Source: Aureimonas ureilytica DSM 18598 = NBRC 106430 (GTDB lineage Bacteria > Pseudomonadota > Alphaproteobacteria > Rhizobiales > Rhizobiaceae). From it: 64,000 bases of DNA. Numbering within the stretch: the stretch's first letter is position 1; the number at the start of each line of letters is the position of its first letter. A program made the translations under genes and the position numbers. The stretch spans positions 372,001 to 436,000 of the forward strand of contig NZ_ARQE01000003.1 of assembly GCF_000382705.1 (NCBI RefSeq), given 5' to 3'. The notes under the pieces are model-generated. The model searched no databases. It was not told the origin of the DNA and was given only the letters and a program-made list of their open reading frames with translations. Below are positions 1 through 64,000 of the stretch, piece after piece.

Positions 1-1
1 G

Positions 2-598
2 CTCGACGCCGACACGGAAGGCCAGCTCGCGCAGGCGACGCATCTTCTGAACTGGCACGGCTCGGCTCGCTTCTGCGGACGTTGCGGCGGAGAGACCGTG
101 TCGGAAGCCGCCGGCTTCCGCCGCCGCTGCACAGGATGCGATCACCTGATCTTTCCGCGCACGGACCCGGTGTCGATCATGCTGGTGCATGACGGGGCGG
201 GACGCTGCCTTCTCGGGCGCCAGCCGCATTTTCCTGATGACATGTGGTCCTGCCTTGCCGGCTTCATCGAGGCGGGCGAGACGATCGAGGACGCCGTGCG
301 GCGCGAAACGCTGGAGGAAGCGGGGCTGACGGTGGGCGCCGTGCGCTACCACTCCTCACAGCCCTGGCCCTTTCCGGGCTCGCTCATGATCGGCTGCATC
401 GCCGAGGCGACGAGCACCGACATCGCCTTCGACGGCGCGGAACTGGAGGATTGCCGCTGGTTCAGCCGAGCGGAGGTCGTGGCCATGATGGAGGGGCGGC
501 ATGACGAAGGCATCACCTTGCCCAAGCCCTTCGCCATCGCGCATCACCTGATTCGCACCTTCGCGGAAGGCAGGGAGCGCCATGATGCCTATCTATGA
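2..598 (+). CDS. nudC: NAD+/NADH diphosphatase NudC, 5' end outside window
   Basis: Nudix hydrolase that splits NAD(H) into NMN(H) and AMP, and in some bacteria removes NAD caps from RNA. The frame is open from base 2, so the N-terminal part is missing. Visible are a four-cysteine zinc ribbon (FCGRCGG then CTGC about 20 residues later), the Nudix box beginning GFIEAGE and ending RETLEEAGL, and the family-specific SQPWPFPGS motif just after it. That last motif separates NudC from other Nudix proteins. The stop is at 596-598. An internal ATG at 98 would remove part of the zinc ribbon and is not the start. Confidence 0.92.
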   Translation, partial: LDADTEGQLAQATHLLNWHGSARFCGRCGGETVSEAAGFRRRCTGCDHLIFPRTDPVSIMLVHDGAGRCLLGRQPHFPDDMWSCLAGFIEAGETIEDAVRRETLEEAGLTVGAVRYHSSQPWPFPGSLMIGCIAEATSTDIAFDGAELEDCRWFSRAEVVAMMEGRHDEGITLPKPFAIAHHLIRTFAEGRERHDAYL

Positions 599-746
599 GG
601 CGGTTTCTTAACATTCGATGAACGGGATCATGGCTACGCCATGCGCAGACTGCACAACTGGCGTGCAGCTTTTGCTCTCCTAACAGGCAGGTCCGAGGCG
701 TATATCAGCGTCAACAAACGAACCAAACCAGACGGACCCAAAGACA

Positions 747-893
747 ATGATCTCCGAGATCGCCACCCGCCTCCGCAGCCTTCGTTCGCACCGCCGCACG
801 GTTGCCGAACTGTCCCGCATGGACGACCGCATGCTGAGCGACATCGGCGTGCTGCGTGGCGACATCGAGCGCATGGTTCGCGTCGGCCGCTAA
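747..893 (+). CDS. DUF1127 (YjiS-like) small protein
   Basis: A 48-residue protein with an Arg-rich amphipathic N-terminus and the DUF1127 core (MDDRMLSDIGVLRGDIERMV) at residues 25-44. Short DUF1127 proteins are common in alphaproteobacteria; some act as RNA-binding regulators of phosphate or stress responses, but no role can be assigned to this one. It stands alone, 148 bp after nudC, and is followed closely by a strong hairpin terminator, as expected for a small monocistronic gene. It is short enough to be missed by length filters. Confidence 0.85.
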   Translation: MISEIATRLRSLRSHRRTVAELSRMDDRMLSDIGVLRGDIERMVRVGR

Positions 894-935
894 GCGCCGC
901 GCAACATTTGCCGGGCTTCTCCCGCCCGGCCGACG

Positions 936-962
936 AAAAAGCCCCGCCGAGCGGGGCTTTTT
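936..962. terminator. Bidirectional intrinsic terminator
   Basis: A-tract, then GCCCCGC / GCGGGGC stem with a short GA-containing loop, then TTTTT. It lies 43 bp after the DUF1127 stop and faces the end of the leftward kdsB-pheA gene, so it can serve both strands. Confidence 0.85.
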
Positions 963-1073
963 GCTGTTTGGGGCATGCTCAGAGCGCGAGGCTCAGGCAG
1001 GCCTGAACGAAAAAAGGGCGGCCGAGCCGCCCCTATGCCTCGTTTCCGCCCATGGCCTGCCGGCCGCCCCTCC

Positions 1074-2678
1074 TCACTCGCCGATGGCGGGCGCGGGAAT
1101 TTCCGGCCGGTTGGCGGCGGCGGGATAGACGCCGAGAATGGCGAGGCGCTTGGAGAAGAAGGCCAGTTCCTCCAGCGCATGGGCGACGCCGACATCCTCC
1201 GGGTGCCCCTCGATATCGGCATAGAACTGCGTCGCCACGAACTTGCCTTCCAGCTGGTAGCTTTCGAGCTTGGTCATGTTGACGCCATTGGTGGCGAAGC
1301 CGCCGAGCGCCTTGTAGAGCGCCGCCGCGACGTTGCGCACCTCGAACACGAAGGTCGTCACCACGCGCTGGCCGCTATTGGCCGCCCAGAGCGCCTTGCC
1401 GCCCGCCTTGCGCGTCAGCACCACGAAGCGCGTGGCGTTGTGCTCGGCATCCTCGACATTCTCGGCGAGAATCTCGAGCCCGTAGAGCTCGGCCGCCAGA
1501 CGCGGCGCGAGGGCCGCGACGTCGCGCTCCTTCATTTCCGAGATGATGCGCGCCGCGCCCGCCGTGTCGCCCGACACGACCGGCCTCCAGCCGTTGCGCC
1601 GGATGATGCCGCGACACTGGCCGAGCGCGTGGACATGGCTGTGCACCTCGCGAATATCGGCGAGCGCCGTGCCGGGCTTGGCCATGAGCTGGAAGCGGAT
1701 CGGCAGGAAGAACTCGCCGACGATATGCAGGCCCGAGCGGGGCAGGAGGTGGTGAACATCCGCCACGCGGCCCGCCAGCGTGTTCTCGATCGGGATCATG
1801 GCGAGATCGGCCGCGCCGTTCTGCACGGCGGCGAAAGCGTCCTCGAAGCTCGGGCAGGGCAAGGGCGTCAGGTCGGGATACATGGCCTGGCAGGCCATGT
1901 CGGAATTGGCGCCGCGCTCGCCCTGGAAGGCGATGCGCCCGGTGCGCTCCGGCGACAGATAGGCGCGGCGCGCTTCCTCCAGCTGATAGGCCGTGTCGAC
2001 GCCGAGCGGCACGGCGTCGACGATCTCGGCGTCGATCCGCATGCCCGCTTCCAGCGCGCGCAGCTGCTCCAAGCGCTCGCGCACTTCCAAAGGCGAGGGC
2101 TTCAGCGTGACGAAGCGCTCCAGCGCGGCGCGGCGATAGGCGTAGATGCCGACATGATGAAACAGCGGCCCCTCGCCCGTCGGCGCGGTGGCGCGCGTGA
2201 AATAGAGCGCGTTGAGCCGACGCTCGGCGATCGGCGTGCCGATGAGCTTCACGACATTGGGGTCGCCGGCATCGGCGACGTTGCCGATCTCCACCACCAC
2301 GGTCGCGATGTCGCAGGCCGGGTCCGCGAAGGGCTTCAGGACGGCGCGCACCGTGTCCGGCTCGATCGTCGGCAGGTCGCCCTGGAGATTGACGATCGTG
2401 TCGACCTCGCCCTGCGGGTCGATCCGCTGCAGCGCCTCGAAGATGCGGTCGGAGCCGGACGGGTGGTCGCTGCGCGTCATCACCGCCTCGAAGCCCGCGC
2501 CTTCCACGGCGGCGAGCACCTCGGCGCTGTCGGTCGCGACCACGACGCGGCCGATTCCCGCGTCGCGGGCGCGCTCGGCCACGCGCACGATCATCGGCGC
2601 GCCGCCGATGTCGGCGAGCGGCTTGTTGGGCAGGCGCGTCGAGGCGAGACGGGCGGGAATGAGGACGAGTGTGGTCAT
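1074..2678 (-). CDS. kdsB-pheA: KdsB-PheA fusion: CMP-Kdo synthetase joined to prephenate dehydratase
   Basis: One 534-residue reading frame holds two complete enzymes. Residues 1-241 are 3-deoxy-manno-octulosonate cytidylyltransferase, which activates Kdo for lipid A core synthesis: [15 protein letters not shown] at 7-21, NLQGDLP at 97-103, and GVDT at 226-229. From about residue 248 ([14 protein letters not shown]) it is prephenate dehydratase, which makes phenylpyruvate: the NATRF catalytic motif at 414-418 and a C-terminal ACT domain (about 438-520, MTKLES) for Phe feedback. The junction is [18 protein letters not shown], with no stop codon and no nearby ATG. In rhizobia kdsB and pheA are usually separate neighbours, so this looks like an in-frame fusion or a lost stop. 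The ATG at 2676-2678 fits the KdsB N-terminus. Confidence 0.9.
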
Positions 2679-3083
2679 GGGTGACGATCCGGGCCGGAAA
2701 AGCACGAAATCTCCCGCGAAACGCGCGAGATAACGCGATGCTGTGACAGGTGGGCGCTTGATCCATTCCGGGGGGAATGTCAGAACGCTTCCAGACTTTG
2801 CGTGCCCTTGGAAAGCGGGGAGCGGAAGCCGGCGCGGGGGAGACCGCGCGGCGGACCTTCCCCGATTTCGAAGAGCACGCGTGAGGGGGCTTACAGGGGG
2901 TGCCGCATCCCGGCAACAGCCTCCGAGCGTCGCGAAGAGAAAGGGCTTGGCTTTTCCCTTCGAAACGCAAGAGATTTCGAGTGGCCGAAGCCATCCGCCG
3001 GAGCGACCGGAGGAGGGCCGAGGCATCCAAGACGTCGTGTTCGCCGGTCGCCGGGCCGGTTGGAGAGGGAGCCGCCCAGCAAC
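2679..3083. promoter_or_regulatory. Divergent intergenic region between kdsB-pheA and cytochrome c gene
   Basis: About 405 bp separates two divergent starts, so it should hold both promoters. No convincing -35/-10 pair stands out. A short dyad (AAGGG, about 10 nt, CCCTT) lies near 2940-2962. The leader of the cytochrome gene ends in a purine-rich GAGAGGGAG before its ATG. No coding sequence is supported here. Confidence 0.4.
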
Positions 3084-4010
3084 ATGGATTCATTCGAGGC
3101 CAACAAGATCTTCGGCGCCGTTCTGGGCTCCGTGTTCGTTCTGTTCGGCGGCAGCCTTCTGGCCGAAGCCATCTTCCATTCCGAAGCGCCCGAGAAGCCG
3201 GGCTTCGCGATCACCGCCGCCGAGCCTGCGGCGGGCGGCGCGGCGGCTCCGGCCGCCAACGAGGTGACGCCGGTCGGCCAGATCATGCAGACCGCCAGCG
3301 CGGAAAACGGCGCGGCGATCTTCAAGCGCTGCCAGGCCTGCCATTCCGGCGAGAAGGGCGGCCCCAACAAGGTCGGCCCCGATCTGTGGGACATCGTGAA
3401 CCGGCCGATCGCCTCGCACGAGGGCTTCTCCTATTCCGCCGCGATGACCGAGTTCTCGCAGGGCAAGACCGTGGTCTGGGACTGGGATCACCTGAACCAC
3501 TTCCTCCACGGCCCCAAGCAGTACATCAAGGGCACGGCCATGGGCTTTGCCGGCATCGCCAAGGACCAGGAGCGCGCCGACCTCCTGGCCTATCTCGGAA
3601 CGCTGTCCGACAACCCGCCCGCCCCTCCCGCGCCCGACGCCGGCGCGAGCGAAGCGGCGGCTCCGGCCGAGGGTGCGGCGCCCGCCGCCGGCGACGCGGC
3701 CGCCCCCGCGCAGACCAACCCGGCCACCACCACCAACACCGGCACGCTCGGCTCGGACACGGTGACGCAGCCCCAGAGCGGCGGCACGACCGACGCCACC
3801 ACGGGCGCGACGCCGACCACCCCGCCGTCCGGCGCGGTGCCCACGACGGGCGACAACGCGACCTCGGCTCCGCCGCAGGCGCCGAGCCCGGCCGAGGCGC
3901 AGAACCCCGGCGCGGCTCCGGCGGCTCCGGCCCCGGCAGCGCCCGCTCCGGATGCGGCGACGCCGGCGGCACCCGCCCCCGCAGCCCCTGCGCCCGCTCC
4001 GGCCCAGTAA
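3084..4010 (+). CDS. Membrane-anchored c-type cytochrome (CycM-like) with long Ala/Pro tail
   Basis: A 308-residue electron carrier. The N-terminus has one hydrophobic anchor (about residues 9-28) without an obvious cleavage site. The class I cytochrome c domain follows, with haem motif CQACH near residue 84 and a probable Met ligand in KGTAMGFAG. The match is to CycM/cytochrome c552 proteins that pass electrons from the bc1 complex to aa3 oxidase in rhizobia. Those are about 180-190 residues; this one adds about 120 residues rich in Ala, Pro, Thr and Gly, probably a flexible periplasmic or cell-wall-spanning tail. ATG at 3084 follows GAGAGGGAG. It is divergent from kdsB-pheA, the arrangement known from rhizobia. 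Confidence 0.85.
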
Positions 4011-4030
4011 TCGGGCGATCACTTCACGGG

Positions 4031-4059
4031 AAGGCCGGGCGGCAACGTCCGGCCTTTTT
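4031..4059 (+). terminator. Intrinsic terminator after cytochrome c gene
   Basis: AAGGCCGG, a 10-nt loop, CCGGCCTT, then a T run; 20 bp after the stop codon. A second copy of TCCGGCCTTTT follows at once. Confidence 0.85.
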
Positions 4060-4416
4060 CATGTCCGGCCTTTTCCATAGGCGGCCTGCCCCGCCCTGCC
4101 GGTCCGCGCGCCATGGGGCGCCTGAATAGGGCCCGCTTCCCCGAGCCGAGCCGAGCCGAGCCGCCGCGCTTTCGGCCCGGCGCCGGCGCGCGTCATGCCC
4201 GTCTCCGCGGCGGGTCGGGGACAGGCAATCCCTTCCAGAGCCATGGGGCACGCATCGATCGCATCGCGAAGGCGCCCCATGCCATGGACAGGGGCGCGGC
4301 GAACATTACACTTTCGTATCTCGAGCGCTTCGCCCGAGGATGGCCATATTGATCCCGCCGTCTTGCGGGTCCCGCCTTCTGTCGCGTCATCGACGCCCGC
4401 CTGCCCGGAGTCCGCC
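4060..4416 (+). promoter_or_regulatory. Leader region of the yej operon
   Basis: About 357 bp without a supported gene. It holds four tandem CCGAG units (4141-4160) and an inverted repeat CATGGGGC (4242-4249) / GCCCCATG (4274-4281); the same CATGGGGC word also occurs near 4112. These could be an operator, but no known regulator motif is recognised. The last bases give GGAG at 4407-4410, the ribosome site for the TTG start at 4417. Confidence 0.4.
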
Positions 4417-6426
4417 TTGCCGATCGCATCCCGCGCCGTGTCCGCCCTTCTCGCTTCGGCGCTCCTGTCCGGCCTCGCGCCTCCGGCCTTCGCGCAAGGC
4501 GCGCCCGCGAGCGGAGACACCGCCCCCGCTCAGGCCCCCGCCCAGGCCGCCGCCCCGGCGACGGCACAGGCGGGAGAATGGCGCACGTCGTCCTCGATCA
4601 TCCATCCTTCGAAATACGGCGAGGATTTCCGGCATTACGACTATGTGAACCCGAACGCGCCGAAGGGCGGCGTCCTGCGCCTGTCGGCGCCGGGGACCTT
4701 CGACAGCTTCAACCCCTTCCCGGTGCGCGGCACGCCGGCGGCGGGCTTCGCGGCGCTCGGCGGCGGCATCGCCTATGACACGCTGATGGATCAGGCGCCC
4801 GACGAGCCGGGCGTCAGCCACGCGCTGATCGCCGAGGCGATGCGCTATCCCGCGGACTTTTCGTCGGCGACCTTCCGGCTCGATCCCGACGCCCGCTTCC
4901 AGGACGGCCAGCCCATCACGCCCGAAGACGTGATCTGGAGCTTCGAGACGGTGACGAAGCTTTCGCCGCTCTATGCCAATTATTATCGCAGCGTCACCAA
5001 GGCCGAGAAGACCGGCGAGCGCGAGGTCACGTTCCGCTTCGACCAGACCGGCAATCGCGAGCTGCCCAACATCATGGGCGATCTCGTCGTCCTGCCCAAA
5101 CACTACTGGGAAGGAACGGACGCCTCGGGCAAGAAGCGCGACATCGCCAACCCGACGCTGGAAATTCCGGTGGGCTCCGGCCCCTACCGCGTGAAGAGCT
5201 TCGACGCGGGCTCGGCCATCACCTGGGAGCGCGTGCCGGACTATTGGGCCGCGAACAAGGCACCGCGCGTCGGCCGCTTCAATTACGACGAGATCCGCTA
5301 CACCTATTTCCGCGACCAGAGCGCGGCCTGGGAGGCCTACAAGCGCGGCGGCTTCTCGGACTACCGGCTCGAGAACAGCGCAGGGCGCTGGTCGCAGGGC
5401 TACAACTTTCCCGCCTTCAACGACGGGCGCGTGAAGAAGATGGCCATCGCCTCCGGCACGGGCGAGCCGATGCAGGGCTACGTCATGAACACGCGGCGCG
5501 AGAAGTTCGCCGACCCGCGCACGCGCCAGGCCCTGACGCTTGCCTTCAACTTTCAGGACATGAACAAGAACCTGTTCTACGGGCTCTACGAGCGGACGAC
5601 GAGCTATTTCGAGGGCACGGAACTGGCCTCGTCGGGCCTTCCGAGCGAAGGCGAGTTGAAGCTTCTCGAACCGCTGCGCGACAAGATTCCGTCCGAAGTC
5701 TTCACCCAGCCCTTCACCTTGCCCGACTATTCCCAGCCCAATGCCGAACGGACCTATCTCAAGCAGGCCTTCGACCTTCTGACGGCGGCCGGATGGACGC
5801 GAAAGGGCTCGCAGCTCGTGAACGCGAAGGGCGAGCCCTTCACGATCGAGTTCCTGGCGGCCGATCCCTCCTCCTCGCGCGTCATCGACCCCTTCGCCAA
5901 CCAGCTGAAGCGCCTGGGCATCCAGACCACGACGCGGATCGTCGACACGTCGCAATATCTGGCGCTGGTCAACGGCTTCGACTTCGACATCGTCACCGAC
6001 GTCATGGCGCAGTCGCTCTCGCCCGGCAACGAGCAGCGCGAGTTCTGGACGACGCCCGCCGCTTCGCTGCCCGGCAGCCGCAACCTCGCGGGCATTCGCA
6101 ACGAGGCGGTGGACGCGCTGGTGGACAAGGTGATCTACGCGCCCGATCGCGACAGTCTCGTCACCGCCGTTCACGCGCTCGACCGCGTTCTCCTGTGGAA
6201 CTTCTATGTCGTGCCGCAGTGGAACAACCCGGAAATCTGGGTGTCCTACTGGGACAAGTTCGGCATGCCCGAGAAGCAGCCGGCCTATGCGGGGCTCGAT
6301 CCCTATTCCTGGTGGGTGAAGGGCGAGGTGCCCGTCAACACGCCGGCGGATGCGGCGGCGGCCGGTGCGCCGGACCCGGCGGCCGCGCCCGCGATCCCGC
6401 CCGCCCAGCCGGCGGGAACGCCATGA
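4417..6426 (+). CDS. Peptide ABC transporter substrate-binding protein, YejA type (first copy)
   Basis: A 669-residue SBP_bac_5 periplasmic binding protein for an oligopeptide/microcin C-type importer. The chosen start is TTG at 4417: it sits six bases after GGAG and gives a clean Sec signal peptide (hydrophobic LLASALLSGLAPPAFA, cleavage before QG). The longer frame upstream lacks a ribosome site and would bury the signal. After the signal comes an Ala/Pro linker, then the binding domain (about 55-640), then an Ala/Pro-rich end. The conserved HYDYVNPNAPKGG region is typical of YejA. The stop overlaps the next start (ATGA), so the two binding proteins are translationally coupled. Confidence 0.88.
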   Translation: MPIASRAVSALLASALLSGLAPPAFAQGAPASGDTAPAQAPAQAAAPATAQAGEWRTSSSIIHPSKYGEDFRHYDYVNPNAPKGGVLRLSAPGTFDSFNPFPVRGTPAAGFAALGGGIAYDTLMDQAPDEPGVSHALIAEAMRYPADFSSATFRLDPDARFQDGQPITPEDVIWSFETVTKLSPLYANYYRSVTKAEKTGEREVTFRFDQTGNRELPNIMGDLVVLPKHYWEGTDASGKKRDIANPTLEIPVGSGPYRVKSFDAGSAITWERVPDYWAANKAPRVGRFNYDEIRYTYFRDQSAAWEAYKRGGFSDYRLENSAGRWSQGYNFPAFNDGRVKKMAIASGTGEPMQGYVMNTRREKFADPRTRQALTLAFNFQDMNKNLFYGLYERTTSYFEGTELASSGLPSEGELKLLEPLRDKIPSEVFTQPFTLPDYSQPNAERTYLKQAFDLLTAAGWTRKGSQLVNAKGEPFTIEFLAADPSSSRVIDPFANQLKRLGIQTTTRIVDTSQYLALVNGFDFDIVTDVMAQSLSPGNEQREFWTTPAASLPGSRNLAGIRNEAVDALVDKVIYAPDRDSLVTAVHALDRVLLWNFYVVPQWNNPEIWVSYWDKFGMPEKQPAYAGLDPYSWWVKGEVPVNTPADAAAAGAPDPAAAPAIPPAQPAGTP

Positions 6427-8303
6427 GCGAGAGCTTCCGCATCCTCTCGCGGCGCGACTTCGGCAAGCTGGCGCTCGGCGCGGCCGCCGCCTCCGCCCTG
6501 CCCCGGCCGCTCTTCGCCGCCAACGCGCCGGACACGCCGCTGCACGGGCTGTCGGCCTTCGGCGATCTGAAATACCCCGCCGACTACGGGCAGTTCGACT
6601 ATGCGAACCCGGAAGCCCCGCAAGGCGGGCGCTTCACCTTCACCGTGCCGAACTGGGTGCTGAACCAGGCGCCGGACACGTTCGACACGTTCAACACCTT
6701 CATCCTGCAGGGCAACGCGCCGCCGCGCATCGAGCTTCTCTACGAGGGGCTGATGCTCTCCACGCTGGACGAGCCGGACTCGATCTACGGGCTGCTCGCC
6801 GAGAGCGTCTCGATGTCGGCCGATCGCAACACATTCCGCTTCGAGCTCCGCCCCGACGCGCGTTTCTCCACCGGCGCGCCGGTTCTCGCCTCCGACGTCG
6901 CCTTCTCCTACCGCACCATGAAGGCGGAGGGTCATCCCTCGCTCGCGATCAGCCTTGCCGAAGTGGCCGATGTCACGGCGGAAGCGGAGCGCACGGTGGT
7001 GCTGCGCTTCACCGGCCGGCAGACTCTGCCGACCGCGCTCCAGGCGCTCAGCATCCCGATCGTGCCGGAAGCCTTTTTCAAGGACCGTCCCTTCACGGAG
7101 GGCGGCTTCACGGAAATTCCGGGCTCTGGCCCCTACAGGATCGGCCGCTACTCGGCGGGACGCTTCATCGAATACGAGAAGCGCGCCGACCATTGGGCCA
7201 GGGACAAGCCTTTTCAGCGCGGGCTCGACCATTTCCAGACGATCCGCATCGAGTTCTTCCGCGACCGGCAGGCGCAGCTCGTGGCCTTCCAGAAGGGCGA
7301 CACGACGTTCCGCGAGGAGTTCACCACCAAGGCCTGGGCGACGGAATACCAGTTCCCCGCCGTCACGGCCGGTCGCGTGCGGCTCGGCACGTTCGGGTCG
7401 GACAAGTGGCCGCGCTTCCAGTGCTGGGCGCTGAACCAGCGGCGGGCGCAGTTTCAGGATGCGCGCGTGCGCCGCGCGATCAACCTGTGCTTCGACTTCG
7501 AATGGACCAACGCCAATCTTCTCTACGGCCTGCGCGAGCATTCGCAATCGCCCTTCGAGAATTCGGACTTCGTGGCGACGGGCATGCCCTCGCCCGAGGA
7601 ACTCGCGCTTCTGGAGCCGCTGCGCGCCGATCTGCCGCCGGAGGTCTTCGGCGAGGTCTGGCGCCAGCCCGTGTCGGACGGGTCGGGCCGCGACCGCCGC
7701 CTCCTGCGCGAGGCGGCCGACCTTCTCCAGGCGTCCGGCTGGGTGCGCAAGGGCACGCAGCTCGTGAACGCGGAAGGCGCGGTCTTCCGGCTCGAGCATC
7801 TCATCAACGACCCCGAGCAGTCGCGCGTCTACGGCAAGATGATCGAGAACATGAAGCTTCTGGGCATCGACGCCTCGATGCGACTGGTGGACGCCGCGCA
7901 ATATCAGGACCGGCAGAACCGCTTCGACTTCGACATGATGCTTTGCGCCTTTTCCCTCAACGGCACGCCAACGCGCGAGGGCATGAGCCTGTTCTTCGGA
8001 TCGGCCTCCCGGGACCGGACCGGCTCCTACAATTATCCGGGCACCGCGAGCCCGGCGGTGGACGCCCTGATCGAGCGGATCGGCGAGGCGCAGGACCGGG
8101 AGCAACTCGCCTTTGCCATGCGCGCGCTCGACCGTGTTCTGCGCTGGCGGCTGGACTGGCTGCCCAATATCGGCTCCACCGGGCGCAAATGCGCGTGGTG
8201 GGACATGTTCGGCTTTCGCGACACCAAGCCCGATTACGGGTTTCCGGTGGAACGCCTCTGGTGGTACGACGAAACCCGGGCGAAGGCGGCGGGCCGCGCG
8301 TGA
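6423..8303 (+). CDS. yejA: Peptide ABC transporter substrate-binding protein, YejA type (second copy, Tat signal)
   Basis: A 626-residue SBP_bac_5 protein, clearly paralogous to the preceding gene (FDYANPEAPQGG against YDYVNPNAPKGG). Its N-terminus has a twin-arginine motif, SRRDFGK, then a hydrophobic stretch and Ala-rich cleavage region. It is therefore probably exported folded by Tat, unlike its Sec-type neighbour. Two adjacent YejA copies before yejB may widen the range of peptides accepted. It overlaps the previous gene by 4 bp and is 53 bp from yejB. Confidence 0.88.
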   Translation: MSESFRILSRRDFGKLALGAAAASALPRPLFAANAPDTPLHGLSAFGDLKYPADYGQFDYANPEAPQGGRFTFTVPNWVLNQAPDTFDTFNTFILQGNAPPRIELLYEGLMLSTLDEPDSIYGLLAESVSMSADRNTFRFELRPDARFSTGAPVLASDVAFSYRTMKAEGHPSLAISLAEVADVTAEAERTVVLRFTGRQTLPTALQALSIPIVPEAFFKDRPFTEGGFTEIPGSGPYRIGRYSAGRFIEYEKRADHWARDKPFQRGLDHFQTIRIEFFRDRQAQLVAFQKGDTTFREEFTTKAWATEYQFPAVTAGRVRLGTFGSDKWPRFQCWALNQRRAQFQDARVRRAINLCFDFEWTNANLLYGLREHSQSPFENSDFVATGMPSPEELALLEPLRADLPPEVFGEVWRQPVSDGSGRDRRLLREAADLLQASGWVRKGTQLVNAEGAVFRLEHLINDPEQSRVYGKMIENMKLLGIDASMRLVDAAQYQDRQNRFDFDMMLCAFSLNGTPTREGMSLFFGSASRDRTGSYNYPGTASPAVDALIERIGEAQDREQLAFAMRALDRVLRWRLDWLPNIGSTGRKCAWWDMFGFRDTKPDYGFPVERLWWYDETRAKAAGRA

Positions 8304-8356
8304 GCGCGCCGGAGCGCCCTTCGTCCCGCATGCCCCGCCCTCTCTGGAACCGGTGA

Positions 8357-9445
8357 ATGGCCGCCTACATCCTTCGACGTCTGGCATTGATGATCCCGAC
8401 CCTGTTCGGGATCATGCTCGTTTCCTTTGTGGTCATCCAGTTCGCGCCGGGCGGCCCGGTGGAGCAGGTCATCGCCGGGCTTCAGGGCCAGGGCGGCGGC
8501 GCGGCCGACCGGCTCGGCGGGGGTGGCGGCGGCGACATGGCGGCGCAAGGGGGCGAGACGTCGGGCTATCGCGGCGCGCAGGGGCTCGACCCCGAATTCA
8601 TCAAGCGGCTGGAGGTGCAGTTCGGCTTCGACAAGCCGGCCTATGAGCGCTTCGGCGAGATGATCTGGAACTATGCCCGCTTCGATTTCGGCACGAGCTT
8701 CTTTTCCAACGCCACGGTCGTGGACCTCATCATCCAGAAGCTGCCGGTCTCGATCTCGCTCGGGCTCTGGATCACGCTTCTGTCCTACATCATCTCGATC
8801 CCGCTCGGCATCCGCAAGGCGCTGAAGGAAGGCTCGCGCTTCGACACCTGGACGAGCGCGGTGATCATCGTCGCCTATGCGATCCCGGGCTTTCTCTTCG
8901 CGGTCCTCTTGATCGTGCTCTTTGCCGGCGGCTCGTTTCTCGACTGGTTCCCGCTGCGGGGCCTGACCTCCGACAACTGGGCGCAGCTCTCCTGGCCGGA
9001 GCGGATCGTCGACTATTTCTGGCACCTGACGCTGCCGCTCATCGCGCTGTCGCTCTCGGCCTTCGCCACCACGACGCTTCTCACCAAGAACTCGTTTCTC
9101 GACGAAATCCGCAAGCAATACGTGACGACCGCGCGCGCCAAGGGCCTGACCGAGCGCCGCGTCCTCTACGGCCACGTCTTCCGCAACGCCATGCTGATCA
9201 TCGTCGCGGGCTTCCCGGGCGCCTTCATCTCGGCCTTCTTCTCCGGCTCGCTCCTGATCGAGACGATCTTCTCGCTCGACGGTCTCGGCCTTCTCTCCTT
9301 CGAGAGCATCTACAAGCGGGATTATCCGGTGGTCTTCGCGACCCTCTACATCTTCTCGCTGATCGGCCTCGTCACCACGCTGATCTCCGACCTCACCTAT
9401 ACCTGGATCGATCCGCGCATCGATTTCGAGCGGCGGGAGGTTTGA
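8357..9445 (+). CDS. yejB: Peptide ABC transporter permease YejB
   Basis: Inner-membrane permease of the Yej importer, 362 residues, close to the E. coli length. It starts MAAYILRRLALMIPTLFGIM, the usual first membrane segment. It has the YejB-type periplasmic insertion (here Gly-rich, residues about 40-85) and the BPD_transp_1 core with its EAA loop (TTARAKGLTERRVLYGHVFRNAM). The C-terminus ends DFERREV. The last codons and stop are part of a short sequence that is repeated just before yejE; see the repeat at 9446-9490. Confidence 0.92.
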   Translation: MAAYILRRLALMIPTLFGIMLVSFVVIQFAPGGPVEQVIAGLQGQGGGAADRLGGGGGGDMAAQGGETSGYRGAQGLDPEFIKRLEVQFGFDKPAYERFGEMIWNYARFDFGTSFFSNATVVDLIIQKLPVSISLGLWITLLSYIISIPLGIRKALKEGSRFDTWTSAVIIVAYAIPGFLFAVLLIVLFAGGSFLDWFPLRGLTSDNWAQLSWPERIVDYFWHLTLPLIALSLSAFATTTLLTKNSFLDEIRKQYVTTARAKGLTERRVLYGHVFRNAMLIIVAGFPGAFISAFFSGSLLIETIFSLDGLGLLSFESIYKRDYPVVFATLYIFSLIGLVTTLISDLTYTWIDPRIDFERREV

Positions 9446-9490
9446 GCATGGCCCGGAAAAGTGGAACCCGGTTTTCCGGCTCGGCCATGC
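9446..9490. repeat. Rhizobial-type palindromic repeat between yejB and yejE
   Basis: A 45-bp near-palindrome: GCATGGCC (9446-9453) pairs with GGCCATGC (9483-9490) and CGGAAAA (9454-9460) with TTTTCCG (9472-9478), around a core that includes GTGGAACCCGG. I recognise this GGAAAAGTGG...CCGGTTTTCC type as a dispersed intergenic repeat of Rhizobiales. It is flanked by GCGGCGGGAGGT twice (9430-9441 and 9489-9500), as if the insertion copied the end of yejB. The second copy provides the GGGAGG ribosome site of yejE. ATG 9448 to TGA 9504 also makes an 18-codon mini-frame ending RREV, as yejB does. Confidence 0.7.
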
Positions 9491-9507
9491 GGCGGGAGGT
9501 CTGATCC

Positions 9508-10710
9508 ATGGCGCATTCTCCCGACAGCCCGCCCGAGATCGTCAAGGCCGCGGACGCCAGGGCCGACACGAGCACGCTGGCGCAGATGGCGCCGCCCGTC
9601 GAAACGCTGCGCCCGCCCCGCCTGTCGCCGCTCAACCAGCGCCGCTGGCAGAACTTCAAGGCGCATCGGCGCGGCTGGTGGTCGCTCTGGATCTTCCTCG
9701 TGCTCTTCGTGGTGACGCTCGGCGCCGAGTTCGTCGCCAACGACCGGCCGATCCTCATCTCCTACAAGGGCGAGTATTACGCGCCGATCTTCAAGGACTA
9801 TCCCGAAGAGGTCTTCGGCGGCTTCCTGCCTGTCACCAACTACCGCGATCCGTTCATCCAGGAGGAGGTCGCGGCCAATGGCTGGATGGTCTGGCCGCCG
9901 ATCCGCTATTCCTATGCGAGCGTGAACAACGAGATCCCGGTTCCCGCCCCCGCCCCGCCCTCCTGGACCTTCTCCAAGGAGGAGCGCTGCGCGCGCTATC
10001 CGTTGGGGGTGAACGATCCGAACTGCACGATCGGCAACTGGAACTGGCTCGGCACCGACGATCAGGCGCGCGACGTGCTCGCCCGCCTCATCTACGGCTT
10101 CCGCGTCTCGGTCCTGTTCGGCCTGATCCTGACCGCCGCCTCGGCGGTGATCGGCGTCTTCGCCGGCGCGGTGCAGGGCTATTTCGGCGGCTGGGTGGAC
10201 CTGATCTTCCAGCGCTTCATCGAGATCTGGAGCTCGATCCCGGTCCTCTACCTGCTTCTGATCGTCGCCGCGATCCTGCCGCCCGGCTTCTGGATCCTGC
10301 TGGGCATCATGCTGCTCTTCTCCTGGGTCTCGTTCGTGGGCGTCGTGCGCGCCGAGTTCCTGCGGGCGCGCAACTTCGAATATGTGAACGCGGCCCGCGC
10401 GCTCGGCGTCGGCGACTGGACCATCATGGGCCGCCATCTCCTGCCCAACGCCATGGTCGCGACGCTGACCTTCCTGCCCTTCATCCTCAACGGCTCGATC
10501 ACGACGCTGACCTCGCTCGACTTCCTCGGCTTCGGCCTGCCGCCCGGCTCGCCCTCGCTCGGCGAGCTCCTGGCGCAGGGCCGCAACAATCTCCAGGCGC
10601 CCTGGCTCGGGATTTCGGGCTTCGTCGTCCTATCTCTCATGCTGTCGCTGCTCGTCTTCATCGGCGAGGCGGTGCGCGACGCCTTCGACCCTCGCAAGAG
10701 CTTCCGGTGA
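9508..10710 (+). CDS. yejE: Peptide ABC transporter permease YejE
   Basis: Second permease of the Yej importer, 400 residues. The N-terminal 55 residues are hydrophilic and longer than in E. coli YejE. Then come RRWQNFKAHRRGWWSLWIF (start of the first membrane segment), a large periplasmic loop, and the BPD_transp_1 core with the EAA loop (NAARALGVGDWTIMGRHLLPNAM). GLPPGSPSLGELLAQG is a family hallmark. GGGAGG at 9494-9499 precedes ATG 9508 by eight bases. It is followed only 6 bp later by the antitoxin-like gene. Confidence 0.92.
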   Translation: MAHSPDSPPEIVKAADARADTSTLAQMAPPVETLRPPRLSPLNQRRWQNFKAHRRGWWSLWIFLVLFVVTLGAEFVANDRPILISYKGEYYAPIFKDYPEEVFGGFLPVTNYRDPFIQEEVAANGWMVWPPIRYSYASVNNEIPVPAPAPPSWTFSKEERCARYPLGVNDPNCTIGNWNWLGTDDQARDVLARLIYGFRVSVLFGLILTAASAVIGVFAGAVQGYFGGWVDLIFQRFIEIWSSIPVLYLLLIVAAILPPGFWILLGIMLLFSWVSFVGVVRAEFLRARNFEYVNAARALGVGDWTIMGRHLLPNAMVATLTFLPFILNGSITTLTSLDFLGFGLPPGSPSLGELLAQGRNNLQAPWLGISGFVVLSLMLSLLVFIGEAVRDAFDPRKSFR

Positions 10711-10716
10711 CGTGAC

Positions 10717-10950
10717 ATGGGCGAACACAAGCGGATCGTGATCGAGGACTATCCCGTCGAGAACCTGCCCGAGGAACTGCGGGGCGGGATCGAGACGGGG
10801 CATCGGGTGACCGTGACGGTGGAGGAAAGCGAGGACGACTGGTCCGACCTGTTCCGCCGGATCGACGCCTATCAGAGCGCCAACACGCGTCACGTCACCT
10901 CCGAGGAAGCGGTCGCGCGCGTGCGGGCGCTTCGGGACGAGTGGGACTGA
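10717..10950 (+). CDS. Probable antitoxin of a PIN toxin pair
   Basis: A 77-residue, strongly acidic protein. The N-terminal half (IVIEDYPVENLPEELRGGIETGHRVTVTV) looks like a small beta-rich or dimerisation region. The C-terminal half is charged and probably helical, as expected for a region that folds onto a toxin. I do not recognise a named antitoxin family. The assignment rests on size, acidity and position: it ends 4 bp before a PIN-domain gene. It sits inside the yej operon, 6 bp after yejE, with no visible promoter of its own. Confidence 0.6.
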   Translation: MGEHKRIVIEDYPVENLPEELRGGIETGHRVTVTVEESEDDWSDLFRRIDAYQSANTRHVTSEEAVARVRALRDEWD

Positions 10951-10954
10951 CCCG

Positions 10955-11380
10955 ATGGCGCCTGCCGTCTATCTCGACGCCAATATCCTGATCGGGTCCG
11001 TGGAAGGCCCGGATGCGGATTTCCTGCGCCTCGTGCGCGGGCTGAGGGCCCGAGGTCGCCGCTTCGTCACGAGCGAGTTGACGCTGGCCGAGGTGCTGCC
11101 GAAGCCGATCGCCGAGAGTACGTCCGATCTCGTCGCCATCTACGAGGCGCTTCTGGCGCCGGACGGGCTGGTCGAAACGCTTCCCGTGGACCGCGAGATC
11201 CTGCGCGAGAGCGCTCGGCTGCGGGCTGCGATCAACGCGAAGCTGCCCGACATGATCCATCTGGCGACGGCCCGGCTTTCGGGCTGCGCGTTTCTGGTTT
11301 CGAACGACAAGCGCCTGCGCGACAAGGGGCCGATCGAACGGCTCTCCATCGTCGAGGCGGCGGAAAGGCTGCGGTCATGA
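10955..11380 (+). CDS. PIN-domain ribonuclease toxin (VapC-like)
   Basis: A 141-residue PIN domain, a metal-dependent RNase fold. The acidic active-site residues are visible: Asp8 in VYLDANILI, Glu41/Glu46 in SELTLAEVL, Asp99 in KLPDMIHLATA, and Asp118 in VSNDKRLR. With the preceding acidic gene it forms a likely type II toxin-antitoxin pair. Its stop overlaps the start of the CDF exporter gene (ATGA), so the pair is physically and perhaps translationally tied to that gene. The RNA target cannot be read from sequence. Confidence 0.85.
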   Translation: MAPAVYLDANILIGSVEGPDADFLRLVRGLRARGRRFVTSELTLAEVLPKPIAESTSDLVAIYEALLAPDGLVETLPVDREILRESARLRAAINAKLPDMIHLATARLSGCAFLVSNDKRLRDKGPIERLSIVEAAERLRS

Positions 11381-12549
11381 GCGCGCATCACGACCACTCC
11401 CACGGCGCGCACGATCCTGGCGGCCACGGCCATTCGCACGGACCCGGCGGGCACGACCACGCCGCCCATGCGAGCGAGCGCAGCCTCGCCATCGCCGCCG
11501 CGCTCACCGGCACGTTCATGGTGGTGGAGGCGGTCGGCGGCTGGATCTCCGGCTCGCTCGCGCTTCTCGCCGATGCCGGGCACATGCTCGTGGATTTCGC
11601 GGGTCTGGCGCTCGCTTATGTCGCCATCCGCATGGCGCGGCGCCCGGCCGACGCGCGCCGATCCTTCGGCTATGACCGCTTCCAGATCCTCGTCGCCTAT
11701 TCCAACGGCCTCGTGCTCTTCGGCATCGCCGGCTTCATCATCTACGAGGCGTGGCGCCGCCTCGAAGACCCCGCGCCGATCCTGGCCGGCCCGATGTTCG
11801 TGGTCGCCGTCGCCGGTCTTCTCGTCAACATCGCCGCCTTCTTCGTCCTGCACGGGGGCGACAAGGAGGATTTGAACCGGCGCGGCGCGCTGCTGCACGT
11901 TCTCGGCGACATGCTCGGCTCGGTCGCCGCGATCATCGCCTCGATCGTGATCTGGAGCACCGGCTGGACGCCGATCGACCCGATCCTCTCGGTTCTGGTC
12001 TGCCTCCTGATTCTCGGCAATGCCTGGCGGCTCGTGCGCGAATCCGCCCATGTGCTGCTGGAAGGCTCGCCCGCCGGGATCGATGGCGCGAACGTCGCCG
12101 AGCGGCTCGGTCGCCGCGTCGAAGGTCTGGCCGACGTGCATCACGTCCATGTCTGGATGATCACGCCCAAGCGCCGCGCCGCGACGCTCCATGCCTGCCT
12201 CGCCCCCGGCGCGGACGGGCCGGCCGTGGTGCGCGCGGTGAAGCGCGTCCTGCGCGAGGAGTTCGCGATCGGCCATGCCACGGTGGAGGTCGAGAGCGAC
12301 ATCTGCGCCGACGGCGCGATCGCCGACCATGACCATGACCATGGCCATGGCCATGGCCATGCGCATCCTCATGATCACGCGCACGATCGAACGCACGGGC
12401 ACGATCACTCGCACGACCATGCGCAGGACCACCGGCACGGGCACGACCACAGAAACAGGGCGGGGGTCCGCCCCTCCGCCAATCCCGACCTGTCCGCTTC
12501 GCACGGGGCCGCTCCGGCGCCCGGCGAACCGACGCCCCGTCCCGTCTGA
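11377..12549 (+). CDS. Cation diffusion facilitator with His-rich ends (CzcD/ZitB-like)
   Basis: A 390-residue proton-coupled exporter of Zn2+ or a related divalent metal. His-rich segments flank the membrane domain: HHDHSHGAHD...HGHSHG at residues 4-28 and a long His/Asp/Gly tract at about 318-355. The transport-site motifs HMLVD (69-73) and HVLGD (174-178) match the Zn-type HxxxD pattern. Six membrane segments fit residues about 36-210, followed by the cytoplasmic metal-sensing domain (HHVHVWMITP). The C-terminal His tract is coded by repeated CATGAC/CATGGC units. It overlaps the PIN toxin by 4 bp and precedes yejF by 10 bp. Confidence 0.9.
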   Translation: MSAHHDHSHGAHDPGGHGHSHGPGGHDHAAHASERSLAIAAALTGTFMVVEAVGGWISGSLALLADAGHMLVDFAGLALAYVAIRMARRPADARRSFGYDRFQILVAYSNGLVLFGIAGFIIYEAWRRLEDPAPILAGPMFVVAVAGLLVNIAAFFVLHGGDKEDLNRRGALLHVLGDMLGSVAAIIASIVIWSTGWTPIDPILSVLVCLLILGNAWRLVRESAHVLLEGSPAGIDGANVAERLGRRVEGLADVHHVHVWMITPKRRAATLHACLAPGADGPAVVRAVKRVLREEFAIGHATVEVESDICADGAIADHDHDHGHGHGHAHPHDHAHDRTHGHDHSHDHAQDHRHGHDHRNRAGVRPSANPDLSASHGAAPAPGEPTPRPV

Positions 12550-12559
12550 GGAGACCGCC

Positions 12560-14202
<1,643 letters not shown>

Positions 14203-14206
<4 letters not shown>

Positions 14207-14853
14207 GCGACACCTATCGTCACCGGCTGGAGGACCAGCCGCTCGACTTCACCGTGGAAAAGGACGAGCGGCTGTATCCGGGCTTTCGTCCATTGGACTC
14301 GGTGACCGTGCGCCACGCTCCGCTCGCCCGGCCTGAGGGCCTGACCGCGCGGCGCGAGATCCTGCGCTCGGGCCATGCCGCGATCGTCATTCCCTATGAT
14401 CCCGCCCGCGACGAGATCGTGGTGATCCGCCAGTTCCGCATCGGCGCGGCGCTGACGTCGGGCAAGGCGGCGGCGCTGGAACTGCCGGCGGGGCTCGTGG
14501 ACGAGGGCGAGGACGCCATTCAGGCCGCCCGGCGCGAGCTGGAAGAGGAAACCGGGCTCGTGGCGCAGGCCATCGCGCCGGCCTACGCCATTCTCTCCTC
14601 CCCCGGCCTCAGCGACGAGATCGCGAGCTTCTTTCTGGCGCTGGTGGATGCCGAGACGCTGAACGGCGAGGGCGGCAAGCTGGACGAGCAGGAGGACATC
14701 CTCGCCATTCGCGCGCCGGTGGACGCCCTGATCGAGGCGGTGGACGCCGGCTCGATCGAGAACGGCTTCCTCGTCTCGGCCGCGCATTGGTTCGCCCGCC
14801 ACGGCCGGGCGCGGGCGCGCCTCCTGCGCGACGCCGCCGAGCCGGCCGACTGA
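14203..14853 (+). CDS. Nudix hydrolase, ADP-ribose pyrophosphatase-like
   Basis: A 216-residue Nudix enzyme of the NudF/ADP-ribose pyrophosphatase group, predicted to hydrolyse ADP-ribose or other nucleoside diphosphate sugars. The Nudix box runs GLVDEGE...RRELEEETGL near residues 102-124. A preceding strand (IVVIRQFRIGA) and the following SSPGLSDE match the family. The start overlaps the yejF stop by 4 bp, so it is the last gene of the yej transcription unit. The true substrate is not shown by sequence. Confidence 0.85.
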
Positions 14854-14948
14854 CCGAATCGCGGCCGCGAACCCCGAGCACCCGTTCGGCTCAGGCTTCG
14901 CGGCGCTGTCTGGTTCCGTTTCGAACGCTGCCCTGAAGAGTATCCCTT

Positions 14949-15890
14949 ATGAGCATCCTTCTTTCCGTCACCGGTTTCGACCCCACCCGCTGGCAGGACG
15001 CCATGCTCGCCGCGGCCCCCGGCGAGACGATCACGCTGCGCCCGGCGCAGGCCGCCGATCCCGCGATCCGCTACGCCGTCGTGTGGAAGCAGCCGCCGGG
15101 CGTTCTGGAAGCGCTGCCCAATCTTAAGGCCGTGTTCTCGCTCGGCGCGGGCGTCGATCACATCCTCGCCGACCGCACCGTGCCGGACGTGCCGATCGTG
15201 CGCATCGTCGCCGACGACCTCACCGCGCGCATGAGCGAATATGTCGTATGGCGGGTGCTCGACCATCATCGCCGCGGCATGGTCTATCGCGCGCAGCAGG
15301 CCGCCCGCCTGTGGAACGAGCGCCGCCAGCCGGCGGCCGCCGACATCCAGGTCGGCATTCTCGGCCTTGGCGAACTCGGGCGGGACGCGGCCGAGAAGCT
15401 GCGCCTTCTCGGCTTCAAGGTCGCGGGCTGGAGCCGGCGCGAGAAGCAGGTCGAAGGCGTCGAGACCTTCCACGGCGAGGACGGGCTCGGGGCGATCCTC
15501 TCGAAAAGCGACATTCTCGTCGTGCTTCTGCCGCTCACGGCCGACACGCGCGGCCTCATCGACGACGCCTTCCTGTCGCGCCTGAAGCGCGAAACGCCGC
15601 TCGGCACGCCGGTTCTCATCAATGCCGGGCGCGGCGGGTTGCAGGTGGATTCTGCCATTCTGCGCGCGCTGAACGACAACCGCCTGATGGAAGCCTCGCT
15701 CGACGTGTTCGAGCGCGAGCCGCTGTCGCCCGATAGCGCGCTCTGGCGCCATCCGCGCGTCTTCGTCACGCCGCATGCGGCCGCCTCGTCCGACCCGGAG
15801 GCGCTGGCCCCGATCATCGTCAGGCAGATCGCGGCCCACCGGCGCGGCGAGCCGCTGGTCAACCTCGTGGACCGTTCGGCCGGTTACTGA
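14949..15890 (+). CDS. ghrA: Glyoxylate/hydroxypyruvate reductase A-like D-2-hydroxyacid dehydrogenase
   Basis: A 313-residue NAD(P)H-dependent reductase. The Rossmann motif is GILGLGELGRDAAEKLR near residues 136-152. Catalytic elements are the NAGRGG loop, Glu in FEREPL, and the His in VTPHAAA. The short N-terminal catalytic part (FSLGAGVDHI) and overall length are those of GhrA rather than SerA or LdhA. GAAGAG precedes the ATG at 14949. It converges on and overlaps by 7 bp the NlpC/P60 gene on the other strand, so there is no room for a terminator between them. Confidence 0.85.
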   Translation: MSILLSVTGFDPTRWQDAMLAAAPGETITLRPAQAADPAIRYAVVWKQPPGVLEALPNLKAVFSLGAGVDHILADRTVPDVPIVRIVADDLTARMSEYVVWRVLDHHRRGMVYRAQQAARLWNERRQPAAADIQVGILGLGELGRDAAEKLRLLGFKVAGWSRREKQVEGVETFHGEDGLGAILSKSDILVVLLPLTADTRGLIDDAFLSRLKRETPLGTPVLINAGRGGLQVDSAILRALNDNRLMEASLDVFEREPLSPDSALWRHPRVFVTPHAAASSDPEALAPIIVRQIAAHRRGEPLVNLVDRSAGY

Positions 15891-16753
15891 AGACCAGGCA
15901 AGCGTCGGATGGCGGCGACGGGCACGCCCTTGCCTTCCATCCGCGAGACGGCCTCGGCGAGCGGTTCGATCGCCGTCATCATGTGATGGGCGTTGGCGTG
16001 GAGAAGCCGCGCCGCGTCCAGCATGATGCCGACATGGCCGCGCCAGAACACGAGGTCGCCGCGCCGGAGCGGCGCCCCCTCGGGCACGGCCTCGCCCATC
16101 GCCATCTGAAGATCGGTGTCACGCGGGGCCCTCACGCCGCAGGCGTCGAGCGCGACCTGCACGAGGCCCGAGCAGTCGATGCCGAGCGCCGACTTGCCGC
16201 CCCAGAGATAGGCGACGCCGAGAAAGCCTTCCGCGACGCCGGCGAAATCCGTGTCGTAGGCCGTCGCCGGCTTCATGTGCTGCACCACCACGGCGCCGAA
16301 GGGCGCGATCAGCCCATAGGTCGCGTTGTGATCGCTCGCCTCCCCGCGCACGCGAAGGCGCGCGCCGAGCGGCAGGTCGTGCATGGGCGGGCGCTTGATG
16401 TCCGGCCCCGGAAACACGAGCGTGCGACGGACGCAGATGCGGTGGGTCGGCTCCGGCGGCGCGCCGGACAGAAGCGTGACGGACGGCGCCCAGCCGACAT
16501 AGCCGTCGGATTCGAGCTGCACCCAGCTCCAGCCCTCACCGGTTTCCTCGAAGACGCGCACCGCTTCGCCGTAGAGCGCCTGCGTTTCCAGAGGCGCGTC
16601 GGCGGAGGGGCGGCGGCGCAGGTCGGCGACGGGCATGGCGACATGGGCGAGCGCGCCTTCCACGAAACGCTCGGCCTCGACGCGGCCGCGCAGGCGCGCG
16701 TCGGCGAGATCGGGGCGGTGGGCGTGGAGGCGAGGGTCGAGCGGAGCCGTCAT
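15884..16753 (-). CDS. NlpC/P60 family cell-wall peptidase with N-terminal SH3 region
   Basis: A 289-residue predicted gamma-D-glutamyl-diamino acid endopeptidase acting on murein peptides. The first 150 residues resemble bacterial SH3 domains (VADLRRRPSADAPL, WVQLESDGYVGWAP). The NlpC/P60 domain follows, with catalytic Cys in SALGIDCSGLVQ and His in FWRGHVGIMLD, and a third polar residue in HANAHHM. No signal peptide is visible, so it may recycle peptides in the cytoplasm, as in rhizobial DUF-SH3/NlpC proteins near leucyl aminopeptidase. It overlaps the upstream MarR gene by 4 bp. Confidence 0.85.
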   Translation of the reverse strand: MTAPLDPRLHAHRPDLADARLRGRVEAERFVEGALAHVAMPVADLRRRPSADAPLETQALYGEAVRVFEETGEGWSWVQLESDGYVGWAPSVTLLSGAPPEPTHRICVRRTLVFPGPDIKRPPMHDLPLGARLRVRGEASDHNATYGLIAPFGAVVVQHMKPATAYDTDFAGVAEGFLGVAYLWGGKSALGIDCSGLVQVALDACGVRAPRDTDLQMAMGEAVPEGAPLRRGDLVFWRGHVGIMLDAARLLHANAHHMMTAIEPLAEAVSRMEGKGVPVAAIRRLPGLQ

Positions 16754-17100
16754 CGCGCCAGCGCCCCCGCTTCGCTCACCAGCCGATCGGCCATTTCGGA
16801 GACGAACTGGCTGCCTTCCACCGTGCGGCGGACGAGGACGTTGCGCAGATCGCTCGGGTCGCGCTGGCGTTCGAGAAGATTCATGCGCCCCATCGAATCA
16901 AGCGCCCGCGTCACCACGGGCTTGGCCACTTGCAGCTTTTCCGCCAGCCCGCGCACCGTGTGCGGCGGCGGGTCGAGATAAATCGACAGGAGGATCGCCG
17001 TCTGTCGGGCCGTGAGATCGAGCCCGGGATGCTGCGCCTGGAGAATGGCGTTGCGATAGAGCAGGCGCAAGGCCTGCGCCGGCTTGATGTCGATTCCCAT
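16750..17100 (-). CDS. MarR-like winged-helix regulator
   Basis: A 116-residue winged-helix protein. ARQTAILLSIYL, TVRGLAEKLQVAKPVVTRALDSMGRMNLLERQRDPSD and VRRTVEGSQFV give the helix-turn-helix and wing of MarR proteins. It is shorter than the 140-150 residue family norm, lacking part of the N-terminal dimer helix. The ATG at 17098-17100 is chosen because the longer frame upstream is Arg/Gly-rich junk. It lies between pepA (upstream) and the NlpC/P60 peptidase (4-bp overlap), suggesting it regulates this small peptidase unit or itself. Confidence 0.75.
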   Translation of the reverse strand: MGIDIKPAQALRLLYRNAILQAQHPGLDLTARQTAILLSIYLDPPPHTVRGLAEKLQVAKPVVTRALDSMGRMNLLERQRDPSDLRNVLVRRTVEGSQFVSEMADRLVSEAGALAR

Positions 17101-17173
17101 ACGGCCCCTCAAGGGGCGCCGATTCGCCCGATGCCGCGCGCCCGGCTCAGGGTCCGGGCACTTTCGGGCGGTT

Positions 17174-18568
17174 TCAAGACCGCCTGTAGCGGTCCGCGAA
17201 GACCTGGAACAGGGCGCGGATGCCCTGCGCCTCGCCCCCCGCCGGCCCGGTCGGCCCGGCCTGCGGGCGCCAGCCATAGACGTCGAAATGCGCCCAAGCC
17301 TGCGCCTTCGACACGAAGCCCTGCAGGAAGAGCGCCGCCGTGACGGAGCCGGCGAAACCGTCCGAGGTCACGTTGTTGATGTCGGCCACCTTGGAGGCGA
17401 GGTTCCTGGCATAGGGCTTCCAGAGCGGCAGGCGCCAGAGCGGGTCGTGGAGCGCGACGGCGGCCGCCGCGATCTCGCCCGCCAGCGTCTCGTCGTCGGT
17501 GAAGAAGGGCGGCAGGTCCGGCCCGAGCGCGACGCGCGCCGCGCCCGTCAGCGTCGCCATGTCGATGAGGATCTCGGGCGCCTCCTCGTCGGCGAGCGCC
17601 AAGGCGTCGGCGAGGATCAGGCGCCCTTCGGCGTCCGTGTTGCCGATCTCGACGCTCTTGCCGAGCCGGCTGCGCAGGATGTCGCCGGGGCGGAAGCTGT
17701 TGGCGGAAATCGCGTTCTCGACCGCCGGGATCAGGACGCGCAGGCGAACGGGAAGTTTCGAGCCCATCACGAGGCGCGCGAGGCCCAGCACATTGGCCGC
17801 GCCGCCCATGTCCTTCTTCATCAGGAGCATGCCGGAGGCCGGCTTGATGTCGAGGCCGCCCGTGTCGAAGGCGACACCCTTGCCGACCAGCGTGACGCGC
17901 GGCGCATCGACCGGGCCCCAGGTGAGGTCGATGAGGCGCGGCGCGACGCTGGAGGCGCGGCCGACCGCGTGGATCATCGGCAGATTGGCGGCCAGAAGCG
18001 CGTCGCCCTCGGTCACGCTCACCTCGGCGCCGAACTCGGCCGCCACGCGCCGCACCGCCGCTTCGATGCCGTCGGGAAGAAGATCGTTGGTGGGCGTGTT
18101 GATGAGATCGCGCACCAGGAAGACGCTCTCGGCGGCGAGCCGCACGAAGGCTTCGTCGGCGCCCGCCGGCAGCGCGAGCCGCGCGCCGGGCTTGGCGGGC
18201 TTCGACAGGTAGCGCTCGAACCGGTAGGAGCCGAGGAGGAAGCCGAGCGCGGCGAGATCGGGGTCGAGCCCGGCGGCCGCGTCGAGCGCCCAGTCGCCCT
18301 CGGGCAGCGCCTGCGCGAGCGCGCCGGCCAGAAGCGCGCGCTGCGCCGCGCTGGAGCCCCCGGCGCCGAGCCCCAGCACCGCGCCCGCCGGTCCCGTCTC
18401 GCCCGCCCCCGTCTCGCCCGGCAGCAGCGCCACCGCGCCGGCGCCCGCCGCAAAGCCCGTGGCCTCGAGCCAGGGGCGGGCCGCCGCGGGCAGGCGGTCC
18501 AGCTCGCCCTCGCCCACCGCGTGAACGGGCTTGGCATTGAGGGATGCGGAAAGGAGGCGGTCGGTCAT
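17174..18568 (-). CDS. Leucyl aminopeptidase, M17 family
   Basis: A 464-residue di-metal aminopeptidase that removes N-terminal residues from peptides in the cytoplasm. Signature residues are visible: GKGVAFDTGGLDIKP (229-243), the Lys-rich MLLMKKDMGG, and NTDAEGRL (310-317), which carries metal ligands and the catalytic Arg. The N-terminal domain is short and Ala/Gly-rich. It is first in a leftward unit with a MarR-like gene and an NlpC/P60 peptidase, a setting consistent with turnover of imported or murein-derived peptides. Confidence 0.9.
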   Translation of the reverse strand: MTDRLLSASLNAKPVHAVGEGELDRLPAAARPWLEATGFAAGAGAVALLPGETGAGETGPAGAVLGLGAGGSSAAQRALLAGALAQALPEGDWALDAAAGLDPDLAALGFLLGSYRFERYLSKPAKPGARLALPAGADEAFVRLAAESVFLVRDLINTPTNDLLPDGIEAAVRRVAAEFGAEVSVTEGDALLAANLPMIHAVGRASSVAPRLIDLTWGPVDAPRVTLVGKGVAFDTGGLDIKPASGMLLMKKDMGGAANVLGLARLVMGSKLPVRLRVLIPAVENAISANSFRPGDILRSRLGKSVEIGNTDAEGRLILADALALADEEAPEILIDMATLTGAARVALGPDLPPFFTDDETLAGEIAAAAVALHDPLWRLPLWKPYARNLASKVADINNVTSDGFAGSVTAALFLQGFVSKAQAWAHFDVYGWRPQAGPTGPAGGEAQGIRALFQVFADRYRRS

Positions 18569-18673
18569 GGAAAGCTCGCGAACGTCAGCCCCGCGAAATG
18601 AACGGGACGTAGGGGTTAACGAAAGATGACCCGCTCGGCCCCATCCGCAGCGGGACGGGAAACGGGATAGCCG

Positions 18674-19543
18674 ATGCGCCAATCGAAGCGACCGCTCGCG
18701 CGAGCCGAACAGGGCGACGCCGCGCCGACCTACGCCTGCCGGAGCCGCCACGCAAGGCACGGCACGATCGCGGTCCTGTTTCTGGCGCTGACGGCGGCGA
18801 GCGGCTGCATGCAGAGCTCGCGCGGCCTGCACACGGGATCGATCGCCCCGCGCGGCGAGGCGCCGCCCCATCGCGACCCCGCCAGCATGACGGCGGACGA
18901 GCTGAACGGCGCGATCCGCATCTATGGCGCCTCCTACGAGCGGGACCCCAAGAACAAGGATGTCGGCTTGGCCTATGCCGCCGCCTTGCAGACGGCCGGT
19001 CGCAACGACCAGTCGCTGGCCGTGATGCAGCAGGTGGCGATCAGCCATCCGAACGACCGCGACGTGCTCGGCGCCTATGGCAAGGCGCTGGCGGCGGCGG
19101 GCGATCTGCCGAAAGCCCTCGACACGATCCGCCGGGCGCAGACGCCGGACCGGCCCGACTGGCGCCTCCTGTCGGCGGAAGGCGCGATCCTCGATCAGCT
19201 CGGCCAGTCCGACAAGGCCCGCATTCTCTACGAGAAGGCGCTGACGCTGCAGCCGAACGAGCCTGCGATCCTGTCCAATCTCGGCATGTCCCGGCTTCTC
19301 CAGAACGATCCGAAGAGCGCCGAGACCTATCTCAGCCGTGCCGCCGCGCAGCCCGGAGCCGATCCGCGCGTGCGCCAGAACCTGGCACTCGCGGTCGGTC
19401 TTCAGGGCCGCTTCAAGGAAGCCGAGACGATCGCCTCCAACGTGCTCTCGCCCGACGAGGCGGAGGCGAACGTCGCCTATCTCAAGCAGATGCTGGCCCA
19501 GCGCAACACGTGGAGCGAGCTGAAGAGCGAGCGCCGGAGCTGA
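18674..19543 (+). CDS. tadD: TPR lipoprotein, TadD-like
   Basis: A 289-residue protein with a long basic N-terminus, a hydrophobic segment and a lipobox-like SGC, so it is probably an outer-membrane or periplasmic lipoprotein. Residues about 75-280 contain tetratricopeptide repeats (VGLAYAAALQTAGRNDQSLAVMQQV, ILSNLGMSRLLQNDPKSAETYLSRA). TadD proteins of this kind help assemble the Tad secretin. It sits 33 bp from the 3' end of tadC, facing the Tad cluster, which supports this role. An internal start nearer the hydrophobic segment is possible. Confidence 0.75.
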   Translation: MRQSKRPLARAEQGDAAPTYACRSRHARHGTIAVLFLALTAASGCMQSSRGLHTGSIAPRGEAPPHRDPASMTADELNGAIRIYGASYERDPKNKDVGLAYAAALQTAGRNDQSLAVMQQVAISHPNDRDVLGAYGKALAAAGDLPKALDTIRRAQTPDRPDWRLLSAEGAILDQLGQSDKARILYEKALTLQPNEPAILSNLGMSRLLQNDPKSAETYLSRAAAQPGADPRVRQNLALAVGLQGRFKEAETIASNVLSPDEAEANVAYLKQMLAQRNTWSELKSERRS

Positions 19544-19559
19544 TCCAACGGGGCCGATC

Positions 19560-19576
19560 GGGCCGGGCGCCGGCCC
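19560..19576. terminator. Hairpin in the convergent gap between tadD-like gene and tadC
   Basis: GGGCCGG, loop GCG, CCGGCCC fills most of the 33-bp gap. It lacks a clear T run, so it may act as a weak bidirectional terminator or only as an RNA end structure. Confidence 0.45.
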
Positions 19577-20566
19577 TTACATCATCGGCATGACCTTGAT
19601 GATGGCCGGGCCGATGATCACCGCGAAGAGAACCGGCAGGAAGAACACCATCATCGGCACGGTGAGTTTGGGCGGCAGGGCCGCCGCCTTGCCTTCGGCC
19701 GCCGTCATGCGCTGGTCGCGGCTTTCCTGCGAGAGCGTGCGCAGGGCGACGCCGAGCGGCGTGCCGTAGCGCTCGGCCTGGATCAGCGCGGTGCAGACGG
19801 AGCGCACCGATTCCAGCCCGGTGCGCGCGATGAGGTTCTCGTAGGCCTGCTTGCGGTCCGGCAGATAGGACAGCTCGGCGCAGACCAGCACCATTTCCTC
19901 GGCGAGCGGCACGGACTGAAGGCCGATCTCGTCGGCCACGCGCCGGAAGGCGGCCTCGATCGCATTGCCCGATTCCACGCAGATCAGAAGCAGGTCGAGC
20001 GCGTCGGGCCAGGCCCGCGTGATCGACTGCGCCCGCTTCTTGCTGGCGTTGCTGACGAAGATCAGCGGGGCGTAGAAGCCCGCATAGGCGGCCAGGATGC
20101 AGATGAAGAAGCGCACGAAGAAGGCGCGGTCGGCCATCATCCCCAAGCCGAAGACGTAGAAGGCCACGAAGAGGCCGAACACGAGCGGCAGGATCGCGCG
20201 GCAGAACAGAAACAAGGTCAGGGCGCGATGGGTGCGAAAGCCCGCGATGCGCAGCTTGGTCGTGGTCGCCTCGTCGAGCAGCGCCTTGCGCAGGTCCAGC
20301 GCCTCCACGACCTTGGCCGCAAAGGAGCGATCGGCCTGCTTGCGCAGGGTCACGCGGCCCCCGTCCCGCTCGTTCGCCATGCGGGCGCGCTCGCGCGCGC
20401 GAACCTGATCGCGCTCCAGCGCCACGGACTTCATGCGGCTCTTCATCTCGTGTCCCGAGAGAAGCGGCAGCACCACCGACAGGAGGCAGCCGAACATGGC
20501 GACCGCCACGAGCAGGCCGAGCACGGTCTGGCTGGACAGGCCGATCATCTGGAACACGGCGTCCAT
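19577..20566 (-). CDS. tadC: Tad pilus inner-membrane protein TadC
   Basis: A 329-residue GspF-type platform protein of the Tad (Flp pilus) machine. It has an N-terminal membrane segment (about 13-38), a charged cytoplasmic stretch, two central membrane segments (about 120-175), the T2SSF domain (LDLLLICVESGNAIEAAFRRVA) and a C-terminal membrane helix ending KVMPMM. It probably pairs with TadB to anchor the CpaF ATPase. It is the last gene of the leftward cluster, 15 bp after tadB. Confidence 0.92.
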   Translation of the reverse strand: MDAVFQMIGLSSQTVLGLLVAVAMFGCLLSVVLPLLSGHEMKSRMKSVALERDQVRARERARMANERDGGRVTLRKQADRSFAAKVVEALDLRKALLDEATTTKLRIAGFRTHRALTLFLFCRAILPLVFGLFVAFYVFGLGMMADRAFFVRFFICILAAYAGFYAPLIFVSNASKKRAQSITRAWPDALDLLLICVESGNAIEAAFRRVADEIGLQSVPLAEEMVLVCAELSYLPDRKQAYENLIARTGLESVRSVCTALIQAERYGTPLGVALRTLSQESRDQRMTAAEGKAAALPPKLTVPMMVFFLPVLFAVIIGPAIIKVMPMM

Positions 20567-20581
20567 GGCCGAACCTTTCGT

Positions 20582-21580
20582 TTAGAAGTCGAAATTGATC
20601 ATCTTGCGCATCACCAGGATGCCGCACAGCATCCACATCGCGGAGCCCAGGAGGATCATGTGGCCTTTGGGATCGGTGAAGAGCACGGAAATGTAGTCGG
20701 GCGAGGTCAGGTAGACGAGAACGCCGACGATGATCGGCAGGGAGCCGATAATGTAGGCCGAGGCCTTGGCCTCCATCGACATGGCCTTGATCTTGCCCTT
20801 CATCTTGCGGCGCTCGCGCAAGACGCGCGACAGGTTGCCGAGGGCTTCCGCAAGGTTGCCGCCCGATTGCGACTGGATCGCCACGACGATGGCGAAGAAG
20901 TTCGTCTCGGGCATGGGCATGCTGATATAGAGCCGGTTCACCGCCTCGGTGAGCGGCGAGCCCATCTGCAGGGCTTCCACGACGCGCGCGAATTCCGAGC
21001 GCACCGGCTCGGGCGTCTCGTTGGAGATCATGCGCAGCGTGTCGTTGAGCGGCAGGCCGGACTTGATGCCGCGCACGATGACGTCGAGCGCATTGGCGAA
21101 TTCGTCCGTGAAGCGCTGCTGCCGGCGCGCCCGGCGCCAGCCCAGGAACCAGTGCGGGCCGGCGGCCCCGCCCGCGATCCCCAGAAGCAGCGCGACGAGC
21201 GGCGCCCCGCTGACGAGAAGAATCAGCAGAAACACGAAAAGGCCGAAACCGGCGCTGGCGAGATAATAGGTGCGGGGCGGGAAGTCGAAACCGGCCTGCC
21301 GGATGCGCGCTTCGAGCGTCAGCTTGCGCAGGTGGACGTTGCGCTTGCGGTTCTTTTCCTCGAGCTCGTCCAGCGTCGCCTGCAGGGTCTTGCGGCGCTT
21401 GGTGACCTCCTGCATCCGGTCGCGCGCCGCCTGGCGCAGCGCCGTGTCGTTTTCGGAGGCCGCGAACTGGTCGAAGCGCGAGCGCGTCGCCTTGTCGGCT
21501 TCCATGCGGGGCTGCAACACGCCGTAGAGAAGCGCGCCGGTGGACAGGGCCACCAGACAGATGAAGAGGATCGTCGTCAC
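20582..21580 (-). CDS. tadB: Tad pilus inner-membrane protein TadB
   Basis: A 332-residue platform protein with the T2SSF domain (ANALDVIVRGIKSGLPLNDTL...EFARVVEALQMGSPL; SQSGGNLAEALGNLSRVLRER). The start is a GTG at 21578-21580 that overlaps the cpaF stop (GTGA), giving a hydrophobic N-terminus TTILFICLVALSTGALLYGV. The longer frame upstream runs antisense-style through cpaF and is rejected. A coiled, charged region (about 35-90) follows the first membrane helix. It works with TadC in pilus assembly. Confidence 0.9.
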   Translation of the reverse strand: MTTILFICLVALSTGALLYGVLQPRMEADKATRSRFDQFAASENDTALRQAARDRMQEVTKRRKTLQATLDELEEKNRKRNVHLRKLTLEARIRQAGFDFPPRTYYLASAGFGLFVFLLILLVSGAPLVALLLGIAGGAAGPHWFLGWRRARRQQRFTDEFANALDVIVRGIKSGLPLNDTLRMISNETPEPVRSEFARVVEALQMGSPLTEAVNRLYISMPMPETNFFAIVVAIQSQSGGNLAEALGNLSRVLRERRKMKGKIKAMSMEAKASAYIIGSLPIIVGVLVYLTSPDYISVLFTDPKGHMILLGSAMWMLCGILVMRKMINFDF

Positions 21581-23058
21581 GAGGCGCGCTCCACGTCGGC
21601 CGCGTCGAGCGCGCGGGCGAGGCGCTGTTCCTCGTTGTAGTAGCGCGCGCGATCCCAGAAGGCCGGCCGGCCGATGCCGGTGGAGCGGTGGCGCCCCAGA
21701 AGCCGCCCGCGCGAATCCTCGCCCAGAATGTCGTAGAGGAAGAGGTCCTGCGTGATGATCACGTCGCCTTCCATGCCCACGACCTCGGTGATGTGGGTGA
21801 TGCGGCGCGAGCCGTCGCGCAGGCGCGCGGCCTGGATGATGACGTCGATCGAGCCGACCACGATCTCCTTGACCGTGCGGGACGGCAGCGAGAAGCCGCC
21901 CATGGCGATCATGGATTCGATACGGTTCAGGCATTCGCGCGGGCTGTTGGCGTGGATCGTGCCCATCGAGCCGTCATGGCCCGTGTTCATCGCCTGCAGG
22001 AGATCGAAGACCTCCGGTCCGCGCACTTCGCCGACGATGATGCGTTCGGGGCGCATGCGCAGGCAGTTCTTGACGAGATCACGCATGGTGATCTCGCCCT
22101 CGCCCTCGATATTGGGCGGGCGCGTTTCCAGGCGCACGACATGGGGCTGCTGGAGCTGGAGTTCGGCCGAGTCCTCGCAGGTGATGATGCGCTCGTCCTC
22201 GTCGATATAGCGCGTCAGGCAGTTGAGGAGCGTCGTCTTGCCCGAGCCCGTGCCGCCGGAGATGACGACATTGCAGCGCACCCGGCCGATGATCTCGAGG
22301 ATCGTCGCCCCTTCCGGCGAGATCGCGCCGAACTCGACGAGCTGCGGCAGGGTCAGCTTGTCCTTCTTGAACTTGCGGATGGTCAGCACCGTGCCGTCGA
22401 TGGCGAGCGGCGGGGCGATGACGTTGACGCGCGAGCCGTCCGGCAGGCGCGCGTCGCAGATGGGCGAGGATTCGTCGACGCGCCGGCCGACTTGGCTGAC
22501 GATGCGCTGGCAGATGTTGAGAAGCTGCTGGTTGTCGCGAAAGCGCACTCCCGCCTCGATCACCTTGCCGCCGACTTCGATGAAGGTCTGGCGCGCGCCG
22601 TTGACCATGATGTCGGCGATGTCGTCGCGAACCAGAAGCGGCTCCAGCGGGCCGTAGCCGAGAACGTCGTTGCAGATGTCGGCGAGCAGGTCCTCCTGCT
22701 CGGCGATCGTCATCGCGAAATTCTTGATCGAGATGATGTCGTTGACGATGTCGCGGATTTCCTCGCGCGCCATCTCGGTTTCGAGCCGGGCGAGTTGGCT
22801 GAGGTCGATCGTGTCGATCAGCGCGGCGAAGATCTTGCTCTTGGTCTCGTAATAGCTGTCCGAGCGCGTCCGGCCCATCGACAGGGGCACGGCCGCGTCC
22901 GGCGCGGGCTTGGGCGGGGTCCGGGCGGCGGAGGGCTTGGGCGGAGCCGCCTCGCGCGGCTGGGGCGCGGGCGCGGGCGCCGGCAAAGCGGTCACGGCAG
23001 GCGCGGCCGGCGCCGGCCGTGCCAGGGTGCCCGTCTCGTTTCCACGCTTGCCGAACAT
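21577..23058 (-). CDS. cpaF: Tad pilus assembly ATPase CpaF/TadA
   Basis: A 493-residue secretion ATPase that powers Flp pilus assembly. After an Ala/Pro linker (10-60) come the N-terminal domain and the P-loop GGTGSGKTT at 268-276, the Asp box (ITCEDSAELQL), Walker B region IIVGEVRG (340-347) and His box GHDGSMGTIHANS (360-372). All catalytic motifs are intact. It overlaps tadB (GTGA) and follows cpaE by 91 bp, a gap that contains no gene. Confidence 0.95.
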   Translation of the reverse strand: MFGKRGNETGTLARPAPAAPAVTALPAPAPAPQPREAAPPKPSAARTPPKPAPDAAVPLSMGRTRSDSYYETKSKIFAALIDTIDLSQLARLETEMAREEIRDIVNDIISIKNFAMTIAEQEDLLADICNDVLGYGPLEPLLVRDDIADIMVNGARQTFIEVGGKVIEAGVRFRDNQQLLNICQRIVSQVGRRVDESSPICDARLPDGSRVNVIAPPLAIDGTVLTIRKFKKDKLTLPQLVEFGAISPEGATILEIIGRVRCNVVISGGTGSGKTTLLNCLTRYIDEDERIITCEDSAELQLQQPHVVRLETRPPNIEGEGEITMRDLVKNCLRMRPERIIVGEVRGPEVFDLLQAMNTGHDGSMGTIHANSPRECLNRIESMIAMGGFSLPSRTVKEIVVGSIDVIIQAARLRDGSRRITHITEVVGMEGDVIITQDLFLYDILGEDSRGRLLGRHRSTGIGRPAFWDRARYYNEEQRLARALDAADVERAS

Positions 23059-23149
23059 CGCGTTTGTTCCTTTCGCAAAGGTCTGGCGACGCCGGGTCCG
23101 GCGTCGAAGTCGGGTGTCGGGGCCTGGAGCCTCGAGGCCCCCTGCCCCG

Positions 23150-24424
23150 TCAGCGGCGGCGCATCAGCGCGCGCAGGCCGCTCAGGGCGGCACGCGGGGC
23201 GGCTTTGGCGAGGCTGCGGCCGGTCAGCGTGTGCGCCATGTCGGAAAAGGTCTGCGCGGCCGGGTGCTTGCCGTCGAGTTCGCTCAGCATCCGCCCCGTG
23301 TTGGCGGCGGTGCCGAACATCAGGGGATCGAAGGCGATCTGCGCCAGAAGCTCGACGCCGAGCGGCTCGGCGAATTCGGCCGGCGCGATCTCGGGGCGCT
23401 TGGGAACGCCGACGCGGTTGAGCACGAGGCGCGGCGCGCGGTCGTTCGGCCGGGCCTTGCGCAGCGTGTCCATGAGGTTCTTGGCGTTGCGCAGATTGGC
23501 CAGATCCGGCTCGGCCACGAGCACGACCTCGTCGGCCCGCTCCAGAATGGTGCGCGTCCAGCCGTTCCAGACATGGGGCACGTCGAGGACCACGTGCGGC
23601 GTGCTGCGCTGGGCCGCATCCATCAGGGCCGAGAAGGCCTCGGGATCGAAATCATAGTCCCGGTCGAGCGTCGAGGGGGCGGCCAGGAGCGACAGGTGCT
23701 CGGCGCAGGACACGAGAAGGCGATCCAGAAACACCTCGTCCAGGCGCTCGGCCGAGAACACCGCCTCGGACACGCCCTGCGCCGGGTCGCGGTCGAAATC
23801 GATATTGGCCGTGCCGAAGGGCAGGTCGAGATCGGCGAGCAGCACGTCGTTGCCGAAGAGCTTGGCGAGCGTCCAGCCGACATTGTGGCACAGGGTCGAG
23901 GCCCCGGCGCCGCCCTTGGCGCCGACGAAGGCGACGATGCGCCCGAGCGGATCGGCGCCCTCGGTCGCGAAGAGCTGCGAGATGACGCTGAGGACATCCG
24001 CCAGATGCACCGGCGCGAGCATGTATTCCGACACGCCGCGCCGCGTCAGCTCGCGATACAGGGAAACGTCGTTGTGATGCCCGACGATCACGACCTTGGA
24101 GCCGGGATCGCAGACATCGGCGAGCGCTTCGAGCTCAGCGAGGAGCTCGTCCGGCCGCAGCGTGGATTCGAGGATCACGAGATTGGGCGTCGGCGCGGAG
24201 GCGTAATGCTCGACCGCCGCGCGGATGCCGCCGGCATGGACGCGCACATGCGCCTTCACCATGCGCCGGTCGGTGGCCGCCGCCTCGATCGCCTCGCTCA
24301 CCTCATTGGTTTCGCAGAAGGCCTGGACGGAGATGCGCGGGATCGGGCGCAGCGCGTCGAGGCGCTCGCGGATGTCGCCCTCGGACGGGCGGTAGGGCAT
24401 TTCGCCGAAGGGAAGATCGGTCAT
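23150..24424 (-). CDS. cpaE: Tad pilus localisation protein CpaE/TadZ
   Basis: A 424-residue ParA/MinD-type ATPase. Residues about 30-150 form a receiver-like domain without the phospho-acceptor Asp (NLVILES in its place). The deviant Walker A is KGGAGAST at 170-177, followed by LLADLDLPFGTANIDF. CpaE/TadZ proteins position the pilus machine at a cell pole or on the membrane. It lies 8 bp after cpaD. Confidence 0.92.
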   Translation of the reverse strand: MTDLPFGEMPYRPSEGDIRERLDALRPIPRISVQAFCETNEVSEAIEAAATDRRMVKAHVRVHAGGIRAAVEHYASAPTPNLVILESTLRPDELLAELEALADVCDPGSKVVIVGHHNDVSLYRELTRRGVSEYMLAPVHLADVLSVISQLFATEGADPLGRIVAFVGAKGGAGASTLCHNVGWTLAKLFGNDVLLADLDLPFGTANIDFDRDPAQGVSEAVFSAERLDEVFLDRLLVSCAEHLSLLAAPSTLDRDYDFDPEAFSALMDAAQRSTPHVVLDVPHVWNGWTRTILERADEVVLVAEPDLANLRNAKNLMDTLRKARPNDRAPRLVLNRVGVPKRPEIAPAEFAEPLGVELLAQIAFDPLMFGTAANTGRMLSELDGKHPAAQTFSDMAHTLTGRSLAKAAPRAALSGLRALMRRR

Positions 24425-24432
24425 CGCTCGGC

Positions 24433-25143
24433 CTACCAGTTGTAATCGGACGCTTGCCGGGGCGGCTCGGAGGCCGTGCGGTCCCCACGACGGTATTTCT
24501 CGATCACCGTGGAGCGGCGCTCCGCATCGATCTCGCTCATGCCGCGCGGCCCGAGGAGATCACGCGGTTCGGCGATCTGCGCCGCGAGATTGCTTTGGGA
24601 GGCACAGCCGAAATTGTAGTAGTTGCGGTTCTCGCTCGTGTCGGCGAGGTCGTCCGGCCAGCGGCCGCAGGGCGCCACATCGGCCACCACGGCGTTGAAG
24701 GACAGAAGCAGCGGCGGCGTGTCGGCCACGCCCTCAGCCGGATAGGGCGCGACGACGATGCGCTGGCGTGGCACGCCGTTGTGGCGCAGGACAGTGACCG
24801 CATTGTCGGCGATGAGCCGGGCGGCGGCGGCGTTGCGCGAGCCGGTGGGATAGCGCACGCGGATCACCGCCGCGCGCGAGGAGCGAAAGCGCGTGGCGAA
24901 GCTCTCGATGCGGCTCTGGTCGGCCGGGGTCAGCCGCGTGTCGGACGAGGCGACGAAGAGGTCGAGATCGGTGGTCGCCTCGCGCACCGTGATCGGGTGC
25001 CGGGTGCGGTAGTCGTCGGGAACGGCGCCGACCTCGACATGCTGGTTGGCGCAGCCGGCGAGCCCGCCGACGAGGAGCGGCACGGCCGAGGCGACGAGGA
25101 CACGGGCGAGGCGGGAGGGGAGAAGGCGGCGGCGCTCGGTCAT
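24433..25143 (-). CDS. cpaD: Tad pilus lipoprotein CpaD
   Basis: A 236-residue lipoprotein with signal LLVGGLAGC and the CpaD domain (YRTRHPITV, a repeat of short acidic and hydrophobic stretches, CGRWPDDL, NFGCASQSNLAAQIAEPRDL). CpaD is thought to help the CpaC secretin in the outer membrane. It overlaps the cpaC stop by 4 bp (ATGA). Confidence 0.9.
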   Translation of the reverse strand: MTERRRLLPSRLARVLVASAVPLLVGGLAGCANQHVEVGAVPDDYRTRHPITVREATTDLDLFVASSDTRLTPADQSRIESFATRFRSSRAAVIRVRYPTGSRNAAAARLIADNAVTVLRHNGVPRQRIVVAPYPAEGVADTPPLLLSFNAVVADVAPCGRWPDDLADTSENRNYYNFGCASQSNLAAQIAEPRDLLGPRGMSEIDAERRSTVIEKYRRGDRTASEPPRQASDYNW

Positions 25144-26744
25144 TTGTAGATGTATCCGACGTTGCCGTGGTAGCGGCCGGGGGGAAGACGGGTGTCGGCG
25201 GCGCCATAGACGCGGTTCACGCGGCCGAGGAAGTTCGACGCGCCGTCCGACGAGAAGTTCAGATTGTCGTCCGGCCGGGCCAGATCCTGGCGCGCCACGG
25301 GCCGCACGAGATAGGGCGTGACGATCACCACGAGTTCGGTCTCGTAGCGCTGGAAGTCGCGCGAGCGGAACAGGGTGCCGAGCACCGGGATCTTGGAAAG
25401 GCCGGGATAGCCCGAGACGACCTGACGCACGTCGTCGCGCACGAGGCCGGCGATCACCAGCGAGCCGCCGGAGGGAAGCTCGACGGTCGTGTCGGCGAGG
25501 CGCTTGCGGATGCCAGTCAGCGTCAGCGATCCTCCCGTATCGGCCGATCCCTGGAAATTGAAGGCGTTTTCGAAGGTCGGCTCGGAGACGGCCGTCCGGA
25601 TCTTCAGACTGATACGGCCGGGAGACAGGACGACGGGCGTGAAGTCCAGACCGATGCCGTAATCGATCTTTTCCGTATCGATCGTGACCGTTCCCTCTTG
25701 GGTTTCCGAATCGACAATCACGCCGGCAGCGTTGCGGATGTAAGTGGTCTTCGGAGGCGTGACGGTTCGCCCGCTGGGCGAGGAAAATTCGCCACCCACT
25801 TTGAACGAGGCGCTTTCACCCGAGATCGCGGTCAGGCTCGGCTCGGCCAGTGTCCGCATCACGCCGGCCTGTTCCAGCGCGCGCAGCTGGGACGAAATCC
25901 CGTTGCGGCTATCGCCCGTGTTGAAGAGCGAAGCCCCCGACGAGGAAATCGCCTTGCCAAGCCCGAACGGATTGTCGCTGACCGCCGAGAACAGCATGCC
26001 ATCGATCGATCCGACGCCGGTGCCGTCAATGCCCAGCTGCTTCACGACCGACCGCTGGACCTCGGCGACGGTGACCTTGAGCGTGACCTGGTCCTCGCCC
26101 TGGATCTGGAGAAGGTTGACGATCTGGCTCGACTGGCGGCGCTCCTGGGCCTGCGACACGCCGCCGATCGCCACGCCGCCGCTGCCGGCCGCCGAAGCGC
26201 CCGAGGTCGCGGTCTTGATGTACTGGCCCGTCGTCGCCTCGCCGCCGGTGACGAAGATGTTCGCCAGATCGACGGCCCGCTGCGCGTCCTGCGCGTTCTC
26301 CACCGTGCCGGTGAGGATGACGTTGTCGTTCAGCATCTCGGCCCGCACGTCGGCGGTCGGGATGAAACGGCGGATCGTGGAGGCGAGCGCGGAGATGTCG
26401 CGTTCGATCTTGAGGTCGAGAACCGCGATCTCACGCCCGTTGGCGTCGAAGACGAAGATGTTGGTCTGGCCGATCTGCTTGCCGAAAATGTAGATGCGCC
26501 GGGCCGTGCGCGTCACCGCGTCGGCGACCGCGGGATTGGACACGACGATGTCGTGCGCGTCGCGCGGCAGGTCGATGACCTTGGACTTGTCGAGGCCGAG
26601 CGAGATCGTCTGCTGCGGACGGTTGACGGCGACCACGGCGCTTTCGGCGAAGGCCGGCAGCGGCAGAAGGGCGGGAAGCGCCAGCGAGGCCTGAAGCGCG
26701 GCGGCGAGGCGGCGCGTGGAGCGGGTGCGAAGACGGAGCGCCAT
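25140..26744 (-). CDS. cpaC: Tad pilus outer-membrane secretin CpaC
   Basis: A 534-residue secretin. It has a cleavable signal (cleavage after LLPLPAFA near residue 33), the N-terminal pilus/secretin domain (SLGLDKSKVIDLPRDAHDIVVSNPAVADAV), a BON-like region (about 120-160) and the C-terminal beta-barrel secretin domain (VKQLGIDGTG; VELPSGGSLVIAGLV). It makes the channel through which the Flp pilus leaves the cell. It follows cpaB by 3 bp. Confidence 0.95.
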   Translation of the reverse strand: MALRLRTRSTRRLAAALQASLALPALLPLPAFAESAVVAVNRPQQTISLGLDKSKVIDLPRDAHDIVVSNPAVADAVTRTARRIYIFGKQIGQTNIFVFDANGREIAVLDLKIERDISALASTIRRFIPTADVRAEMLNDNVILTGTVENAQDAQRAVDLANIFVTGGEATTGQYIKTATSGASAAGSGGVAIGGVSQAQERRQSSQIVNLLQIQGEDQVTLKVTVAEVQRSVVKQLGIDGTGVGSIDGMLFSAVSDNPFGLGKAISSSGASLFNTGDSRNGISSQLRALEQAGVMRTLAEPSLTAISGESASFKVGGEFSSPSGRTVTPPKTTYIRNAAGVIVDSETQEGTVTIDTEKIDYGIGLDFTPVVLSPGRISLKIRTAVSEPTFENAFNFQGSADTGGSLTLTGIRKRLADTTVELPSGGSLVIAGLVRDDVRQVVSGYPGLSKIPVLGTLFRSRDFQRYETELVVIVTPYLVRPVARQDLARPDDNLNFSSDGASNFLGRVNRVYGAADTRLPPGRYHGNVGYIYK

Positions 26745-26747
26745 GCT

Positions 26748-27575
26748 TCAGTTCCTCGTGGTGATGTCGGTGGTCTTGCCGTAGCGAACCACGCGGATCT
26801 GCGACTTCTGCGGCGCCTGCTGCTGTTCCAGGAGGAAGCGGGCATAGCCGGGCGAACCGGGCACGGAATCGGCGAGCGAGCGCAGCGACAGGATCAGGCG
26901 ATCGGTCATGCGCGAGGCCGCCGTCAGGGCTTCGGCCTGCTGCGGGTCGACCTCCAGCGTGGCGGTGGAGCCGACCACGACGCGCGTCCCGTCCTTTTCC
27001 TCGACGGTCTGGTCGATGGCGAGGACGCGCAGATTCTTCAGGATCGTGGTGGTTTCGATGCTGGCAGGCTGCTGCATCCCCGGCGCCGTCTTCTCGCGCG
27101 CCATGATGACGTCGACATGATCGTTGGGCAGGATGAAGCCACCGGCCGAGGTGTCGGCGGAAATCTGCACGGCGATGGCGCGCATTCCCTCCGGCAGAAT
27201 GGCGGACAGGAAGCCGCGATCGCTCTTCACCAGCTTGGCTTCGCGGATCGGCTCGCCGGTGAAGAAGGCCTGACGCGCGATCGAACCCTTGATCTCCTCC
27301 ATGGCGTCGGGCTTCTGGTCCCGGCGCAGAAGAGCGGCCGAGACCGCGCTTTCGGGCCATTGCACCCAGTCGAGCGCGCCGTCCACCCGCTCGCCCATGG
27401 CGATGTCGCGCGAGGCGGCGAGGACCTCCACCAGCCGGATCGGCGGTTCGGCCGGCTGGGCGGTGATGAGAACGGGCTCGGGCGGAGGGGGGGCGGCCAG
27501 GTTGACCGCCAGGAGGCCGGCGCCGGCGGCAGCGACACCCGCCACTCCAAAAATCGCCAGACGCGACACACGCAT
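26748..27575 (-). CDS. cpaB: Tad pilus assembly protein CpaB/RcpC
   Basis: A 275-residue periplasmic protein with an N-terminal membrane anchor (RLAIFGVAGVAAAGAGLLAVNL) and a SAF domain (VLAASRDIAMGERVDGALDWVQWP, LPEGMRAIAV, VDVIMARE). CpaB links the pilus machine with the secretin and perhaps murein. The ATG at 27573-27575 is preceded by GGGGGA; the ATG eight codons upstream has no ribosome site. Confidence 0.92.
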   Translation of the reverse strand: MRVSRLAIFGVAGVAAAGAGLLAVNLAAPPPPEPVLITAQPAEPPIRLVEVLAASRDIAMGERVDGALDWVQWPESAVSAALLRRDQKPDAMEEIKGSIARQAFFTGEPIREAKLVKSDRGFLSAILPEGMRAIAVQISADTSAGGFILPNDHVDVIMAREKTAPGMQQPASIETTTILKNLRVLAIDQTVEEKDGTRVVVGSTATLEVDPQQAEALTAASRMTDRLILSLRSLADSVPGSPGYARFLLEQQQAPQKSQIRVVRYGKTTDITTRN

Positions 27576-27690
27576 TGCGTTCCCCCGACATCGTGCCATT
27601 TCGAGCGGTCAGCCGCTCCTTTGGCCCTTTATCGGCGGGAAACTCTCAAGACATGGTTAACGAGTGGCAAACGATCGAGCTGGCACGGGG

Positions 27691-28200
27691 TCAGATCAGT
27701 CCGAGGACAGACTGCATCGCGGGCAGGCGCAGGGCCACGAGAATGCCGGCGGCTCCCAGCGCCACGCCATAGGGCACGCCGGCGGCGGGATCGAGAAGCC
27801 GATCGACGGACGTGTTGCCGGTGGTCGGGCGCAGGCAGGCGCGCGCGAGGATAATGGTGAGCGTTAATGCTCCGCCGAGGAGGCTGGCGAAGAAGAGATA
27901 GTCCCACAGGGCGAGCGTCGGGCCGAACCAGAGCGCGGTCGCGGCGATCAGCTTGGCGTCCCCTCCCCCCATCCAGCCGAGCGCGAAGGCGCCGAAGGTG
28001 AGAAGAAGGACGAAGAGTCCTGTCAGCACGTGCAGGCCGATCAGGCTGAGCGAAGCGTCCGAGGCCAGGGCCAGACAAGCATAGGCGACGACGACCACCC
28101 CAACCAGACGGTTGGGGATGGTCATCGTCGACAGGTCGGTCACGATAGCGGCCGCCATGGAGACCAGAAAGGCGAAGAGAGCCAAGCTCAGAACGAGCAT
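27691..28200 (-). CDS. cpaA: Prepilin peptidase CpaA/TadV
   Basis: A 169-residue A24 family aspartic membrane peptidase that cleaves Flp prepilin and pseudopilins. The two catalytic Asp residues are in TDLSTMTIPN (near residue 22) and GGGDAKL (near 80). Several membrane helices fill the rest. It sits between flp and cpaB, with about 115 bp to cpaB. Confidence 0.92.
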   Translation of the reverse strand: MLVLSLALFAFLVSMAAAIVTDLSTMTIPNRLVGVVVVAYACLALASDASLSLIGLHVLTGLFVLLLTFGAFALGWMGGGDAKLIAATALWFGPTLALWDYLFFASLLGGALTLTIILARACLRPTTGNTSVDRLLDPAAGVPYGVALGAAGILVALRLPAMQSVLGLI

Positions 28201-28247
28201 CCCAAACCCTCCGCCTGAGTGGCCTCACAAGTCAGCAGTTAGAACTA

Positions 28248-28430
28248 TTAATTACTTACCTTCGCACCCTGCACGGCCGTGCTGATATCTAGGAACTTCT
28301 GCTTGAGGTTCGGGCCGAGCGTCGAGGCGCCAGCGATGACGGCGACCGAGATCAGCGCGGCGAGAAGGCCGTACTCGATGGCGGTGGCGCCGGATTCGTT
28401 CTTCTTGAAGCGAGCGAGAAGCTTCGTCAT
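28248..28430 (-). CDS. flp: Flp type IVb major pilin
   Basis: A 60-residue prepilin. The basic leader FKKNESG precedes the hydrophobic core ATAIEYGLLAALISVAVIAG; cleavage is expected between Gly14 and Ala15, leaving Glu at position 5 of the mature pilin as required. It is first in the leftward Tad operon, 47 bp before cpaA. A CtrA-like box lies about 115 bp upstream of its start. Confidence 0.95.
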   Translation of the reverse strand: MTKLLARFKKNESGATAIEYGLLAALISVAVIAGASTLGPNLKQKFLDISTAVQGAKVSN

Positions 28431-28545
28431 GGGAGGTCTCCTCCGAGAGGTTTGCGATCTGGTCCCGACGATCAGGACGGCCCTGGTCTCGTTCGGTTGA
28501 GGTCAGACTAGGCAGCGTCGATTGCGGCTCGCTTAAAATTGATCC

Positions 28546-28560
28546 TTAACAAGGCCTTAA
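28546..28560. promoter_or_regulatory. CtrA-like box between flp and the divergent pilus gene
   Basis: TTAA (28546-28549), seven bases, TTAA (28557-28560) fits the alphaproteobacterial cell-cycle regulator CtrA consensus TTAA-N7-TTAAC except for the last base. The reverse strand also ends with GTTAA. The pilA gene of Caulobacter is a known CtrA target, so control of flp here is plausible. Other TTAA words lie nearby (28532, 28617). It is inside the 250-bp divergent gap 28431-28680. Confidence 0.5.
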
Positions 28561-28680
28561 TGCAGGGGCCCGTTAGCACCATGCTGAACAGACCCGAAAC
28601 AGAGACCCGAAACTTATCCTTAACGTCGATCGAACCATGATGGCGCATCGGGACCGCCGGGTCCGCCCGCTGGAGTTCGT

Positions 28681-29142
28681 GTGTTCATGCGCCGGTTCGC
28701 CTCCCTCCTGATCGTCGCCGCGCTGGCGCTGGGCGCCGCCCCGGCTTTCGCCGAGAAGGCCGGCGGCCTCGACGTGGCGGTGGATCATGCGCGCATCCTC
28801 AAGATCCCACGCGCCGCGGGCACGATTATCATCGGCAATCCCTCGATCGTGGACGTCGCGATCCACGACGCCGAAACGCTGGTTCTGACCGGCCGCTCCT
28901 TCGGCATGACCAATGTCGTCGTGCTCGATGCCGGCGGCGAGGTGGTTCTGGACGACGACGTCACCGTGACCAGCCGCGAGGACCGCTCCGTGCGCGTCTA
29001 CCGGCAGGCGGCGCGAACGACCTATTCCTGCTCACCCCAATGCGAGCCGAAGGTCACGGTGGGCGACGAGGACGGCAGCTTCTCGCAGGCGCTCGGCCAG
29101 TTCCAAAGCCACGAGGCGATGGTGACGACCGGACAGCAGTGA
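28681..29142 (+). CDS. Pilus assembly protein with CpaC N-terminal-like domain only
   Basis: A 153-residue secreted protein. The signal peptide ends at APAFA. The domain LDVAVDHARILKIPRAAGTIIIGNPSIVDVAI...FGMTNVVVLDAGG matches the N-terminal domain found before secretins such as CpaC, but no secretin domain follows. A C-terminal stretch has a Cys pair (YSCSPQCEP). The start is GTG 28681 (GGAG five bases upstream) or ATG 28687. It is divergent from flp and precedes two pseudopilin genes. Similar orphan proteins accompany Tad loci in rhizobia; perhaps it caps or chaperones the secretin. Confidence 0.8.
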   Translation: MFMRRFASLLIVAALALGAAPAFAEKAGGLDVAVDHARILKIPRAAGTIIIGNPSIVDVAIHDAETLVLTGRSFGMTNVVVLDAGGEVVLDDDVTVTSREDRSVRVYRQAARTTYSCSPQCEPKVTVGDEDGSFSQALGQFQSHEAMVTTGQQ

Positions 29143-29269
29143 CGGTTCGAAAACTCCTTTCAAGCTTAATTCGTCCGCAACCAAGCCCGTCTACCGTGCC
29201 GGAAAAGCGCGTGGGGCAAACGGCGTACTCGCGCCTGCGCCGCGCATCGGGGCGCCAAGCGGAGCGAAG

Positions 29270-29821
29270 ATGATCCGAGGCAAAACCACGAGACAGGGGC
29301 CGGAGGGAGCGCGTGACGGCGCGAGGCTTCGGATCGCAAGGCGTTTCGGGCGCGACAGGTCCGGCGCGACGGCCGTGGAATTTGCGATTCTCGCGGTCCC
29401 GTTCCTGTTCCTCCTGTTCGCCACGGTCGAGACCGGCCTCATGTTCATGGGCCAACTGACGCTGGATGGCGGCGTCGAGCAGGTGGCGCGGCTGGTGCGC
29501 ACCGGACAGCTCGACGCCGATCAGATGAAGCCCGAGCCATTCCGCAAGCTGATCTGCGACAAGGTGAAGGTGTTCCTGTCCTGCGACAAGCTGACGATCG
29601 ACCTGCGCAGCTACGACACGTTCGAAGGGATCGACCTGTCCCAGCCCACAGCCGCAGAACTCAACACGACGCGCACGCAGACGGGCGCGGCCAAGACCAT
29701 CATGGCGCTGCGGGTCTACTACCCTTGGGAGCCGATCGCCGACGTCCTCAGCCGCCTGAACGCGACGAACGGCAAGGTGACGCTCGCCAGCGTCACCGCC
29801 TTCCGCACGGAGCCCTACTGA
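29270..29821 (+). CDS. tadE: TadE-like pseudopilin
   Basis: A 183-residue protein with a long basic N-terminus (about 32 residues), then SGATAVEFAILAVPFLFLLFATVETGLMF, the TadE prepilin-like signal with Glu at position 5 after the Gly. The rest is periplasmic and includes two Cys (LICDKVKVFLSCDKL). Probably processed by CpaA and used as a minor pilin or tip component. Its stop shares one base with the next start (TGATG). Confidence 0.85.
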   Translation: MIRGKTTRQGPEGARDGARLRIARRFGRDRSGATAVEFAILAVPFLFLLFATVETGLMFMGQLTLDGGVEQVARLVRTGQLDADQMKPEPFRKLICDKVKVFLSCDKLTIDLRSYDTFEGIDLSQPTAAELNTTRTQTGAAKTIMALRVYYPWEPIADVLSRLNATNGKVTLASVTAFRTEPY

Positions 29822-30372
29822 TGGGCCTCGACACGCTCCGACAGCGCTTCGGCCGGGACAAGGGCGGCGTGGCGGCGGTGGAGTTCGCGCTCGTCGCCCC
29901 GCTCATGCTGCTTCTTTATCTCGGCGCCTCGGAGGCGACGCTCGCCATCACCGCGTCCCGCAAGCTGAAGGCGACCGTCAACGCCACGGCCGATCTGGTG
30001 GCGCAGGATTCCAGCACCAACAAGTCCGAACTCGCCGCCGAACTCGAGATCGCGCGGGCGCTGATGCAGCCGCTGGATTCGGGCAAGGTGAAGCTCGTCG
30101 TGTCCTCCATCCTGATCGACGACAAGGGACAGGCGAAGGTGGACTGGTCGCAGGCGGCGAACGGAGCGACCGCGCGCTCCAAGAACTCGACCTACCCGCT
30201 GCCGCCCCCGCTGATCGGCCAGACCTCGCGGGCCTTCGTGGCCGTGGAGGGAACCTACGATTACACGCCGCTCGTCTCGACGGGCATCCTGCCGAGCATG
30301 ACGATGAACGAAACCGCGCATTACAGCCCCCGCGTCGCCAATGCCGGCGTGCCCTGCACGGACTGCAACTGA
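29821..30372 (+). CDS. TadE/TadF-like pseudopilin
   Basis: A 183-residue protein with [30 protein letters not shown], the TadE/TadF-type signal. The C-terminus has a Cys pair (PCTDC). The ATG at 29821 overlaps the previous stop and fits the domain; a longer frame from 29725 lies inside tadE and is rejected. It is the last gene of the rightward pilus unit. No TadG-like gene with a von Willebrand domain is present in this window. Confidence 0.85.
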
Positions 30373-30646
30373 CGCCACGCGCGGCACTGCGGCCAGCTCA
30401 CACCGGGATCGAAACCCCGGGTGGAGAAGGGCCAGGAGCGTTTCGGCCTATCGCTGGAAGCGGCGAGCGGGCGATCCGTGGTCCTCCAAGCCGAAGTCTT
30501 CGCGACGCGGCGATCGGCGGACCGATCGGGTCGACCGATCCCGACGGGACCGCTCCCTCACCCGCGCGTCCGGTCACCAGGCAGATAAGCCCCCGCGCTT
30601 TCGCGCGCCGCTTCCTCGTGCGACAAGTCCGGCAAGGAGATCTGCC

Positions 30647-31840
30647 ATGACCCGCGCCGTTCTGATCGTTCTGGATTCCTTCGGCATCGGAGGCGCCGCG
30701 GACGCGAGCGCCTTCGGCGACGAGGGCGCCGACACGTTCGGCCATATCCTGGAGGCCGCCGAGCGCGGCGAGGCCGACCGGGCCGGCCTGCGCGCGGGGC
30801 CGCTGCGCCTGCCGCACATGGAACGGCTCGGCCTGTTCCACGCGGCCGGGCGGGCGCGAGCCGGCGAGCCGGCGGGCCTCTGGGGATCGGCCGCCGAGGT
30901 CAGCCGGGGCAAGGACACGCCGTCGGGTCACTGGGAAATCGCGGGCGTTCCGGTTCTCTTCGACTGGGGCTATTTCCCCCGAACGATCCCTTGTTTCCCG
31001 CCCGAGCTGATCGCAGAGATCGTCGACGACACGGGCATTCCCGGCATTCTGGGCGATTGCCACGCGTCGGGCACCGAGATCATCGAGCGCCTGGGCGAGG
31101 AGAGCCTTCGCTCGGGCAAGCCGATCGTCTACACGTCGAGCGACAGCGTGTTGCAGATCGCAGCCCACGAGACGCATTTCGGCCTAGACCGGCTTTATGA
31201 ACTTTGCTTGGCCGCGCGCCGCCATGTCGATCCCCTGAATATCGGCCGCGTCATCGCGCGGCCCTTCACGGGCGAGACGCGGGAGAGCTTCCGCCGCACG
31301 GCCAACCGGCGCGACTATTCCGTGCCGCCGCCCGAAGCGACCGTGCTCGACCGCGCCGTGGCCGCCGACCGCCGCGTCATCGGCATCGGCAAGATCGGCG
31401 ACATCTTCGCCCATCAGGGCGTCAGCGAGGTACGCAAGGGCGACGGCAACATGGCCCTGTTCGACGCGATGCTCGGCGCGGTTCGCGATGCCCGCGACGG
31501 CGATCTCGTCTTCGCCAATTTCGTCGATTTCGACATGATCTACGGCCACCGCCGCGACGTGCCGGGCTATGCGGCGGCGCTGGAGGCCTTCGACGCGCGC
31601 CTGCCCGAGCTGGAAGCCGCGCTGCGGCCGGGCGATCTCGCGATCCTCACCGCCGACCATGGCTGCGATCCGACCTATCCCGGCACCGACCACACGCGCG
31701 AGCATGTGCCGATCCTCGGCTTCGGGCCGGGCCTTGAGCCCCGCGCCATCGGCCTTCGATCGAGCTTTGCCGATATCGGCGAAAGCGTCGCCGCCCATCT
31801 CGGCCTTGCCGCCGGCCCGCATGGAAGGAGCTTCCTGTGA
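30647..31840 (+). CDS. deoB: Phosphopentomutase
   Basis: A 397-residue Mn-dependent enzyme that interconverts (deoxy)ribose 1- and 5-phosphates, linking nucleoside phosphorolysis with central metabolism. The alkaline phosphatase-like metal sites are seen in [20 protein letters not shown] (phospho-Thr region), [39 protein letters not shown] (30634-30639) precedes ATG 30647. The 274-bp gap upstream contains a dyad CGATCGG/CCGATCG (30511-30528) that could be an operator. It overlaps add by 4 bp (GTGA). Confidence 0.95.
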
Positions 31841-32853
31841 TCGCATCCTCCACCGATGCCCGCTTCCCGCTGGCCGAGCTTCACGCCCATGTCGAGGGCA
31901 CGCTGGAGCCGGGTTTCGCGCGCGAACTGGCGCAGCGCGAGGGCGTCGATCTCGGCACTTTTGCGGAAGGTGAGACCTATCGCTGGGAGGGCTTTTCCGG
32001 CTTTCTCGCGGCCTATGACCGAGCGGCCGCGCTTCTGCGCCGGCCGGAGGATTACCGCCGCCTCGCCCGCGATTACCTGACGCGCATCGCGGCCGATGGC
32101 GCGATCTACAGCGAGCTGACCATCTCGCCCGACCATGCGCGGGCAAGCGGCCTGTCGCCTGAGACCTATCTCGATGCCCTCGCCCAAGGCGCGAAGGACG
32201 CGGAACAGGCGAGCGGCATCACCTGCCGCTTTCTCGTGGTCGGCGTGCGCCATCTCGGCCCCGAGGCGGTGGAGGACGCCGCGCGCTTTGCCGCTGGTGC
32301 GGCCGGCGTCACCGGCTTCGGCATGGCCGGGGACGAACGGCTGCACCGGCCGCGCGATTTTGCCCGCGCCTTTCGCATCGCCGCCGAGGCCGGGCTCGGC
32401 CTCACCGCCCATGCCGGCGAGTTCGCGGGCGCCGAAGGCGTGCGTGAGACGCTGGATGAGCTGAAGGTCACGCGCATCGGACATGGCGTGCGGTCGATCG
32501 AGGACGCGGACCTCCTGAAGCGCCTGCGCGACGAGGCGATCACGCTCGAGGTCTGCCCCGGCTCCAACCTCTCGCTCGGCGTCTATCCCGATGCGGCGTC
32601 CCATCCCCTCAAGCGCCTGCGCGAGGCCGGGCTGCGGCTGACGGTCAATTCCGACGATCCGCCCTTTTTCGGCACCGATCTTGCCCGCGAATACGCCTTT
32701 GCGGCCGCAGCCGGCTTCGGTCCGGCGGAGCGGCTGGCGCTGACGCGCAATGCGATCGAGGCGGCCTTCGTGGACGAGGCGACGCGCCGGCGCTTGTTCG
32801 ATCTGTTGACGGTTCGCGCCCTCGCGCTTGGCGCGCCGGCCTCGACGCAATAG
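31837..32853 (+). CDS. add: Adenosine deaminase
   Basis: A 338-residue zinc hydrolase converting (deoxy)adenosine to (deoxy)inosine. Metal ligands and catalytic residues appear as [23 protein letters not shown] and [10 protein letters not shown]. The start is GTG 31837, overlapping the deoB stop, with AAGGAG at 31825-31830 six bases before it. It channels adenosine to the purine nucleoside phosphorylase coded in the opposite operon. Confidence 0.93.
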
Positions 32854-32891
32854 ACCTGTTCCACGAACGAACAGCCATAAGAGGTTTCCGC

Positions 32892-33521
32892 ATGGACGGC
32901 GTCACCGTCATCGACCATCCGCTCGTGCAGCACAAGCTGACCCTGATGCGCAAGAAGGAGACCTCGACGGCGAGCTTCCGCCGGCTCCTGCGCGAGATCT
33001 CGACGCTTCTGTGCTACGAGGTGACGCGCGATCTCGACCTGACCACGACCCGCATCGAAACGCCGATGCAGGAAATGGACGCGCCGATCCTGGAGGGCAA
33101 GAAGCTCGTCTTCGCCTCCATCCTGCGCGCCGGCAACGGGCTTCTGGAAGGGATGCTCGACCTCGTGCCGGCCGCCCGCGTCGCCCATATCGGCATGTAC
33201 CGGGACCACGACACGCTGCAGCCAGTGGAATACTATTTCAAGGCGCCCGAAGACCTCGCCAACCGCCTGATCATCGTGGTGGACCCGATGCTCGCGACCG
33301 CCAATTCCGCCACCGCCGCCATGGAGAAGCTGAAGGAGCGCGGGGCGAAGAACATCCGCTTCCTCTGCCTCCTCGCCTCGCCGGAAGGCATCCAGCGCTT
33401 CCGCGACGCCCACCCCGACATTCCCGTCTTCACCGCCTCGATCGACGAGGGGCTGAACGAGAAGGGCTACATCATGCCGGGCCTCGGCGACGCGGGCGAC
33501 CGCATGTACGGCACGAAATAA
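32892..33521 (+). CDS. upp: Uracil phosphoribosyltransferase
   Basis: A 209-residue enzyme making UMP from uracil and PRPP. The PRPP loop is [14 protein letters not shown], and the uracil-binding C-terminal part is [17 protein letters not shown]. Length and motifs are standard. It is 38 bp after add; that gap contains a CTGTTC/GAACAG dyad (32856-32874) and AGAGG before the ATG. It completes the deoB-add-upp salvage unit, which ends at the hairpin at 33552-33590. Confidence 0.95.
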
Positions 33522-33551
33522 GCGACCCCGCGCCCAAGGCGCGAACAGGAT

Positions 33552-33590
33552 CGGAACGGCCCGGATGGCGCGCCCGTCCGGGCCGTTCCG
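33552..33590 (+). terminator. Hairpin after upp
   Basis: CGGAACGGCCCGGA / TCCGGGCCGTTCCG, a perfect 14-bp stem with an 11-nt loop, 30 bp after the upp stop. The T run is poor (CGTTTG), so termination may be partial. Confidence 0.65.
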
Positions 33591-33701
33591 CGTTTGATGG
33601 CCAGCAAGGCTGGCGTGGCGATCCTTGGCCAGCAAAACACCTCGGGAACCGGCGGGGCGAGGCGGGATTAACCTTTTCGATCAACGAAAAGGAGCGATCC
33701 C

Positions 33702-33890
33702 ATGTCCTCCAAATCCCCGCCGATCCCGGCCGAGAATCTGAGCCCGAAGGGACCGGGCGACCACGAGACCCACAAGGGCGACGCGAGCGCCAAGGGCGCC
33801 CATGCCTCGCCCGGCAATCTCGACACGCAAGGCCGCCAGGGCAACATCCACCAGAACACGACCCATCAGGGTCACCAGCAGGACCGCTAG
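33702..33890 (+). CDS. Small hydrophilic protein of unknown function
   Basis: A 62-residue protein rich in Gly, His, Gln, Lys and Pro, without hydrophobic segments or Cys. It looks intrinsically disordered (GDHETHKGDASAKGAHASPGN...GRQGNIHQNTTHQGHQQDR). AAGGAG lies 11 bp before the ATG. It resembles short stress-related proteins often seen in Rhizobiales, but I do not recognise a named family. It is paired with a similar gene 2 bp downstream. Confidence 0.6.
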   Translation: MSSKSPPIPAENLSPKGPGDHETHKGDASAKGAHASPGNLDTQGRQGNIHQNTTHQGHQQDR

Positions 33891-33892
33891 CC

Positions 33893-34093
33893 ATGTCCAG
33901 TTCCTCCAAGACGGACAGCGCCAACCGCCACCATGGCGGCCCCGGCTCCAGCCACCAGCGCTCCGACCGGCCGGACCCGACAGAAGGGCGCGGCCCCAAG
34001 CCCGGCGAGCCGACCAACGGCCCGCAGGCACGGGTGTCGGGCGGGGGCGGCGAACAGGACAGCCACCACACGCACGACGCCAAGCTGAAATAG
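33893..34093 (+). CDS. Small hydrophilic protein of unknown function, partner of preceding gene
   Basis: A 66-residue, low-complexity, disordered protein (Ser, His, Gly, Pro-rich; ends HHTHDAKLK). It begins 2 bp after the previous stop, probably by translational coupling, and a strong terminator follows it. Composition is like its neighbour, suggesting a functional pair, for example in desiccation or osmotic stress; that is inference only. Confidence 0.5.
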   Translation: MSSSSKTDSANRHHGGPGSSHQRSDRPDPTEGRGPKPGEPTNGPQARVSGGGGEQDSHHTHDAKLK

Positions 34094-34115
34094 CGGCCGC
34101 TCGCGGTCGAAAGGA

Positions 34116-34142
34116 AAAGGCCCGCCTCGCGCGGGCCTTTTT
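34116..34142 (+). terminator. Strong intrinsic terminator
   Basis: AAAGGCCCGC (34116-34125), loop CTCGC, GCGGGCCTTT (34131-34140), then TT. It ends the two-gene unit of small hydrophilic proteins. Confidence 0.9.
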
Positions 34143-34442
34143 CGTTTGCGGGCGAACGCACGAGATCGGCGGCCTCCGCGCTTTGGAACGCGCGAGGCGC
34201 AAAGCTCCGTCGATGTGCGGTCGTCATCAGCCGAGCCTTCGCGCCGGTCCTCGCGGACGCGCGGCGCCACACTGGCTTGCGCCGAGGCGAGCGGCGGACG
34301 GACGAAAGCCGCTCACGGGCAGACTCCCGCCCACCCCTTAACCATCACGCCGAGCAGGCCCGGCCACCCCAAGCCTTCGTTCACCATTTGCCGCCAAGCT
34401 GGCGCGACGCGTCTTCCGTTCGCCGTCCAGGACCTTTGCTTC
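34143..34442 (+). other. Gene-free stretch before the aspartic protease gene
   Basis: About 300 bp without a supported gene. An open frame continues upstream from the protease start, but its translation is Arg/Ala-rich and lacks a ribosome site. The only visible feature is CCTTAACC near 34337. The promoter of the protease gene must lie here. Confidence 0.4.
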
Positions 34443-34973
34443 ATGACCCGGCTCCTCGGCTTCGCCGTCTTCGCCTCGATCGTCGCGCTGGCCTTTCCCT
34501 CCGTGTTCGAGAAATACCGCACGGCCCTGCAGACGGGCGAAAGCGAGCAGGTGACGCCGCCGGCCAGGGTGGTGGAGGCCGCCCTCCCCGCGCCGGCCAC
34601 CGGGCGCAGCCTGCAGCTTCGCGCCGGCCCGGACGGGCATTTCCGCACCGAGGCCCGTTTCGAGGGGCGGAGCGAACCCGTGCTCGTGGATACGGGCGCG
34701 ACCTATGTGGCGCTCAGCGAGCGCACGGCGCGCCGGCTCGGCATCCGCGTCGCGCCGGACGCCTTCACGAGCGTCGCGCAGACCGCCAACGGGCCCATGC
34801 CCGTCGCCCGCGCCAAGGCCTCGCGCATCGCGATCGGCCCGGTGGAACTGCGCGATGTGGACGTGGTGGTCGCCAAGGGCGAGGCCCTGTCCTCCACGCT
34901 TCTCGGCATGAGCTTTCTCGGTCGCCTGAAGAGCTTTTCGGTCACCGGCGACACGCTGACGCTGGTGCCCTGA
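34443..34973 (+). CDS. Membrane-anchored retropepsin-like aspartic protease (TIGR02281 type)
   Basis: A 176-residue protein with one N-terminal membrane helix (LLGFAVFASIVALAFPSVF) and a retropepsin-like domain. The active-site triplet is in VLVDTGATYVALSE, and the second conserved part is STLLGMSFLGRLKSFSV. The family is widespread in alphaproteobacteria; the substrate is unknown. The domain faces the periplasm if the helix is a signal anchor. Its stop lies 3 bp from the stop of convergent deoA. Confidence 0.85.
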   Translation: MTRLLGFAVFASIVALAFPSVFEKYRTALQTGESEQVTPPARVVEAALPAPATGRSLQLRAGPDGHFRTEARFEGRSEPVLVDTGATYVALSERTARRLGIRVAPDAFTSVAQTANGPMPVARAKASRIAIGPVELRDVDVVVAKGEALSSTLLGMSFLGRLKSFSVTGDTLTLVP

Positions 34974-34976
34974 GCG

Positions 34977-36287
34977 CTAGCCGATCCGGTCGATCACGTC
35001 ACGGCGATCCGGCGCCGCGTCCCCGATCGTGACACTGGCGAGAACCTGCGCCACGGCGCGCTCGGCCGCAGCCTCGCTGCGGGCATGAACGAAGCCGAGC
35101 GGATCGCCCGCCTGAACTGAAGTTCCGAGCGGCGCGATGGCGGACAGGCCGACGGCCGGGTCGATCGCCTCGCCCGGCACGCTGCGCCCGCCGCCGAGTT
35201 GCACCACGGCGAGCCCCAGCGCGCGCGTGTCCATCGCCGCAACCGTGCCGGCCGAGGGCGCGGGAACCGGGCGCAGGACGGGCGCGGCCGGCAGATAGGC
35301 GTTCATGCGCTCCACGAAATCAACGGGACCACCCAGTCCGGCCACCATCGCGCCGAAGCGCTCCAGCGCCGCGCCGCTCGCCAGCGCGCGGGTCGCCAGA
35401 GCCTCGCCCTCATCGGCGCTTCCGGCAAGCCCCGCTTGGACCAAAGCCTCGGCGCAAAGCGCCAACGTGACCCGGTGCAGCCGCGTGCCGGCGCTTTCGC
35501 CCTTCAGGAAGCGAACGGCGTTGGCGACTTCCAGCGCATTGCCGGCCTCAGCCGCCAGCGGCTGGCTCATATCGGTGAGCAGCGCGCTGCATGGCAGGCC
35601 AGCCCCGTTGGCGACATCCACCAGCGCTTGGGCGAGCGCACGCGCATCCGCCTCATCCGCCATGAAGGCGCCCGAGCCCGTCTTCACGTCGAGAACGAGG
35701 CTCTGGAGGCCGGCCGCGAGCTTCTTCGACAGGATGGAGGCGACGATGAGCGGCGTCGATTCCACGGTGGCCGTCGTGTCGCGCACGGCATAGATGCGCC
35801 CGTCCGCCGGGGCGAGGCGCGCCGTCTGGCCGACGATCGCGCAGCCGACTTGCCTGACCACGGCGCGGAAGCGCTCCGGCTCGGGCGTCACCGTGTAGCC
35901 CGGAATGGCTTCCAGCTTGTCCAGCGTGCCGCCGGTATGGCCGAGGGCTCGGCCGGAGATCATCGGCACCGCCGCGCCGCAGGCGGCCAGGATCGGCGCC
36001 AGCATGAGCGAGACATTGTCGCCGACGCCGCCGGTGGAATGCTTGTCGGCGAGCGGGCGCTCCAGAAAGCGCCAGTCGAGCACATCGCCGGAATCGCGCA
36101 TGGCGAGCGTCAGCGCGACCGTCTCCGCCCGCTCCATGTCGCGCAGGAAGATCGCCATGCAAAGCGCGGCAATCTGCGCGTCGGGAATCGCGCCCTCACC
36201 GATACCGCGCACGAAATCCGCGATGTCGGCAGCGTCCAGCGCCAGCCCGTCGCGTTTGGCGCGAATGATCTCGGCAGGCAGGCGCAT
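34977..36287 (-). CDS. deoA: Thymidine phosphorylase
   Basis: A 436-residue enzyme that phosphorolyses thymidine or deoxyuridine to base and deoxyribose 1-phosphate. Signature regions are DKHSTGGVGDNVS, SGRALGHTGGTLDKLEAIPGY and LVLDVKTGSGAFM. ATG 36287 overlaps the deoC stop (TGATG); a TTG one codon upstream is possible. It is the final gene of the eight-gene nucleoside uptake and breakdown operon. Confidence 0.95.
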   Translation of the reverse strand: MRLPAEIIRAKRDGLALDAADIADFVRGIGEGAIPDAQIAALCMAIFLRDMERAETVALTLAMRDSGDVLDWRFLERPLADKHSTGGVGDNVSLMLAPILAACGAAVPMISGRALGHTGGTLDKLEAIPGYTVTPEPERFRAVVRQVGCAIVGQTARLAPADGRIYAVRDTTATVESTPLIVASILSKKLAAGLQSLVLDVKTGSGAFMADEADARALAQALVDVANGAGLPCSALLTDMSQPLAAEAGNALEVANAVRFLKGESAGTRLHRVTLALCAEALVQAGLAGSADEGEALATRALASGAALERFGAMVAGLGGPVDFVERMNAYLPAAPVLRPVPAPSAGTVAAMDTRALGLAVVQLGGGRSVPGEAIDPAVGLSAIAPLGTSVQAGDPLGFVHARSEAAAERAVAQVLASVTIGDAAPDRRDVIDRIG

Positions 36288-37042
36288 CAATAGCCGCTCG
36301 TCTCGCCGCCCCGCCCGGCACCGCCGGCGACCGCCAGAAGGTCGGTCAGGACGCCGGACGCGCCGAGCCGGAAGCGGTCAGGCACCGCCCATCCCGCGCC
36401 GCAGACTTCCTCCGCCATGTCGCGATAGAGCTTGGCGTCCTCGAACGTCTTGATACCGCCGGACGGCTTGAAGCCGACCGTGCCGCCGTGGTCGGCGATG
36501 GCCTGAAGCAGGATGCGGGCGGCCTCGGGGGTGGCGCTGACCGGCACCTTGCCGGTCGAGGTCTTCAGGAAATCCGCTCCGCCCTTGAGCGCGGCTTCGC
36601 AGGCTGAAAGGATCAGGTCGGGGTCGACGAGTTCCCCCGTCTCCAGAATGGCCTTCAGCCGAGCCGAACCGGCTGCCGCCTTCACCGCGCGCACCTGATC
36701 TTCCACGAAGGCCGGGTCGGCGGCCACGCGGCGATAGGCGATCACGAGATCGATCTCGTCCGCTCCGTCAGTTACGGCTTGGCGCGTCTCGGCCAGTGTC
36801 GCTTCCACGTCCTCGCCCCCGGCCGGAAAGTTCACGACCGTCGCGAGGTGGATGCTTTCGGGCAGAATCGCGCGCGCCTCAGCCACGAAGCGCGGCCAGA
36901 TGCAGATGGCCGCGACATCGCCTTCAGGCGTCCGCGCTCGCTTCACCAGCGCCTCGATATCGGCCGAGGTGCAGTCCTCGTTGAGATTGGTGAGGTCGAG
37001 CGAGGCGATCAGCCGGCGTGCGTCGTCTGCGCGATCCCTCAT
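36287..37042 (-). CDS. deoC: Deoxyribose-phosphate aldolase
   Basis: A 251-residue class I aldolase splitting deoxyribose 5-phosphate into acetaldehyde and glyceraldehyde 3-phosphate. The Schiff-base Lys is in GADFLKTSTG, and the second catalytic Lys in VGFKPSGGIK. The ATG at 37040-37042 overlaps the punA stop by 4 bp. It completes the deoxynucleoside pathway started by punA/deoA and deoB. Confidence 0.95.
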   Translation of the reverse strand: MRDRADDARRLIASLDLTNLNEDCTSADIEALVKRARTPEGDVAAICIWPRFVAEARAILPESIHLATVVNFPAGGEDVEATLAETRQAVTDGADEIDLVIAYRRVAADPAFVEDQVRAVKAAAGSARLKAILETGELVDPDLILSACEAALKGGADFLKTSTGKVPVSATPEAARILLQAIADHGGTVGFKPSGGIKTFEDAKLYRDMAEEVCGAGWAVPDRFRLGASGVLTDLLAVAGGAGRGGETSGY

Positions 37043-37839
37043 AGGGCGAACTCCGGCAGGGCGTGGGCGAGGATGCGGGCGAGCTTGGCGCCGCCGATCG
37101 GCGCCATGTCCTTGGTTTCCGTGTGGCTGAGTTCCGCGCCCGTCATGCCCGCGCCGAAATTGGTGACGACGGAGGCGCCGACGACGCGCAGGCCCAGAAA
37201 GCGTCCGAGGATGGTTTCCGGCACGGTGGACATGCCCACCGCATCCGCGCCCAGGACCCGCGCCATGCGGATTTCGGCCGGCGTCTCGAAGGAGGGGCCG
37301 GAGAACCACATATAGACGCCGCGGTGCAGCGCTTCCTCCGCCTTGATGGCGCCGCGCAGCATGGCCTCGCGCAGCTGCGGATCATAGGCCGAGGTCATGC
37401 CGACGAAGCGCGCGTCGGTCGGCTCCCCGATCAGCGGATTGGCCCCGGAAAAGGCGATGTGATCGTCGATCAGCATGACCTCGCCCGGCGCGATCGCGGG
37501 GTTCACCGAGCCGGCGGCGTTGGTGAGGCACAGGATCTCGACGCCGACCGCCTTCAGGGCTTCGAGCGCCGGGCGCATGGCGGCCGCGTTGCCGGCCTCG
37601 TAGTAATGAATGCGGCCCGACAGGATCAGGACATCGACGCCCGCCAGCCAGCCCGAGACCACCTCGCCCGCATGGCCCGACACGGCCGAGACGGGAAAGC
37701 CCGGCAGGTCGCGATAGGGGATGTGATGGGCGTCCTCGACCTCGCGCACGAGCGCGCCGAGGCCGGAGCCGAGAACCAGCGCGACACGCGGCCGGCGCGC
37801 GCCGAGCCGATCCCGCAGGGCTTCGCCGGCCGCGCTCAC
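37039..37839 (-). CDS. punA: Purine nucleoside phosphorylase
   Basis: A 266-residue trimeric-type purine nucleoside phosphorylase. The phosphate and purine sites appear as VLGSGLGALV, SGHAGEVVSG, GRIHYYEAG, LTNAAGSVNP and GMSTVPE. The start is GTG 37839, overlapping the cdd stop (GTGA); the longer frame upstream is antisense-type sequence through cdd. It accepts the inosine made by Add. Confidence 0.92.
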   Translation of the reverse strand: MSAAGEALRDRLGARRPRVALVLGSGLGALVREVEDAHHIPYRDLPGFPVSAVSGHAGEVVSGWLAGVDVLILSGRIHYYEAGNAAAMRPALEALKAVGVEILCLTNAAGSVNPAIAPGEVMLIDDHIAFSGANPLIGEPTDARFVGMTSAYDPQLREAMLRGAIKAEEALHRGVYMWFSGPSFETPAEIRMARVLGADAVGMSTVPETILGRFLGLRVVGASVVTNFGAGMTGAELSHTETKDMAPIGGAKLARILAHALPEFAL

Positions 37840-38231
37840 GAGACGGCATCCGTCGGAAAGGCCTTGGGCAGGAGTTCGCCCATCAGCATGGTTTCCACGA
37901 CACCCTCCGCCGCGTCGCAGAGGAAGACGCGCGTTTCGGCGCTGGCGAACTCCGCGATGCGCTGGCGGCAGCCCCCGCAGGGCGAGCAGGCGCGCAGCCG
38001 CTCGGCGACGACCGCGATCTCGGCGATCCGCCCGCCGCCGTCCATCACCATATGGGCGATGGCCGTCGTCTCGGCGCACCAGCCTTCGGGAAAGCTCACG
38101 ACCTCGATATTGCAGCCGCTATAGATGCGCCCGTCCTCGGTGCGCAGGGCCGCGCCGACGGGAAAGTTGGAATAGGGCGCGTGGCACTTCCGCATGGCCG
38201 AGCGCGCCTTGAGGAACAGGTCTTCCGACAT
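37836..38231 (-). CDS. cdd: Cytidine deaminase
   Basis: A 131-residue homotetrameric-type zinc enzyme, cytidine to uridine. The active-site motif is WCAETTAIAHM with the proton-shuttle Glu, and the zinc Cys pair is CSPCGGCRQ. Its ATG shares a base with the stop of the upstream permease gene. Confidence 0.95.
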   Translation of the reverse strand: MSEDLFLKARSAMRKCHAPYSNFPVGAALRTEDGRIYSGCNIEVVSFPEGWCAETTAIAHMVMDGGGRIAEIAVVAERLRACSPCGGCRQRIAEFASAETRVFLCDAAEGVVETMLMGELLPKAFPTDAVS

Positions 38232-39199
38232 CAGCGCTCTTTCACATAAGGCACGCCGCCGGCTTTGGGCGGGTGCGACTTGCCGACGAAGCCGGCGAGC
38301 AGGATCACGGTCAGGATATAGGGCAGCGCCTGGACGAGCTGCGGCGGGATCTGGCCGATGAGCGGCAGTTCCGTCGTCTGGAGGCGGATGGAGGCCGCAT
38401 CCAGAAAGCCGAACAGGAGGCAGGCGAACATGACGGGCACCGGCTTCCAGTTGGCGAAGATCAGCGCCGCCAGCGCGATATAGCCGCGCCCCGCCGTCAT
38501 CTCGCGCGCGAAGCCCGCCGACTGCGCGATGGCGAGATAGGTGCCGGCCATGCCGGTGAGAACGCCGCAGATGATCACGGCGCGGTAGCGCAGCCATGTG
38601 ACCGAGATGCCGGCCGTATCCACCGCGCCCGGATTTTCGCCGACCGCGCGAAGCCGCAGGCCGAAGCGCGTGCGATAGAGCACCCACCAGGTGAAGGGCA
38701 CGGCGAGGAAGGCGAGATAGACGAGAAGGTTCTGCCCCGACAGGAGGCCGGAATAGAGAAAGCCCAGAACCGGCACGTCCCGCACCGCCTCCGCGCCCGG
38801 CAGCGCGATGTCGAGGAAGCGCCCGCTCTGGCTGAGCGTCGGCGTGTTGCCGCCCTGCCCGAACCAGGCCGCGCCGAGAATGATGGTGAGGCCGGAGGCG
38901 ATGAAGTTCAGCGCCACGCCCGAGACGATCTGGTTGCCGCGATAGGTGATCGAGGCGAGGCCATGGACGAGCGAGAAGACGACGGCGACACCGATGCCGG
39001 CCGCGAGGCCCGCAAAGGCGTTCTGCGACAGCGCCGCGACGGCGGCGGACGCGAAGGCCGCCGCCAGCATCTTGCCTTCCAGCCCGATGTCGAAGACGCC
39101 CGAGCGCTCGGAATAAAGGCCGGCCAGCGCCGCGAAGAGCAGCGGCGTGGACAGGCGGATGGTGGAATCCAGGAGGTTGAGAAGGCCGAGCGTGTCCAT
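38231..39199 (-). CDS. BMP-type nucleoside ABC transporter permease (second)
   Basis: A 322-residue BPD_transp_2 membrane protein, of the NupQ/BmpC-like group. Hydrophobic helices and the motif SERSGVFDIGLEGKMLAAAF mark the family; GENPGAVDTAGISV is the cytoplasmic coupling region. With the next permease, the ATPase and the BMP protein at 44226-45224 it should form a nucleoside importer. It overlaps both neighbours by one base. Confidence 0.9.
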   Translation of the reverse strand: MDTLGLLNLLDSTIRLSTPLLFAALAGLYSERSGVFDIGLEGKMLAAAFASAAVAALSQNAFAGLAAGIGVAVVFSLVHGLASITYRGNQIVSGVALNFIASGLTIILGAAWFGQGGNTPTLSQSGRFLDIALPGAEAVRDVPVLGFLYSGLLSGQNLLVYLAFLAVPFTWWVLYRTRFGLRLRAVGENPGAVDTAGISVTWLRYRAVIICGVLTGMAGTYLAIAQSAGFAREMTAGRGYIALAALIFANWKPVPVMFACLLFGFLDAASIRLQTTELPLIGQIPPQLVQALPYILTVILLAGFVGKSHPPKAGGVPYVKER

Positions 39200-40335
39200 C
39201 AGCGGGCCTCATCAGTGGGCACGGATTTCGTCAGCGGCAGGCGCACGAAGCCGTAGAGCCGGCCGACGCCCGGCCGCAGCATGTTTTCCAAAGCGCCGGC
39301 GAAGAGGATCACGAGGCCCTGGATGATGACGATCATGTCGCGCGAGATCGAGGGCATGTCGAAGGCGAGTTCCGCTCCGCCCTGGTAGAGAACGCCGAAG
39401 AGAAGCGCGGCCGGCAGGATGCCGAGTGGATGGCCCCTTCCCATGAGCGCGACGGCGATGCCGACGAAGCCTGCGCCGGCCGGGAAGTTGAGCTGGAGCC
39501 GGTACTGATCGCCCATCACCGAGTTCAGCGCCATGATGCCGGCGAGCGCGCCGGAGATCAGCATGATGGTGACGACGAGGCGCGTTTCCTTCATGCCGGC
39601 ATAGCGCGCGGCGGCGGGCGAGAAGCCGAGCGTGCGGATTTCATAGCCGAGCCGCGTGCGCCAGATCAGCACCCAGACGAAGAGCGCAGCGGCGAGCGCG
39701 ACGAAGAAGGTCATGTTGAGCGGCGCGCCGCCGAGACTCATGCCCAGACTCTCGAACAGCCCGCCGAGCTTGGGCAATTGCCCGCCCGCGTCGAACTGGC
39801 GCGTTTCGGGCTGCATCGTGCCGAGCGGGCGCAAGGGGCCGACGAGGAGATAGACCATCAGCGCCGAGGCGATGAAGTTGAACATGATCGTCGTGATGAC
39901 GACATGGCTGCCGCGCTTGGCCTGAAGATAGCCCGGCAGGAAGGCCCAGGCCGCGCCGAACGCGCCGGCCGCGACCACCGCCAGCGGCAGGTTCACCCAC
40001 CAGGGCAGGACGGTGCCGAGATTGAGCGCCACCAGCGCGACGCCGAGGCCGCCGACATAGGCCTGCCCCTCGCCGCCGATATTGAACAGGCCGCCGTGAA
40101 AGGCGACCGCGACGGCAAGGCCGGTCAGGATGAAATTGGTCGTGTAGTAGAGCGTGAAGCCGAAGCCCTCGCCATAGCCGAAGGCGCCGCGCAGCATGAG
40201 GCGCGCGGCCTCGACCGGGCTTTCACCGACGGCCAGAACCACGAGCCCGGCGACCAGAAAGGCCACCACGACATTGACGAGCGGAATGACGCCATGGTCG
40301 ATCCAGGCGGGAAGCTTGGTATAGGGTCGGCTCAT
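39199..40335 (-). CDS. BMP-type nucleoside ABC transporter permease (first)
   Basis: A 378-residue BPD_transp_2 protein of the NupP/BmpB-like group, longer than its partner. GGLFNIGGEGQAYVGGLG and GFSPAAARYAGM are the equivalent motifs. Its ATG overlaps the stop of the VOC gene by 4 bp. It forms a heterodimeric channel with the following permease, by family precedent. Confidence 0.9.
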   Translation of the reverse strand: MSRPYTKLPAWIDHGVIPLVNVVVAFLVAGLVVLAVGESPVEAARLMLRGAFGYGEGFGFTLYYTTNFILTGLAVAVAFHGGLFNIGGEGQAYVGGLGVALVALNLGTVLPWWVNLPLAVVAAGAFGAAWAFLPGYLQAKRGSHVVITTIMFNFIASALMVYLLVGPLRPLGTMQPETRQFDAGGQLPKLGGLFESLGMSLGGAPLNMTFFVALAAALFVWVLIWRTRLGYEIRTLGFSPAAARYAGMKETRLVVTIMLISGALAGIMALNSVMGDQYRLQLNFPAGAGFVGIAVALMGRGHPLGILPAALLFGVLYQGGAELAFDMPSISRDMIVIIQGLVILFAGALENMLRPGVGRLYGFVRLPLTKSVPTDEAR

Positions 40336-40781
40336 GCCGGGTCCTTCGGCTGATTCAGAAGGTCGAGCCGCCCGGCGGCGTCGAGCGCGAAGAAGGGATT
40401 GTGGGCGATCTCCCAGAGATGCCCGTCGGGATCGGCGAAATAGCCGGAATACCCGCCCCAGAAAACCTTGTGCGGGGCCTTCACGGGCACGCCGCCGGCT
40501 TCGCAGGCGAGCGCGAAGAGCCGATCGGTCTCCGCCTCGCCGGGAAGATTGATCGCCAGCGTCATGCCCCGAAAGCGCGGCAGCGCTTCCAGCGGCAGCG
40601 AGGCATCGTCGGCAAGATCCTGCAAGCCGAAGAGCGAGAGAACGAGCCCCTCCCCTTGCAGGAAGACGACCTTGTCGTTGCCCTGATCCGTCCTCTCCCA
40701 GCCGAGCGTCTCGTAGAAGCGGGCGGCGCGGGCGAGATCAGCGACGCCCAAGGTGACGAGCGTGACGCGCGCGTCCCTCAT
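40332..40781 (-). CDS. VOC superfamily (glyoxalase/bleomycin resistance-like) protein
   Basis: A 149-residue VOC-fold protein (VTLGVADLARAARFYETLGW at the start; GYSGYFADPDGHLWEIAHNPFF near the end). A His and a Glu of the usual metal site may be kept (DGHLWE), but the function is unknown. It is embedded between the ATPase and permease genes of the nucleoside importer, overlapping each by 4 bp. Such placement suggests a linked role or hitch-hiking in the operon. Confidence 0.85.
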   Translation of the reverse strand: MRDARVTLVTLGVADLARAARFYETLGWERTDQGNDKVVFLQGEGLVLSLFGLQDLADDASLPLEALPRFRGMTLAINLPGEAETDRLFALACEAGGVPVKAPHKVFWGGYSGYFADPDGHLWEIAHNPFFALDAAGRLDLLNQPKDPA

Positions 40782-42307
40782 TCCGCCGCCTCCGCCGCCG
40801 TCTCGCCGGCCATCATCAGGCCGAGTTCGCCTTCGGACGTGTCGGGGCTGCGCTCGCCGACCACGCGGCCGGCGCACATGACGAGGATGCGGTCGGACAG
40901 GGCGCGGATTTCGTCGAGTTCGACCGAGACGAGCAGCACCGCCTTGCCGGCGTCGCGCATCTCGATGATGCGCTTGTGGATGAATTCGATGGCGCCGACA
41001 TCGACGCCGCGCGTCGGCTGGCCGATGAGAAGAACGGCCGGGTCGCGCTCCATCTCGCGCGCCAGAACGACCTTCTGCTGGTTGCCGCCGGAGAAATTGG
41101 CGGTCTTCAGATCGGCCGAGGGCGGGCGGATGTCATAGGCCGCGATCTTTTCCTTGGCTTCCGCGCGCATGGCCGAAACGCTCAGGAACGGCCCCTTCGC
41201 ATAGGCGGGGTCGCGGTGATAGCCGAGAATGGCGTTCTCGTATTCCTTGAAGGGCAGGACGAGGCCCATATGGTGCCGATCTTCAGGCACATGGGCGAGG
41301 CCCCGCGCGCGAAGCGCGGCGGGGTCCATGTCGCGCTTGAGGTCCAGCGCCTCGCCGTTGAGGCGCAGCGTGCCGCTTTCCGCCGCGCGAATGCCCGACA
41401 GCGCTTCCAGAAGTTCCGACTGGCCGTTGCCCGCGACACCCGCGATGCCGACGATCTCGCCCGCGCGCAGGCTGAACGACACGTCGTCCACCATGGTGAC
41501 GCCGCGCCCGTCCCGCACGGTGAGATTGCGCACCTCCAGAAGCGGAGCTTTGGGCGCGGCCTCGCCCTTTTCGACGCGCAGGAGCACGCGGCGGCCGACC
41601 ATGAGCTCGGCGAGTTCCGCCGCGCTGGTCTGCGATGTCTTCACCGTCGCGACGATCTCGCCGCGCCGCATGACGGAGACATTGTCCGTGACGGCCAGGA
41701 TTTCGCGCAGCTTGTGCGTGATGAGGATGACGGTCTTTCCCTCGTCGCGCAGGTGGCGCAGCACGGAAAAGAGCTGGTCGGCCTCGGCCGGCGTCAGGAC
41801 GCCGGTCGGCTCGTCGAGGATCAGGATTTCCGCGCCGCGATAGAGCGCCTTCAGGATCTCGACGCGCTGCTGAAGGCCGACGGGCAGCGTTTCCACCACC
41901 GCGTCCGGATCGATCGCGAGGCCATGCTCGCGCTCCAGACGAAGAAGCTCGGCCCGCACGCGGCGGATGCCGGGCGAGAGAAGGCCCGACTGCTCGGCCC
42001 CGAGCATGACGTTTTCCACGACCGTGAAATTCTCCACCAGCATGAAATGCTGGTGCACCATGCCGATGCCCGCCGCGATCGCCGCGTTCGAATCGGGGAT
42101 GGAAACCGGCGCGCCGTTGACGCGAATCTCGCCCTCGTCGGCCTGATAGAAGCCGTAGAGGATCGACATGAGCGTCGACTTGCCCGCGCCGTTTTCGCCG
42201 ACGATGCCGTGGATCGTGCCCTTTTCCACGCGCATGTTGATGTCGCGATTGGCCTTCACGGGGCCGAAGTTCTTAGAAATGCCGATCAGTTCGATCGCTG
42301 GCGCCAT
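40778..42307 (-). CDS. BMP-type nucleoside ABC transporter ATPase (two ABC domains)
   Basis: A 509-residue double ABC protein like NupO or RbsA. The first Walker A is GENGAGKSTLM; the second domain has the degenerate GVAGNGQSELL typical of this class. The first domain has the unusual signature LPVGLQQRV and Walker B LDEPTGVLTP; the second has FSGGNQQK and IGQPTRGVDVG. It is the first gene of the eight-gene leftward operon. A dyad at 42401-42423 lies about 95 bp upstream. Confidence 0.92.
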   Translation of the reverse strand: MAPAIELIGISKNFGPVKANRDINMRVEKGTIHGIVGENGAGKSTLMSILYGFYQADEGEIRVNGAPVSIPDSNAAIAAGIGMVHQHFMLVENFTVVENVMLGAEQSGLLSPGIRRVRAELLRLEREHGLAIDPDAVVETLPVGLQQRVEILKALYRGAEILILDEPTGVLTPAEADQLFSVLRHLRDEGKTVILITHKLREILAVTDNVSVMRRGEIVATVKTSQTSAAELAELMVGRRVLLRVEKGEAAPKAPLLEVRNLTVRDGRGVTMVDDVSFSLRAGEIVGIAGVAGNGQSELLEALSGIRAAESGTLRLNGEALDLKRDMDPAALRARGLAHVPEDRHHMGLVLPFKEYENAILGYHRDPAYAKGPFLSVSAMRAEAKEKIAAYDIRPPSADLKTANFSGGNQQKVVLAREMERDPAVLLIGQPTRGVDVGAIEFIHKRIIEMRDAGKAVLLVSVELDEIRALSDRILVMCAGRVVGERSPDTSEGELGLMMAGETAAEAAE

Positions 42308-42400
42308 GCCGTTCCCGATCTCGAAATTCCTGTTGCGCGCAAGCTTAAAGGCCGTCGCGCCCGATTGCCAGCGGGCCGCCCAAACGAGGCGTGGAGCAAA

Positions 42401-42423
42401 AACGGCTTGAACCCGAAGCCGTT
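42401..42423. promoter_or_regulatory. Perfect dyad upstream of the nucleoside import operon
   Basis: AACGGCTT, seven bases, AAGCCGTT: an exact 8-bp inverted repeat in the 161-bp divergent gap between the ABC ATPase and the thioesterase gene. Size and spacing fit a dimeric repressor site, for example LacI- or GntR-type. No regulator gene is adjacent. Confidence 0.45.
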
Positions 42424-42468
42424 GCAGGCCACCTCCTGACCCAGCCCTTACCGGAGACCCGATCCGCC

Positions 42469-42921
42469 ATGTCCTCGCCCGCGCCGAGCCCGTCCCGCCC
42501 CCAGCCCCGCCGCCGCGCCGACTTCGCCGCCTTCGTGCCCGTCACCACCCGCTGGTCGGACAACGACGCCTATGGGCACATGAACAACGCGGCCTATTAC
42601 ACGTTCTTCGACACGGCGGTGACGACCTGGCTTCTTCAGCAAGGCCTGCCGACGACGCCCGGCGAAACGCTGCTCTTCGTCGCCGAAACCGGCTGCCGCT
42701 ATCTCTCGGAGATCGGCTTTCCCGACCGGGTGACGGTGGGGCTCGCCATCTCGCGCCTCGGCTCCTCCTCCATCGCCTACGACATCGCGCTGTTCCGCAA
42801 CGACGAGGACGTGGCCTCGGCCGAAGGCATCTTCGTGCATGTGCATGTGAGCAGGGCGACGCGCCGGCCCGCGCCGATCCCCGCCGAGCTGCGGGCCGTT
42901 CTGGAGCGGATCGTGCGATGA
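42469..42921 (+). CDS. Acyl-CoA thioesterase, hotdog fold (4HBT)
   Basis: A 150-residue hotdog-fold protein. RWSDNDAYGHMNNAAYYTFFDTAV is the 4-hydroxybenzoyl-CoA thioesterase/YbgC-type motif with the catalytic Asp. CGGAGA precedes the ATG. Substrate unknown. Its stop overlaps the slyX start by 4 bp. Confidence 0.85.
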   Translation: MSSPAPSPSRPQPRRRADFAAFVPVTTRWSDNDAYGHMNNAAYYTFFDTAVTTWLLQQGLPTTPGETLLFVAETGCRYLSEIGFPDRVTVGLAISRLGSSSIAYDIALFRNDEDVASAEGIFVHVHVSRATRRPAPIPAELRAVLERIVR

Positions 42922-43127
42922 GCGGCGCGGAGGAACGGCTGGTCGAGCTGGAAATCCAGATCGCGCATCAGAACCAGATCATCGAGGATCTCTCGGGCGA
43001 AATCGCCCGGCAGGGCCAGGACCTCGCGCGCCTGCAGAAGGCGACGAAGGCGCTGGCCGAGCGTTTCCTGGCGCTGGAGGAGGTCGCGACGCCCCGGCCG
43101 GAAATCACCAAGCCGCCGCATTATTGA
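42918..43127 (+). CDS. slyX: SlyX family coiled-coil protein
   Basis: A 69-residue protein, nearly all coiled coil (EERLVELEIQIAHQNQIIEDLSGEIARQGQDLARL), ending with the family's PPHY. Function unknown in general. It is coupled to the thioesterase gene and is convergent, 16 bp from the nucleoside hydrolase stop. Confidence 0.9.
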   Translation: MSGAEERLVELEIQIAHQNQIIEDLSGEIARQGQDLARLQKATKALAERFLALEEVATPRPEITKPPHY

Positions 43128-43143
43128 TCCTGTCGCGCGCGCC

Positions 43144-44082
43144 TCAGGGCAGGCGCGCCACCCGCTCGGCCAACAGCGCGAAGAAACCGTCCGCATCGCC
43201 CGAGCGCACATAGAAGGCGTTGGGCTCGCGGTCGGTCACGCGCCAGAAGTCCACCACCGTCATGCCGCGCGTCAGCGCGCTGCCGGTCTCGACCTCGACA
43301 TTCACCCGCCGCCCTTCGAAGAGCTCGGGGCGAATGAGGAAGGCGGTGACGCAAGGGTCGTGCAGCGGCGCGCCGTCCCAGCCGAACTTCTGGAGATCGT
43401 AGGTCTCGGAGAAGGTCAGCATGGCCGCGACCGCCGCGCCCGCCTTGTTGCCGATCCGCCGGAAGGCCTCGATGCGCGGCGGCGTCGAATGCATCTGATG
43501 CGTCACGTCGAGCGGCAGGACCGTGATGTCGGCGCCCGAGCGGAACACGATCTTGGCCGCGTCCGGGTCCACATAGATGTTGAACTCGGCGGTCGGCGTG
43601 ATGTTGCCGACCTCGAAATAGGCCCCGCCCATGAGGACGATGCCCGCCAATCGCTCGGCGATGTCGGGGGCTTTCAGAAGCGCGAGGGCGACATTGGTGA
43701 GCGGCCCGAGAGCTGCGATCGTCACGGTCTTTTCCGGCAGGCGGCGCACCGTGTCGATGATGAAATCCGCCGCATGGCCTTCGCGCGGCTTCATCACGGG
43801 CTGGGGCAGGTCCGGCCCGTCGAGCCCGGTCGCGCCATGCACGTGCTCGGCGGTGACGAGGCGATGGGCGAAGGGGCGGTCCGCGCCGGCATAGACCGGG
43901 ATATCCGGCCGCCCGGCGAGTTCCACGAGGCGCAGCGCGTTGTTGACCGTGTGATGGAGCGGGATGTTGCCGGCGACCGCCGCGATGCCGAGCACCTCGA
44001 TCTCACCCGGCGAGCCCAGCGCGGCGAGAATGGCCACCGCATCGTCCTGCCCCGGATCGGTGTCGAAAATCACCTTGCGCAT
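43144..44082 (-). CDS. Inosine-uridine preferring nucleoside hydrolase
   Basis: A 312-residue Ca-dependent N-ribohydrolase that splits nucleosides to base and ribose. Signature DTDPGQDDAVAIL at residues 7-19, VHGATGLDGPDLP, EFNIYVDPDAA and the C-terminal HDPCVTAFL carry Ca and ribose ligands. It lies 143 bp downstream of the BMP binding-protein gene on the same strand, with a hairpin between, so it may be transcribed by read-through or its own promoter. Confidence 0.92.
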   Translation of the reverse strand: MRKVIFDTDPGQDDAVAILAALGSPGEIEVLGIAAVAGNIPLHHTVNNALRLVELAGRPDIPVYAGADRPFAHRLVTAEHVHGATGLDGPDLPQPVMKPREGHAADFIIDTVRRLPEKTVTIAALGPLTNVALALLKAPDIAERLAGIVLMGGAYFEVGNITPTAEFNIYVDPDAAKIVFRSGADITVLPLDVTHQMHSTPPRIEAFRRIGNKAGAAVAAMLTFSETYDLQKFGWDGAPLHDPCVTAFLIRPELFEGRRVNVEVETGSALTRGMTVVDFWRVTDREPNAFYVRSGDADGFFALLAERVARLP

Positions 44083-44167
44083 GGCGCGCTCCCTTTCGTT
44101 CGTCTTCGGGCCGGGCGTCTAACACTCCCCCTCCCGCTTGGCCAGAAAGGCCATGCGCGGGGACACG

Positions 44168-44199
44168 AAAACGGCCCGGAACCTTTCGGTTCCGAGCCG
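44168..44199 (-). terminator. Intrinsic terminator after the BMP binding-protein gene
   Basis: On the minus strand: CGGCTCGGAACC, loop GAAA, GGTTCCGGGCCG, then TTTT. A stable tetraloop hairpin 27 bp after the stop at 44226. Confidence 0.85.
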
Positions 44200-44225
44200 C
44201 ACAAGCCTTTCCGAGAACCTTGGCC

Positions 44226-45224
44226 TCAATAGGGGCAGGTGTTGTCCGTGTTGTAGTTGTGGACCTTGACCGTGCCGGCGATGATATCGGCCTTGGCCTT
44301 CTCGACGGCCGCCGTCATCTCGGGCGTCAGGAGCGCCTTGTTGTTGTCGTCCACGGCATAGCCGACGCCATCCTCTTTCAGGCCGAGCGTCACCGTGCCA
44401 CCCTTGAACTCGCCCTTCTTAGCGTCTTCGAAGGTCTGGTACACGGCGTTGTCGACGCGCTTCACCATGGAGGTCAGCACCTTGCCGGGATGCAGCATGT
44501 TCTGGTTGGAATCGACGCCGATCCCGAACTTGCCGGCATCCGCCGCGGCCTGCAGCACGCCGATGCCGGTCGCGCCGGCGGCGTGGAAGATCACGTCGGC
44601 GCCCTGCGACATCTGCGAGCGGGCAAGCTCGCCGCCGCGCACCGGGTCGTTCCAGGCGGCAGCCGTCGTGCCCGTCATGTTCTCGAGATACTTGGCGTCC
44701 TTCTTGGCCGCCATGACGCCGCCCTTGTAGCCGCAGGCGAAGTTGCGGATCAGCGGAATGTCCATGCCGCCGACGAAGCCGACCGTGCCGGTCTGCGACT
44801 TCATGGCCGCGAGCATGCCGACGAGATAAGAGCCTTCCTCTTCCTTGAAGAGGATGGAGCGCACGTTCGGCAGGTCCACGACCGTGTCGATGATGGCGAA
44901 CTGGAGGTTCGGATATTCCTTGGCGACATTCGTCACGGCCGCCTGCTGGGCGAAGCCGACGGCGATGATGGGCGAGTTGCCGTCGCGCGCGAAGCGGCGC
45001 AGCACCTGCTCGCGCTGCGTCTCGTTCTGCATCTCGAATTCGCGATAGGCGGTGCCCGACTCCTTCTTGAAGCGCTCGGCGCCATTGAAGGCGGCTTCGT
45101 TGAAGGATTTGTCGAACTTGCCGCCGAGGTCGAAGATCACGGCGGGCTTGAGGTCGGCCGCGAGCGCGGGGCCGGCGACGGAGGCGAGGCAGGCGGCGAA
45201 GAGGCCGGCGAGGATGGACTTCAT
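44226..45224 (-). CDS. BMP family nucleoside-binding protein of an ABC importer
   Basis: A 332-residue periplasmic binding protein with a Sec signal (LAGLFAACLASVAGPALA|AD). FDLGGKFDKSFNEAAFNGAERF and the following GFAQQ and FVGGMDIPLIRNFACGYKGG are typical of the PnrA/BMP family, which bind purine or other nucleosides. It lacks a lipobox Cys, so it is soluble in the periplasm. The permeases and ATPase at 38231-42307 are its probable partners. The leader contains three 35-bp hairpin repeats ending 17 bp before the ATG. Confidence 0.9.
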   Translation of the reverse strand: MKSILAGLFAACLASVAGPALAADLKPAVIFDLGGKFDKSFNEAAFNGAERFKKESGTAYREFEMQNETQREQVLRRFARDGNSPIIAVGFAQQAAVTNVAKEYPNLQFAIIDTVVDLPNVRSILFKEEEGSYLVGMLAAMKSQTGTVGFVGGMDIPLIRNFACGYKGGVMAAKKDAKYLENMTGTTAAAWNDPVRGGELARSQMSQGADVIFHAAGATGIGVLQAAADAGKFGIGVDSNQNMLHPGKVLTSMVKRVDNAVYQTFEDAKKGEFKGGTVTLGLKEDGVGYAVDDNNKALLTPEMTAAVEKAKADIIAGTVKVHNYNTDNTCPY

Positions 45225-45240
45225 GGGTTTCGCGCAATCC

Positions 45241-45345
45241 CTGTTGCTGAGACGGGGCTGACGCCCCGATCGGCCCTGTTGCTGAGGCGGGGCTGACGCC
45301 CCGATCGGCTCTGTTGCTGAGGCGGGGCGAGAGCCCCGATCGGCT
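45241..45345. repeat. Three tandem 35-bp hairpin repeats in the BMP gene leader
   Basis: Three head-to-tail 35-bp units (45241-45275, 45276-45310, 45311-45345). Each starts CTGTTGCTGAG and contains CGGGGC-4 nt-GCCCCG followed by ATCGGC. The loop is TGAC in the first two and GAGA in the third, while the stem is kept. On the BMP mRNA the array would form three stem-loops directly upstream of the start codon. The remaining 135 bp up to the msrA terminator show nothing else. Confidence 0.85.
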
Positions 45346-45480
45346 GCGGCCCGGCTTGTGGCCGCCAGGCTCTTTCCGATCCGGAAACTGGCACGAAGCC
45401 TTCGCGCGCGCACCTAAAATCCGCACTTATCCTCAACGCGAGACCGTGAAGGCCTTCGCCGCCTTTTCGGCGCGCGGACG

Positions 45481-45512
45481 AAAAAAGGGCGGGGTCGCAT
45501 GCCCCGCCCTTC
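45481..45512 (-). terminator. Intrinsic terminator after msrA
   Basis: On the minus strand: AAGGGCGGGG, 7-nt loop, CCCCGCCCTT, then TTTT. It is 49 bp beyond the msrA stop. Confidence 0.9.
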
Positions 45513-45560
45513 CCGTTCGGTCCGATCCCACAGCGAGCGGGCGCCGGACGCCCGCCGACG

Positions 45561-46229
45561 TCACTCGGCGGCGACGGCGCCAAGGCCCACCGGGCAGCTC
45601 ACGCCCGTGCCGCCGAGGCCGCAATAGCCGCGCGGGTTCTTGGCGAGATATTGCTGGTGATAGGTCTCGGCGTAGAAGAAGTCCGGCGCGTCGAGGATTT
45701 CGGTCGTGATCGGCTGCGCGTGGCCGGCCTCGCGCAGCGCCTCGCCATAGGCGCGCTTGGCGGCTTCGGCGGCCTCGCGCTGCGCCTCGCCCGTGACATA
45801 GATGCCGGAGCGATACTGCGTGCCGACATCGTTGCCCTGGCGCATGCCTTGCGTCGGGTCGTGCGATTCGAAGAAGACGCGCAGCAATTCCTCGAACGAG
45901 ACGCGGCCGGGGTCATAGGCCACGAGCACGACCTCGTTGTGCCCGGTCTGGCCGGAGCAGACTTCCTCGTAGGTCGGGTTGGGCGTCAGCCCGGCGGCAT
46001 AGCCGACCGCCGTCGAGACGACGCCCGGCACCTGCCAGAACTTGCGCTCCGCGCCCCAGAAGCAGCCGAGGCCGAAGATCACCGTCTCGACGCCCTCGCC
46101 GAAGGGGGCCTTCAAGGGCGCGCCGTTGACGAAATGCGTCTCGGCCGTGGCGAGCGGCGTCGGGCGGCCCGGCAGCGCCTCCTCGGCGCTCGGCATCCGG
46201 GTCTTCTTCAGGAGGTTCAAACCGAACAT
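45561..46229 (-). CDS. msrA: Peptide methionine-S-oxide reductase MsrA
   Basis: A 222-residue repair enzyme that reduces methionine-S-sulfoxide in proteins. The catalytic Cys is in [13 protein letters not shown]. Further conserved parts are [48 protein letters not shown] and [15 protein letters not shown], the last with the resolving Cys, plus a second Cys near the end. It is probably co-transcribed with the small membrane-protein gene 3 bp upstream. Confidence 0.95.
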
Positions 46230-46232
46230 TGC

Positions 46233-46568
46233 TCAAATCCTTCGAGTAGGGTCGCCGGAGCGGGCGGCGCGCGGCGCGCGCCCGGCGGCAAGAAAGACGA
46301 AACCGGCGATCCCCAGCACCACGCAGGCGGGCTGACGCCCGATCTCGGTCATCAACTGCGCCCGCTCGCCCCCGGTGAAGACCGGGTTGGCGGAGGTGGG
46401 CTGGGCAAGCGGCGTGTTCCAGCCCGCCAGCGCCAGGGTCTCGGAGATGGTCATCAGGCGCACGCTGTTGGACGCGAGCGAGCGGGCCGCATCGCCCACC
46501 GCCAGAACCGCTCCGGCCGCCAGGATCAGAAGCCCCAAGGCGCGAAGGCACCAGGCAAGAAACCGCAA
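46233..46568 (-). CDS. Small membrane protein, unknown
   Basis: A 111-residue protein with two predicted membrane helices (CLRALGLLILAAGAVLAVGDAARSLA near 6-30 and PACVVLGIAGFVFLAAGRA near 83-100). Between them VRLMTISETLALAGWNTPL is a recognisable rhizobial pattern, but no function is known. The start is TTG at 46566-46568 with GGGGAGG eight bases upstream; the longer frame is low-complexity. It precedes msrA by 3 bp. Confidence 0.65.
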   Translation of the reverse strand: MRFLAWCLRALGLLILAAGAVLAVGDAARSLASNSVRLMTISETLALAGWNTPLAQPTSANPVFTGGERAQLMTEIGRQPACVVLGIAGFVFLAAGRAPRAARSGDPTRRI

Positions 46569-46587
46569 GGACCCGACCTCCCCGTCA

Positions 46588-47898
<1,311 letters not shown>

Positions 47899-49377
47899 TC
47901 AGGCAGGCCGGGCTGGCGTCCGGTGGGACGACGAGTCGCGAGGCGGCAAGATGCCGTCGGGGAGCGGCGAGCGGTAGGTGTCCGATCCGCGACGCCGGCG
48001 GAGTTCCTCCTTGGCTCGCGCGCGAAGTTCTTCGTCCTGCACCACCCGCCCGGCCGTCGCGGCCATGACCTTGGCGGCCGTGACCATGGCCTTGTGGGCA
48101 TGGGGCATCTTGCCCTGCGTCACCGTCTGCCAGGTGTGGAACGGCGTCCCGAGCACGGCGGTCGCGGTCAGGCACTGGGCGGTCGGCACGAGGCAGCTCA
48201 CGTCGCCGACATCGGTCGAGCCGAAGAAGAGACGCGGCTCCGGCGGCAGGGGCAGGATCTCGTCGTGGAGATTGCGCGGAAAGCGATCCGGCGCGTTGAA
48301 CGCGCGGGCGCTGGCCCGGCGATCGGCGTCCGTGAGGGCGGCTGCGGCGAGCTTGTCCGCGAAGGCGTGGTCGTCGGCGTCGAAGGGCGGCGGGCCGACG
48401 CGCTCGAACTCCTCCTGCATGACCTCCTCCAGCGCGCGGTTGGGGATGATCGCCGACGTCGCCCGGTCGAAGACCATCTCGACGCCGGTCTCCGTCATGA
48501 GGGCCGCGCCCTCGGCGATCTTTCTCACCCGCTCGAAGAGCTCCGCCGCATCCTCCATCCGGGGCGCGCGGACGAGATAGAGGCCCTCGGCGCTCGCCTG
48601 GACGACATTGGGCGACACGCCGCCGGTCTGGGTGATCGCGTAGTGGACGCGGGCCTCGGGCGGCATGTGCTCGCGCATGAAATTGACCCCGACATTCATC
48701 AGCTCCAGCGCGTCGAGCGCGCTGCGGCCGACCTGCGGGCTGACCGCCGCATGCGAGGCGCGCCCCGCGAAGCGGAAATAGGCCTGGATGTTGGCCAGCG
48801 TCGCCGAGGACATGACGTGATTGTAGTCGGCCGGGTGCCAGCAGAAGGCGGCGTCCAGTCCGTCGAACGCGCCGGCGCGCGCCATGTAGGTCTTGCCCGA
48901 GCCGCCCTCCTCCGCCGGGCAGCCGAAGTAGCGGACCCGCGCTTCGATCCCGGCCTCGTCGAGCGCATCGCGCAGGGCGACGGCCGCCAGCAGAGAGGCC
49001 GCGCCGAGAAGATTGTGATGGCAGCCATGGCCGTTGCCGCCCGCCTCGATCGGCCGGTGCTCGGTCGCGCCCGCTTCCTGCGACAGGCCCGCCAGCGCGT
49101 CGAACTCGCCGAGAAAGCCGATCGTCACGTTTCCCCTGCCGGCCTCGGCCATGAAGGCCGTGGCGATGCCGGCGATGTTGCGCGTGACGGCGAAGCCTTC
49201 CGCCTCCAGCGCGGCGATGTGCTCCTCTGCCGAGCGGACCTCTTCGTATCGCAGCTCCGGCATGCCCCAGATGCGGTCGCTGAGATCGATGAAGGTCTCG
49301 GACTTCCGGGCGATGCAGGCGACGATCGAGTCGGTTCCAAAATGCGTCTCGCGCGTCGGCGAAGAGGGCAAGTCCAT
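47899..49377 (-). CDS. M20 family amidohydrolase/peptidase (AbgB-like)
   Basis: A 492-residue zinc amidohydrolase. GFLGEFDAL, NGHGCHHNLLG, CPAEEGGSGKTYM (catalytic Glu pair) and FRFAGRASHAAVSP (dimerisation domain) match the aminobenzoyl-glutamate/aminoacyl hydrolase group. It probably cleaves an amide or dipeptide brought in by the adjacent peptide ABC system, whose last gene ends 38 bp upstream on the same strand. It has no signal peptide, so it acts in the cytoplasm. The C-terminal 20 residues are polar and poorly conserved-looking. Confidence 0.87.
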   Translation of the reverse strand: MDLPSSPTRETHFGTDSIVACIARKSETFIDLSDRIWGMPELRYEEVRSAEEHIAALEAEGFAVTRNIAGIATAFMAEAGRGNVTIGFLGEFDALAGLSQEAGATEHRPIEAGGNGHGCHHNLLGAASLLAAVALRDALDEAGIEARVRYFGCPAEEGGSGKTYMARAGAFDGLDAAFCWHPADYNHVMSSATLANIQAYFRFAGRASHAAVSPQVGRSALDALELMNVGVNFMREHMPPEARVHYAITQTGGVSPNVVQASAEGLYLVRAPRMEDAAELFERVRKIAEGAALMTETGVEMVFDRATSAIIPNRALEEVMQEEFERVGPPPFDADDHAFADKLAAAALTDADRRASARAFNAPDRFPRNLHDEILPLPPEPRLFFGSTDVGDVSCLVPTAQCLTATAVLGTPFHTWQTVTQGKMPHAHKAMVTAAKVMAATAGRVVQDEELRARAKEELRRRRGSDTYRSPLPDGILPPRDSSSHRTPARPA

Positions 49378-49414
49378 GGGGCGGTCTCCAGAAGAAGGGC
49401 AGACGCGTGGCGGC

Positions 49415-50422
49415 TCAGGCCGCCGCGCGATCGTTCAGGTGGCAGGCCGAGAGCCGGCCCGGTCCGATCGGGCGCAGGGCCGGAACGTCGGACCGGCAGC
49501 GGGGCATGGCGTGCGGGCAGCGCGGATTGAAGGGGCAGCCGGAAGGCGGCGCGAGTGGCGAGGGCAGTTCGCCCCGGATCGGCTGGTAGTCCCGCTCCCC
49601 CGGTTCGAGCACGGGAAGCTGCTCCAGGAGCAGCTTGGTGTAGGGATGGTTGGGGTCGGTGAAGAGGTCTTCGGTCGCGGCGACCTCCACCACGCGCCCA
49701 AGATACATGATGACCACGCGGTCGGAGATATGCTCGACGACGCCCAGATTGTGCGAGATGAAGAGGTAGGTGAGCCCCAGATCGTCGCGCAGATCCATGA
49801 AGAGGTTGAGGACCTGCGCCTGGATCGAGACGTCGAGCGCGGCGACGGCCTCGTCGCAGATGATGAGCTTGGGCCGGACGGCGAGGGCCCGGGCGATGCC
49901 GATGCGCTGGCGCTGACCGCCGGAGAACTGGTGCGGAAAACGGTCGAGATAGGCGGCCGACAGCCCGACCTTCTCCATCAGCCCGGCGACGTAGCCGCGC
50001 CGCTCGGAAGGCTTGATGAGGCCATGGGCGACGGGCGCCTCGCCGACGATATCGACGACGCGCATGCGCGGGTTCAGCGAGGCGAAGGGGTCCTGAAAGA
50101 TCATCTGGACGCTCAGCGCGTGGTCGCGCCGCTGCGCCGGCGACATGGCATCGAGGGACACGCCCTGCCACGCGACCTCGCCGGCCGACCGGGGGCTGAT
50201 CCCGGCGAGGATGCGCGCCACCGTGGACTTGCCGCATCCCGACTCGCCGACGATGCCGACGACCTCTCCCGGCGCGACCGAGAGATCGACGTCGGACACC
50301 GCCCGGATCTCCAGCCGCTTCTCGTTCGCCCCGAAGAGATTGGCGATGCGGCCGGCGAGACCGACCGGCTTCACGAAGGTCTTCGCCAGACCCTTCACGG
50401 TCAGGATCGGTTGCGCGCTCAT
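49415..50422 (-). CDS. Dipeptide/oligopeptide ABC transporter ATPase, DppF type
   Basis: A 335-residue ATPase. Walker A GESGCGKSTVAR, signature FSGGQRQR, Walker B ICDEAVAALDVS and the C-terminal oligo_HPY motif (CPFNPRCPHAMPRC) with its Cys cluster mark a DppF/OppF protein. The ATG at 50420-50422 overlaps the partner ATPase stop by 4 bp; the longer frame is antisense-like. Note Ala-Val-Ala in DEAVAALD where DEPxSALD is usual. Confidence 0.92.
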   Translation of the reverse strand: MSAQPILTVKGLAKTFVKPVGLAGRIANLFGANEKRLEIRAVSDVDLSVAPGEVVGIVGESGCGKSTVARILAGISPRSAGEVAWQGVSLDAMSPAQRRDHALSVQMIFQDPFASLNPRMRVVDIVGEAPVAHGLIKPSERRGYVAGLMEKVGLSAAYLDRFPHQFSGGQRQRIGIARALAVRPKLIICDEAVAALDVSIQAQVLNLFMDLRDDLGLTYLFISHNLGVVEHISDRVVIMYLGRVVEVAATEDLFTDPNHPYTKLLLEQLPVLEPGERDYQPIRGELPSPLAPPSGCPFNPRCPHAMPRCRSDVPALRPIGPGRLSACHLNDRAAA

Positions 50423-51408
50423 GCCCGTCCTCCCAAAGGATGCCAGCAGCGAAAGGTGCGACCCGGCTCCGGCACGCTTTCCTCGGGCGCCACGGCGCAG
50501 GCGGCGCTCGCGCGCTCGCAGCGGGTGCGGAAGGCGCAGCCGCCGTCGAGATCGGACAGCGACGGCGTCATGCCGGGAATCTGGTGGAGCCGGCGGCCGC
50601 GCGTCGCCCGCGACGGCACGGAGGCGATGAGCCCGCCCGTATAGGGATGCAGCGGCCGGCGGATGATGTCGGCCGTCGGCCCGAACTCCACGACCCGGCC
50701 GGCGTACATGACGGCGATCCGGTCCGCGAGGCCCGCCACCACGGCGAGATCGTGCGTGACCCAGATCAGCGCCGTCCCCTTGCGGCGGCACAGCTTCTTC
50801 ATCTCGTGGATGATCTGCCCCTGGATCGACACGTCGAGCGCCGTCGTCGGTTCGTCGGCGATGACGAGGCGGGGATCGTTGATCAGGGCGATGGCGATGG
50901 CCACGCGCTGGCGCATGCCGCCCGACAATTCGAACGGATAGGCCCGCAGGCGCTCGTCGGGCGACGGGATGCCGACCATGACCAGCGCCTCGCGAGCGCG
51001 CCTCAGGGCCTCCTCGCGGCCGACATCGGCATGGGCGAGCACCGTTTCGACCATCTGCGTGTCGACGCGCAGAACCGGGTTCAGCGTCATCGAGGGGTCC
51101 TGGAAGATCATCGCGATCTCGTTGCCGCGAAGGCGCCGCCACTCGGCGTCGGACAGCCCCAGGAGATCGCGTCCGTCGAACTCGATCCGCCCTCCGACGA
51201 CCCGTCCCGGCGGATCGACGAGACCCATGATCGAGAAGCCGCTGATCGACTTGCCGGAGCCCGACTCGCCGACGAGACCGAGGATTTCGCCGCGCGCGAG
51301 CGTGATGTCGACCCCGTCCACCGCCTTCGCCGTTCCCGAACGGGTGTGGAAATGGGTCCTGAGATTGCGCACCGAAAGCAGCGGTGCGGCCTGTCCGGTT
51401 TCGCTCAT
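50419..51408 (-). CDS. Dipeptide/oligopeptide ABC transporter ATPase, DppD type
   Basis: A 329-residue ATPase: Walker A GESGSGKSISG, signature LSGGMRQRV, Walker [13 protein letters not shown], and C-terminal CAFRTRCERASAAC. It overlaps its neighbours by 4 bp on each side, consistent with a single polycistronic transporter transcript. Confidence 0.93.
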   Translation of the reverse strand: MSETGQAAPLLSVRNLRTHFHTRSGTAKAVDGVDITLARGEILGLVGESGSGKSISGFSIMGLVDPPGRVVGGRIEFDGRDLLGLSDAEWRRLRGNEIAMIFQDPSMTLNPVLRVDTQMVETVLAHADVGREEALRRAREALVMVGIPSPDERLRAYPFELSGGMRQRVAIAIALINDPRLVIADEPTTALDVSIQGQIIHEMKKLCRRKGTALIWVTHDLAVVAGLADRIAVMYAGRVVEFGPTADIIRRPLHPYTGGLIASVPSRATRGRRLHQIPGMTPSLSDLDGGCAFRTRCERASAACAVAPEESVPEPGRTFRCWHPLGGRA

Positions 51409-52322
51409 GACGCATTCCGTGGGTTGAGAACGTCGCGCAGCTGGTCGCCGACGAGGTTGATCGCCAGGATCAGGAGAGCGAGCGCGATGCCGGGAAAGAA
51501 GGAGATCCAGTACTGGCCGGAGAACATGAACTCGAACCCGTTGGCGATCAGCATGCCGAGCGAGGGCTCGGTCACGGGCACGCCGATGCCGAGGAAGGAG
51601 AGCGTGGCCTCGGCGCCGATCGCATGCGCGAGATCGATGGTGGCGATCACGATCAGCGGCGGCAGGCAGTTGGGCAGGACGTGGCGCAGGATGATCCGCC
51701 CGGGCCCGAGCGACAGGCACCGCGCCGCCTGGACATATTCGCGGTTGCGCTCGACGATCGCGGCGCTGCGGGCCGTCCGGGCGAAATAGGCCCATTGCAC
51801 GACGATCAGCGCGAGGATCACCTTGTCGACGCCCTGGCCGAGGACGGACAGCATGACGAGCGCGACGAGGATCGCGGGAAACGAGAGCTGGATATCGACG
51901 ATGCGCATCAGCACCGCATCCAAGACCCCGCCGAAATAGGCGGCGGCGAGGCCGACCAGCGCGCCGATGGCGAGCGCGGCCGAAACCGAGGTGAAGGCGA
52001 CGAGAAGGCTCGTGCGCATTCCGTAGAGAATGGCCGAGAGGATGTCGCGCGCCTGCCCGTCCGTGCCGAGCCAATAGGTCATGCCGGTGCTCTCGGACAC
52101 CGAACCCGGCGGCAGTTCGGACTCGAAGATATCGAGAGCCCCGATATCGTAGGGGTTCTGCGGCGCCACCCAGGGCGCGAAGAGAGCCGGGATCGTCAGC
52201 GCGAGAAGAAGCACCAGGCCGAGCACCGCGACGGGGCTGCGGCAGAAGCTCGCGACGTTCCGGCGCCAGGGCGTCTCGGCGCCGGCCGTGGTCGGTGGTG
52301 CGGCGGGGGTTTGGACGCTCAT
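51405..52322 (-). CDS. Dipeptide/oligopeptide ABC transporter permease, DppC type
   Basis: A 305-residue permease with an N-terminal membrane helix (PVAVLGLVLLLALTIPALFAPWVAP), the motif YWLGTDGQARDILSAILYGMRTSL of DppC proteins, and an EAA loop VQAARCLSLGPGRIILRHVLPNCL. Its ATG overlaps the DppB stop (TGATG). Confidence 0.93.
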   Translation of the reverse strand: MSVQTPAAPPTTAGAETPWRRNVASFCRSPVAVLGLVLLLALTIPALFAPWVAPQNPYDIGALDIFESELPPGSVSESTGMTYWLGTDGQARDILSAILYGMRTSLLVAFTSVSAALAIGALVGLAAAYFGGVLDAVLMRIVDIQLSFPAILVALVMLSVLGQGVDKVILALIVVQWAYFARTARSAAIVERNREYVQAARCLSLGPGRIILRHVLPNCLPPLIVIATIDLAHAIGAEATLSFLGIGVPVTEPSLGMLIANGFEFMFSGQYWISFFPGIALALLILAINLVGDQLRDVLNPRNAS

Positions 52323-53296
52323 CAGTCGCGGACCCTTTCGCGCGAGCTCGGATCGATCGCCATGCAGAACACGTCCACGAAGAGGTTCAGGGCGACGAGG
52401 AAGCAGACCATGACGAGGACGTAGGCGACGACGACGGGCCGATCGAGCGTGAGGATCGAGTCGATCAGGAGCTTGCCCATTCCGGGCCAGGCGAAGATCG
52501 TCTCCGTGACGACCGCGAAGGCGACGGCCTGACCGAATTCCAGCCCCGTCACCGTGAGGATCGGGATGGTGATGTTCTTCAGGAGATGGACGCGCAGGAT
52601 GCGGCCGGTCGGCAGTCCCTTCGCGCGGGCGAACTTGATGTAGTCCATCGGCAGAACCTCGCGCGTGGCGGCGCGGGTGACGCGGATCAGGAGGGCGGCC
52701 TTGGCGATGCCGAGCGTCAGCGCGGGAAGCGCGACATGCCGCCATCCGTCCAGCGTGAAGAGGCTGAGCTGCAGGGGACCCAGGCTCACCACCGGACCCC
52801 GGCCGGACGCGGGAAGCCAACCGAGCTGGACGGCGAAGAGCATGATCATCACCAGTCCGATCCAGAAGGTCGGCAGGCTGAAGCCGAGGATCGAGGCGGT
52901 CATGATCGCGCGCGAGGCGGGCGCCGCCGGCCGAAGCCCGGCCGCGATGCCGAGCGGCACGCCGACGAGAACCGCAAAGCCCATGGCGACGATCACGAGT
53001 TCGAACGTCGCGGGCATGCGCTCGACGATCAGCTTCAGCGCCGGCTGGCCGGTCAGGAAGCTGCGGCCGAAATCGCCCTGGAGCGCGTTGCCGAGGAAGG
53101 CGACATATTGCGTGAAAACGGACTGGTCGAGGCCGAGGGCGGTGCGGACGGCCTGACGCTCCAGCTCGGTCGCCTCCGGGCTGACGAGCATCGCCGTCGG
53201 ATCGCCGACGAGATAGATCCCGACGAAGACCAGCACCGACATGGCCAGAAGCACGCCGACGGCCTGGAAAAGGCGGTTGATGACGAAGACGAGCAC
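52322..53296 (-). CDS. Dipeptide/oligopeptide ABC transporter permease, DppB type
   Basis: A 324-residue permease. The start is GTG at 53294-53296, seven bases after AAGGAG, giving FVINRLFQAVGVLLAMSVLVFVGIYLVGDP. The EAA loop is KFARAKGLPTGRILRVHLLKNITIP. ALGLDQSVFTQYVAFLGNALQGDFGRSF is the typical DppB segment. It lies 61 bp after the binding-protein gene. Confidence 0.9.
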   Translation of the reverse strand: MLVFVINRLFQAVGVLLAMSVLVFVGIYLVGDPTAMLVSPEATELERQAVRTALGLDQSVFTQYVAFLGNALQGDFGRSFLTGQPALKLIVERMPATFELVIVAMGFAVLVGVPLGIAAGLRPAAPASRAIMTASILGFSLPTFWIGLVMIMLFAVQLGWLPASGRGPVVSLGPLQLSLFTLDGWRHVALPALTLGIAKAALLIRVTRAATREVLPMDYIKFARAKGLPTGRILRVHLLKNITIPILTVTGLEFGQAVAFAVVTETIFAWPGMGKLLIDSILTLDRPVVVAYVLVMVCFLVALNLFVDVFCMAIDPSSRERVRD

Positions 53297-53357
53297 GACG
53301 AGGCTCCTTTGGTCGGGGCGCCGCGCCGCCTTGCGGCCGGCGGCGCGGCGGACGGCA

Positions 53358-54938
53358 TCACTTGGCGAGGGTGGCGCCCTGGGGCAGCGTGAACTGGTCG
53401 GCCCGCGCCTCGAAGGCGATCCCCTTTCGCAGACCCCAGGACGGGATCTCGAAATGGAGCGGCACGACCGCATAATCGTCCATGGCGAGGTCGTCGGCCT
53501 TCTCCAGCAGGGATTGCCGGGCCGCGTCGTCCAGCGTGCCGCTCGCCTGCGCCAGGAGGGCGTCGAGTTCGGGATTGGCGTAGCGTCCGCCGTTGGCCGC
53601 CCCCTGGCCGCGCTCGCGGTCGAACGTGGCGAGCTGCGCGGTCAGGGTCGTGCCGATCTCGGCCGTGTTGTTGCCCCAGGAGCCGAGATAGGCGCTGTAG
53701 GTGCGCGCGTCGCGGTTCTTGAAGAAGACCGGCGGGGCGGACGCCTCGACCTCGGTGCGCACGCCGATCCGGCTCCACATCGCGGCGACCGTCTGGCTGA
53801 CCCGGATGTCGTTGACATAGCGTCCGCTCGGCGAGCCGAGGGTGATGGTGAAGCCGTCCGGCCACCCGGCCTCGGCGAGGAGCGCTTTGGCCCGCGCCGG
53901 ATCGGCCGCAGGGGCTTGGGCGTGCTCGGGGCTCGTGCCGAACATGGTGGGCGTTCCGAGACTGCCGGCCGGCTCGGCCGCGCCGCTCATGATCCGCGAG
54001 ACGATGCCGCGCCGATCGACGGCGAGCGACAGGGCCTCGCGCACGCGCCGGTCCTTCAAGGGGTTGCGGCCATCCGTTCCGCCGATGCCGGGGCTCGCGT
54101 CCCGATCCTGGTCGAGGGCGATGTAGAGGATTCGGGCGGGGGGCGCGGCGACGACGGACACGGCCGGGTTCGCGCGGAATTCCTCGACGCTGGCCGTCGG
54201 CAGGTCTTCCATCAGGTCGATATCGCCAGCCAGAAGCGCGGCGGCGCGAGCGGCCGGATTGGTCATCGGCCGCATCACGACGCGGTCCCAGTCCGGGCGC
54301 GGGCCCCAATAGCGGTCGTTCCGCTCCAGAACGAGGTCGCCGCCCTTCTGCCACGACACGAACTTGAACGGCCCGCTGCCGATCAGCCCCTCGCCGCGAT
54401 TGAGTTCCGTCGTCGTCTTGCCTTCGGGCGCTGCGCCGGAGGCGGCAGCCTTCGACATGATGGGAAGGTTGGCGACATCGACGAGGAGCAGCGGATAGGG
54501 TTCGGTCGTGGTGATCCGCACGGTGGACGGGTCCGACGCCTCGACCTTCGCGATCTTGCGCGTGAAGAGCGTGAAGGCGGTCGGGCTGTTGGGCACTTTC
54601 GCGACCCGGTCGAAGGTGAAGACCACGTCGTCGGCGGTCAGGGGCGTTCCGTCCGAGAAGCTCACCCCCTGGCGCAGCTTGAAGACCCACTCGGTGGGGC
54701 TCGCCAGTTGCCAGCTTTCCGCGAGTTTGGGGCCGACCTTGCCCTGCGCGTCCTGGATCGTCAGCGCGTCGAAGATCGACAGCGCGACCTGCATGTTGGG
54801 CGACAGGACGTGGAACTGCGGATCGAGGGACGAGGGCTCCGACTTGGTGCCGATCGTGAGATCGGCCGCCATGGCCGGCGCTGCGGCGAGAAGCGCGAGC
54901 ATCGCGGCGGCCGTGAGGGACTTGCAGTACAGGCGCAT
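53358..54938 (-). CDS. Peptide ABC transporter substrate-binding protein
   Basis: A 526-residue SBP_bac_5 protein with a Sec signal (LTAAAMLALLAAAPAMA|ADL). LTIGTKSEPSSLDPQFHV and KLAESWQ...LRQGVSFSDGTPLTADDVVFTF are family landmarks. It delivers an unknown peptide-like ligand to the DppBCDF-type transporter. It heads the leftward operon that ends with the M20 amidohydrolase, and it is divergent from a LysR gene. Confidence 0.92.
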   Translation of the reverse strand: MRLYCKSLTAAAMLALLAAAPAMAADLTIGTKSEPSSLDPQFHVLSPNMQVALSIFDALTIQDAQGKVGPKLAESWQLASPTEWVFKLRQGVSFSDGTPLTADDVVFTFDRVAKVPNSPTAFTLFTRKIAKVEASDPSTVRITTTEPYPLLLVDVANLPIMSKAAASGAAPEGKTTTELNRGEGLIGSGPFKFVSWQKGGDLVLERNDRYWGPRPDWDRVVMRPMTNPAARAAALLAGDIDLMEDLPTASVEEFRANPAVSVVAAPPARILYIALDQDRDASPGIGGTDGRNPLKDRRVREALSLAVDRRGIVSRIMSGAAEPAGSLGTPTMFGTSPEHAQAPAADPARAKALLAEAGWPDGFTITLGSPSGRYVNDIRVSQTVAAMWSRIGVRTEVEASAPPVFFKNRDARTYSAYLGSWGNNTAEIGTTLTAQLATFDRERGQGAANGGRYANPELDALLAQASGTLDDAARQSLLEKADDLAMDDYAVVPLHFEIPSWGLRKGIAFEARADQFTLPQGATLAK

Positions 54939-55209
54939 GGCGTCTCCTTGGGGCCGATGGGCGGCGCGCGCGGGTTCGGGGGCGTTGCGGTCGATTTCCG
55001 AGGCGGCATTCGGGGCGGCCGGATGCTCCGCTCCCGGCTCCCGCGTTCGGACCTTGGCCCGGCGGGATGGTGATGATCCGTGACGACGAGAGGAAACCTG
55101 CGGCCTGCGCCGCGCTCTTGCAACGAACTTGCGCGGCCGCCATCATGAATTCTGGTTATCGCCCTTCGGAGCCAAGCATCCGTCGCTGCGGCTCCTTGCG
55201 GCAGCGCGC

Positions 55210-55228
55210 CGATAAGCAGGTGTTATCG
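55210..55228. promoter_or_regulatory. Candidate LysR operator
   Basis: CGATAA, seven bases, TTATCG forms a perfect dyad 22 bp before the LysR start; it fits the T-N11-A pattern of LysR sites. A second TTATCG half-site is at 55156-55161. Both are in the 311-bp divergent gap 54939-55249, which otherwise holds no gene. Autoregulation and control of the peptide operon are inferred. Confidence 0.55.
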
Positions 55229-55249
55229 AGGACTGGAGGCGCCGTTCCC

Positions 55250-56209
55250 GTGGACTTCAAGCAGCTCAGAAACTTCGTCTATGTCGTGCGCTATTCGAGC
55301 TTCGGCGTGGCGGCGGGCAAGCTGAACGTGACGCAACCCGCCTTGAGCAAGAGCATCCGCGCGCTGGAGCAGACGACCGGCGTTCGGATACTCGACCGTG
55401 GGCCGTGGGGCGTTCGTGCGACGGAAGCCGGCGAACGCCTGCTCGAATACGCCGAGGTGATCCTCGCTCTCAGCGAAGAAGCGCAGGACGAATTCGACAC
55501 CCAGCAAGGCGCGCAGCGCGGCCGGCTGCGCGTGGGCGGCAGCGCGACCATGGCGCGCTCGATCCTGCCGCTCGCCTCGCGGCGGTTCCTGTCCCGGCAT
55601 CCCGGCGTGAACCTCACCCTCCATGAGGAACTGAGCCCGTCGCTCCAGGCGCAACTCCTCAACGGAACGATCGACATCGCCCTCATGGGCCGGCCGAGGG
55701 ACTTTCCGAACGAGGAGCTCGAATATCGCGATCTCCTGGAGGTTCCCATCGAGATCGTGGCCGACCGCCATCATGTCCTCGCCGGGCGGGACCATGTGAG
55801 CCTGGCGGATCTGACCGAATGGTCCTGGATCATTCCCGCCCGCCCCGACCCGGATCGAACGGCGCTGGATGCGATCTTCACCGCGGCGCGCCTGCCGCTG
55901 CCCCAGGCGGTCTGCGAGACGTCGTCCTCGACGTTTCAGCTCTCGATGCTGGCCGACAGCCCCTGGCTGAGCTACCTTTCGAGCACCAGCGCCTTCGCGC
56001 GCGGGCCGGACGCCCGGTTGGTCCGCCTGAACATCGACATGCCGAGCTGGACCCGCAAGATCGGCATCGCATGCCGCCGCCTTCGCGTGCGCCGCCCCCT
56101 TCTCCTCAGCTTCATCTCGGAAATCGAAAGCGTCTGCTCGGATCTGAAACTCGGCACGGGAGCGGCTTTGGGTGGCGCCCCGATGACCATTCCTCGCGCT
56201 CGGTCATAG
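55250..56209 (+). CDS. LysR family transcriptional regulator
   Basis: A 319-residue regulator. The N-terminal HTH (FVYVVRYSSFGVAAGKLNVTQPALSKSIRALEQTTGVRILDRG) covers residues about 8-50, followed by the substrate-binding domain. The start is GTG 55250 with GGAGG at 55235-55239; the frame further upstream is not LysR-like. It is divergent from the peptide transporter and probably senses a related ligand. Confidence 0.9.
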   Translation: MDFKQLRNFVYVVRYSSFGVAAGKLNVTQPALSKSIRALEQTTGVRILDRGPWGVRATEAGERLLEYAEVILALSEEAQDEFDTQQGAQRGRLRVGGSATMARSILPLASRRFLSRHPGVNLTLHEELSPSLQAQLLNGTIDIALMGRPRDFPNEELEYRDLLEVPIEIVADRHHVLAGRDHVSLADLTEWSWIIPARPDPDRTALDAIFTAARLPLPQAVCETSSSTFQLSMLADSPWLSYLSSTSAFARGPDARLVRLNIDMPSWTRKIGIACRRLRVRRPLLLSFISEIESVCSDLKLGTGAALGGAPMTIPRARS

Positions 56210-56764
56210 GCGCGAGGAGCGTTCCGCCATCTCAAAGGGATGCCGCGAACTCTGCCAAGGGAATAGCGGGTCATGACCCTGCGAGGACGAGAGCGGTGAC
56301 GATTCCGTTGCCCCGCATCGTTTTGGGACCGGAGCCTCGAACATCGAGAACCACCACGCGGCACGCAGGCCTCAGCGGTGCGGGCAAGCGCGGAACGCCG
56401 CGCCGACCGGCAATGGCTCCAGCCGATCCCCGCCCGAACGACAGCTCGCTGCGATCGCGAACGGCGCCCTATCGCCAGGTCCGCCGAGAAGCAGAGCGTC
56501 CGCTCACGACCCGATCCGGTCGTTGACCGGACGGTTGATTGCACTCCGGAGCGGACATAGCATGGTCATGATCCGAGGCCGATCTGGCTCGCCCTGCCTC
56601 CTGTGACCGCACGGTGACTTCGAGAGAAGGGGTCCCGAAGCGATGGAATGACGCATTCCGCGTTTCCACGGTTTTGGTTCAGCGTGTCGTTCGCCACCCA
56701 GGCCGAGAGACGCTATGAACCGGGTGCGGTTCGCTGAACGTCGCGGAGGAACAGCAGCCAAGCC
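56210..56764. other. Gene-free stretch between the LysR gene and the sensor kinase
   Basis: About 555 bp without a supported gene. Frames here are Arg/Pro-rich on both strands and lack ribosome sites. A short GGTC-GTTGACC dyad-like word lies near 56518-56530. The promoter of the kinase-regulator pair should be here; no motif is clear. Confidence 0.4.
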
Positions 56765-58606
56765 ATGCGCCGATCCAAGCGTTTCTCGAACCTGTCGTTA
56801 CCCCTCGCCTTGGTCGTGGTCGCGAGCGCGCTATCATCGGCCGTCGGCATCTACTCCTATTCTCGCGCCCTCGATCAGTCGGTGGCCGTCGGATCGGGAA
56901 CGCTCAGGCTGGCCTCCGCCGCTTTGTCGGGCCATCTGGCGCGCTACGAAGCGCTGCCGATTCTGGTGGCCGAACGGCCGGAGGTGCGCGATCTCCTGGC
57001 TCGACCCCGCGACGAGGCGGCGCGCCGGGAGGCCGATCTCTACCTGAAGTCGGTCAACGCGCTGCTGTCCTCCTCCGACGTCTACCTCATGCTGACCGAC
57101 GGCGAGACGATCGCCGCCAGCAACTTTGACGGCCCGACCAGCTTCGTCGGATCGAACTTCCGCTATCGTCCCTATTTCCAGGATGCGGCCGAGGGACGGA
57201 CGGGACGATTCTACGGTCTTGGAACGACGTCGGGCAAACGCGGCTACTACTTCTCCGCGCCGGTCCGCGACAACGGCACGGTCATCGGCATCGTCGTCAT
57301 CAAGGTGGATCTCGACCCGCTGGAGGCCGCCTGGGCGAGCGGCGAGTTCGAGATCATCGTGACCGACCCGGAGGGCATCATCTTCATGTCCGGCCGGCCG
57401 AACTGGCGCTACCACATCTTCGAGCGCGGCGTGCCGAACGCCCTGTCGCGCACGGAGGAAAGCCGACGCTACGACGACGAGCCGCTGCCCGATCTCGGCG
57501 TCATACGCTCGAGCGCCGGCGAGCGAGCGATCGTCGACATTCCGGCCGACGGCGAGCTGCGCAGCTTCGTGGCGCTGTCCGAACCGATGCCCGCGGCGGG
57601 CTGGACGGTGCGGGTGCTGGTGGACCGGGCGCCCGCGAGGTTCCTCGGAGTGGCGGTGGGCTTTGCCGCCCTCTTCCTTCTCGGCATCGCGGGCTTCGCC
57701 TTCGCCGCCTTTCAGCAGCGCCGGCATCGGCTGGCCGAGCGCGCCCGCGCGCAGGCCCAGGCGCATGTCGAGCTGGAGCGGCGCGTCGGCGAGCGGACGG
57801 CCGCGCTCGCCAGCGTCAACAAGCGCCTTCAGCGCGAGGTCGCCGAACGGCGGACCACCGAGGAACTCCTGCGCCGCACGCAGTCCGATCTGGTGGAAGC
57901 CGGCAAGCTCGCCGCGCTCGGGCAGATGTCGGCGGCTCTCAGCCACGAGTTCAATCAGCCGCTCGCCGCCGCCAGCGCCTATGCCGACAGCACCGGCGTC
58001 CTTCTGCAGCGCGGACGCATCGAGGAGGCGCGCGAGAACGTCGAGCGGATCGCCAGCCTGATGGACCGCCTGTCGAAGATCTCGCGTCACCTGCGCAACT
58101 TCGCCCGCCGGCCGGAGGAGCAGCTGGAGGCCGTCGATGTCCGCAGCGTGGTCGCCGATGCGCTGGCCATCGCGGAATGGCGCCTCAAGGCCGCCCAGGC
58201 CGAGGTGGAGACGGAGATCGATCCCGAGATCACCCATGTCTCGGCGGTGCCCGTGCGCCTGCAGCAGGTCATCGTCAACCTCGTCTCGAACGCCGCCGAC
58301 GCGGTGGAGGGCGCCGAGCGCCGGACGGTGGTGGTCTCGGCGAGCCCCCAGCCCGACGGGCAGGTGCGCATCGCCGTCGCCGACCGCGGGCCGGGCGTGC
58401 CCGACGCCATCCTGGCGCGCATCTTCGACCCGTTCTTCACCACCAAGGGCGTCGGCAAGGGGCTTGGTCTCGGCCTGTCCATCTCCTACAACATCATGCG
58501 CGACTTCGGCGGAAGCCTTTCGTGCGAGAAGCGGGCGGGCGGCGGCGCGGTCTTCGCCCTGACGCTTCGCACCCCTGCCCTGGCGAACATCGAGGCTGCC
58601 CCGTGA
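56765..58606 (+). CDS. DctB-type sensor histidine kinase
   Basis: A 613-residue membrane kinase. A first membrane helix (about 11-31), a periplasmic dCache-like sensor (about 40-288; [41 protein letters not shown] is a DctB-type ligand region), a second helix (295-316), a coiled coil (320-380), then the kinase core: H-box SHEFNQPL with His394, N-box [12 protein letters not shown]1 DRGPGVP, F-box FDPFFTTK and G2 GKGLGLGLS. DctB senses C4-dicarboxylates in rhizobia; here the neighbours are tctCBA, so a tri- or dicarboxylate is likely. It overlaps the regulator gene by 4 bp. Confidence 0.92.
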
Positions 58607-59973
58607 AGGATGCGACGGTCCTCCTCGTCGAGGACGAAAAAGAGGTGCGCCTGTCCTATGCGCAGGCGCTCGATCTGGCGGGCTTCCGCGTCCGCGCCTT
58701 CTCCAGCGCGGACGGGGCGCTCGAACTTGTCGGCCATGACCTGTCCGGCATCGTCGTCACCGACATCCGCCTCGCCGCCGGCATGGACGGGATGACGCTG
58801 CTCGGCCGGGTCCGCGCGATCGATCCCGACATTCCGGTCGTCCTCGTCACCGGCCATGCCGATACGGCGCTCGCGGTCTCGGCCATGCGGGAGGGCGCCT
58901 ACGACTTCATCGAGAAGCCCTGCCCGCCCCGCCAGCTCGTGGACGTCGTCACCCGCGCCCTCGACCGACGCCGGCTGGTCCTGGAGAACCGGCGCCTCCG
59001 CACGCTCGCCGACGGCCGTCGCGACGACCTGGAGCTGCGCCTGATCGGGCGCGCCAGCGCCATGGTCGACCTGCGCTACCGCATCCGCGCGCTGGCCGCC
59101 GCCGATGCCGACGTTCTCGTGACCGGCGCCACGGGCACCGGCAAGGAGGTGGTGGCGCGCGCGCTCCACGACGTCAGCGCGCGCAAGGCCCGCTCCTTCG
59201 TCGTGGTGGACTGCGCCGCCCTGCCCACCAATCTCGCCGAGGACGAGCTGTTCGGACACGAGGTCGGCGCCTTTCCGGGCGCGGTGCGGGCGCGCTTCGG
59301 AAAGTTCGAGCAGGCGCATGGCGGCACGCTGCTGCTCGACGAGATTGTATCCCTGCCGCTCGACCTGCAGGGCAAGCTCCTGCGTGTCATCCAGGACCGG
59401 ACCGTCACCCGGATCGGCTCGCATGTCCCGATCTCGATCGATCTGCGCATCGTCGCGACCATGAAGAACGACCCGCAGGAGGAGGTCGCGGCCGGGCGGC
59501 TGCGGGCCGACCTCCTCTACCGGCTCAACGTCGTGACCCTGCGCCTGCCCCCGCTCGCCGAGCGGCGCGAGGACGTGGCGCTCCTGTTCCTGCAGTTCGT
59601 ATCGGAAGCCTCCGTCCGGCTCGGTCGCGACGAGACGAGCGTGCCGCCGGCGGTGCTGGCCGACATCGCGCGCCGCTCGTGGCCCGGCAATGTGCGCGAG
59701 GTGCGCAACGCGGCGGAGCGATACGTCCTCGGCCTCGGCCTTGCTGCGCCCGACGACCCGCGCGAGGAGCCGACCGCACGCAGGCTCGCCGACCGGGTGG
59801 CCGATTACGAGCGCTCGCTGATCGCCGGGGCGCTCGCGACGTCGGGCGGAAGCCTGAAGGCGGTCTATGAAAGCCTCGGCGTCTCGCGCAAGACGCTCTA
59901 CGAGAAGATGCAGAAGTTCGGCCTCGACAAGCGCGACTTCGACGAGGACGAGGCCGGCGACGAGACGGCCTGA
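58603..59973 (+). CDS. DctD-type response regulator with AAA+ domain, altered GAFTGA loop
   Basis: A 456-residue NtrC/DctD-class regulator. Receiver with phospho-acceptor Asp54 (VVTDIRLAAGMDG), AAA+ domain with Walker A GATGTGKE (175-182) and Walker B LLLDEI (243-248), and a Fis-type HTH (SGGSLKAVYESLGVSRKTLYEKMQKFGL, about 414-441). The sigma-54-contacting loop is GAFPGA (222-227) in place of GAFTGA. The start is GTG 58603, overlapping the kinase stop. It should activate the downstream tctCBA genes; the loop change makes its use of sigma-54 uncertain. Confidence 0.92.
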   Translation: MKDATVLLVEDEKEVRLSYAQALDLAGFRVRAFSSADGALELVGHDLSGIVVTDIRLAAGMDGMTLLGRVRAIDPDIPVVLVTGHADTALAVSAMREGAYDFIEKPCPPRQLVDVVTRALDRRRLVLENRRLRTLADGRRDDLELRLIGRASAMVDLRYRIRALAAADADVLVTGATGTGKEVVARALHDVSARKARSFVVVDCAALPTNLAEDELFGHEVGAFPGAVRARFGKFEQAHGGTLLLDEIVSLPLDLQGKLLRVIQDRTVTRIGSHVPISIDLRIVATMKNDPQEEVAAGRLRADLLYRLNVVTLRLPPLAERREDVALLFLQFVSEASVRLGRDETSVPPAVLADIARRSWPGNVREVRNAAERYVLGLGLAAPDDPREEPTARRLADRVADYERSLIAGALATSGGSLKAVYESLGVSRKTLYEKMQKFGLDKRDFDEDEAGDETA

Positions 59974-60050
59974 CCCGCGCCGGACCGATGCGCGCCCGGC
60001 TTCGCGCGCTCCCCCTTGCGCGCCGCGCGTTCCCCAACGATGTGTCGATC

Positions 60051-60092
60051 TCCACCCATGCGAAACGGCAAAATGGGTCGCAATCCACCCAT
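60051..60092. promoter_or_regulatory. Repeated site upstream of tctC, candidate activator-binding region
   Basis: TCCACCCAT occurs twice (60051-60059 and 60084-60092) and ATGGGT, its inverse core, at 60073-60078. This gives two overlapping dyads (ACCCAT-13 nt-ATGGGT and ATGGGT-8 nt-ACCCAT). It lies 65-106 bp upstream of the proposed sigma-54 promoter, the normal position of an NtrC/DctD-type enhancer. Confidence 0.55.
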
Positions 60093-60156
60093 CGCAGGGG
60101 ATCGGCGAAATCTCACCGAGCCCACGACATCGTTTTCTGTTGCGTCACACACGCCG

Positions 60157-60172
60157 TGGCGCTCTCATCGCT
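60157..60172 (+). promoter_or_regulatory. Candidate sigma-54 promoter of tctCBA
   Basis: TGGCGCTCTCATCGCT has the invariant GG (-24) and GC (-12) ten bases apart and matches nine of twelve consensus positions (TGGCACG-N4-TTGCW). It is about 225 bp before the tctC ATG; the 423-bp gap 59974-60396 contains no gene. Confidence 0.5.
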
Positions 60173-60396
60173 GAGCCGCATCGTGTTGGGAGATGGGACG
60201 CGGCGCGAAGCTTGTCTGGGAGGACACACATGATGCTTCAGCGTCTCTGATCGGGCGCCCCTGCAACGACCGACCGGTCTGCGTCGGCTCGCAGCTTCCG
60301 TCCGTCCGCTGCCGCCCCCATCCGCCTTCAGCCCGTTCGCCACCTGAAAAACGGGGCGTCGATGCCGCTTGCCTTTTTTCTCCGGGAGGAACCACC

Positions 60397-61374
60397 ATGC
60401 TTCTGAAACATCTCGCCATGCTGTCCATCGGCGTCGCTTTGTCCGCCACTTCGGCTTTCGCGCAGTCGAACTATCCGACGCAGCCGATCACGGTCGTCGT
60501 GCCCTTCTCCGCCGGCGGCCCGACCGACACGGTGACGCGCCTCATCGCGCAGACCATGACCAGCGAACTCGGACAGCAGGTTCTCGTGCAGAATGTCGGC
60601 GGCGCGGGCGGCACGCTCGGCGCCGGTCAGGTCGCCAAGGCCAAGCCCGACGGCTACACGCTGCTTCTCCACCATATCGGCATGTCGACGGCCCCCACGC
60701 TCTACCGCCAGCTCGCCTTCGATCCGCTCAAGGATTTCGCCCCGATCGGACAGGTCACGTCCGTTCCCATGACGATCGTCGCGCGCAAGGATCTCGAGCC
60801 CGCCGATGCGGCCGGCCTCATCAGCTACCTGAAGGAAAACGGCGCGGACACGACCTACGCCCATGCCGGCATCGGCTCGGCCTCGCATCTTTGCGGCATG
60901 CTCCTGCAGGAAGCGCTGGGCGTGCAGATGGTGACGGTGCCCTACCAGGGCGCGGCGCCGGCCATGACCGACATCGTCGGCGGCCAGGTCGATCTTCTCT
61001 GCGATCAGACCACCAACACGACCAACCAGATCAAGGCCGGCGAAGTGAAGGCCTATGCGGTGACGACGCCCGAGCGCGTCGCCTCGCTGCCGGACCTGCC
61101 GACCACGAAGGACGTCGGCCTCGACAAGCTGCAGATCGGCGTCTGGCACGGTCTCTACGCGCCGGCCGGCACCGATCCCGCGATCATCGCCAAGCTCGAG
61201 GCCGCCCTGCAGAAGGCCCTGGCCGACGAGACCGTGAAGTCGCGCTTCGCCGAGCTCGGCACCGCCCCGGCCACGGCGGCGGACGCGACCCCGAAGTCGC
61301 TCGAGACCCAGCTCGCCTCGCAGATCGAACTCTGGCGCCCGATCATCCAGGCCGCCGGTACCTTCGCCGACTGA
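60397..61374 (+). CDS. tctC: Tripartite tricarboxylate transporter binding protein TctC
   Basis: A 325-residue periplasmic binding protein with a Sec signal (LSIGVALSATSAFA|QS). QPITVVVPFSAGGPTDTVTRLIA, NVGGAGGTLGAGQVAKAKPDGYTLL and YQGAAPAMTDIVGGQVDLL define the Bug/TctC family, which bind citrate-like carboxylates. GGGAGGA precedes the ATG by six bases. First gene of tctCBA. Confidence 0.93.
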   Translation: MLLKHLAMLSIGVALSATSAFAQSNYPTQPITVVVPFSAGGPTDTVTRLIAQTMTSELGQQVLVQNVGGAGGTLGAGQVAKAKPDGYTLLLHHIGMSTAPTLYRQLAFDPLKDFAPIGQVTSVPMTIVARKDLEPADAAGLISYLKENGADTTYAHAGIGSASHLCGMLLQEALGVQMVTVPYQGAAPAMTDIVGGQVDLLCDQTTNTTNQIKAGEVKAYAVTTPERVASLPDLPTTKDVGLDKLQIGVWHGLYAPAGTDPAIIAKLEAALQKALADETVKSRFAELGTAPATAADATPKSLETQLASQIELWRPIIQAAGTFAD

Positions 61375-61463
61375 CCGGCGCATCCCGTTCGACGCCGTGA
61401 CCGGCCGGAGCAGACTGCGACCGGCCGGTTCGTTCCATCGTGCTGGCCGTGGGGGCAAATCAT

Positions 61464-61931
61464 ATGCACGCAATCGAGGGCGTTAAGTCGCGCCGCGACG
61501 TTTTTGCCGGACTGATCTTCATCGCGGTCGCGATCGGCTTCGGCGTCGAGGCCTCGAACTACGACATGGGCCGGGCGATCCGCATGGGACCCGGCTTCAT
61601 CCCGATGACGCTCGCGATCCTGCTGGCCATTCTCGGCGCGATCGTGGGCTTCACGGGCTTTCGCAAGCACGAGACGATCGAGCCCTCGCCGATCCCGTGG
61701 AAGGGCATGGCGCTGGTGGTGCTGGCGCTGGTGATCTTCGGCGAGTTCGGCGCGACGCTCGGCCTCGTGCCCGTGGTGTTCGTGGGCACCGCCATCGTGG
61801 CGCTGGCCTCGGCGCGCAACACGATCCTCTCCGCGCTCGCCATCGCGCTCTGCATGTCGGCGCTCTGCTGGCTCGTGTTCAAGGTCGGGCTCGGCATCAC
61901 CCTGCCGACCTTCGGCCCCCTCTTTTCCTGA
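61464..61931 (+). CDS. tctB: Tripartite tricarboxylate transporter small membrane subunit TctB
   Basis: A 155-residue protein with four predicted membrane helices (FAGLIFIAVAIGFGV, MTLAILLAILGAIVGF, ALVVLALVIFGEFGATLGLVPVVFVG, LSALAIALCMSALCWLVF). ATG 61464 with GGGGG nine bases upstream is preferred; GTG 61440 would add eight residues. Ninety bp after tctC and 11 bp before tctA. Confidence 0.88.
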   Translation: MHAIEGVKSRRDVFAGLIFIAVAIGFGVEASNYDMGRAIRMGPGFIPMTLAILLAILGAIVGFTGFRKHETIEPSPIPWKGMALVVLALVIFGEFGATLGLVPVVFVGTAIVALASARNTILSALAIALCMSALCWLVFKVGLGITLPTFGPLFS

Positions 61932-61942
61932 CGGAGCCGCGC

Positions 61943-63448
61943 ATGGAACTCCTCTCCAATCTCGCGCTCGGCTTCGAGACCGCCTTTACCGTCACCAACA
62001 TCTTCTGGTGCTTCATCGGCGTCCTGCTCGGAACCCTCGTCGGCGTCCTGCCCGGCATCGGCCCGACGGCGACCATCGCCATGCTCCTGCCGATCACCTT
62101 CACCTTCTCGCCCGTCACCGCCCTCATCATGCTCTCGGGCATCTACTACGGCGCGCAGTACGGCGGCTCCACCACAGCCATCCTGATCAACCTGCCCGGC
62201 GAAAGCTCCTCCGCCGTCACCGCCATCGACGGCTACCAGATGGCCCGCAAGGGCCATGCCGGAAAGGCGCTCGCCACCGCCGCGCTCGGCTCCTTCTTCG
62301 CCGGCTCGGTGGCAACCCTGCTTCTGGCCGTCGCCGCCCCGCCGCTCTCGCGCGTCGCCCTCCAGTTCGGCGCGCCCGAATATTTCGCGCTGATCGTGCT
62401 CGGCCTCCTCGTCTCGATCTCGCTCGCCCACGGCTCGGTCATCAAGGCGCTCGCCATGATCGTGCTCGGCCTCCTGCTCGGAACCGTCGGCCAGGACATC
62501 TACACCGGCACCCCGCGCTTCACCTTCGGCCAGCTCGAACTCTACCAGGGCATCAACTTCGTCTCGATCGCGGTCGGCGTCTTCGGCGTCGCCGAGATCT
62601 TCCGCAATCTCGAGAACGAGACGACGCGAGAGGTCGGCGTGAAGAAGGTCTCGGGCCTCTGGCTCACAAGGGACGACTTCAAGCGCATCGCAGCGCCTGT
62701 CGTGCGCGGCACGGTGCTCGGCTCGATCCTCGGCGTCCTGCCGGGCGGCGGCCACGTCCTGTCCTCCTTCGCCTCCTATTCGCTGGAGAAGAACCTCGCC
62801 AAGGACAAGTCCGAGTTCGGCCATGGCGCGATCCAGGGCGTCGCAGGGCCCGAAAGCGCCAACAACGCGGCCGCCCAGACCTCCTTCATCCCGCTCCTGA
62901 CGCTCGGCATTCCCGCCCATCCGGTCATGGCGCTGATCGTCGGCGCCTTCATCCTCCAGGGCATCACGCCCGGCCCGAACGTCATCAACACGCAGCCCGC
63001 GCTCTTCTGGGGCATCATCGCCTCGATGTGGATCGGCAACGTGCTCCTCGTCATCCTCAACCTGCCCCTGATCGGGCTGTGGGTGAAGATGCTGACCATT
63101 CCCTACCGCGTCCTCTTCCCGGCCATCGTCCTGTTTGCCGCGATCGGCTGCTACTCGATCAACAACAACCCGTTCGACGTCTACGCGATCGGCGTGTTCG
63201 GCCTCCTCGGCTATGTCCTGATCCGCCTCGGCTGCGAGCCGGCGCCGTTGCTTCTCGGCTTCGTGCTCGGCCCGCTTCTGGAAGAGCACCTGCGCCGCGC
63301 CATGATCATCTCGCGCGGCGACCCGACCGTCTTCCTCTCGCGGCCGATCTCCGCGACGCTGCTGGCGCTGGGCCTCGCCGCCGTGATCGTCGCGCTCCTC
63401 CCCTCCATCCGCGCCAAGCGCAAGGAGGTCTTCGTCGAGGACGATTGA
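61943..63448 (+). CDS. tctA: Tripartite tricarboxylate transporter large membrane subunit TctA
   Basis: A 501-residue channel subunit with about ten or more membrane helices. Conserved motifs are GVLPGIGPTATIAMLLPITF, YYGAQYGGSTTAILINLPGESSSAVTAIDG and GVAGPESANNAAAQTSFIPLLTLGIP, repeated halves of the TctA fold. Transport is driven by an ion gradient with TctC delivering the ligand. The ATG at 61943 lies after GGAG. Confidence 0.94.
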   Translation: MELLSNLALGFETAFTVTNIFWCFIGVLLGTLVGVLPGIGPTATIAMLLPITFTFSPVTALIMLSGIYYGAQYGGSTTAILINLPGESSSAVTAIDGYQMARKGHAGKALATAALGSFFAGSVATLLLAVAAPPLSRVALQFGAPEYFALIVLGLLVSISLAHGSVIKALAMIVLGLLLGTVGQDIYTGTPRFTFGQLELYQGINFVSIAVGVFGVAEIFRNLENETTREVGVKKVSGLWLTRDDFKRIAAPVVRGTVLGSILGVLPGGGHVLSSFASYSLEKNLAKDKSEFGHGAIQGVAGPESANNAAAQTSFIPLLTLGIPAHPVMALIVGAFILQGITPGPNVINTQPALFWGIIASMWIGNVLLVILNLPLIGLWVKMLTIPYRVLFPAIVLFAAIGCYSINNNPFDVYAIGVFGLLGYVLIRLGCEPAPLLLGFVLGPLLEEHLRRAMIISRGDPTVFLSRPISATLLALGLAAVIVALLPSIRAKRKEVFVEDD

Positions 63449-63474
63449 GCCAGACCCGCATCGCATGGCAGCAC

Positions 63475-63509
63475 CGGTTCCGGCGCGGGTTGACCCCGCG
63501 CCGGAACCG
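63475..63509. terminator. Perfect 15-bp hairpin after tctA
   Basis: CGGTTCCGGCGCGGG, loop TTGAC, CCCGCGCCGGAACCG, 26 bp after the tctA stop. There is no T run, so it may be a Rho-linked end, mRNA-stabilising structure or REP-like element rather than an intrinsic terminator. Confidence 0.55.
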
Positions 63510-63707
63510 ACGCACGTCCAGAGGCTGTCATGGATCTTGGGCCGGTATCCTGCCGGCCGCACGGGACGGATGAGCGACATCATCCGCCGCACCGGCAAGT
63601 CGACAAGTCGGGCCAGGACAGATCAGTGTCCGGATGTCACGGCTCATGCCTGTGCCGGCGCACCAGTACGGGCGTCCGCGAACAGGCGCGCTCCGCGAGC
63701 GCTCTCC

Positions 63708-63857
63708 TCAGATACGCCGACGGCCGGAGATCAGCTGGAACACCACGACGATTACCGCGATCACGAGCAGAAGATGGATCAGTCCTCCGGCGACGTGGAA
63801 AACGAAGCCTCCGAGGATCCAAAGAATAAAAAGAATGACCGCGATCGTCCACAACAT
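63708..63857 (-). CDS. Small two-helix membrane protein (Lmo0937/DUF5670-like)
   Basis: A 49-residue protein. MLWTIAVILFILWILGGFVF and GLIHLLLVIAVIVVVFQLI form two membrane helices with the family's G-H-L-L pattern, ending RRRI. GGGAGAG is a good ribosome site just before the ATG (63855-63857). These proteins are common, often stress-induced, and of unknown role. The gene is too short for usual length cut-offs. Confidence 0.85.
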   Translation of the reverse strand: MLWTIAVILFILWILGGFVFHVAGGLIHLLLVIAVIVVVFQLISGRRRI

Positions 63858-64000
63858 GGAAGCTCTCCCACTTGGCACCCAACACACTCACGAAAACGAG
63901 AGGTGACCTGGAAACGTTCCCGCCCACCCTCGCGAATGGCCGAAAACCATAAGGCCATGTCGAGCGCGATGCGCGTCGATAGGAGGAGGCTGAACGCATC
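63858..64000 (+). other. Right edge; probable leader of a gene outside the window
   Basis: The last bases contain AGGAGGAGG (63981-63989), a strong ribosome site on the plus strand, followed by 11 bases to the end. A gene probably starts at or just past base 64000. Confidence 0.35.

Follow-up and report, generated by a model that had tools for sequence, protein, structure and literature searches.

Chorismate mutase-prephenate dehydratase (AroQ-PheA) joins PheA to the enzyme that acts just before it in its own pathway. The gene described here likewise joins PheA to another enzyme, but the partner, KdsB, comes from Kdo activation, a different pathway. PheA-enzyme fusions are known and fusions have been proposed as clade markers (PMC1173090). 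Fusions of a nucleotidyltransferase with Ppm, whose genes are close neighbours in many unfused cases, occur in phosphonate synthesis (PMC6697681); there too a nucleotidyltransferase domain is joined to another enzyme, although both partners act in one pathway. Among unfused proteins, stand-alone KdsB (NF003948; 3k8d) has the same whole domain, key residues and fold, but in the fused protein the C-terminus of KdsB continues into PheA. Stand-alone alphaproteobacterial PheA (NF008866; 6vh5) has the same PDT domain and regulatory region, whereas the fused PheA has no start of its own and the joint forms its N-terminus. GqqA (7alz, 7am0) has a PheA-like fold in common with our protein (53% identity in the Foldseek match), but it is stand-alone and its entry title is that of a quorum-quenching acylase. 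We found no description of a KdsB-PheA fusion in the open-access library searched.

The window (i.e. the whole stretch of 64,000 nucleotides that was analysed) contained one open minus-strand frame from 2678 to 1074 that matched the equivalog models of both enzymes, in agreement with the preliminary description, which had read KdsB and PheA as a single polypeptide of 534 aa. The locus comprised the following features:

1077-2678, minus strand: fused kdsB-pheA coding sequence (534 aa; start ATG 2678, stop TGA 1074-1076)
1959-2678, minus strand: KdsB module (CMP-Kdo synthetase), residues 1-240 (NCBIfam NF003948, Pfam PF02348, AlphaFold model compared with 3k8d)
1938-1958, minus strand: joint, residues 241-247, between KdsB helix 230-240 and PheA strand 248-252 (AlphaFold secondary structure)
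1407-1934, minus strand: PheA catalytic (PDT) domain, residues 249-424 (Pfam PF00800, 2.4e-58)
1116-1367, minus strand: PheA C-terminal regulatory (ACT-like) region, residues ~438-521 (alignment to Brucella PheA 6vh5)
1014-1034, minus strand: possible transcription terminator 3' of the fused gene (from a consensus scan only)

The KdsB half passed the cut-off of the NF003948 equivalog model over residues 1-240 (391 bits, cut-off 281) and matched model positions 4-243 of 248, leaving about 5 C-terminal positions unmatched, and the Pfam domain CTP_transf_3 (PF02348) was assigned to residues 5-215 of the 534-aa fused protein. The PheA half passed the cut-off of NF008866 over residues 245-525 (461 bits, cut-off 359), with model positions 4-280 of 283 matched and 3 N-terminal positions unmatched. 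Judging from these matches, each half is whole as a domain, with only a few end residues apparently lost; the earlier claim that both halves are complete holds for the domains but not for those few end positions of the two models. The short linker that had also been described corresponded to the ~7 residues that separate the final helix of KdsB from the initial strand of PheA. The C-terminal region of PheA aligned through to the phenylalanine-bound 6vh5, while the Pfam ACT model gave no match at E 0.001; the feedback ACT domain of the preliminary description has its support in the 6vh5 alignment. Upstream of ATG 2678 the frame stays open (650 aa from 3026), and the KdsB match starts at ATG 2678. 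In the window's own genome, 23 candidates were scored and the fused gene alone matched at E <= 0.001. The terminator consensus scan of positions 600-3300 found 3 sites, against 1.8 expected. The divergent neighbour (2802-4010, plus strand) reads like a membrane-anchored cytochrome c with a CQACH motif and a long Pro/Ala-rich tail.

We searched for the same junction in related genomes and detected the continuous kdsB-pheA frame in 21 out of the 21 sampled Aureimonas genomes. The fused proteins of the 20 further genomes, which belong to other species, were 69-92% identical to the window protein, and the A. ureilytica NS365 protein was 91% identical to it. The fusion first seen in this genome is thus real, but it is common to the whole sampled genus and not private to one genome. 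Two Aureimonas genomes (G396 and G159) had a stop inside the genome match; it sits at the C-terminus (525 and 528 aa) and not at the joint. Since these two are fused, a stop count alone is uninformative on fusion.

The scan of public genome contigs gave a similar picture: among the best 80 of 578 loci, which were those analysed, the 9 named Aureimonas loci were all fused and the 71 others all carried separate but adjacent genes. Our samples outside the genus comprised 907 genomes (386 of the same family, 284 of the same order and 237 of the same class), 30 of them without any match, and no fusion was found among the matches listed for them. Among those listed matches, both halves were matched in one frame in 126 genomes (73 of the family, 39 of the order and 14 of the class), and all 126 had a stop at the joint itself; two of the 73 family matches end near residue 470. 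The remaining listed matches corresponded to separate KdsB or PheA, or were partial (G356, G592). The lists were limited by score and may therefore have passed over a weak case. Adjacency of kdsB and pheA is widespread in Alphaproteobacteria, and the fusion is seen in Aureimonas alone among the matches listed.

The layout before fusion can be read from L133, a record with separate genes and with KdsB and PheA pieces identical to those of the Aurantimonadaceae record L059. In L133, 18 codons, all in one frame, separate the equivalents of A236 and I249: 5 of KdsB, the stop, 5 intergenic and 7 of PheA. The same interval comprised 12 residues in 20 of the 21 fused species and 13 in the other (L086), so the joint of the fused gene is ~6 codons shorter than its L133 equivalent, and kdsB has lost its stop and pheA its start. 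An origin from adjacent kdsB and pheA genes, as previously suggested, agrees with the separate neighbours of the relatives and the single frame throughout Aureimonas. The suggested loss of an intergenic stop was borne out as far as the stop is concerned, but the event was more than that, because the pheA start was lost as well and the joint is shortened. Comparison of these sequences indicates that one small in-frame deletion would suffice, and a stop loss followed by shrinkage would fit equally. The best trees required two changes for the fused rows, because L123 and L124 are set off from the others by a long branch, close to L059/L133, whose genes are separate; constraining all 21 fused rows to one clade was not rejected (AU p 0.465). 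Besides a single origin, the fusion may possibly have had two origins, or may have been lost.

We then compared the key residues of both halves. R15, K19, QGD 99-101, LEQLR 203-207 and GVD 226-228, which we take to be KdsB substrate/metal-site residues, were present in all 21 fused rows and all 31 KdsB rows; neighbouring motif positions vary (S13 in 20 of the 21 and N18 in 3 of the 21 fused rows). The N-x-T-R-F motif of PheA (N414, T416, R417, F418), which presumably includes the catalytic Thr, was found in 21/21 fused and 30/30 PheA rows, and E298, N299 and KLESY 470-474 were invariant in the 21 fused rows, with other PheA motif positions varying (A375 in 19/21, A415 in 3/21). Since both active sites are kept, the fused protein most likely serves both lipopolysaccharide synthesis, by activating Kdo, and phenylalanine synthesis, by dehydrating prephenate, and we infer that the two activities reside on one intact chain.

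Selective constraint was calculated as pN/pS over the 71 species pairs, out of 210, whose identity exceeded 78%. The ratio was 0.76 at the joint (residues 237-246), compared with 0.28 in KdsB, 0.17 in the PDT domain and 0.15 in the ACT region; values near that of the joint were found elsewhere in loop 425-437 (0.71) and in the C tail (0.61). Among 525 ten-codon segments, the highest pN was at residue 238, and the segment at 237 ranked sixth. The joint was therefore the most variable part in sequence, and its length was nearly constant (the same in 20/21 fused species). By these ratios, purifying selection is acting on both halves of the fused protein.

We consider it probable that the gene is a vertically inherited kdsB-pheA fusion with a bifunctional product, kept because it is hard to undo and not because it couples pathways. 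Most likely it is a chance product of gene adjacency, not a new type of enzyme. The kdsB stop and the adjacent pheA start would have been lost in frame in the Aureimonas ancestor, after which one ribosome would make KdsB and PheA as one chain, with each half acting like its stand-alone counterparts. The gene could be split again only by gaining a stop and a pheA start simultaneously, as a stop alone would cost the cell PheA; the fusion would persist mainly because both are needed at once, which amounts to a neutral reason for its persistence. Read so, the locus would be a clean natural case of adjacent genes from unrelated pathways that became one protein and were kept through a genus, and a caution for Rosetta-stone inference, as a fused pair need not share function. 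The fusion also provides a simple genomic marker for Aureimonas, and it permits a direct test of neutral persistence against added regulation.

One chain is the simplest reading of the fused gene. It is unlikely, in our assessment, that separate proteins are also or exclusively made, through a PheA start inside kdsB (e.g. Met213, Val223) or through cleavage at the joint. Such products would be consistent with the weakly constrained sequence of the joint, with the in-frame start codons (one or more per gene) that all 21 fused genes have in the 20 codons before residue 237, and with the strong Shine-Dalgarno score (-6 or better) of ATG 213 in 6 of them. However, there is no single conserved start, as ATG 213 is CTG in 4 of the 21 fused genes, and it is commoner in separate loci (97 out of 100) than in fused ones (17 out of 21). 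Moreover, 7 of the 21, including the window, have no start with a score of -4.4 or better between residues 201 and 248, and a start codon between residues 237 and 248 occurs in only one (ATG 241, L113). The Shine-Dalgarno scores, which are weak overall, were compared with those of 94 stand-alone pheA loci, which include some duplicates and for which the best start within 25 codons was taken, and of 1294 control codons inside kdsB. ATG 213 of the window scored -3.3, equal to the median of stand-alone pheA starts and to the score of the window's kdsB start, and the control codons had a median of -2.7; since real starts barely differ from control codons, these scores are a poor guide to internal initiation. 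Downstream of the joint, in-frame ATGs occur only from residue 261 on, beyond the first PheA strand. A conserved internal PheA start was sought and none was found in the 21 fused genes; a start particular to a single species may exist.

A further reading holds that the fusion couples the two pathways, with phenylalanine at the PheA end altering the activity or assembly of KdsB; we regard this as quite improbable. The fusion is present in the whole sampled genus, and the joint is short and of near-constant length, so the halves stay close to each other. The AlphaFold model, which was built from 82 rows (21 fused, 31 KdsB and 30 PheA), predicted both halves well (mean pLDDT 89, pTM 0.66). Foldseek matched its KdsB half to E. 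coli KdsB 3k8d (E 2.9e-27) and its PheA half to Brucella PheA 6vh5 (68% identity), the closest solved PheA, which was solved with phenylalanine bound and in that respect favours coupling. A sequence search found 22 solved sequences, of which none spanned both halves. Against coupling, the model, judging by its pTM, does not appear to fix how the two halves are placed relative to each other, and the difficulty of reversal would explain persistence without any benefit. We know of no metabolite common to the KdsB and PheA reactions, which also counts against it. In addition, each gene is replaceable alone in relatives. In G052 (L162, L164) PheA adjoins the cytochrome c gene without an intervening KdsB, and another contig encodes a different KdsB (40% identity); the usual kdsB seems to have been lost, with the other KdsB serving instead. 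In G032 (L161, L163) KdsB is of the usual type, and PheA is distant (32% identity), encoded on another contig and below the equivalog cut-offs. Such independent replacement counts against the two having to work jointly. The more specific proposal, in which lipopolysaccharide synthesis tracks the phenylalanine state because the KdsB end responds to phenylalanine bound at the end with PheA, or because the oligomers, once joined, assemble in a new way, is very doubtful; if true, it would link outer-membrane building to amino-acid supply in Aureimonas.

The neutral bifunctional fusion also has to be set against the idea that one half has decayed and is now a mere tail on the other, which is hardly credible given the purifying selection on both halves, the key residues of both that are kept in all 21 fused rows, and the lack of any other match in the window's genome; nothing was found in its favour. 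A second match was found in 6 of the 21 Aureimonas genomes and was weak in five of them, covering part of KdsB. The second match of the sixth, the fused species G397 (L165), is a stand-alone KdsB between kdsA-like and arabinose-5-phosphate isomerase-like genes, and this second kdsB perhaps serves a capsule. Finally, that the genes are two normal ones whose intervening stop or frameshift is concealed by a sequencing or assembly error, as the separate kdsB and pheA of relatives outside Aureimonas might suggest, is refuted by the other Aureimonas genomes, since a frame continuous in 21 out of 21, 20 of them from other species and as little as 69% identical, excludes both chance and such an error for practical purposes.

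Some records outside Aureimonas showed peculiarities of their own. In L074 (Rhizobium sp. G21, 2998-3759) the KdsB match ends at residue 198 and PheA lies in another frame, possibly owing to a frameshift in the record. The kdsB-pheA junction of L055, a record titled Bacillus subtilis SK6B4, was nearly identical to that of Pseudochrobactrum (L056) in the compared stretch, and the assembly is probably mislabelled or contaminated. The PheA matches of several genera of the same family (L138, L141, L142, L144 and L146) were ~930-950 bases long for ~280-290 query residues; from these lengths, their PheA seems to carry an insert of ~30 residues.
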